From Planctomycetota bacterium (lineage in GTDB: Bacteria > Planctomycetota > UBA8108 > UBA1146 > JAKEFC01), in assembly GCA_022616235.1 (NCBI GenBank), contig JAKEFC010000157.1, forward strand, positions 1 through 34,019: 34,019 nt of DNA, read 5' to 3'. Positions 1-34,019 of the stretch are shown in pieces; positions within the stretch are counted from its first letter, which is position 1, and the number at the start of each line of letters is the position of its first letter. The position numbers and the translations under genes were made by a program. The notes under the pieces are model-generated. The model worked only from the letters and a program-made list of their open reading frames with translations. It had not been told where the DNA came from and did no database searches.

Positions 1-2
1 CC

Positions 3-422
3 GGGCATCTCCCGGAAGCGAAGTTCGCATGGCAGCCGCTCGCCGAGATCCGCGCGCCGCGCGTGCTGCACCTGCCGCAATTGCCGGCGATCGCCCCCGC
101 GATCGCCGGCACGGCGTCCCTGGCCGAGGCGGCGAGTGTCGCCGCCTCCCTCGCGCGTCCCCCGCTCGTGCGGCGCGTTTTTCGCGCGCCGCAACCGCTC
201 CCGCCGCAATCGCGCTCGCTCCACGATGACGGCTGGCTCATCTACGGCGCGACCCATGGCGCGGTCACGCACACGGCGGGGCCTCACGTCGTTTCGGGAG
301 GGTGGTGGATCCGCGAGGTGCATCGCGAATACCAGTTCGCGCTCACGCGGCGCGGCACGCTGCTCTGGGTTTATTACGATCGCCCGCGCCGCCGCTTCTT
401 CCTGCACGGCCGCGTGGAGTAG
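3..422 (+). CDS. imuB: ImuB, C-terminal part (Y-family polymerase-like SOS mutagenesis protein), cut by window edge
   Basis: The reading frame is open from base 3 to a TAG at 420-422, so the start lies outside the window. Only about 139 residues are present. The end of the protein has the typical ImuB tail: a GP-x-x-V-x-GGWW segment, then R-x-Y, then LLWVYYDR and a final FFLHGRVE. In known ImuA-ImuB-DnaE2 cassettes ImuB is a catalytically inactive Y-family homologue that links DnaE2 to the sliding clamp during translesion synthesis after DNA damage. The dnaE2 gene follows 14 bases downstream on the same strand, which supports both calls. The catalytic palm and clamp-binding motif are outside the window, so neither can be checked. 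Confidence 0.82.
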
Positions 423-436
423 GGGGGTGGTGCGGA

Positions 437-3400
437 GTGCGCGCTCATGCTCCCCTCTGGGTGAAGAGCAACTACTCGTTCCTCGAAGGGGCGAGCCACC
501 CCGACGAGCTGGTGGCCGAGGTGCAGAGGCTCGGGCTCCCCGCCATGGCCATCACGGATCGCGACGGCGTCTACGGCGCGGTGCGCGCGCACGTGAAGGC
601 GCGCGAGCTGGGAGTGAAGCTCATCATCGGCGCGGAGATCGCCGTCGCGGATGGCTCGACGATCATCCTGCTCGCGCGCGATCGCGCCGGCTACGCGAAT
701 CTCTGCCGCCTGATCACGAAGGGGCGCCTGCGGAGCGAGAAGGGAAAGAGCGCCGTCACTTGGGATGAAGTGTGCGCACACGCCGGCGGCAATCTCGCGC
801 TCTGGGGGGGCGATCGGAGCCTGCTCGCCGCGCGCCCCGCGGAGCAGGTGGCTGCGGGCACGGCGATGGGCACGGCGATGGGCACGGCGGCGGACGCTGC
901 GGCGGACGCTGCGGCGGACGCGGCATCTCTCGATGTGGAGCGAGTCGCTGCAGAGCTTCGCGACGCCTTCGGCGGCGCGCTCTACGCGCTCGTCGCCCGC
1001 CATCGCCGCGCCGCGGAGGCGGCGGCGGAGGCGCTGCTCCGGGAGCGCGCCGCCCGCTTCGATCTCCCGCTCGTCGCCGCGACGGAAGTCCTCTACCACA
1101 CACCGGCGCGCCGCCCGTTGCAGGACGTGCTCACCTGCATCCGCCACGGGGTCGACCTCGGCGCCGCGCGCGATCTCCTGAAGCCGAACGCGGAGCACGC
1201 GCTCCTCACTCCGCACGCCCTCGCCGCGCTCTTCGCGGACGATGCGGCCGCGCTCGCGCGCATCGATGAGGTCGTGGCGCGCTGCGACTTCGCCCTCGAC
1301 CAGATCCGCTACCGCTATCCGTCGGAGACGCTCCCCGATGGGACGACGTCGGCGGCGCGCCTGCGCCGCCTCGCGCTCGAAGGCGCGGAACGCCGCTACG
1401 GCGGCGCGGACGCGGTGCCGCAAGCGGTGGCGGCGCAGATCGAGAAGGAGCTTTCCATCATCGAGCGCCTCGACTACTGCGGCTACTTCCTCACCATGTG
1501 GGAGATCGTGCAGTACTGCAAAGCGCGCGGCATCCTCTGCCAGGGGCGCGGCTCCGCCGCCAATTCCGCCGTGTGCTACGCGCTCGAGATCACCGCGATC
1601 GATCCCGTGCGCCTCGGCCTCCTCTTCGAGCGCTTCCTTTCGATGGAGCGCGCGGAGCCTCCGGACATCGATCTCGACATCGAGCACGAGCGGCGCGAGG
1701 AAGTGATCCAGCACGTGTACGAGAAGTACGGGCGCGACCACGCCGCGATGGTGGCGAACGTGATCCGCTACCGCGCGCGCTCGGCGGTGCGCGACGTCGG
1801 CAAGGCGCTCGGTCTGCCCGAGACGTCGCTCGACCGCTTCGCGCGCCTGCTCTCCCACTGGGGGGAGGTGGAGGGGAGGATCGCGGAGCAGGCGGGGTTC
1901 GATCTCGCCGCGCCCTTGCACACGCATCTCCTGCGCCTCGCCGATGAGATCGCGGACTTTCCCCGCCATCTCTCGATCCATCCCGGCGGCTTCGTGCTCG
2001 GTCTCGATCCGGTCCACGACTTGGTCCCCGTCGAAAACGCGACGATGGAGAAGAGGACCGTCATCCAGTGGGACAAGGAGGACCTGGAGACGCTCGGCCT
2101 CTTCAAAGTGGACCTGCTCGGGCTCGGCGCGTTGACGCAGCTCCACCTCTGCTTCGACCTTTTGCGCGAGCACCGCGGAGTGGAGCTGTCGATGGCGGAG
2201 ATCGAGCCCCTGGATGCGGCGACCTTCGCCATGATTCAGCGCGCCGACACGGTAGGGGTGTTCCAGATCGAGAGCCGCGCGCAGATGTCGATGCTGCCGC
2301 GCCTGAAGCCGCGCAGCTTCTACGACCTCGTCGTCGAAGTGAGCATCGTGCGGCCGGGGCCGATCACCGGCGGCATGGTGCATCCGTACTTGCGCCGCCG
2401 CGGCGGGGAGGAGCCGGTGACCTACCCGCACGAGTGCCTGGTGCCGGTGCTCGAGAAGACCCTCGGCGTGCCGCTCTTCCAGGAACAGGTGATGCGGCTC
2501 GCGGTGGTGGCGGCGGACTACACGCCGGGTGAGGCGGATCAGCTCCGGCGCGACATGGCGGCGTGGCGGAAGTCGGGGCGGATCGAGTCGCACCGCGAGC
2601 GGCTGCTCACGCGGATGCAGCGAAAGGGGATCGCGCCGGAGTTCGCGGAGGCGGTGTTCCAGCAGATCCTCGGATTCGGGGAGTACGGGTTCCCGGAGAG
2701 CCACGCGGCGAGCTTCGCGCTCATCGCGTACGCATCGGCTTACTTGCGCTGCCACTATCCCGCGGAGTTCACGTGCAGCTTGCTGAACGCGCAGCCGATG
2801 GGCTTCTACGCGCCGGCGACCATCATCGATGACGCGAAGCGCCACGGCGTGGTCGTGCGGCCGGTCGATGCCGCCGCGAGCGGCTGGAAGTGCACGCTCG
2901 AGAAGCTGGACCAGGAGCCGGCGCGCGCGGCCGCGCCCGCGACCCCCGCGCCTCCGCGCGCGGCGGCATTCGCGGTGCGGATGGGGCTCTCTTACGTGAA
3001 GGGGCTCGGCGCGGAGGATGGACGGCGGATCGTGGAGGCGCGGGAGGAGCGGAGCTTCGATTCGCTCGAGGACTTCGTGCGGCGCACGCGCCTCGATCAG
3101 CGGGCGCTCTCCGCCCTCGCGGAAGCCGGCGCCTTCGATTGCTTCGATGTGGCGCGGCGCGCGGCGCTTTGGGGGGTACGGGGTTTCGTGCGCGCGCGCG
3201 AGGACACGCTGCGGGGCGGGGGGGAGCGCACGGGGAACGGTTCCGGTGAAGACGCGCTCGGGGAGGCGGTCGCGTTCGCTCCGCTTACGCCGGTCGAGGA
3301 GATCGGGTGGGACTATCGCCTCGGCGCCCACAGCGCGCGCTCCCATCCGCTCGCGCTCATGCGCGAGGAGCTGCGCGCGCTCGGCCTCCCCGACGCGCGC

Positions 3401-3706
3401 ACGGTCGCCGCTATGCCGAACGGCCGCCGCGTGCGCTACGCGGGGATCGTCATCTGCCGCCAGCGCCCCGGCACCGCGTCCGGGGTGACCTTCATGACCC
3501 TAGAAGATGAGACCGGCTTCGCGAACATCGTCATCTGGAAGCAGGTGTTCGAGGCGTACTCCCTCATCGCGAAGACGCGCTCGTTCCTCGGCGTGACCGG
3601 CAGGCTGCAAGTGAAGGAAAAGATCGCGCACATCATCGCCGAGGAGCTTTGGGAGCCGCGGACGAGCCACTCGCCGACCCCCGCGCCGAGCCACGACTTC
3701 CATTGA
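437..3706 (+). CDS. dnaE2: Error-prone DNA polymerase DnaE2 (ImuC), complete
   Basis: C-family DNA polymerase of the SOS mutasome, 1089 residues, normal for DnaE2. I chose GTG at 437 because the protein then begins shortly before the conserved N-terminal [12 protein letters not shown] segment; a longer reading frame exists upstream but overlaps imuB. The N-terminal PHP domain lacks the usual HxH metal pair at this place, as is usual in DnaE2. The polymerase core has PDIDLDIEH (Asp410, Asp412, Asp414) and the later KVDLLGLG (Asp559), the expected catalytic acids. A C-terminal OB-fold region ([25 protein letters not shown]) precedes the end. In-frame tandem repeats of Gly-Thr-Ala-Met and Ala-Ala-Asp-Ala type lie near residues 140-163. 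It probably forms an operon with imuB. No LexA operator can be judged because the operon start is not in view. Confidence 0.95.
856..924. repeat. In-frame 12-bp tandem repeats inside dnaE2
   Basis: Two adjoining arrays of 12-base units are seen: about two and a half copies of ggcacggcgatg, then about three copies of gcggacgctgcg. Each unit is four codons, so copy-number changes would keep the frame. They encode Gly-Thr-Ala-Met and Ala-Asp-Ala-Ala runs inside the N-terminal (PHP) half, in what is probably a surface loop. Confidence 0.85.
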
Positions 3707-3735
3707 GCGCCAAACCTTGAAAACCCATGCGCAAC

Positions 3736-3772
3736 AAAAAAGGGAGAGGCCACCCCCGTGGCAGCCCCTCCC
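3736..3772 (-). terminator. Intrinsic terminator of the haloperoxidase-like gene
   Basis: On the minus strand a G/C-rich hairpin is followed directly by six T residues. Inner stem GCCAC/GTGGC with a GGGG loop, then a three-base bulge, then a seven-pair outer stem with one G-U pair that forms only in the minus-strand transcript. It lies 31 bases after the stop of the minus-strand gene at 3803. dnaE2 converges on it from the other side. Confidence 0.8.
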
Positions 3773-3802
3773 GCAAGACGGCTGACTATTGCCCGAGCCC
3801 GG

Positions 3803-5179
3803 CTATTCGCTGAACTCGAGGTGGTCGACTTGCAACTGGCCAATGCACTGGCCCTGCGCAAATCCATCGTTGTTGTCGAAGAGATAGTGAATCCCGCCGT
3901 AGAGGCGCGAGACCGCCGCCTCCTGCGCCGCTTCCATGATCGAGTCGAAACTACGGACATCGGTCACGAGTTGATCGAGGATGGCCGTGTTGTTGCGATC
4001 CACGTGCGTCGTGTCCTCATAGGGCGCGGACCCGAATTGCGCGGTGAGCACCGTTGCCGCGGCTCCGGACTGCGTGGAGTGTCCGCTCGTGTACGCCGGG
4101 AAGTTCGGGGTCGCGATGAGCGGGTCCCAGCTCGCGTCGATGTTGTTCTGAATGAACGTGATCGGACGCTGCAAGTACGTCTCGTACTTGGTCTGCCAGC
4201 AGGTGATGAACGCGTCGCCGACGGCGAGGCCGACGCGGGCGTACGCCTCCGCGACCTCCGCGAGGTTCAGGTCCCGCTGGGCGGCGAGGAGCCCGATCAC
4301 GTTGATCCAATGGCCGGGGGGAGTGCCCGTTTGCACCGGGCCATCGGCCCAGAAGAAGGCGATGTCCTTCTGGTCATCGGTGAGATTGGCGCCGGCATCG
4401 CCGGTGGTGTTGTTCACCACGAGCGCGTGGGCGTAGAACGAAGAAGTGGAATCCTCCGAGAAGGGGGGATGCCCGACGGCCGGGCAGGTCGTCGAGGACT
4501 CGAGTACGAAGGTGCGGATCGTGCCCCAGGCGGGCAGTAGGCCGGTGCCGGTCCCCACCCAGGCGCCATCCACGGCGGGCGGCACGAACGCCGCGTTCGC
4601 GGCGGCGATGTCCGCGAATCCATCGCCCTCGGACCATTCGATGATCGCTTCCGCGATGGCGACGCCGAAGTCGATGGAGCGATTCGTCACTTGTTGCTTC
4701 ACATCGGGATCGTAGGCGTCGTAGAACTCATCCGCCAAGTCGTTGATCGCGTCTTCGGAGAGCGGGAAGAAGTGCGTCGCGATCGTCTGCATCGCAGCGT
4801 TGCCCGCGGTGGGCCAATGATACTTCTTACCGTTCTGCGGATTGGGGAGATCTGCGAGGTCGTTGAGCTGACCCTCCAGCGACTTGCCGCCCTCGATGCC
4901 GGGGACTAGCGCCTCGTAGAAGGTGACCCCGCAATAGGCGTATGCGCGCGATGCGACCGGCGGATTGTAGCCGGCGGTGTCGCGCACCAATTCGTAGATC
5001 GTGTTGAACCATGCGGTGCCCAATTCGGCGTCGAATGTGGCCACGTTCTTCTTCTTGCTGCCGCCTCCGTCGTTGTCGCTGTCTGCTCGCACCGCCGGCG
5101 CGAAGACGAGCGCGGTCACGAATATCGCTGCCCAAAGCCGCCACCTGGCCCTGTGCCTGTACCCCTTCTCAATTGCCAT
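3803..5179 (-). CDS. Exported vanadium-dependent haloperoxidase / PAP2-superfamily protein
   Basis: 458 residues with a Sec-type signal peptide (positive start, hydrophobic stretch near residues 15-30, cleavage about ALA/VRA-DSDND). The C-terminal half carries the vanadate/phosphate pocket of the haloperoxidase-PAP2 family: Lys331 and Arg338 in KYETYLQRP, Ser365-Gly366-His367 in YTSGHS, and Arg425 and His431 in RLYGGIHY. In this family these residues bind vanadate (haloperoxidases, oxidising halides with H2O2) or a phosphate ester (PAP2 phosphatases); length and layout favour the bacterial haloperoxidase-like group. Substrate and activity cannot be read from sequence. ATG at 5179 is preceded by a purine-rich GGAAAGG site. 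The gene is followed by a strong terminator and is probably transcribed alone or after the beta-barrel gene upstream. Confidence 0.85.
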   Translation of the reverse strand: MAIEKGYRHRARWRLWAAIFVTALVFAPAVRADSDNDGGGSKKKNVATFDAELGTAWFNTIYELVRDTAGYNPPVASRAYAYCGVTFYEALVPGIEGGKSLEGQLNDLADLPNPQNGKKYHWPTAGNAAMQTIATHFFPLSEDAINDLADEFYDAYDPDVKQQVTNRSIDFGVAIAEAIIEWSEGDGFADIAAANAAFVPPAVDGAWVGTGTGLLPAWGTIRTFVLESSTTCPAVGHPPFSEDSTSSFYAHALVVNNTTGDAGANLTDDQKDIAFFWADGPVQTGTPPGHWINVIGLLAAQRDLNLAEVAEAYARVGLAVGDAFITCWQTKYETYLQRPITFIQNNIDASWDPLIATPNFPAYTSGHSTQSGAAATVLTAQFGSAPYEDTTHVDRNNTAILDQLVTDVRSFDSIMEAAQEAAVSRLYGGIHYLFDNNDGFAQGQCIGQLQVDHLEFSE

Positions 5180-5490
5180 TGCTCTACCCTTTCCTCGTTT
5201 GACGGGTGTGCCTCAAACTACCCTGACCCAAGCGACGCTCCATCGCGCCGCAATTCGGACGATTGTAGCGCAATGCACGTGCCACAAGGCCGAATCGCGC
5301 GGCTTCAATTGCCACATGCACTTACGGAACCGAATGCCACCGATGACCGCCATAAACCATACGACGAGTCGGATCTTGCATGGGCGAGCTGTACGCAATG
5401 TTGCAAAGCGGCGCGCGCAATTGGAGGGTTGGGGCCAGGAACCCGCCGAGCGGGCTCCCGGCCCCTGGGAAAGAGTCGTCAGCTTCGAGA
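5180..5490. other. Intergenic region with no gene seen
   Basis: 311 bases between the beta-barrel gene and the haloperoxidase-like gene. It holds the hairpin at 5431-5465 and should contain the promoter of the haloperoxidase-like gene. I see no convincing coding sequence and no clear -35/-10 pair. Confidence 0.6.
5431..5465 (-). terminator. Long hairpin after the beta-barrel gene, probable terminator without a T-tract
   Basis: Arms GGGGCC/GGCCCC, GGA/TCC and CCCGC/GCGGG around a three-base loop, separated by two single mismatches. The mismatches are A-C on the plus strand but become G-U pairs in a minus-strand transcript, giving an unbroken 16-pair stem. This strand bias suggests the structure belongs to the minus-strand gene ending at 5491. 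No run of T follows, so it may act with Rho or protect the 3' end. Confidence 0.5.
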
Positions 5491-6548
5491 TCAGAATCTG
5501 TAGGAATAGCTAGCGAGCAAGAGCCAGTCCGCGAAAGCGGCATCGCCGTGCGCATCCCGCTTCCGATCCGGGACGCTCTTCTCGCGATTTCGGTAGAAGG
5601 CAACCGGAACGGACACGGCGAGCGTGTGCATTCCCCACGTATAGGAGAGCCCTGGATCGTAGGATATGGCGTGCCCGGGGCGCCGGAAGCCATGTTCGCC
5701 GCCGACGAGGTCGTAGACCGGAATGCCTTCGATCCGCGCACCCACTGTCATTCCAAGGCCATCGGCGAACCCGAGTGGAAACGCGAAGCCGGCCCGCGCC
5801 ACGTAGGCGTCGGCGATCGACATCTCCTGCTCGCCGCTTGCGTTGCGGTACGTGGAAACGTTGCTCGAACCCTCCGGATTGAGCAGGTAGAGCCCGCTGA
5901 AATAGGGCGTTACTTTGCCGAGATTGTAGAACCAGAGGACATCGAACACGAATCCGAATCCGCCGTCGCCGGGTTGGATCGATTGATCGACCGTGCGCAC
6001 GACCCGGTTCCCGGAGTTGTCGAAGAACGTATCCGTGGCATCGGGCTCCCCGGTCGGCAGCTTGATGCCGAGGCCGAGAGCTGCATGTTGCCCTTCGGAT
6101 TCCCCGCCGGGTCGCAGACCCAATAGCGGGGCGTGATGATGATGTCGCCGATCCCCGATGCATGGGTGTAGATCCGCCGATTGACCGCGTTATTGCGCTG
6201 CGAGCGCTCGTTGAAGACGAGCGGGATGCTCACCGAGATCGTCGTACGGTTGCTGACCGCGCGAGTCAACGACACGTCCCAGATGTTCTGCCGGTTGCGC
6301 ACGTCGTTGTGGCCGTGAATTCGTTGTTTTTGCTCGTGGTCGCCCTCGAAATGGCGGTTCGAGAATTGGTAGCGGTAGGCGAACGAGATCTCCCATTGGC
6401 CTTCCTTCATGTACGGTGATTTCTCGCCAGGCACGGGCGAGGTGTTGTGCGCAGCGACTCAACCCTGCGCGAGAGCTTCCCGAGGGGACAGCGCCGCCAG
6501 TGCCACGGCGACGGCGCCGGCTGCGAATGCGCGATGGATGCGAATCAA
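5491..6548 (-). CDS. Outer-membrane beta-barrel protein with in-frame UGA (possible Sec30) and a -1-type frameshift; selenoprotein candidate or pseudogene
   Basis: TTG at 6548 has GAGGAG eight bases upstream and opens a signal peptide (IRIHRAF, then an Ala/Val-rich core ending ALSPREALA). Codon 30 is TGA (6461-6459), just after the predicted cleavage site in AQG-UGA-VAAHNTSP. The same frame then continues with porin-like sequence (QWEISFAYRYQFSNRHF, DVSLTRAVSNRTTISVSIP) to about 6085. There one base seems lost, and the protein resumes in another frame (ALGLGIKLPTGEPDATDTF, then DQSIQPGDGGFGF) to 5491. It ends in SYSYRF, a typical barrel end with terminal Phe. Total about 350 residues. It resembles exported transporter-like barrel proteins of unknown role. 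Two readings remain: a Sec protein with one sequencing error, or a decaying gene with two lesions. A candidate SECIS hairpin favours the first. Confidence 0.6.
6075..6090 (-). other. Frameshift in the beta-barrel gene
   Basis: Reading on the minus strand, the frame giving PAGNPKGNMQ runs into low-quality Ser/Ala sequence, while the frame with two bases left over gives ALGLGIKLPTG. Joining them needs one extra base (or loss of two) around here. No slippery heptamer is seen, so I take it as a read/assembly error or a mutation, not programmed recoding. Confidence 0.75.
6423..6461 (-). promoter_or_regulatory. In-frame UGA (6459-6461) with candidate bacterial SECIS hairpin
   Basis: After UGA come 17 nt, then a perfect six-pair stem CUCGCC/GGCGAG with a seven-base loop CGUGCCU (6423-6441). 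The loop starts 23 nt after UGA and has G in position 2, within the known bacterial SECIS spacing of about 16-37 nt. The spacing and stem length equal those of the hairpin at 12099-12115. Confidence 0.5.
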
Positions 6549-6835
6549 GTTGTACTCCTCATGGCGCGTGAAAAGGGTGAAACAGCCCGGTGTGCTTGGA
6601 ATCACATGAACAATTGCCGTTCCTTCGCCTCGCGGCGGTGGCCGCAATTGCCGTAAATTGCGACTCGTCGTGGGTTTGGGAGTCGATGGTGCGCGCTCGA
6701 GCACGCCGGCAAACGTCGTAACTTGCACGGGAAGCGCAGACGAATTACGCGATTGCGGAGCAATTCGCCAATTCACGCGAATCTAGAGTCGCGCCGCGAG
6801 CATTTTGCATTCGAATGGGCGGGCGTCAGTTGGCG

Positions 6836-8371
6836 TCAGTGCGCGGCGGCGGCGGGTGGGGCGGGCTCTTCCACGGGTTCCGATGCGGGCGCTTCGGGTG
6901 GGCTTTCGGGGCTGGGATCCTCGATGCGCGAGTACTCGTCGACGATCAAGATGCCGGGCGCCGCGAGATTGGGGCGGAGCACCACGAGGTAAGACTCGCG
7001 CCCCTGGCGCACGCGAACGCGCGCGCGCATCCCCTGGCCGAGGTCGATCTCCTGGTCGCCGATCGGGCGCGTGATGCGGGCGGCCTGGATCTGGGCGGGG
7101 AGCGCCGTCCAATTGCGGGTGTCCGCATCTTCCCACCACGTGAGCGCGGCGCTCGTGATGAGGCCGGCGAGAAAGCCGGTGTCGCGGCCGCGCTCTTTCG
7201 CCACCTGCTTGCGCACCGCTTCGGCGGCAACCGCCTTCACGGCCCGCCTCACCGCCGCGCGCGCGATGATCCACGGCATGTTCGCATCGAGCTGTTCGAT
7301 CGCGACGGCGTTCGTGTCGAGGAGCAGCTCCGTCGTCGCGTCGCTCCCATCCGGCTCGCGGATGTAAAGGGGCGCGATCGCGGTATCCGCCGCCAGCACT
7401 CCCGGCACCGGCACGGCGCTCTGCGTGATCACGGCCTCTCCATGCCCCGCGATGATCGCCCACCACTGCGCGATCGCGAGCGCGGCGTCGGTGACGGGGG
7501 AGGTCGATTGCACGAGCGCGGGACCGCGGCCGGCCAGGTAGAAAACGTGGATCACGCCGTGACCCTCGGGCGCGAATCTGCCGTTCGCCGCGCGCTCCGC
7601 GGCGGCAGCCGCAAGGGGAGAATCAGCCGACCATTCGCGGGCGCGGGCATAGGCCTTCGACGCGGTAGTCGTCGCGTAGGCTGCTTCTTGGATGATCCCC
7701 TCGAGATAGGCGCCGATCGCGAGCCGCCGATAGTGCTGGCGCGGGTTGTAGTCGGGGCGGGCCTGACCCACGTCCCCCAGGTCCGGCGCGTAGGGCTCGC
7801 CGAGGATCTCCTCTTGCTTTTCGCCGATCTGCAGCGCGTAGGGAAACGAGTCCTTCCCTTCCAGCACGAGATCGGAGATGGCGAGCATCACGCGGACCAT
7901 GATCTGCTCGTAGTCCGCCGCGCGGAACGGACGCATCGTGTCGTCCCCGACGAGGCTTACGAAGTCGCCCGCGGACAGTTTGCGGCGTTCGTCGATGGCG
8001 TCGCGGCAGGCGCGCAGGATGCGGACCGCGGCGTCGCCGTCGCCGCGCGCGAGGCGCACCATCGCCTTTTCGAGGAGGTAGAGGCTGGTGTCGCCTTTGT
8101 CGGGATCGATCTCCTCGGAGAGCCCCCGCGTGGCGCGGATCTCTTCGACCGGGACGCCGCTCTCCGACCGGAGCAGGTTGTCGATCTCCGCTTCCGCCTC
8201 CGCGATGCGCCCGGCCCCGTAATGCTCGCGAAACAGGCGGATCCGCTGGTCGTGGCTCGCGCAGCCGGCGGCCGAAGCGGCGAGCGAGAAGAGCGCCGCG
8301 GCGAGCCAGAAACACGGCCTGCTCGCGCCGGAGCGCGCGCGCCGGCCCGAGCAGGGAAGGTCGATCCTCAT
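6836..8371 (-). CDS. COG3014-like lipoprotein, function unknown
   Basis: 511 residues from ATG at 8371. The N-terminus is a lipoprotein signal with lipobox AAGC after an Ala/Leu core. The middle is helical and TPR-like (AEAEAEIDNLL, then YLLEKAMVRLARGDGDAAV). The C-terminal half contains the pattern GHGVIHVFYLAGRG, ARAAVRRAVKAVAAEAV, DTRNWTALPAQIQAARI and a GDQEIDL end that I associate with the uncharacterised COG3014 family, often found beside lpoB. The tail after about residue 490 is Pro/Ala/Glu-rich. It is the last of three lipoprotein genes on this strand, 47 bases after the LpoB-like gene, so probably an outer-membrane or periplasmic partner of that protein. An ATG at 8407 is an alternative start but spoils the signal peptide. 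Confidence 0.75.
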   Translation of the reverse strand: MRIDLPCSGRRARSGASRPCFWLAAALFSLAASAAGCASHDQRIRLFREHYGAGRIAEAEAEIDNLLRSESGVPVEEIRATRGLSEEIDPDKGDTSLYLLEKAMVRLARGDGDAAVRILRACRDAIDERRKLSAGDFVSLVGDDTMRPFRAADYEQIMVRVMLAISDLVLEGKDSFPYALQIGEKQEEILGEPYAPDLGDVGQARPDYNPRQHYRRLAIGAYLEGIIQEAAYATTTASKAYARAREWSADSPLAAAAAERAANGRFAPEGHGVIHVFYLAGRGPALVQSTSPVTDAALAIAQWWAIIAGHGEAVITQSAVPVPGVLAADTAIAPLYIREPDGSDATTELLLDTNAVAIEQLDANMPWIIARAAVRRAVKAVAAEAVRKQVAKERGRDTGFLAGLITSAALTWWEDADTRNWTALPAQIQAARITRPIGDQEIDLGQGMRARVRVRQGRESYLVVLRPNLAAPGILIVDEYSRIEDPSPESPPEAPASEPVEEPAPPAAAAH

Positions 8372-8418
8372 GCGGCGGCTCCTGCCAATGCCCAGACGAA
8401 GGCGCGGCATGGAGCGCA

Positions 8419-9039
8419 CTACCAGTCTACGTACTCCTTGTCGACCTCGTGGCTTTCCTGGCTGACGATTTCGCCGGTATGTGCGTCTACCATCTCCATG
8501 TCGAATCGGTAGCGCCGCTCCTTGGTCTTCGTGAAGACGCCCGAGTGCTTGCTCGTCTGCGAGGTCAAGACCCCCCAGATGAAGTAGTCGGGAGTCTGGC
8601 CTTCCTTCTGCAATACGGAGATGAATCGCTCGCGCGGCTCCCGCAAGAACAGCTCCTCGGGATCGGCGAGACCTGCTGCGCGTTTCGCGGTGTTGATGAA
8701 GCGCATGCTGATCGAGCGGTAGTAGCCCGCGTTGACCAGGACTTCGCCGATGCGCTGGTAGACCGCCGCTTCGTGATCGCCCATCTCTTCCGCGCTCTTG
8801 TTGTCGATGCCGATGAACGCGACCCAGAACTTTCCTTGGCCCCCGTCGACGACCTTGCTGTGGTGTTTCGCGAGCAACTTCTCCACGGCTTCCTTGACGA
8901 CGATGTCGTAGGTTACCGTGCCGGCCTTTTTCTGGTCCACGAGGCCGGGCTCGCCCGGGCTCTTCATCCGCGCGGTGTCGATGCACCCCGCGAGGAGCGC
9001 CGCCGCGCAGGCACCCGCCAAGACTCCAATGTGATGCAT
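8419..9039 (-). CDS. LpoB-like lipoprotein (penicillin-binding protein activator family)
   Basis: 206 residues. ATG at 9039 follows GGAGTAGG at good distance, so the much longer open frame upstream is not used. Signal peptide with lipobox LLAGC, mature Cys near residue 19. The body begins with VTYDIVVKEAVEKLLAK, then VAFIGIDNKSAEEMGDHEAAVYQRIGE, and later DYFIWGVLTSQTSK and YRFDMEMVDAHTGEIV, matching the LpoB/COG3417 fold (structurally related to TolB N-terminus/FlgO). In E. coli LpoB activates PBP1b from the outer membrane. Whether that role holds here is uncertain, because many planctomycetes lack clear class A PBPs. Same-strand neighbours on both sides are also lipoproteins, suggesting one envelope operon. 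Confidence 0.78.
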   Translation of the reverse strand: MHHIGVLAGACAAALLAGCIDTARMKSPGEPGLVDQKKAGTVTYDIVVKEAVEKLLAKHHSKVVDGGQGKFWVAFIGIDNKSAEEMGDHEAAVYQRIGEVLVNAGYYRSISMRFINTAKRAAGLADPEELFLREPRERFISVLQKEGQTPDYFIWGVLTSQTSKHSGVFTKTKERRYRFDMEMVDAHTGEIVSQESHEVDKEYVDW

Positions 9040-9098
9040 GTTCCTACTCCCTTTCATGGATTTCTGGATCGGTTCCTGCGTGCCGCGGTCGCCCGTGC

Positions 9099-11129
9099 TC
9101 ACTGCAAATTCCGCGCGGTTTCGAGGACTTTTTGCGCTTCCACCCCTGGACAGCCGATCGCGAAGCCCGTCAGCTCCGTCCGCGTCGCGCTGTTCATCAC
9201 TTGCCCGAGGAGTCCGTGCGAGTTCACCGCCACCACCTTGCCGCCGAGCAGCATCACGGGGCTCCCGCTCGTCCCTTCTCTCGTTGCGCAGGTGTAGAGA
9301 TAACTGGGTCGCGGCTCCTTGTCGCTCGTCGTCTGCACCATTTCGCGAAGCGAGCTGAGATGTCCGGGAGAGAGCACCCAGCCGCCCGTGCTCTTCGGAT
9401 GCCCGAGCACCGCGACCTCCGCGCCCACGCGCGACTGATCCTCCTGCGCGAACGCGAACTCGTGAGTACCGGCGGGAAGGCGCTCCGCGCGCAAGACGGC
9501 GACGTCCCAGTAAGGATTGTCGAGCACGAGGCGCACGGGGACCCGCGAGCCGTCCGCGAAAGAAGCGCTCGGCGCCGCGCCGATCCCTTTCGCCACGTGC
9601 GAATTCGTCATGATCAACCCATCGGCGGAAACCACGAATCCCGTACCGACTCCTTTTTGGTCGCCTTCCTGTCCGGAGAGGAGCACGACGCCGGTGACGA
9701 CCTTCTTGTACGTGTCGTCCCAGGAGGCGCGGGCGTCCGCGGCAACCTCTCGGATCGGCACGAAATCGATTCCGTATTCCTCGACCTCCAGCTCCTTCTT
9801 GAGATCCTGCTGAAACTCCGGCGCGATCGCGACGTGCGCGGTCGTGAGCACGCGATCCGCCTTGACGTCGTGGACGACGGCGCGCAGGACGTGCGCGTCG
9901 CCGAACTTCTCCAGGCGTTGCGCAATCACGATTTGGTAGCCGGCGTCTTGCAGCGCTTTGCGCGCCAATTGGCTGTTGATGAGCCCGCCTTGCGCCAATT
10001 CCCCCTCGATCAACTGCGTGTCCGACCACTTCGTCGCGCCGAGATCCTTCACGCTGAACTTGCTCTGCGCGAATTTCGGCTGCAATCGCTCCGCGAGCAT
10101 GTTCGAGACGCTGAGCCCGAACTGGGCGGCGTGCGACGCGCCGAGCCCCTCCGTCAACACGGAGAGGTAGTCTTCCGCGGCCTGCATGTTCTTGAATTCG
10201 ATCCCGACCAAGCTGAGCGGAGCGTTCCCATCGATCGCGCCGCCGCTCTTCTCCGCCGCTTGCGCGCGGCGCCCCAGCTCCGAAGCGAATGCCACTTGCG
10301 CCGCGCGCAGGCGCGCGACGGAGCGCACGAAGCGCGAAGTATCGGCGGGGGGAAGATAGACGTTGCCTTCGACTTGACTGGGGTCGATCGCGCCGAGCAG
10401 GCGATCGCAGAGGAGCCCCGCGACGACTTCCATCTCGGCTTGGAACGACCGCGCGGGCTGCGGAACATTCCACTTGCTCTCCTCATCCCACGGACTGTCG
10501 CTCTTCGCCGCTTCGAACCAGCGGCGGCTGCCTGGATCCTGGCTGGAGATCGCGAACTTGCGCGATCCGATGATGCGGTTCGCGGTCCCATCCCACGCGC
10601 TCAGATCGACCGTGATCCGCGCCTGCCCCCAGGTGTCGTTCACGTTGCGCTCGTGGCGGAGCGTGCCGAAGCAGATCACGTCGCAGCCGAGGCGCGAGCC
10701 ATAGCGCGCGACGAGCGGCAGCGTCGACAAGGTGATCTTCGCGAGGTTCCCCTGCATCGCGCGGATCTCCATGTCGTTCAAGCCGAGCACCACTTGGCCG
10801 CCGCCCGCGCGAAGCGCGTTCGCTACTTCGTCCGCGATCTGCTCTCCGAGCAGCGTGACGCGGGGAGACTCGTTGCGGATGTCGTAGGAGGTGAGGGGCA
10901 AGCAGCCGATGCTGGCAGTCGGAGCAAGGGAAGCTCCGAGGCTCGAAGTCCACGCCGAGATCTCGGCGTATACCGGGCCCCCATCCGTGGGGACGGGCGT
11001 CGCCTCGGTTATGGTGCCGCTTGGATCGCGACCGCCGGGATATTCAATCGGCCCCGGGTGCTCTTGATAGGTCTTGCACCCGGCGAGAAGGACGAACGAC
11101 GCGAACAGCGCGATCCTGGCGAACAGCAT
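9099..11129 (-). CDS. Lipoprotein: FlgO/LpoB-like N-terminal part fused to a trypsin-like serine protease
   Basis: 676 residues from ATG at 11129. Lipobox LLAGC near residues 14-18. Residues about 75-270 look like a FlgO/TolB-N-like domain (IGCLPLTSYDIRNESPRVTLLGEQIADEV...). A second similar segment follows (FGLSVSNMLAERL, LARKALQDAGYQIVIAQRL). The last 200 residues are a chymotrypsin-fold protease with GTGFVVSADGLIMTNSHV (His511), NPYWDVAVLR (Asp542) and GTSGSP (Ser621), all three catalytic residues in order. It is probably tethered to a membrane in the periplasm and may process or monitor envelope proteins. First gene of the apparent three-lipoprotein operon, 59 bases before the LpoB-like gene. 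No PDZ domain is seen, unlike DegP. Confidence 0.85.
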   Translation of the reverse strand: MLFARIALFASFVLLAGCKTYQEHPGPIEYPGGRDPSGTITEATPVPTDGGPVYAEISAWTSSLGASLAPTASIGCLPLTSYDIRNESPRVTLLGEQIADEVANALRAGGGQVVLGLNDMEIRAMQGNLAKITLSTLPLVARYGSRLGCDVICFGTLRHERNVNDTWGQARITVDLSAWDGTANRIIGSRKFAISSQDPGSRRWFEAAKSDSPWDEESKWNVPQPARSFQAEMEVVAGLLCDRLLGAIDPSQVEGNVYLPPADTSRFVRSVARLRAAQVAFASELGRRAQAAEKSGGAIDGNAPLSLVGIEFKNMQAAEDYLSVLTEGLGASHAAQFGLSVSNMLAERLQPKFAQSKFSVKDLGATKWSDTQLIEGELAQGGLINSQLARKALQDAGYQIVIAQRLEKFGDAHVLRAVVHDVKADRVLTTAHVAIAPEFQQDLKKELEVEEYGIDFVPIREVAADARASWDDTYKKVVTGVVLLSGQEGDQKGVGTGFVVSADGLIMTNSHVAKGIGAAPSASFADGSRVPVRLVLDNPYWDVAVLRAERLPAGTHEFAFAQEDQSRVGAEVAVLGHPKSTGGWVLSPGHLSSLREMVQTTSDKEPRPSYLYTCATREGTSGSPVMLLGGKVVAVNSHGLLGQVMNSATRTELTGFAIGCPGVEAQKVLETARNLQ

Positions 11130-11240
11130 GGCATCGATTCCTTTCCCAACGCAGAAGCCCTCGAGCGAAGCCGCTCGTAGGCGGTCGAACCCACCGCCGC
11201 GCTCCGCCTCGAGGGCCGCCGGCGCGTCGGGCGCTCCGAG

Positions 11241-11261
11241 TGGGGGGGTGGTGTCCCCCCA
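11241..11261. other. G/C-tract hairpin downstream of the thioredoxin-like selenoprotein gene
   Basis: TGGGGGG and CCCCCCA form a seven-pair stem with a seven-base loop, 128 bases after the stop of the minus-strand gene at 11389. There is no T-tract after it on either strand, so termination is only a possibility. The rest of the 259-base gap (11130-11388) shows nothing clear. Confidence 0.35.
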
Positions 11262-11388
11262 AGCGGCGCAACATTGTTCGAAACTACGGAATCGCGCGCA
11301 AGTTATTCACCCCGCGGCATGGCATCTTTGGTCGCTGCCGGGTAATGCCGGCCCAGCAAGGGATTCTCGGCAGCCAGGCGACCGCGGC

Positions 11389-12360
11389 TCAATGCTCTTT
11401 TTCGAGCGCGGCGAGATCCTTCTCCATGCGCTCGCGCAGCACTTTGTGGACGGGGCGCGCTTCCTTCGTCCGCTCCGCGAATGCCGCCAGCACGGCGGCG
11501 GCTCCGTCCTTGTTGCGCTCCGCAACCGCGCCATCGAATGCCATCGTCCAATAGGCCGTGAACAGTGCATCCGCGGGATCGTCGATCACCACCCCATCCG
11601 CGAACACGGCGTACATGAGCTTCGCGCACTCCTTGCGCCGCCCCGCCGTCGGCACCTTCTCGTATTCGTTCATCACGTCGATCACGGGCTTCTTGGCCCG
11701 ATACTTTTGGAAGTGCTTCACGAGACGCTCATCCGCGCCCGCGGTAGTTGCCGCAGCCTCCAACTCCGCGATCGGCGGAAACCTGCGCTCGAGGAATAGA
11801 TCGAGGAGCAGAACGTTCGCGTTCTTCAGCGCGTTCGCGGGGTCTTTCTCCGCGGCGCGATAGATGTCGAACGCCCACTTCGCCCGCTCCAAGTCCGCGG
11901 GGAACTCGTCTTGCTCGCCCCGCGTCAAGTTGCCGCTCGTCAGGACTCGCCCTTTGTGGTCGAGGAACACGACGGAAGGATGCCCGACCCCGACTCCCAG
12001 CGTGCCCAAGAGGCCCTCGTCCGGAACCTCGGGCAGGAGCGACTGGATGTTCAAGTACGGGACGAACTGCTTGCTGACATCGACCCACCAATCCGAGACG
12101 AGGGGCCCGCCCTCGACGCCGCTGCAGCGCGGTCAGGCACTGTAGCTGCGCGTGAAGTACCCGACGATGGGGCGTTCCGTCGCGAGCGATTTCGCCATCG
12201 CGTCGGTCATCTTGCGTTCCCACGCGATCTTCGTGACGAAGGGCTCCCCCATCTTCCGCTGGTATTTTTGCGTAAGAACCTCGCGGTTCTGATCTTCCGC
12301 GGAAAGGAGGACGGGGGTCGCGATGCCGCACGCGAAGGCCAGGATCCACCATCTGAACAC
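11389..12360 (-). CDS. Exported thioredoxin-fold selenoprotein with a UxxC redox motif (Sec76)
   Basis: GTG at 12360 is preceded by AAGGAG at eight bases. A signal peptide (FRWWILAFACGIATPVLLSA) leads into VGYFTRSYSA, then TGA at 12135-12133, then PRCSGVEGGPL in the same frame, on to a TGA stop at 11389. Reading the first TGA as Sec gives 323 residues with Sec76-Pro-Arg-Cys79 after a beta-strand, exactly where thioredoxins carry CxxC. The fold's cis-proline strand follows as GHPSVVFLDHKGRVL (Pro128). The rest is a helical C-terminal region of about 180 residues unlike thioredoxin. A candidate SECIS lies just after the UGA. By fold it should be a thiol/selenol oxidoreductase or peroxide reductase outside the cytoplasm; the substrate is unknown. 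The membrane protein gene 63 bases upstream may be its partner. If ended at the UGA, both halves lose the active site. Confidence 0.85.
12099..12135 (-). promoter_or_regulatory. Sec UGA codon (12133-12135) with candidate bacterial SECIS hairpin
   Basis: After UGA there are 17 nt, then a perfect six-pair stem CGAGGG/CCCUCG with loop CGGGC (12099-12115). The loop begins 23 nt from UGA and has G in position 2. The hairpin sits inside the coding sequence, as bacterial SECIS elements must. Confidence 0.65.
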
Positions 12361-12423
12361 GTCGTTCGCTCCTTAACGGTAAAGGCGGTCGAGACTCTTC
12401 CTAGGAGCGCCGACCGCAATGCA

Positions 12424-13011
12424 CTACGCGGCGGCGGCGGGCCACAGCCAACCGAAGACGGCGCCCGTCGCGAGCCCGTAGAGGACTCCATCGAAGATGA
12501 ACTTCGCCGTGATCCCCCAGCTCACGCCTTTCCAAATCGAATCGCACACGTTGCTCAGCGCGTAGCCGAGGACAGCGGCCGCGCCCGTGAATCGAAACAC
12601 CGCCATGAAATCGGCGCCGCGCGCGAGCCCGAGGCCGGCGATGTAGGCGACGAATACGCCGATGACGACCGAATAGACAAACCACTGCAACAGCGATTTT
12701 CCCATCGAGAAGGGGCCGCTCGGCAGCACGGTCATGTTGCCGACGGGACCTTGGTTCATCTTCGCGGTCATCTCCGGCGTACACATCTCCTTCATGGACC
12801 CTGCGCACGGGAACATGTAACTGCCGGGCTGCACACCTTGGGTGCGCATCGCTTCCAGGACCGCCGCCTCTCCGGGAAGCTTCTTGAAGTCGCCGCGGTG
12901 GATCGGGAGCACCATGTGGATGATGGAGCTGACGACGAACACCGCGACTGCGGCCGCGATGATTGGAATCCAGAGGTCGACAAGAGGGACGCTCGCCACA
13001 AAGGAAACCAT
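12424..13011 (-). CDS. Conserved hypothetical four-helix membrane protein
   Basis: 195 residues from ATG at 13011, with GGAGAGG eight bases upstream. Four likely membrane helices: residues about 12-36, 103-128, 133-158 and 170-190. Between the first and second is a loop of about 65 residues with IHRGDFKKLPGE, then PGSYMFPC (Cys69) and SMKEMC (Cys77), then GPFSMGKSL. I recognise the overall pattern (VSSIIHMVLP, SMKEM, FGWLWP end) as a widespread unnamed family, but no function is known to me. The two loop cysteines eight residues apart could be a redox pair. The gene for the exported thioredoxin-like selenoprotein follows 63 bases downstream on the same strand, so the two are probably co-transcribed. 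Confidence 0.8.
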   Translation of the reverse strand: MVSFVASVPLVDLWIPIIAAAVAVFVVSSIIHMVLPIHRGDFKKLPGEAAVLEAMRTQGVQPGSYMFPCAGSMKEMCTPEMTAKMNQGPVGNMTVLPSGPFSMGKSLLQWFVYSVVIGVFVAYIAGLGLARGADFMAVFRFTGAAAVLGYALSNVCDSIWKGVSWGITAKFIFDGVLYGLATGAVFGWLWPAAAA

Positions 13012-13381
13012 GACGCCTGCCTCTCCATGCGATTTGACCATGAGGCGCGATTCGAAGCGACCAACCGGCGCAGGTCGCGGTTCGAGGCACGCCCGTAGTA
13101 TGAAACCTACCGCTTTCGTGCCGGGCGCGGGCGTCGGCCCTGCGGCCCGGGAGGGGACTAGAGTAATGGAAACTCGAAGCGATTTCCCGTCCAGCCTCAA
13201 GTCATTGTCGGGCGCAGTTCCCGACCAATCGCCGGGGCGGCAGGGGCCGGCGCTCGTGTAGGGCTCAAGGGGAGGCCGCCAAGGTGCCGATAATTCGCAT
13301 TGCCAACGCGCGTCGCGACGTGCGCTGGGAGCGCGCGAATTCGACGACTCATCGCCAGGATTGGACAAGCGAGGCACGCCA
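13012..13381. other. Intergenic region between divergent genes, no gene seen
   Basis: 370 bases between the minus-strand membrane protein and the plus-strand methyltransferase. Divergent promoters must lie here. I see no convincing small gene, hairpin or promoter consensus. Confidence 0.6.
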
Positions 13382-13981
13382 GTGATCACGCTCCATGCGG
13401 ACGGCCGGACGGATGGGAGCTTTCCGGAGGAATTCTCGTATTGTCACGGCTGGAATCCTCTTACGCGTGCGGTGCTGCCGTGCACGCGCTACCTGCGGGC
13501 TCGTAACGCAGCGTATTACCTCGGTGACCGCGTGGAACGCCACCTCGACATCGGCTGCGGCGACGGCTACTTCCTGAAGCGATCGCCGGCGCGGGAGCGC
13601 TGCGGCCTCGATGCGCTCATCGGGGACAGCCTGCAAGATCTCGACCGGATTCCCGCAGGACACTTCGACCGCGTGACGATGCTCGCCGTCGTCGAGCACC
13701 TCGAGGATCCGACGGCGCTCCTACGCCACGTCTGGCGCGTGATCGCGCCGAACGGCAAGCTGATCCTCACGACCCCGAAGCAAGCGGCGGACAAGTTCAT
13801 CCGCTGGTACGTGCCGAATATCGAAGAGGAGCACGAGCATTACTTCGATCGCGAGTCCTTGGAGCGGATCCTGGCGCCCGCCTTCGTTCTGACCGGCTAT
13901 CACACCTTTCTTCTGGGGCTGAACCAGGCGTTCTGCTTCGCGCCGAAGCCGTCGTTCGCCTCCGCTCTCTGCAACGCCTGA
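13382..13981 (+). CDS. Class I SAM-dependent methyltransferase
   Basis: 199 residues. GTG at 13382 has GAGG at suitable distance; a TTG at 13361 in the same frame has its purine run too close. Motif I is HLDIGCGDGYFL (SAM-binding Gly-rich loop), followed by an acidic motif near GLDALIGD, motif IV FDRVTMLAVVEHLEDP, and the post-motif APNGKLILTTPK. This is the Methyltransf_11/UbiE-like layout. Short for the family and cytoplasmic. The EHEHYFDRESL segment is typical for enzymes acting on lipids, sugars or small molecules, but the substrate is unknown. Confidence 0.85.
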   Translation: MITLHADGRTDGSFPEEFSYCHGWNPLTRAVLPCTRYLRARNAAYYLGDRVERHLDIGCGDGYFLKRSPARERCGLDALIGDSLQDLDRIPAGHFDRVTMLAVVEHLEDPTALLRHVWRVIAPNGKLILTTPKQAADKFIRWYVPNIEEEHEHYFDRESLERILAPAFVLTGYHTFLLGLNQAFCFAPKPSFASALCNA

Positions 13982-14141
13982 TTCGACGCCGGGCGCCAGG
14001 CGCGCCGGCCGAGGCTCGCGCGCGCTTCCGGCTCCGGACCGAAATTCGGTCACGACTTGCATCTCCCCAGCGCGGGTTTCATCCTCATCGGCCGAAAGGG
14101 ATCCGCGGGAGCGAAGGACATCGGGAGGCGGGCGAAAAGCC

Positions 14142-15245
14142 ATGGCAAGCGCGCACATGCGGCTCGTGCAAGTCCTATTCATCGCCGGCGCGGCAGCCGC
14201 GCTCTTCCTTTCCATTACCGATCGCGGATTCGGGGCGGGCAAGCCGCCCGCGAAAGATGGCTCCGTCGTCTCCGGCGCCGAGGGGCGCGAGCTGGAAAAA
14301 TACCTGCTCGCTCTCGATGCGGGGGCGGGAGGTTTCAGCGGCTCGGCGCTCGTCGTTCGAAAGGGCAAGGTCCTCCTCCACAAGAGCTGGGGCCTTGCCG
14401 ATGCGAAGGAGAACAAGCCGATCCCGGTCGACGCGCTTTGGGACTGGGCGAGCGTCACGAAGCAATTCACGGCCGCCGCAATCCTGCACTTGGAGATGAA
14501 GAAGAAACTGTCCATCGACGACTCGATCCGGAAGTTCTATCCGGAGGCGCCCGCCGACAAAGCACCCGTCACGCTCAGACACCTCTTGCAGCACACCTCC
14601 GGGATCCGTCCGGGCTTCGACGAGGGAGGCGTGCATCCCGATCTCTTGAACCGCGACCAGACGGTGCTCGCATACTTGAATCTTCCGTTCGATTCGAAGC
14701 CGGGGGAGAAGTTCGCGTACAGCAACTTGGCGTATGGCGCGCTCGCGGCCGTGATTGAGAAGGTTTCCGGCCAGAGCTACGAGGACTATTGCACGCAGCT
14801 CTTTCGCGCCGCGGGGATGAAAGATGCGTGCTTCATCGGAATGAAAGAGCTTGCTCTCGAACGGGTCCCGAAAGATGCGCGCGGCACCGGCGTTCCCTTC
14901 GCGTATGGGACCCGACTCACCTGGGGCTATCGCGGCGCGGGCGGCGCGGTGGCATCGACCTCGGAGATGTACCAGTGGGACCGGGCGCTCCGCTCGGGGA
15001 AACTGCTCTCGCCAGCGGCGCTCGAACGCTACTACAAGGCGGGCCTCAACGACTATGCGCTGGGATGGACCGTTCGCGAGATGCGGGGGGACACCTACAT
15101 TTCACACACCGGCGCCGTCGGCGCGACCGTCACCGCGTATCTGCGGCTCCTGAAGGAGGACGTCGTGATCGCCCTCGCGCTCAATTACGTTCCCGCGACC
15201 CACCCGGAGCAGATCGCCGGAAAGCTTCTCGAACTCAGCCGCTGA
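14142..15245 (+). CDS. Exported serine hydrolase of the class C beta-lactamase / PBP-like family
   Basis: 367 residues with an N-terminal signal (VQVLFIAGAAAALFLS). The three motifs of the family are in order: Ser104-Val-Thr-Lys107 (nucleophile and base), Tyr193-Ser-Asn195, and His322-Thr-Gly324 in place of KTG. The last variant is common in esterase/peptidase members (EstB, D-aminopeptidase, LACTB-like), so a D-Ala-D-Ala peptidase or esterase is as likely as a beta-lactamase. RBS GGGAGG lies about 15 bases before ATG 14142; ATG 14157 is an alternative. A 160-base gap separates it from the methyltransferase, so it may have its own promoter. Confidence 0.88.
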   Translation: MASAHMRLVQVLFIAGAAAALFLSITDRGFGAGKPPAKDGSVVSGAEGRELEKYLLALDAGAGGFSGSALVVRKGKVLLHKSWGLADAKENKPIPVDALWDWASVTKQFTAAAILHLEMKKKLSIDDSIRKFYPEAPADKAPVTLRHLLQHTSGIRPGFDEGGVHPDLLNRDQTVLAYLNLPFDSKPGEKFAYSNLAYGALAAVIEKVSGQSYEDYCTQLFRAAGMKDACFIGMKELALERVPKDARGTGVPFAYGTRLTWGYRGAGGAVASTSEMYQWDRALRSGKLLSPAALERYYKAGLNDYALGWTVREMRGDTYISHTGAVGATVTAYLRLLKEDVVIALALNYVPATHPEQIAGKLLELSR

Positions 15246-15642
15246 CCACACGCCGCGCCCCCCCCGCTTTCTCCGCAAGAACTCGATCCGTATCCGTATT
15301 CCAGGCTTGCACTTAGGCCAAAGTCTCCAACCCCATGAATCAGTCGGCCCTCCCGCCGGATCTTACTTGTAGCGAGTTTTTAGATCCTTTGGCGTGACGC
15401 AAGAAGGGATACCTTGTCGCGGCTTGGCGTGTTATCGGGGCCCGAGCCTGATTCAGTTCGTCGGTGATGACCGCGGCAGGGAGGATGTCAGCTTGGGCCC
15501 CGATTCAATACGCGCGGCAGCACCGTGGCCGCCAACCGGCGCGAGTGCTTTTCGCGAAACGGCCGCCTTGCTGGTTCCCTTGCATCCCGCGAGGATATGA
15601 CTTCACAGGAAATGCAGGTCTGCCCGATGGAAGGGGCGAGAA
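15246..15642. other. Intergenic region, no gene seen
   Basis: 397 bases between the serine hydrolase and the HEAT-like gene. It contains the long inverted repeat at 15434-15504. No convincing coding sequence, tRNA or T-tract terminator was found. Confidence 0.6.
15434..15504. repeat. Imperfect 14-bp inverted repeat
   Basis: Arms atcggggcccgagc (15434-15447) and gcttgggccccgat (15491-15504) are complementary at 13 of 14 positions, with a 43-base spacer. The one mismatch can be a G-U pair in RNA. It lies about 140 bases before the HEAT-like gene and could be a leader structure or a protein-binding site. Confidence 0.6.
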
Positions 15643-16653
15643 ATGTTCGAGAGATCCAAGACCGTTTGCGCGGCGCTCATTGGCTGTTCGCTCATCGCGA
15701 CGGTTCCGTCGATCGCGGCGGATTGCACGGAGTGCGTTCCGCGCGCGGAAGGTGCCAAGCTTTGCGCGCCGCACGCAGACCAGGAATCGAAAGCGCTCGC
15801 CGCGCTCAAGAAGGAACTGAAGGGCGGCGACGACGCGCAGGCGAGGATCGCGACTCTCGAATCGATCGCAGTGCTCACCGCGAGCCATGCCAACGCGCCG
15901 AGCAAGGGCGTTGCGGAAACGCTCGCGCTCGGTTTCAAGGACGATGAAGGCGAGGTGCGGCGTGCGGCCGTCCGCCTCCTCGGCACGGGGCAACACGGGG
16001 AGATATCGCGGGCGCTCTTGATCGACGCCATCGAAGCGGCAGGCAAGGAGATCGAGAAGAACTCGAAGCGGCTCGACAAGGTCTATGAAGACTTCCAAAA
16101 GAACGCGGAAAAAGGGCAAGGCAAGAAGTCGGGCGGCGCGGATTCGGGCGGCCTCCACGGCGGACTCCAGAAGACCGGGGAGATTCTCAAGAAGGTCGAA
16201 CCATTCGAAAAGGCGATTCATCGGGATGGAGACCTTGTCAGCGCCGCGGCGATCTCCTTGATCGGCACCGGAAATCCGAGCGCGCTCGCTGCCGCGCGCG
16301 AATCTCTGAAGCCGCTCGCCGCCGCGCTGCCGGCCGATGTCGCGCCGGTGACGAAGGATCTGCTTGCGGCCGGCCAATTCGAGGATGTGAAGGCAGTCGT
16401 AGAAGTCGTCCTTTTCGCCGAGACGCTGGCGAAGCGACCGAGCGAGAAGGCCGTCGTCGTGCAGGGGGGAGATTCCGGCGACAACGTGACCATCGACCTG
16501 AAGCCGGAAGGACAGCTCTACGGTCCGATCGTTTACGACCAACTGCGCGCACTGGGCCAAGCTCGAAAGCTGCCGGCCCTCCCGGAGTTCTCGAACGAAT
16601 CGTTCGCACCGACGCTGGGAAAATGGTTCAAGGAGAACTTCCCCAAGCCGTAG
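15643..16653 (+). CDS. Exported HEAT-like repeat protein, function unknown
   Basis: 336 residues. Signal peptide (KTVCAALIGCSLIATVPSIAA) followed by a Cys-rich start, CTEC then KLCAPH. Residues 45-120 are helical with HEAT-like units (RIATLESIAVL, GFKDDEGEVRRAAVRLLG). Then comes a charged, probably coiled-coil stretch (KEIEKNSKRLDKVYEDFQKN), a Gly/Lys linker, and a second helical half (DLVSAAAISLIGTGNPSALAAARESL). The pattern fits an exported scaffold or binding protein. No enzyme motif is seen. Purine-rich AAGGGGCGAG precedes the ATG. The YiiX-like gene follows 30 bases later and may be in the same operon. Confidence 0.75.
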   Translation: MFERSKTVCAALIGCSLIATVPSIAADCTECVPRAEGAKLCAPHADQESKALAALKKELKGGDDAQARIATLESIAVLTASHANAPSKGVAETLALGFKDDEGEVRRAAVRLLGTGQHGEISRALLIDAIEAAGKEIEKNSKRLDKVYEDFQKNAEKGQGKKSGGADSGGLHGGLQKTGEILKKVEPFEKAIHRDGDLVSAAAISLIGTGNPSALAAARESLKPLAAALPADVAPVTKDLLAAGQFEDVKAVVEVVLFAETLAKRPSEKAVVVQGGDSGDNVTIDLKPEGQLYGPIVYDQLRALGQARKLPALPEFSNESFAPTLGKWFKENFPKP

Positions 16654-16683
16654 TCCGCCATTTCCGAATTGGGATCGTACGCC

Positions 16684-17271
16684 ATGGCCGCGCACGTCGA
16701 GAAATCCGAGATCGACTCGATCTCCCCCGCGACCTACGCGCGCATTCGGTCCCAGCTTCGCTCCGGCGATCTCCTCTTCGCCTCCGGCGACTACTTGATC
16801 TCGAAGCTGATCCAACACTTCACGGGCTCGCCTTGGAGCCACGTGGGGATGATCCTGCGTGCGGAGGCGGTCGATCGCGTCCTCCTGCTCGAGAGCGTAG
16901 AGGACGTCGGCGTGCGCTTCGCGCCGTTGTCGAAATATCTCGAAGACTACGAAGGCGGGCGACCCTACAAGGGACGAATCGTCGTCGCGCGCTTTGCCGG
17001 CGTCGACAAGGACTTCGTGAAGAGCGCCGCGCGCTTCGGGATCGACGAGCTGACGCGCCCTTATGACAAGGACGAGATCGCGAAGATCGTGGGGCGGATC
17101 GCCCTCGGCATCGGCAGGAAGCAAAAGGACCGCGAGTACATCTGCTCGGAACTCGTATTCGAGTGCTTTCTCCGCGGCGGCAAGGAATTCGCCTACGACA
17201 AGCGCGGCTTCATCAGTCCCGAGAACATCTGGATCGATCCGGGCACTTCACTCCAATGGAGGCTCGCCTAG
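16684..17271 (+). CDS. YiiX/YebB-like permuted papain-fold cysteine hydrolase
   Basis: 195 residues from ATG at 16684; a TTG at 16669 in frame is less likely. The fold is the circularly permuted NlpC/P60 type: the His comes first (SGDLLFASGDYL then SPWSHVGMIL, His53) and the Cys later (YICSELVFECF, Cys154). A Glu in LLLES between them fits as third polar residue. Members of this YiiX/DUF830-like group are thought to be amidases or acyl hydrolases; substrates are mostly unknown. No signal peptide is visible, so it is probably cytoplasmic. Confidence 0.8.
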   Translation: MAAHVEKSEIDSISPATYARIRSQLRSGDLLFASGDYLISKLIQHFTGSPWSHVGMILRAEAVDRVLLLESVEDVGVRFAPLSKYLEDYEGGRPYKGRIVVARFAGVDKDFVKSAARFGIDELTRPYDKDEIAKIVGRIALGIGRKQKDREYICSELVFECFLRGGKEFAYDKRGFISPENIWIDPGTSLQWRLA

Positions 17272-17456
17272 GCCAAGAACTTCCTGCCTCATGGAAGTCT
17301 TCCACCGCCGCCTTGCGCCCCTTTGACCCGCCTCCGCCCCGCTTGGGACGCGGCCCCAAAATAGCCTGTCAAGTGACCGGCTCCTGGGGCCGACACTAGA
17401 CCACGGGCCAATGTCGCCACGACTGGGAGCAATTCGCCGGTGCGGGAAGGAAGCGC

Positions 17457-17837
17457 GTGAAGACGATACTGCTCGCCGACGACGAAGCGAATCTCCGAAA
17501 TCTCGTGCGCACGACCCTGGACGATCCAAGCTACCGAATCCTCGAGGCATGCGACGGCATCGCCGCACTCGAAATCGCGCGCCGCGAGCGCCCCGACCTC
17601 TTCGTACTCGATTGGATGATGCCGCGCATGAACGGCATCGATGTCGCGAAGGCTCTGCTCTCCGAATCTCTCGCACCAGTCGGACGCATCATCATGCTCA
17701 CGGCTCGGGGTCAAGAGAAGGACCGCGAAGCCGCGAGCACACTCGGCATAGTCAACTACCTGACTAAACCCTTCAGCCCGAGAGAACTGCTCGCGAAGGT
17801 CGACGCCCTGCTGGATGGCGTAGTCGCCAATGAGTGA
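17457..17837 (+). CDS. Single-domain response regulator (CheY-like)
   Basis: 126 residues, one receiver domain only. Acidic pocket ADDE near residues 8-11, phosphoacceptor Asp52 in LFVLDWMMP, Thr in IIMLTARG, and Lys in YLTKPF. GTG start at 17457 with GGAAGG upstream. Without an output domain it should act by protein contact or as a phospho-relay step. The stop overlaps the start of the next kinase gene by eight bases, so the two are translated together and likely form a pair. Confidence 0.93.
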   Translation: MKTILLADDEANLRNLVRTTLDDPSYRILEACDGIAALEIARRERPDLFVLDWMMPRMNGIDVAKALLSESLAPVGRIIMLTARGQEKDREAASTLGIVNYLTKPFSPRELLAKVDALLDGVVANE

Positions 17838-18711
17838 CGCCGTGCCGGCGATCGAAATCCCCGTACTCACGGAGGAGCTGGAGCGCAAGCTCGCCGCCGC
17901 CGATTCGCAGCTCGTGCTCTATGCGCGGGACCTGAAGCGCACGGTAGACTCCGAGCGCGAAAAGGCGCGCGCCCTCGCCGCCGCGAACGAGCGGCTGCAG
18001 ATCCTCGATCGCCTGAAGATGGATTTCCTCGCATTCATATCCCACGAATTGCGGACGCCGCTCACGGCGATCTCGATCGTAGAGGACCTGGAATCCTACG
18101 AGGACGCCGGCGAGCGCGAGGAGCTGATGGGGATCGTGCGCCGCGGATACCTGCGCCTGGAGGACTTCATCAAGAAAGGCCTCGAGTATTTCGAGTTGCT
18201 TGCGATGGGGCGCGTTGCCGCGCAGGAGCAAGTCGCGCTCGATGACCTGACGCACAAGGTGTCCGGCGAGCTTCCCGGCCTCAAGGACGACTCCGTCGAT
18301 TTCCGCATCACGACGAAGGGCAAGTCGTTTTCCGTCCAAGGGAATGAGGCGTATCTTGCGAGGATGATTTCGGTCCTCCTCGACAACGCGGTCAAGTTCT
18401 CGCCGAAGGAGAAGCGCATCCGCGTCAAGCTGAACGCGGTTTCGGACCCGTTGACGCTTACGGTGGCGGATCGAGGTCAGGGCTTTCCCCCGCAACTCGC
18501 CTGCGAATTGTTTCAGCCTTTTACAATCGGCGACGTGTCGCATCACTCCAAAGGCACCGGCCTCAGCTTGGCGGTGGCAAAGGCCATCGCGGAGGCACAC
18601 GGAGGAAAGCTCCGGGCGGAGAGCCGCGGACTCGGAACCGGCGCTATCTTCGTCGCCGAAATCCCCGCGAACGGCGCGCGGACGGAATCCCCCCCCGGTA
18701 CGTCACTGTAG
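17830..18711 (+). CDS. Soluble sensor histidine kinase
   Basis: 293 residues without membrane segments. Residues about 15-65 form a coiled coil. The HisKA box is AFISHELRTPL with His72. The HATPase domain has the N box (SVLLDNAVKFSP), G1 (VADRGQGFP), and G2 (GTGLSLAVAKAIAEAHGG). There is no sensory domain of its own, so it probably takes its signal from a partner. It overlaps the response regulator gene and is followed after 12 bases by the large hybrid kinase, indicating a three-gene phosphorelay operon. Confidence 0.93.
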   Translation: MSDAVPAIEIPVLTEELERKLAAADSQLVLYARDLKRTVDSEREKARALAAANERLQILDRLKMDFLAFISHELRTPLTAISIVEDLESYEDAGEREELMGIVRRGYLRLEDFIKKGLEYFELLAMGRVAAQEQVALDDLTHKVSGELPGLKDDSVDFRITTKGKSFSVQGNEAYLARMISVLLDNAVKFSPKEKRIRVKLNAVSDPLTLTVADRGQGFPPQLACELFQPFTIGDVSHHSKGTGLSLAVAKAIAEAHGGKLRAESRGLGTGAIFVAEIPANGARTESPPGTSL

Positions 18712-18723
18712 CTTGGGAGCGTG

Positions 18724-21700
18724 ATGGAAGCTCGTTCCGGCTCTTCCACCAATCCATCTCGACCGTACAACCGGTTGGGCGACGTGGTCGTTACGGTCGC
18801 GGCCGGTGGCACGGCGCTGTTGGGCATTGCAGTCGTCGTCGCCTGGCACGTACACATCCCCGCGATCTTGCAACTCTACCCCGGCTACACGCCGATGGTC
18901 TACAACACGGCATTGTGCTTCGTGTTCTGCGGCGCGGCGTTCGTCGCGCTCCACCGGGAGCGAAAGCAGCTTGCGATCCTCCCTGCCGCGCTCATGGGCG
19001 TCGCCGGCATTCTGACGGCCTTCCAGTACCTGTTCGACGCGAATCTCGGCATCGACGAATGGTTCGTGAGCCATTCCATCACCGGCGAGGCGACCGACCC
19101 CGGCCGCATGGCTCCCAACACCGTGGCCTGTTTCCTGCTCAGTTCCGCCGCGCTGTTGCTGTTGAGCTGCTGTCGTCGCGCGTGGGTGCCGATGGCCGCC
19201 GCGGTAATGGGGTGCGCGACGGGCGCCATCGGGCTCAACTCGATCATCGGATATGCGACGGGCCTCCGCATCGCCTATTGCTGGGGGCTGCTCACACCGA
19301 TGGCGCTGAACACGGCGCTCGGAATGTTCCTCGCCGGCGCCGGTACCACCGCGCTCGCCTGGCGGCGGACGCTCGATACGAAGGCCATCTCCCCGCGCTG
19401 GTCTCCAATCCTCGCGGGCGTGGTCGTAATGACCCTTTCCGTGGGGCAGTGGCAAGCGCTGATTGCGCGCGACCATGCCGCGATGGCTCGGGTCGTCGAC
19501 CGCGAGGCCCACCAGCTCGACCGCGAATTGACGGAACTGTTGGCGAATCAATCGGGTCCGATCGCCCGCATGGCGAATCGCATGGAGCGCCGTCCGGATC
19601 AATCCAAGGCCGAATGGGAAGCCGACGCGAGTTTGAATCTCAAGTACTATCCTTGCTGCTACGGGATCGCATGGATCGAGCCTGGCCCCCGATCGACTTG
19701 GGTGGCGCTGCAAGAAGACGTTGTTTCCGCCGCAAATGCACGACTCGTGCTCGATGCGGAGATGGAAGAAACGCTAATTGCGGCGCGCGACGCGCGCGAC
19801 ACGAGAATTGCGCAATTGCTGCCGGCGGAAACCTCGAAAGCTGCATTCCAAGTCGTCGTGCCCGCATTCGTCGGCGGCAGGTTGCACGGTTGGATGGTGG
19901 GGAGCTATTCATTGCCGGCGATGCTGGAGTCACTGCATCGCCATAATTCGCTGCTGTCGCGACTTTCGCTCTCCATCGCCGCTGGCGATGCCAGGATTTA
20001 CGGACCTTCGGTCGTCGATCCCTCGATCAGTGCCAACTGGATTTATGAATTCGACGTCGAATCGTACGGCCTGCGTTGGCGGGCCAAATTGTGGCCGAAT
20101 CGGGAACTCGTCGCCGAAGAGCATTCCTTGGTGCCGCTCGTCATCCTTGCTTCGGGGATGTTGCTTTCGCTCTTGATCGCTGTCGCCGTGGCGCTGGCGC
20201 AGGCGGCCCGCAGGTCGTCGTGCCGGCTCGCGGACCTCTACAACTACGCGCCCTGCGGCTATTTGACGCTCGACGGGAGCGGATTTATCGCCGAAGCGAA
20301 TGACACGATTCTGCGCTGGCTCGATCGATCGCGTTCGGACGTGCTAAGTAAGCAGAGGCTCGAGGATTGGATCTCGGCCCAGGGCGCATCGGAGTTTCGG
20401 CGCCATTTCGCGACCTTCAAGGCAGGGGGCTCCGCGCGCGAGCTGGAATTCGAGCTTGTGCGCCGAGACCGCTCGCTTCTCCCCGTGATTCTGAGCGCGA
20501 CGGCGGTGCGAGGTTCCGATGGGAGGTTTCTCGCGGGACGTTACACGATCTTCGACATCACCGACCGCATGCAGGCGGAGCAGTTGCGGCGAGTGAGCGA
20601 AGAGCGGCTTGCGCGCATCGTGGAGACGATCGCCGACTCGATCTTCATCGTCGATGCCGGCGGGCGCATCACGATGGCGAACGCCGCGGCGGAAAAGATG
20701 CTCGGCATGACCCGCGAGGAGATCACGTCGCGGACCCATGACGACAAGGCTTGGAGTATCACGCGCTGCGACGGCGAGCCGTTTCCCGAGGCGGAGCTTC
20801 CATTCAACAAGGTGATGTCCAGCGGAGACCCAGTGTACGGCGCGGAGGTCGGAGTCGAGCGCGCCGATGGGCGCCGAATCATCGTGTCCGTCAATGCGGC
20901 GCCGCTCTGCGATGCCGCAGGCGCGCCGATCGGCATGGTGGCGTCCGTGAACGATGTGACCCGGCGCAAGGAGGTCGACCTTCTCAAGGAAGAATTGATC
21001 TCGACCGTCAGCCATGAATTGCGGACGCCGCTTGCAAGCCTAAGAGGGTTCGCAGAGCTCATGATCACGCGCGAATTTCCACAGGAGAAACAGCGCGAAT
21101 TCTTGAAGATCATTCACGGCGAGTCGGTGCGTCTCACGAATCTGATCAACGACTTTCTCGACATTCAAAGGATGGAGTCAGGGAGACAGCAGTACGAGTT
21201 CGGCGCGATCGACTTCAAGGACGTCGCTCTCACCAGCATCGCGCCGTTCAAGCTGGATGGAAGCAAGCACGAATTCCGTATCGAAATTCCCGCGGACCTT
21301 CCGCACGTTTGGGCGGACGGCGATCGAATGCGCCAAGTGATGGCCAACTTGGTGTCGAACGCAGTCAAGTTTTCTCCGCAAGGCGGCAACGTGACCATTG
21401 GGGCGCGCGCGGAAGCCGGCGTGGTTACTGCTTGGGTGGCGGACAAGGGCCTCGGGATTCCCTCGGAATTGCTGCCGAAGCTATTCGGAAAGTTCTTCCG
21501 CGTGGCGACCGACGCGACTCGCAGCATCGGCGGCACCGGCCTCGGCCTTGCTCTTTCGAAGGAGATCGTGAGTGCCCATGGCGGGAGAATCTGGGTCGAA
21601 AGCGAACTGGGGGTAGGTAGTACCTTTTTCTTCACCGTCCCAGCCGTGTCGCAAGGGGCGGATGCCGCCGGTCCGGCGTCGGGATTGGCGCCGGAACCCA

Positions 21701-22446
21701 AGGCGGACATCCTGCTCGTCGAAGACGACCCAGTTTTCTGCAAGCTCTTGTACGAGCACTTCGCCGCCGACGGCTTCGCCATGGCGCTCTCTCCCAGCGG
21801 TGAAACCGCGCTGGAACTAGCGCGCAAGTCTTCGCCGCGCGTTGCGCTCGTGGACGTCCACCTCGGCGGCAAGGTCGATGGATGGGACGTCCTCGTTGCG
21901 ATCAAGGACGATTCGGCGCTGCGCTCGATCGCAGTGCTCATCATCTCCGCGAGCGAAAGCATAAACGCTCGCGGGCTCGCGGTCGGCGGCGCGGAGTACC
22001 TTTTGAAGCCGGTGTCGCCAGCGTGGCTAGTGCAAACGGTGCGTGCGCAATTGCCGCAAGTCGCGGGAGCGCGCGCGCTCGTGGCGGACGACGATCCGAG
22101 TTTTCGCAAGCAGGTCCGCGAATGCCTCGAGCCGGAAGGGCTCGTCATCGAAGAAGCCGCCAACGGCCGTGAGGCTCTCGAGCGGATGGCGCAAACAATG
22201 CCGGACTTGTTGATTCTCGACCTGTTGATGCCGGAGACCGATGGTTTCGAAGTATTGCGCCGCCTACGCACCGATCGGCAGGCGGTAAATCTCCCGGTCC
22301 TCGTCGTTACGGGCAAGTCCCTCGATGCAGACGAGAAGGCGTATATCAAGCGCAGGATGGCCACCCTCGTTCGCAAGCAACAAGTCCGACTCGACCACAT
22401 CGCCCGCGCGGTCGAACAAGCGCTCGCGCTGAAGCCGGCGAGGTAG
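18724..22446 (+). CDS. Membrane hybrid histidine kinase (TM sensor, CHASE-like, PAS-PAS, HisKA, HATPase, REC-REC)
   Basis: 1240 residues; ATG at 18724 with GGGAG upstream (a GTG directly before it is less likely). Several membrane helices fill residues 20-240. A periplasmic region (about 245-465) resembles a CHASE domain (YYPCCYGIAWIEPG). Another helix at about 469-496 leads to PAS domains starting near 503 and 629. HisKA has TVSHELRTPL with His764, then HATPase boxes (SNAVKFSP, DKGLGIP, GGTGLGLAL). Two receivers follow: REC1 with Asp1044 and Lys in YLLKPVSP; REC2 with Asp1166 in LLILDLLMPETDG, but its end lacks a normal K-P turn. Nothing shows the ligand. Likely at the top of a phosphorelay with the two genes before it. 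Confidence 0.92.
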   Translation: MEARSGSSTNPSRPYNRLGDVVVTVAAGGTALLGIAVVVAWHVHIPAILQLYPGYTPMVYNTALCFVFCGAAFVALHRERKQLAILPAALMGVAGILTAFQYLFDANLGIDEWFVSHSITGEATDPGRMAPNTVACFLLSSAALLLLSCCRRAWVPMAAAVMGCATGAIGLNSIIGYATGLRIAYCWGLLTPMALNTALGMFLAGAGTTALAWRRTLDTKAISPRWSPILAGVVVMTLSVGQWQALIARDHAAMARVVDREAHQLDRELTELLANQSGPIARMANRMERRPDQSKAEWEADASLNLKYYPCCYGIAWIEPGPRSTWVALQEDVVSAANARLVLDAEMEETLIAARDARDTRIAQLLPAETSKAAFQVVVPAFVGGRLHGWMVGSYSLPAMLESLHRHNSLLSRLSLSIAAGDARIYGPSVVDPSISANWIYEFDVESYGLRWRAKLWPNRELVAEEHSLVPLVILASGMLLSLLIAVAVALAQAARRSSCRLADLYNYAPCGYLTLDGSGFIAEANDTILRWLDRSRSDVLSKQRLEDWISAQGASEFRRHFATFKAGGSARELEFELVRRDRSLLPVILSATAVRGSDGRFLAGRYTIFDITDRMQAEQLRRVSEERLARIVETIADSIFIVDAGGRITMANAAAEKMLGMTREEITSRTHDDKAWSITRCDGEPFPEAELPFNKVMSSGDPVYGAEVGVERADGRRIIVSVNAAPLCDAAGAPIGMVASVNDVTRRKEVDLLKEELISTVSHELRTPLASLRGFAELMITREFPQEKQREFLKIIHGESVRLTNLINDFLDIQRMESGRQQYEFGAIDFKDVALTSIAPFKLDGSKHEFRIEIPADLPHVWADGDRMRQVMANLVSNAVKFSPQGGNVTIGARAEAGVVTAWVADKGLGIPSELLPKLFGKFFRVATDATRSIGGTGLGLALSKEIVSAHGGRIWVESELGVGSTFFFTVPAVSQGADAAGPASGLAPEPKADILLVEDDPVFCKLLYEHFAADGFAMALSPSGETALELARKSSPRVALVDVHLGGKVDGWDVLVAIKDDSALRSIAVLIISASESINARGLAVGGAEYLLKPVSPAWLVQTVRAQLPQVAGARALVADDDPSFRKQVRECLEPEGLVIEEAANGREALERMAQTMPDLLILDLLMPETDGFEVLRRLRTDRQAVNLPVLVVTGKSLDADEKAYIKRRMATLVRKQQVRLDHIARAVEQALALKPAR

Positions 22447-22700
22447 CGCAGGAGCCGCCGGTTCCCGCGAGCTTCGACGACCAGACACGAGGAGCGCATG
22501 GTATGGCACGAGGGTGGCGCCGGAGGGGCCGACGCGGGCGTTCGATGCACCGCGATCGGCGCCAATCCCCGCCGCTCCGAGTCGGCCATTTCGAGCGCTT
22601 CGCCGCGCGGCCTCCCCTCGCCGAAATCCCGTCGCCTAAGTAGAATCGAGAGACGGCCCACGGCGAGTGCTCTGCACATCGGCACGGAGAGGGATTTTGC
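22447..22700. other. Intergenic region before the formate dehydrogenase operon
   Basis: 254 bases between the hybrid kinase and the fdh operon. The operon promoter should be here. The ribosome site GGAGAGG is seen at about 22685-22692. I see no clear sigma-54 or sigma-70 promoter. Confidence 0.5.
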
Positions 22701-24653
22701 ATGGTTCAACAACGGAAGCCGCAGCGCGCTTATGCGCGCCTCACCCACCCCCTCGTTCGCGAGGGGGGAGCGCTTCGCCGCGCTTCGTGGGACGAGGCGC
22801 TGGACCGCGCCGCGGAGGGGTTCCGGCGCAACATCGCGGCGCGCGGGCCAAACGCGCTCGGAACGTTTAGCTGCTCGAAGTCCACCAACGAGGTGAACTA
22901 TCTCGCGCAGAAACTGAGCCGCGTCGCGTTCGGCACCCACAACATCGATAGCTGCAACCGCACCTGACACGCGCCCAGCGTCGTCGGGCTGGCGACGGTA
23001 TTCGGCGCGGGGGGCGGGACGAGTTCCTACCGCGAAGTGGAGGAGACGGACGTCATCTTCCTTTGGGGATCGAACGCCCGCGAGGCGCACCCGATCTGGT
23101 TCCACCACCTGCTGAAGGGCGTCCGGAACGGCGCGCGCCTCTACGTCATGGATCCGCGCCGCACCGCTTCCGCGCACTGGGCCGATGTCTGGATGGGTCT
23201 CGAAATCGGAAGCGACATTGCACTGTCGAACACGATGGCGCGCGAGATCATCCACGCTGGCCTCGCCCACAAGGACTTCATCGCGCGCGCGACCGAGGGC
23301 TTCGATGCCTACCGCGCTTCGGTCGAGTCCTACACGCTCGACCATGGCGAGCGCATCACCGGGATTCCGGCGGCGGCGATCCGCGAGGCCGCGCACGCGT
23401 TCGCGCGCGCCGACCGCGCCATGATCTGTTGGACGCTCGGCATCACGGAGCATCACACCGCGGTCGACAACGTGCTCGCGTTGATCAATCTCTGCCTCCT
23501 GACGGGGCACGTGGGGCGCTGGGGATGCGGCGCGAACCCGCTCCGCGGTCAGAACAACGTACAGGGCGGGGGCGACATGGGCGCCATTCCGAACCGGCTC
23601 CCCGGGTTTCAAGACATTCTCGATCCGGCGACACGCGGCCGCTTCGAGCGCCTCTGGGGCGTGACCCTCGAACCGCGCCACGGCAAGAATCTCTCCGAGA
23701 TGCTGCACGCGATCGAGCACGGAGAGATGACGTCTCTGTTCGTGATCGGCGAGAACCCGGCCCAGTCCGATGCCGACCAGCGCCGCGTGGAGCGCGGCCT
23801 CGCAGGCCTGGACAACCTCGTCGTTCAGGAGATCTTCCTCACGCGCACGGCGCAGCTCGCGCACGTCGTTTTGCCCGCCGCCGCCACCTGGTGCGAAGGC
23901 GAAGGGACCGTCACCAACAGCGAGCGTCGCGTGCAACGCATCAAGAAGACCGTGGACCCGCCTGGGGACGCGCGCGATGAGCTGTGGATCATCTCGGAGA
24001 TCGCGCGCCGCCTCGGCCGCGACTTCGGCCACCCGACCGCGGAAGATGTCTGGAACGAGTTCCGTACCGTCGCCCCTCATTTCGCGGGCGGCATGAGTTA
24101 CGCGCGCTTGGAAGCGCTCGGCGGGATCCAGTGGCCGTGTCCGGATGAGAGCCACCCCGGCTCGTTGTTTCTGCACGGGCGCCTCTGGGAAACGCCGCGC
24201 GGCGGGCGCGCCGCGCCGTTCTCGGTCGTCGCGCACGACCCGCCGGTGGAGCGGCCGGATGCCGAGTATCCGTTCGTACTCACGACGGGGCGCAGGCTCG
24301 AGTCGTACAACACCGGAGTCCAGACGGGGGGCTACGACTCGCCGCTCCACTTCGGCGAGTCGCTCGACCTCTCGCCGGAGGATGCGGAGCGCCTCGGCGT
24401 CGCGACCGGCGATGCGGTGCGCGTCACTTCGCGGCGCGGGAGCCTCGTCGCGCCCGCGCGCGTCGACCGCTGCCTGCGGGCGGGGATGGTCTTCATGACG
24501 CTTCACTTCCCCGATGAAGTGACGACCAATGTGCTCACGATCGACGCCGTCGATCCCAAGTCGGGCACCGCCGAATTCAAGGCCTGCGCCGTGCGCGTAG
24601 AGCGCGCCGCGGCGGCCGCGGAGACTCCGTTCGCCGGAGCGGGGCGGCGCTGA
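22701..24653 (+). CDS. fdhA: Formate dehydrogenase catalytic subunit, C-terminal/molybdenum part, selenocysteine at residue 89
   Basis: Reading through TGA at 22965-22967 as Sec gives 650 residues. The Sec is in SCNRT-U-HAPSVVGLA, equivalent to the Sec/Cys ligand of the molybdenum in formate dehydrogenases, with the catalytic His directly after. Later motifs are typical of the bis-MGD family: LLTGHVGRWGCGANPLRGQNN, VIGENPAQSD, LPAAATWCEGEGTVTNSERR, and a C-terminal MGD-binding domain with TTGRRLESYNTGVQT. The N-terminal [4Fe-4S] Cys motif is missing: the protein starts at the linker RLTHPLVREGGALRRASWDEAL. That motif is instead at the end of the third gene of the operon. It oxidises formate to CO2 (or the reverse) and passes electrons to the NuoEF-like subunit. 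Its stop and the next start share one base (TGATG). Confidence 0.93.
22965..22997 (+). promoter_or_regulatory. Sec UGA codon with bacterial SECIS hairpin of fdhA
   Basis: UGA is at 22965-22967. A seven-pair stem CGUCGUC/GGCGACG (22979-22997, one U-G pair) closes the loop GGGCU, which starts 18 nt after UGA. As I recall the E. coli fdhF element, its GGUCU loop also starts 18 nt after UGA, at the same two codons (Gly-Leu). Confidence 0.85.
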
Positions 24654-26554
24654 TGGACATCCGACTTCCGGAAGCGGAGCCGAGCGATGAGGAGCGCATC
24701 GCCATCGACGCTCTCCTCGGGCCGCCGGAGTCGGCGTGGGATGGCGGCAGCCGCGGGCGCAGCCGCGACTCGCACGTTTCCTACGGCGGACGCGCGGCGC
24801 GCGAGCGACGTCATTTGCTGCTCCCCGCGCTGCAAGCGCTGCAGGCGCGCGTCGGCTGGATCAGCGAAGGCGGCCTCGGCTACGTCTGCGCGCGCCTCAG
24901 CGTGCCGCCCGCAGATGCGTGGGGAGTCGCGACCTTTTATGCGCTCCTCGCCACGGAGCCGCGGCCGCGCCGCGTCGTTCACGTCTGCGATGACATCGCA
25001 TGCCGCGCACGCGGGGCGCGCGCGCTGACCGCGGCGATCGAGAGTGAGTGCGGCGCGCCGCTTCCTCACGCCGAAAACGGCGGCCACATCGCGCTCGACC
25101 GCGAGCGGCCGGCCTGGATGCGCTCGCCTTGCCTCGGCCTCTGCGACGCCGTGCCGGCCGCGCTCGTCACCGAGGCGGGAACGAGCCCGATCGAGCGGCA
25201 GCTTGGCAACGTCACGATCGGCCTGGTGCGGTCCCTTCTCGCGGGAGCGGCTCCGCCGAAGACCGATGGCGCTGCGGAAGCCATGGTGCCGCAGCGCGGC
25301 GACCCGGCGCTCAGGCTCCTCGCGCGCGCGGGCAGCGTCGATCCGACGCGGCTCGATGCGTACCGCGCCGCCGGCGGCGGCAAGGCGCTCGCGCGCGCGC
25401 TCGAGTTGGGGCCGGAACGAGTGATCGCCGAGGTCGTCGAGTCGAAGCTCGTCGGTCGCGGCGGGGCCGCATTCCCCACGGGGCGCAAGTGGGATGCGGT
25501 GCGTCGCCAGCCGGCGACGCCGCACTATCTCATCTGCAACGCCGACGAATCGGAGCCGGGCACGTTCAAGGACCGCGTGCTCCTGACCCACGATCCGTTC
25601 GCGGTCGTCGAATCGATGGCGATCGCCGGGTTCGCGACCGGGTGCGAGAAGGGGTACCTCTACTTGCGCGCGGAGTACCCTCTCGCGCATGAGCGGATCG
25701 GGAACGCGCTGTCGCAGATGCGGCGCGCTGGGATGCTGGGCGAGAACATCCTGGGGCGAGGCGTACGGTTCGACATCGAGATCCGGCGCGGCGCCGGCGC
25801 CTACATCTGCGGCGAGGAGACTGCGATCTTCGAGTCGATCGAAGGAAAGCGCGGCGAGCCGCGGAACAAGCCTCCGTATCCCGTGCAACACGGACTCTTC
25901 GGGAAGCCCACGGTCGTGAACAACGTCGAGACGCTCGCGAATATCCCCCGCATCGTGCTCGAGGGCGGCGCCGCATTCGCGCGCACGGGAACGGCGCAGT
26001 CGACCGGCACGCGCCTCTTCTGTCTGAGCGGAAACGTCGCTCGTCCGGGCGTCTACGAGGTCGCTTGCGGCACTACGCTCGGCGCATTGCTCGAGTTGGC
26101 GGGGGGCGTCCCCAACGGAAGACGGCTCGCGGCGATCTTGCTCGGCGGCGCGGCCGGCGCTTTCGTGCGGCCGGATGAACTCGGACTGCGGCTCACGCAC
26201 GAAGACACGCGCGCCGCCGGCGTCACGCTCGGATCCGGCGTGGTCATGGTCTTCGACGAGACGGTCGACTTGCACGACGCGGTGCTCCGCATCGCGGCGT
26301 TCTTTCGCGACGAGTCGTGCGGCCAGTGCGTCCCTTGCCGGGTCGGCACGGTGCGCCAGGAGGAGGCACTGCATCGAATCGCGGGGGGCTGCGCGCGGGG
26401 CGGGGTCGCGGCGGAGCTGGCGCTGATCGATGAGATCGGCGTCGCGATGCGCGACGGCTCCATCTGCGGGCTCGGCCAAACAGCGTATGCGGCGGTCGAG
26501 TCCGCGGTGAAGCGCTTGCGCTTGTTCCCGACCGCGGAAAGGAAGAAGTCGTGA
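24653..26554 (+). CDS. fdhB: NADH-side subunit of formate dehydrogenase: NuoE-NuoF fusion
   Basis: 633 residues. Residues about 50-200 are a NuoE-like thioredoxin-fold [2Fe-2S] domain with Cys112-x4-Cys117 and Cys160-x3-Cys164. The rest is NuoF-like: GRGGAAFPTGRKW and CNADESEPGTFKDR for FMN/NADH binding, GAGAYICGEETAIFESIEG, and the [4Fe-4S] ligands Cys556, Cys559, Cys562 and Cys605. It transfers electrons between formate oxidation and NAD+ (FMN site). A NuoE-NuoF fusion is also known in some soluble FDH and hydrogenase diaphorases. The first 50 residues are variable. Start and stop codons overlap both neighbours, so the operon is translationally coupled. Confidence 0.94.
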   Translation: MDIRLPEAEPSDEERIAIDALLGPPESAWDGGSRGRSRDSHVSYGGRAARERRHLLLPALQALQARVGWISEGGLGYVCARLSVPPADAWGVATFYALLATEPRPRRVVHVCDDIACRARGARALTAAIESECGAPLPHAENGGHIALDRERPAWMRSPCLGLCDAVPAALVTEAGTSPIERQLGNVTIGLVRSLLAGAAPPKTDGAAEAMVPQRGDPALRLLARAGSVDPTRLDAYRAAGGGKALARALELGPERVIAEVVESKLVGRGGAAFPTGRKWDAVRRQPATPHYLICNADESEPGTFKDRVLLTHDPFAVVESMAIAGFATGCEKGYLYLRAEYPLAHERIGNALSQMRRAGMLGENILGRGVRFDIEIRRGAGAYICGEETAIFESIEGKRGEPRNKPPYPVQHGLFGKPTVVNNVETLANIPRIVLEGGAAFARTGTAQSTGTRLFCLSGNVARPGVYEVACGTTLGALLELAGGVPNGRRLAAILLGGAAGAFVRPDELGLRLTHEDTRAAGVTLGSGVVMVFDETVDLHDAVLRIAAFFRDESCGQCVPCRVGTVRQEEALHRIAGGCARGGVAAELALIDEIGVAMRDGSICGLGQTAYAAVESAVKRLRLFPTAERKKS

Positions 26555-27552
26555 ACCCGCAGATGGCGCCGAGCAGGAAGGGCGAGTCCGAGCCGCGTCG
26601 CGCGTCCGCGCGCCCCGCGGTGGAGCTGGCCATCGACGGCCGCACGGTGAGCGTTCCGGAGGGAACCACCATCCTCGGCGCCTGCCGGGGCATCGGGATC
26701 GAGATTCCCACGCTCTGCTATCTCGAGACGTTGCGTCCGGTGAACGTCTGCCGCCTCTGCATGGTCGAGGTGGATGGCTCGCGCGTACTCGTACCGAGCT
26801 GCTCGCGGCCGGTGGAGGCGGGAATGAAGGTGCACACCGGCACGGAGCGCGTGCGGCACACGCGTAAGCTCGTGCTCGAGCTGCTCGCGTCATCGGTCGA
26901 TCTCTCCACGACGCCCGGGATCGATGCGTTGCTCCAGGAATACGGCTGCCGGCCGGAGCGCTTCGGTCCCAGAGCGGCGGCCGCGGACGCGGGCGTCCGC
27001 GACGGTGCGGTCGCGGGACACCACGAGCCGCCGGATCCGCGCACTGCGGCGACCGTCGCGCAGCCGGTCAAGGTCGACAACGACCTCTACGTGCGCGACT
27101 ACGGCAAGTGCATCCTCTGCTACAAGTGCGTGGAAGCCTGCGGCCCGGACCATCAGAACACGTTCGCCATCGCCGTCGCGGGGCGCGGCTTCGAAGCGCG
27201 CATCTCGACGGAAATGGCCGTGACGCTTCCCGATTCCGCGTGCGTCTACTGCGGCAACTGCATCGCGGTCTGTCCGACGGGCGCCCTCATGGTGCGGAGC
27301 GAATTCGACATGCGCGCAGCGGGCACTTGGGACGAGGCGCGGCAGACGAAGACCGACACGATCTGCCCCTATTGCGGCGTCGGCTGCACCTTGACCCTGC
27401 ACGTGCAAGACGGCCAGATCGTGAAGGCAAGCTCGCCGCTCGCGAACGACATCACGCGCGGCAACCTCTGCATCAAGGGGCGCTTCGGCTGGCGCTTCGT
27501 CCAGCCGCGCGAAAGGGACGGCCGAGCGCGGGAGGGCGATGCCTGCGCCTGA
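26551..27552 (+). CDS. Formate dehydrogenase iron-sulfur subunit: NuoG-like N-terminal part plus the detached [4Fe-4S] motif of FdhA
   Basis: 333 residues; GTG at 26551 overlaps the previous stop by four bases (GTGA); ATG at 26563 is an alternative. A [2Fe-2S] ferredoxin domain comes first (Cys56, Cys67, Cys70, Cys84). The His/Cys3 cluster of NuoG-type proteins is absent: HTRKLVLELLAS leads straight into SVDLSTTPGID. Two [4Fe-4S] motifs follow (Cys187, 190, 193, 197 and Cys231, 234, 237, 241). The end has CPYCGVGC (Cys272, 275, 279) and GNLCIKG (Cys307), the cluster that normally opens the molybdenum domain of FdhA. The chain stops right after GRFGWRFVQ, where a one-piece FdhA would continue with the sequence now starting the first gene. 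It must assemble with FdhA to complete the active site wiring. Confidence 0.9.
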   Translation: MNPQMAPSRKGESEPRRASARPAVELAIDGRTVSVPEGTTILGACRGIGIEIPTLCYLETLRPVNVCRLCMVEVDGSRVLVPSCSRPVEAGMKVHTGTERVRHTRKLVLELLASSVDLSTTPGIDALLQEYGCRPERFGPRAAAADAGVRDGAVAGHHEPPDPRTAATVAQPVKVDNDLYVRDYGKCILCYKCVEACGPDHQNTFAIAVAGRGFEARISTEMAVTLPDSACVYCGNCIAVCPTGALMVRSEFDMRAAGTWDEARQTKTDTICPYCGVGCTLTLHVQDGQIVKASSPLANDITRGNLCIKGRFGWRFVQPRERDGRAREGDACA

Positions 27553-28402
27553 GAAGCCGCCGCCTGAAGGTCCCGTCCAAGGACTCGGCTACGCCAAACC
27601 CGTGAAGGATCACTCGTACTTGCGCCTCTCGGAAGACGGCGCGGCGACCGAGCGCGCGCCGATCGCCGAGGAGGTGCCGGTCGCGTTCGTCTATGCGGGG
27701 CGGCCGCACGTCGTGATGCTGAGCACTCCGCTCGACCTCGAGGACTTCGCGGTCGGGTTCACCATCAGCGAGGAGATTTGCGGCGGGGCCGCGGAGATCG
27801 GCGCCATCGACGTGGTGCGCCACAGCCGCGGGATCGAGCTTCAAATCGCGATTCCGGCCGGCGCCGCAGAGCGGCTCTCCGCCCGCACGCGCGCGCTCGC
27901 GGGGCGCACTGGTTGCGGGATCTGCGGCGTCGAGGCGATCGATGACGCGGTGCGTGCGCCGCGCGCGGTGCGATCGTCACTCGCAATCGACGCCGCCGCG
28001 CTCTGGCGCGCGGAGGAAGCGCTCGACGCGCGCCAGCCCTACAATCGCGCGACGCGCACCGTGCACGCCGCGGCCTGGGCGACGGCCGCTGGCGAACTCC
28101 AGGTCGTGCGCGAAGATGTCGGCCGCCACAACGCCCTCGACAAGGTGATCGGAGCGCTCGCCCGCGCGGGCACCGATCCGAGCGGGGGATTCTTCTTGGT
28201 CACCAGCCGCGCGAGTTTCGAACTCGTTCAGAAGTCGGCGGTCGCCGGCGTCCCGCTTCTCGCCGCAGTTTCCCGGCCCACCAGCCTCGCCATCCGCCTC
28301 GCGGACGCCGCCGGCATCACCCTAGCCGGCCTCCTCCGCTCCCGCTCCGCAAACATCTACACTCATCCCGAGCGCGTGCGATTCGGCGCGCCGCTCCCGT
28401 GA
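27539..28402 (+). CDS. fdhD: Formate dehydrogenase accessory sulfurtransferase FdhD
   Basis: 287 residues, starting inside the end of the previous gene (14-base overlap). FdhD carries sulfur from IscS to the molybdenum cofactor of formate dehydrogenase. The sulfur-carrying loop is TGCGICG (Cys126, Cys129). Other family signatures: PLDLEDFAVGFTISEEI, REDVGRHNALDKVIG, SRASFELVQKSAVAGVPLL. The first 45 residues are a poorly conserved tail. Being in the operon supports a functional Mo/W-dependent enzyme. Confidence 0.95.
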   Translation: MPAPEKPPPEGPVQGLGYAKPVKDHSYLRLSEDGAATERAPIAEEVPVAFVYAGRPHVVMLSTPLDLEDFAVGFTISEEICGGAAEIGAIDVVRHSRGIELQIAIPAGAAERLSARTRALAGRTGCGICGVEAIDDAVRAPRAVRSSLAIDAAALWRAEEALDARQPYNRATRTVHAAAWATAAGELQVVREDVGRHNALDKVIGALARAGTDPSGGFFLVTSRASFELVQKSAVAGVPLLAAVSRPTSLAIRLADAAGITLAGLLRSRSANIYTHPERVRFGAPLP

Positions 28403-28468
28403 CGACTATCGCGGCTCCAGCAAGCCTATCGATCGAAGCGCCGGATGCAGGAGATCTGCCCGCAGGGA

Positions 28469-28489
28469 GCAGCTCAGAGTATTAGCTGC
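28469..28489. other. Small inverted repeat between convergent genes
   Basis: GCAGCT and AGCTGC flank nine bases. It overlaps the last codons of the minus-strand gene ending at 28482 and lies 67 bases after fdhD. It may help terminate either transcript, but no T-tract follows. Confidence 0.3.
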
Positions 28490-29519
28490 CATCGCCCGCG
28501 GTGTTTTTCTTGTCGGAATTCGTATCGTCGATCACGGGAATCTCGACGGTCGCAGGCGCGACCTTGCCCTCTTTCCAATCGTCGAAGGACATCGTCATCT
28601 TCGCGGTACCGAGGCCAGCTTCTTCGGGGACCCGCACGGGGCCGTGAAACTGATTGCCTCAACATCTCCCCTTGAGAACGTACCGGCACGTGACGGGCTT
28701 CTCGCCGGCGACTTTGGGTGGAAACTCCAATTCGACGACGGGGTACACGTTCTCGGGAACGAGATCGTAGGACATTATCGCAAAGGTGCCGTGACCCAAA
28801 CCGGGCGTCCCCAGCATCAAGGGCGGCTCTTGATGGTCGTTCGAGCGCTGTAGCTTGTCGGTGTGATTGTTGCGAAGCGTGAGTGGACCGCCGAAGTGAA
28901 TCACGGGGGCGTCCTGCGCGCGCGCCGCAAACGCCAGATGGCCGCGCCGGTCGATCCAGGCAAAGTGCAGAACACGCTTATCCTTCGTGTCGGCGAACAG
29001 CCCATAGCACTTCGGGTCGAGCTTGATGGCCACCGAATAGGCGAGGCCGTCCGGCGTCGTGAGCCAGGTCCAGTCCAAAGACGCTTGCCATTCCTCGAGC
29101 GTCGACGCGTTCGTGTCGGGGGCGTCGCCGATCTTGCGCCGATACTGCATTTGCGTCACTTCCAGGTCGGCGTGCGTCAGGCCTCCGACCGCAAGGTCGC
29201 CGGCTTTGATCGACCTGGACTCCGAAGTGAACGGATTTCCGACGGCCGTCATGGCGGGCGCAGCGACGTTCTCGCCCTCATCGGTCAAGTCGCCGTTGCC
29301 GTTCCTGTCGACGAACAGGGTTTCGCCGTCCAGGACGAGCCAGACGCGAGTCTTCGCCTCCGGGCCGAAGACAAGCAAGCAGTATCTCTGGGTCTTGGCG
29401 CGATAGGCGGGTTCCTTGACGATGCTGCGGTCGACCCCGCTCAGATCGACCGCGGACGCCGGGAGCGAAAGCAGCGCAAGACTCAAGACCGTTGAGAAGA
29501 CTTGCAAAACTCGATTCAT
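28482..29519 (-). CDS. Exported protein of unknown function with a C-terminal Cys-Sec pair (Sec287)
   Basis: ATG at 29519 (AAGGAG 11 bases upstream) starts a signal peptide ending LPASA. The frame reaches LKGRC and then TGA at 28661-28659, and continues for 58 codons to TAA at 28482. Read through, the protein is 345 residues with Cys286-Sec287. The tail GNQFHGPVRVPEEAG, KMTMSFDDWKEGKVAP, ATVEIPVID looks like normal protein and is similar to C-termini I associate with planctomycete secreted proteins having Cys at this place. The N-terminal region has a DRNGNGDLTDEGE segment like an EF-hand loop, suggesting calcium binding. No enzyme family is recognised. The vicinal Cys-Sec pair suggests a redox or metal site. 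A possible SECIS hairpin follows the UGA. A caller stopping at UGA would give 286 residues. Confidence 0.78.
28629..28661 (-). promoter_or_regulatory. In-frame UGA (28659-28661) with candidate SECIS hairpin
   Basis: Fifteen nt after UGA a five-pair stem GGCCC/GGGUC (one G-U) closes the loop CGUGC (28629-28643). The loop starts 20 nt from UGA and has G in position 2. The stem is the weakest of the four in the window. A competing fold, CACG/CGUG with loop GCCC, overlaps it. Confidence 0.5.
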
Positions 29520-29643
29520 GACAGCAATCACTCCTTCTCGTACGACGGACTCGAATTAGGTCGAAAGCTCCGGCCCACGACGCGTTACGGTACGACGTTG
29601 GAGGCGAGTTTGACAGCCGAACTCGAAGCGATACAGTCATGCC

Positions 29644-30000
29644 ATGACCGGTAACGAGGACGGAAAAGCTGCATCGACTGCTCACGCATCCACGGGGCAA
29701 GGCCGAGCCGAGCCAACCGTGGAAGGCTGTTGCACGCGCTATGCGCCGGGGCCGAGATGGACTGAAGGCAAGAAGATCGACGAGCAGATTGGGTTTCCGG
29801 AGCAGCTCGTATGGTGGCGCGAGCATGCGAAGAATGCGCGCATGCAGATTCTTGGAGTTCCCGCGACCAGACCGGACGAGTTGTTCGTAACGTGGCGCCT
29901 GAAATCTCTGGACGAGGTCCAGGAAATGGTGCGTCTCTCGCCGTTCGTCCAATCCGAGGTCATGGTCGCCACTACGCTACCGGGCTTACCGAAGACCTGA
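29644..30000 (+). CDS. Small YCII-like protein
   Basis: 118 residues. After about 30 low-complexity residues comes YAPGPRWTEGKKIDEQIGF, then a helix and LGVPATRPDELFVTWRLKSLDEVQEMVRLSPFV. This resembles the YCII/YciI-like dimeric alpha-beta barrel fold, with the GP-x-W start and the D-E-x-x-x-M helix before a final strand. Family function is poorly known (small-molecule lyase or sensing roles have been suggested). The N-terminus may be wrong: the usual first beta-strand before GP-x-W is hardly visible. Confidence 0.55.
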   Translation: MTGNEDGKAASTAHASTGQGRAEPTVEGCCTRYAPGPRWTEGKKIDEQIGFPEQLVWWREHAKNARMQILGVPATRPDELFVTWRLKSLDEVQEMVRLSPFVQSEVMVATTLPGLPKT

Positions 30001-30520
30001 GGCAACAAGCCATGTTGACGCCGGCGGCGTCCTGCAAGCATCTCCCGCTCCCGCTCGCGCTCCGGCTTGCCCGATCTGGACATCGACTGCTGAACACCGA
30101 GCCGAAGCGCTACGGGAGTCCGGAAGAGGACGCAAGGGGGGGCATGCAACACGCGTAGCGGCAAGCCCGGTTCGCTTCGATGAGGCGAACAATATTTGAC
30201 GATTCACCATCGAGACATCGATTCGCTTCGTGCACCTCGCAATCTGCGCCTTTACACGGGCCGGAGATTCATTACGGACTCACGCGAATCACCGCGCTGC
30301 GCGCGGATCTCGCGGCGCTCCGTACTTACGAAAGCAGCGCCGGCTTGCACTGAAACCCTACGGTAACCTACCATGCTCGCGATTTGGGCTTCGTCATTTC
30401 ACACCGGTTTGGGTCGCTGTCGGGATGCTTCGGCGCCGATGCCGTCGCCTCGAACGTCGTGCGGCGTTCCATCTAGGCGGACCATTGCGAGGTGGCTATG
30501 TCCACCGGGAAGGGGGCTCG
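30001..30520. other. Intergenic region, no gene seen
   Basis: 520 bases before the P-domain protein. Open frames here have no protein-like composition. Probably holds the promoter and leader of the secreted protein gene; no consensus promoter was identified. Confidence 0.55.
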
Positions 30521-32626
30521 ATGAGTCGCGTCTTGGGGGTCGCTTCATTCTTCGCTCTACTGTTTGGGAGCGCCGTAACTCTGGCACAGGTGCCGGACTC
30601 GGAGACTTGCTCGTTTCCCGGAGCCGCGTTCGGCGGAATCATTATCTCGGTCTCCGACACGATCGACCCGGGAGTCGATCTGACGGTCGGCGGCGTCGAA
30701 GTAACCACCAACATTGATCATAGTGTGGCGGCCAACGTCGAAATTACGATCACTTCTCCCGTGGGTACGGTGGTCACGCTCTTCGACAACAGCGCCGGCG
30801 CGACTTCCGACATTAGTGTCATCTGGTCGGGGATTGGAATCGCTCACGGGGGAGACGAGTTTACATGTGGCTGCCTGATGCAGCCCAGCGGTCCCGGAAC
30901 GCTCGCGGACTTCGAGGCGCAATCCTCCGCCGGAACTTGGACGCTCACGGCAACGGATTCGCTCAGTTTCCTCAGCGGCGGCACGCTCGATTCGTGGTGC
31001 CTGCGCCTCTTCCGGCCGCACACTCCGGAAATCCAGGTGTGCGAACTGCCTGCCGCCGGATTCGGGGAGGACCCGCTGCCCGCCTCGATCTCGCAGAGCA
31101 TCGAAGTACTCGACGACATCGCGATCGGCGAGGTGGAGGTCTACACCGACTTTACTCACGCATTCATTGGAGATATCACTACGTGGATTACATCTCCGGC
31201 AGGAACCTTCGTGACGCTTTACGCCGAAGGCGGCGGTTCCGAGGACAATCTCATCGTCACCTGGTCCGATCGCGGCGCGCCCTATGGAGCGCCGTCCTAT
31301 CAGTGCGATTGCTTGATGCAGCCGGCCGGCTTCGAGGGCCTCGCCGATTTCGAACGCGAATCCTCGGCGGGAACGTGGACCATCGATGCTTCGGATTCGT
31401 TTGCCGCCTCCGACGGAGGTACATTGGACGAAGTCTGCCTCCGTATATTCCGCCTACCGGCCGATTTCGAGACCTGCGAGGCGCCCGGCGTCGCCATAGG
31501 CGACATAGGGCTGCCGGAATCGATCTCCGAGACGATCGACGTCACTGCCGCTTTCACGATTTTTGACACGCAAGTACATACCGATTTCACCCACGGGTTC
31601 ATCGGCGACATTGTCGCTTCGCTCACGTCGCCGGCAGGCACGACGGTGACTCTGTACTCGGAAGGTGGCGGCGCCAGCGACGACTTGATCGTGACGTGGT
31701 CGGACCTTGGAGTCGCGCACGGCGCCGTCTCGTTCCGGTGCGACTGCAAGATGCAGCCGAGCGGACCTGGCACGGCGGCCGATTTTTCCGGCAGCTCGTC
31801 GCTCGGAATCTGGACCTTGGACGCGACAGACTCGTTTCCAGCGAGCGGCGGCGGCCCGCTCGATGAATGGTGCATTCGATTGTACGAAGTGTTCCCCGAT
31901 CTAGAGGTCTGCGCGGAGCCGGGCGCTTCATTCGGTTTCGATCTGCTCCCAGAAACCATCGTCGAGTCCACTACTGTGATTGACAAACTGACAGTTGGCG
32001 AAGCAGAAGTCTACGTCGACATCACGCACGCGTTTTCCGGCGATGTATTCCTCTCGGTGGAATCTCCAGCCGGTACCGTCGTGTCCCTGAAGGAGGCTTC
32101 CATAGGTGGAAGCGATGACGGTGTCATCGCCACGTGGTCGGATCGAGGCGTTGCCTACTCGACCGCCGTCGCCAATTGCGGGTGCCTGATTCAGCCGAGC
32201 GGCCCAGGAGCGATGGCGGATCTTTCCGGGGAGCCCGCGAGCGGGACCTGGAACCTGACCGCGACGGACACCTTCGAAGCGACTGGCGCCGGCACGATCG
32301 AGAGATGGTGCGTGCGCATCTTCGAGTCGGCCGGCCCGAATTTCCTGCGCGGGGACTGCAACGCCGATGGCGTCACGAACGCGCTCATCGATGCGCTCTT
32401 CATTCTGAACTGGCAATTCAGCATGGGCGCGGCGCCTCCTTGCTTCGATGCCGCCGACGTCAACGGAGACAACGTCGTGAACGCGCTCATCGATGCGCTC
32501 TTCCTATTGAACTGGCAATTCAGCATGGGCCCGGCGCCGCCGGCGCCGGGGCCGACGGTCTGCGGTCTCGATCCAGATGGGGACGTGGCCGTCGTTTGCG
32601 CGACGCCGCCGATAACTTGTCCGTGA
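30521..32626 (+). CDS. Secreted protein with four P-domains (proprotein convertase type) and a dockerin-like C-terminus
   Basis: 701 residues. ATG at 30521 with AAGGGGG upstream; signal peptide RVLGVASFFALLFGSAVTLAQ. Four copies of a unit of about 140 residues follow. Each has a Cys near the start, an edge strand such as GEVEVYTDFTHAFIGDI, SPAGT-x-VTL, a TWSD-x-G segment, CDCLMQP or similar, SSAGTWTL-x-A-x-DSF, and a final LD-x-WC-x-R-F. This is the P-domain (Pfam P_proprotein), usually attached to subtilisin-like proteases; no protease domain is present here. The C-terminal 100 residues contain GDCNADG and DVNGDN, two calcium-binding dockerin-like repeats with ALIDALF helices. Such tails are common in planctomycete secreted proteins. 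Likely a cell-surface or matrix adhesion protein. The longer open frame upstream is not used. Confidence 0.88.
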   Translation: MSRVLGVASFFALLFGSAVTLAQVPDSETCSFPGAAFGGIIISVSDTIDPGVDLTVGGVEVTTNIDHSVAANVEITITSPVGTVVTLFDNSAGATSDISVIWSGIGIAHGGDEFTCGCLMQPSGPGTLADFEAQSSAGTWTLTATDSLSFLSGGTLDSWCLRLFRPHTPEIQVCELPAAGFGEDPLPASISQSIEVLDDIAIGEVEVYTDFTHAFIGDITTWITSPAGTFVTLYAEGGGSEDNLIVTWSDRGAPYGAPSYQCDCLMQPAGFEGLADFERESSAGTWTIDASDSFAASDGGTLDEVCLRIFRLPADFETCEAPGVAIGDIGLPESISETIDVTAAFTIFDTQVHTDFTHGFIGDIVASLTSPAGTTVTLYSEGGGASDDLIVTWSDLGVAHGAVSFRCDCKMQPSGPGTAADFSGSSSLGIWTLDATDSFPASGGGPLDEWCIRLYEVFPDLEVCAEPGASFGFDLLPETIVESTTVIDKLTVGEAEVYVDITHAFSGDVFLSVESPAGTVVSLKEASIGGSDDGVIATWSDRGVAYSTAVANCGCLIQPSGPGAMADLSGEPASGTWNLTATDTFEATGAGTIERWCVRIFESAGPNFLRGDCNADGVTNALIDALFILNWQFSMGAAPPCFDAADVNGDNVVNALIDALFLLNWQFSMGPAPPAPGPTVCGLDPDGDVAVVCATPPITCP
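32378..32530 (+). repeat. Direct repeat of 51 bp, 102 bp apart, coding for the dockerin-like helices
   Basis: Copies at 32378-32428 and 32480-32530 differ at only a few bases, although most other parts of the two dockerin repeats are different. Both encode NALIDALF followed by LNWQFSMG. The near-identity at DNA level suggests recent duplication or gene conversion. Confidence 0.85.
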
Positions 32627-32672
32627 TCCTAACGCGAATGCGTATTGGCTGATTGCGCGAAGTCTCGAATCA

Positions 32673-32702
32673 CCCTCGCCGGCGGATTCCCGCCGGCGAG
32701 GG
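32673..32702 (+). terminator. Hairpin terminator after the P-domain gene
   Basis: Perfect 12-pair stem ccctcgccggcg/cgccggcgaggg with loop gattcc, followed by ggcttt. It lies 47 bases after the stop. The T-run is short, so efficiency is unsure; it also separates the gene from the converging one at 32749. Confidence 0.65.
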
Positions 32703-32748
32703 GGCTTTGCGGGAGCCCTGAGCGCCTCACCTGCGGCAATGCGTCTCG

Positions 32749-33174
32749 CTATTGATGCCCATTCGTCGCAAGCTGGTACGTACCGTCGCCATTTTGGAAT
32801 TGTGCTCTTCTTAGTGCGTTGCGAACGACGAGGCCGAGGCCCTTCTTGGATCTGCCGCCGCGTTCGGCGGCACGCGAGACGATCTCCATGAGCTTTCGGT
32901 ACTCGAGCGGACCTCGCGACTGGAGCACGCGCTCGATCAAGCCGGCGACCTCGTCGACGGACGCGCCGCCGCCGGAGGGTCGTGGTGCAGCCATTCGCTG
33001 CGGCGTCTCGCCCGTCAGCTCCGCGATCGCTACTTGCACACGGAGGAGTTGCTTGGCGATTTCGTCGGCTTGACGCACGAGCGGCGCAAGCGCCTCGAAG
33101 ATCCGCTTCTCTTCGGTTCGAAGTAGGTCAACGGTCGTCAGTAGGCCCGGCGTAGCGGTAGTCGGCTCTTGCAA
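32749..33174 (-). CDS. Small protein with N-terminal coiled coil and C-terminal winged-helix-like domain
   Basis: 141 residues. TTG start at 33174 with GAGGAG seven bases upstream. Residues 15-55 form a charged amphipathic helix (LLRTEEKRIFEALAPLVRQADEIAKQLLRVQ), probably a coiled coil. After a Pro/Gly linker, residues 72-135 resemble a HARE-HTH or winged-helix fold: VAGLIERVLQSRGPLEYRKL, then KGLGLVVRNALRRAQF and a wing FQNGDGTYQL. Possibly a DNA-binding or chromatin-like regulator. No named family is certain. Confidence 0.65.
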   Translation of the reverse strand: MQEPTTATPGLLTTVDLLRTEEKRIFEALAPLVRQADEIAKQLLRVQVAIAELTGETPQRMAAPRPSGGGASVDEVAGLIERVLQSRGPLEYRKLMEIVSRAAERGGRSKKGLGLVVRNALRRAQFQNGDGTYQLATNGHQ

Positions 33175-33532
33175 GTGTCGTCTCCTCGGAATCGAGCCCG
33201 GTGCTCGGTGTCGGCAGTGGGTTTCGCAAGCGGTCTAGTATTGCGACGAATCATGAACCCTGATCATCGCCCTATGATTAGGGTGCATCAAGGCCGTATG
33301 GCCCCGGAATTCCGCATTACTGCCGCCGATTACCCCTTCGTGACTCCCACCGAAATGCAGGGACCGGGCTCACAATAGACCGTTGGCCTGGACTGCGGGT
33401 CGAGATCTCCTGATTGCCGCCACCGCCGGACCCTTGAATACAGCCCGCGATGCGCTATACAACACAGTCCGCAAGGTGGGAGTACTCCGCTCTAGGCGCC
33501 AATGCGGGCAACAATCGAAAGATCGGTGCCTC
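33175..33532. other. Intergenic region, nothing clear
   Basis: 358 bases of lower coding quality between the small winged-helix gene and the last ORF. I see no gene, repeat or terminator that I can support. Confidence 0.5.
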
Positions 33533-33934
33533 ATGAAAAGTCGCCGTCGCATAAACCCGTCACAGGTAATCGCTCGGGTCTCGATGAAGCGTCGTCACGC
33601 GCGCATTCTCGTCGAATTTGCCTCCGACGCGTCCGACGCAGTCGGATGCGCCATCAGCGTGAGCTGCCTCATCCGCGGCTTTGCGTTGCTGCTGGAGTCG
33701 AAGCGCTCCGCCCTGCTCTACCAGTTCGATCGCGTCGCTCCGCTCTACCGACCGAAGAATGGTTTCGAAGCGGAAGAACGCATCTTCGACGCGACGGTCG
33801 CCGGCGCGCTCGAAGCAGGCTTGGAGGGCCTCTGGCCTCGGCTAGCAACCAAGCGAAGAACCAAGGCGACGTCACCTCGGAAGCACGCCCGTGCCAGAAT
33901 GCGCTCACCGAGTCGCCGGCGTCCGTGGGGTTAG
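33533..33934 (+). CDS. Doubtful hypothetical protein
   Basis: 133 residues if started at ATG 33533. The middle part (ILVEFASDASDAVGCAISVSCLIRGFALLLESKRSALLYQFDRVAPLY) is acceptable protein sequence, but the C-terminus is a run of Arg/Lys/Ser/Pro that may be non-coding. No good ribosome site and no recognised family. It may be a real small gene or only an open frame. Confidence 0.3.
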   Translation: MKSRRRINPSQVIARVSMKRRHARILVEFASDASDAVGCAISVSCLIRGFALLLESKRSALLYQFDRVAPLYRPKNGFEAEERIFDATVAGALEAGLEGLWPRLATKRRTKATSPRKHARARMRSPSRRRPWG

Positions 33935-34019
33935 TTCTTCGCGACCGGTCGAGCCGGTCCCAGGACTTGGGTATGCAAGGAAGCGCGACGAAGTCGAAGG
34001 TACACTCTCGAGGCCTGGC

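Follow-up and report, generated by a model that had tools for sequence, protein, structure and literature searches.

The window (the whole stretch of 34,019 nucleotides that was analysed) contains, on its minus strand, a gene in which a single TGA (12135-12133) joins two open segments of the same frame, 12360-12136 and 12132-11389. The gene starts with GTG at 12360, preceded about 8 bases on its 5' side by an AAGGAG-like ribosome site recognized by reading the sequence, and its final stop is a TGA at 11391-11389. The features of this gene, and of a second TGA-containing gene of the window, are:

11389..12360, minus strand: whole gene of a predicted exported thioredoxin-fold selenoprotein of 323 residues (translation with TGA=U, 60-member family alignment, AlphaFold model of the read-through protein)
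12366..12376 (approximate), minus strand: probable ribosome-binding site, ttAAGGAGcgaacgacGTG (sequence reading)
12298..12360, minus strand: predicted N-terminal signal peptide, residues 1-21, VFRWWILAFACGIATPVLLSA, followed by ED (composition read directly)
12133..12135, minus strand: in-frame TGA, codon 76, most probably read as Sec, the first residue of U-P-R-C (homologue column and motif counts)
12124..12126, minus strand: Cys79, putative resolving Cys of UxxC (Cys in 58 of 60 homologues)
12099..12115, minus strand: candidate bacterial-type SECIS hairpin, CGAGGG-CGGGC-CCCTCG (fits the published bSECIS model)
11977..11979, minus strand: Pro128, thioredoxin cis-Pro position (same residue in 60 of 60 homologues)
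11392..11931, minus strand: predicted all-helical C-terminal domain, approximately residues 144-323 (AlphaFold model)
22650..24653, plus strand: catalytic part of formate dehydrogenase alpha, with TGA at 22965-22967, NIDSCNRT-U-HAPSV (TIGR01591, 672.8 bits; cutoff 666.25)

The active-site residues 76-79 of the protein are U-P-R-C, within the local motif SAUPRC. An earlier note on this DNA had described the two segments joined by one TGA, a signal peptide before it and, after it, Pro-Arg-Cys and a thioredoxin Pro128, the TGA lying where the first Cys of CxxC is expected. The coordinates proved exact to the base, the composition of residues 1-21, read directly, resembles that of a signal peptide, and a similar hydrophobic N-terminus is present in most of the aligned homologues. 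A promoter scan found none, and an Rfam search of the window at gathering thresholds returned no RNA families. The gene located upstream (12424-13389, minus strand) is predicted to encode a small membrane protein, for which no Pfam match was obtained.

The read-through protein was used to search 98 related genomes. Matches were found in 36 of these, most of them containing exactly one internal TGA, and 60 family members were extracted. At column 76 there is a TGA in 53 homologues, Cys in four (CPPC in L046, CAPC in L053, CGFC in L059 and CPVS in L049) and W, L or S in three degenerate ones, which agrees with the placement of the TGA at the first Cys of a CxxC site. The homologues run past the TGA, with Cys79 retained as listed above and Glu83, Pro128 and Gly137 each identical in all 60, and the family motif is YFTRSY[AS]PU[PG]PC..[LM]EGGPL.

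The dN/dS ratio on the 3' side of the TGA is 0.03-0.27 (16 homologue pairs), i.e. this part is under purifying selection, which strongly suggests that it is translated and functional. Standard gene prediction would terminate the gene at the TGA, after residue 75, as the earlier note had foreseen; the reading that this favours, in which the TGA is a true stop, the product a 75-residue secreted peptide (or the gene a pseudogene) and the downstream frame open by chance, is nevertheless highly improbable in view of this selection, the conservation of the 60 homologues beyond the TGA, the replacement of the TGA by Cys in some of them, and the SECIS excess and full Sec machinery described below.

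The hairpin of the window gene has a folding energy of -11.3 kcal/mol and an apical loop (CGGGC) located 23 nt 3' of the TGA. The published bSECIS model (PMC13188914) specifies an apical loop 16-37 nt after the UGA, G in the first two loop positions, a stem of 4-16 bp and MFE <= -7.5. Folded by itself, the window hairpin does not differ significantly from shuffled versions of this GC-rich sequence (z = +1.37), and the synonymous-recoding test on this single gene is weak, as 21% of recodings are equally stable. The proposal of a SECIS element is therefore based on the whole family: 47 of the 53 TGA copies pass the bSECIS model automatically, and a stem of 6 bp or more occurs in 51 of the 53, compared with 21% of synonymous recodings and just one of the seven copies without Sec. 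The typical hairpin of the family is short and G-rich, GGAGGGG-GGU-CCCCUCC, with the loop approximately 24 nt after the TGA; the folding energy averages -12.8 kcal/mol in the Sec copies vs -5.9 in other segments of the same genes.

All four genes of Sec synthesis and insertion whose presence the earlier note had left to be checked were found in the genome. These encode (i) SelB (337.9 bits; cutoff 242), (ii) a tRNA-Sec with a UCA anticodon (selC), (iii) SelA, whose gene is divided between the ends of two contigs, and (iv) SelD, which carries its own Sec (CAGUASK, UxxK). Contig C163 holds selD and selC together, with the 3' part of selA. The canonical Sec formate dehydrogenase encoded in the window provides independent evidence that UGA is read as Sec in this organism.

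The formate dehydrogenase alpha gene appears to be in two parts. Its Sec-bearing catalytic portion (matching TIGR01591 from position 52) precedes a NuoE/F-like fusion, a NuoG-like ferredoxin protein and then fdhD; the NuoG-like protein (26551-27552, plus strand) carries at its end a fused sequence resembling the N-terminal 4Fe-4S segment (CPYCGVGC...). The arrangement may be a split gene order of an unusual kind or else a matter of assembly.

The distribution of the family follows that of the decoding machinery: in the 98 relatives, a family member is present in 35 of the 73 genomes with selB over the cutoff vs one of the 25 without it (Fisher p = 3e-5, not corrected for kinship). The assembly of the exceptional genome (G016) has a completeness of about 90%, and the lack of selB there could simply be due to a gap. 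Translation of the UGA as Trp or some other amino acid, by an altered code or read-through, would suit the TGG (Trp) codon at the Sec position of one degenerate homologue (L009), but has hardly any probability, since TGA ends other genes of the window, Cys is the substituting residue in active homologues, the cognate tRNA-Sec(UCA) and SelB are present, and the family is nearly confined to relatives with selB. The family evidence rules out both the pseudogene and the altered-code readings, and the window gene is almost certainly, as judged from sequence data, a genuine selenoprotein gene with Sec at codon 76.

Three TGA-bearing copies of the family are present in the genome of the window: the window gene itself, one on contig C176 (UPNC), whose product is 53% identical to the window protein, and one on contig C262 (UPPC). 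A degenerate paralogue (L009:1501-2523, minus strand, G000:C66) retains a full open frame, with WPPS replacing UPxC and TGG at the Sec position; lacking both redox residues, it is likely to be a non-redox copy. An arginase-like gene lies 3' of the C176 copy (L008:926-1888, plus strand, G000:C176), as it does in several relatives of the same order, e.g. L079, so that the C176 copy possibly represents the positional orthologue, with the window gene as a duplicate. In L031 and L037 two family members occur in tandem, each with its own TGA. The neighbouring genes of the related loci are common only to close relatives (such as the arginase beside one orthologue group) and none is conserved; genomic context therefore yields no function.

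A wider scan covered one genome per species in 84,980 species, using a pattern that permitted any residue at the Sec position and was thus unbiased towards Sec. It revealed 98 related loci, of which 80 were kept, nearly all from records labelled Planctomycetota; the motifs in the kept loci were 78 UxxC vs 3 CxxC. Two records labelled Proteobacteria (JAFMMO, L092) and Bacillota (QNYK, L102) match genomes G006 and G009, which belong to the same order as the genome of the window, so the labels given by the submitters look wrong. Two subfamilies are well supported in the family tree; Sec predominates in each, and the non-Sec members are scattered (6 changes). This suggests that Sec is ancient in the family and that the Cys forms are secondary.

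The fold of the full read-through protein was predicted with AlphaFold on a 47-member alignment (mean pLDDT 93.2, pTM 0.85), and the model is in keeping with the thioredoxin fold and the 180-residue helical C-terminal domain that the earlier note had proposed. The predicted thioredoxin domain extends to approximately residue 143, with strands at 65-71, 100-106, 129-133 and 139-143, and is followed by eight helices (150-172, 177-189, 197-204, 211-234, 239-254, 267-280, 284-297 and 303-321). The beta-alpha-beta core, the CxxC-type site and the cis-Pro position of a thioredoxin fold are all found in the model. The nearest folds of the thioredoxin domain identified with Foldseek are those of DsbH (2ju5), an ERp18-type protein (1sen), AGR2/3 and DsbD-gamma; matches to solved structures span this domain alone, and none covers the whole protein (TM <=0.33). 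The window protein by itself gave no Pfam match, and a PDB sequence search gave none that was useful. Pfam Thioredoxin_7 (PF13899) is matched by 42 of the 47 family members at E <=0.1 (best 2.9e-10), and the fold assignment of the window protein is therefore based on its family members together with the model.

The only DsbD_TM protein found in the genome, the assembly of which is incomplete, is a DsbD (L159:436-2799, plus strand, G000:C193) whose C-terminal thioredoxin active site, FTGYT-U-VNC-RMMEE, contains a TGA in frame. Its gene and the window gene are not adjacent. Of 19 relatives examined, most proved to have the UxNC arrangement as well, and TGA-bearing matches are seen in many others. 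Among genomes with selB, the Sec form of DsbD co-occurs with the family (26/34 vs 13/39, p = 4e-4; kinship not corrected), its presence being scored from TGA-bearing matches, some of them weak. The Sec form of DsbD may already be covered by the row 'thiol:disulfide interchange protein' of the PMC13188914 catalogue.

The Sec of UxxC, the putative resolving Cys, the cis-Pro and the export signal together point to a selenol/thiol-disulfide oxidoreductase acting outside the cytoplasm, and we consider it very probable that the gene encodes an exported Sec-containing redox protein with a thioredoxin fold. In the mechanism that we propose, UGA codon 76 would be decoded by SelB and tRNA-Sec, aided by the SECIS hairpin just downstream, and the predicted signal peptide would export the product, for which we infer a periplasmic location and an enzymatic role. 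The protein would fold into a Thioredoxin_7/DsbH-type thioredoxin domain, with the U-P-x-C site and the cis-Pro, and then a helical domain of about 180 residues, which may bind substrates. Sec76 would attack disulfides of the substrate and Cys79 would resolve the selenenyl-sulfide; re-reduction would be carried out by a membrane donor, plausibly the DsbD of this genome with its C-terminal U-V-N-C site.

The presence of a Sec-DsbD in the same genome, its recurrence and its co-occurrence with the family favour a DsbD-fed extracytoplasmic reductase. The reductase nature of DsbH and DsbD is itself taken from relatives, and we give the DsbD-fed reductase role about an even chance. The main alternative, possible though somewhat doubtful, is an exported Sec-containing thioredoxin-fold protein with another role, which would oxidize or isomerize disulfides, reduce peroxides or oxidized thiols, or bind metal, the helical domain being chaperone-like or a scaffold. 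The activities of the fold neighbours (AGR2, ERp18, DsbH, DsbD-gamma and CnoX/YbbN) are indeed mixed, no conserved neighbouring gene fixes the function, and the WPPS paralogue suggests that some copies may be non-redox. Arguing against such a role are the UxxC and cis-Pro in nearly every copy of the family, the nearest family-model signals, which are those of the disulfide reductase DsbH and of DsbD, and the co-occurrence with Sec-DsbD.

We tentatively suggest that Planctomycetota may possess a selenium electron relay across the inner membrane, in which a Sec-form DsbD (UxNC) would supply several exported proteins of this family; Sec would be ancestral and dominant, and the Cys forms rare secondary replacements.

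This phylum-wide and often multi-copy selenoprotein family is truncated to about 75 residues by standard annotation. The deep-Sep paper (PMC12013277) states that methods seeking Cys/UGA pairs have a blind spot; as Cys forms are rare in the family, such methods would tend to overlook it. The family indicates that extracytoplasmic thiol chemistry depends on selenium in many Planctomycetota, and it provides a clear case in which to examine why Sec is retained at a site for which Cys is usually sufficient.

Neither the window protein nor its paralogue attains the cutoff of any NCBIfam model (June 2026). Among the 119 prokaryotic selenoprotein families catalogued in 2026 (PMC13188914), none has the motif or the Planctomycetota distribution of this family, which is also absent from the deep-Sep list of new families (PMC12013277). 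Sec use and selenoprotein candidates in Planctomycetota have been reported in a study of Porphyra planctomycete genomes (PMC4807772), with candidates listed for two strains, and a member of the family may already be among these. With this reservation, the sequences define a large Planctomycetota family of predicted selenoproteins that is absent from both the 2026 catalogue and the NCBI family models.

It is unlikely that the protein is a divergent member of a named selenoprotein family (VPGUxxT type 1 or 2, Trx7/PDZ, TsoB or DsbH). Family members do give weak profile matches to DsbH (36/47, best 5.5e-10), TsoB (22/47) and VPGUxxT-2 (17/47), but the scores are far below the cutoffs: the window protein reaches 14.9 bits vs 275 for VPGUxxT type 2 (NF041383) and has no match at E <=1 to DsbH (NF043050), for which the paralogue reaches 17.6 bits vs 190. 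The motif YFTRSYxPUPxC and the C-terminal domain both differ as well, and Trx7/PDZ has CxxU and TsoB UxxxxU (PMC13188914 catalogue). These scores and motifs led us to reject membership in all four.

VPGUxxT types 1 and 2 (NF041382, NF041383) are also thioredoxin-like selenoproteins, with weak local similarity near the N-terminal part, but their motif lacks a resolving Cys three residues on; the window protein has SAUPRC in its place. The Sec thioredoxins and Sec 'thiol:disulfide interchange' proteins of the catalogue (PF00085, PF13098; PMC13188914) share UxxC in a thioredoxin fold with the present proteins; these rows represent different families, for which no long helical C-terminal domain is described.

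YbbN/CnoX (PDB 3qou, 3qdn), which gave the top Foldseek E-value, likewise carries an all-helical domain after its thioredoxin domain, but its overall fold is not matched (TM 0.23-0.24, rmsd approx. 19-20 over the whole length) and it contains no Sec. YbbN/CnoX is a cytoplasmic TPR chaperone. The best family-wide profile similarity is to DsbH (Chlamydia DsbH, PDB 2ju5) of the Thioredoxin_7 type, which is alike in its exported thioredoxin-fold domain and CxxC-type site and has a closely similar fold (TM 0.65 on the target); DsbH has Cys at the first position, where the present family has Sec, and the family adds the helical domain of about 180 residues. The family is a new one inside the known kind of thioredoxin-fold UxxC selenoproteins, and is unusual in having Sec as the norm and Cys only exceptionally.
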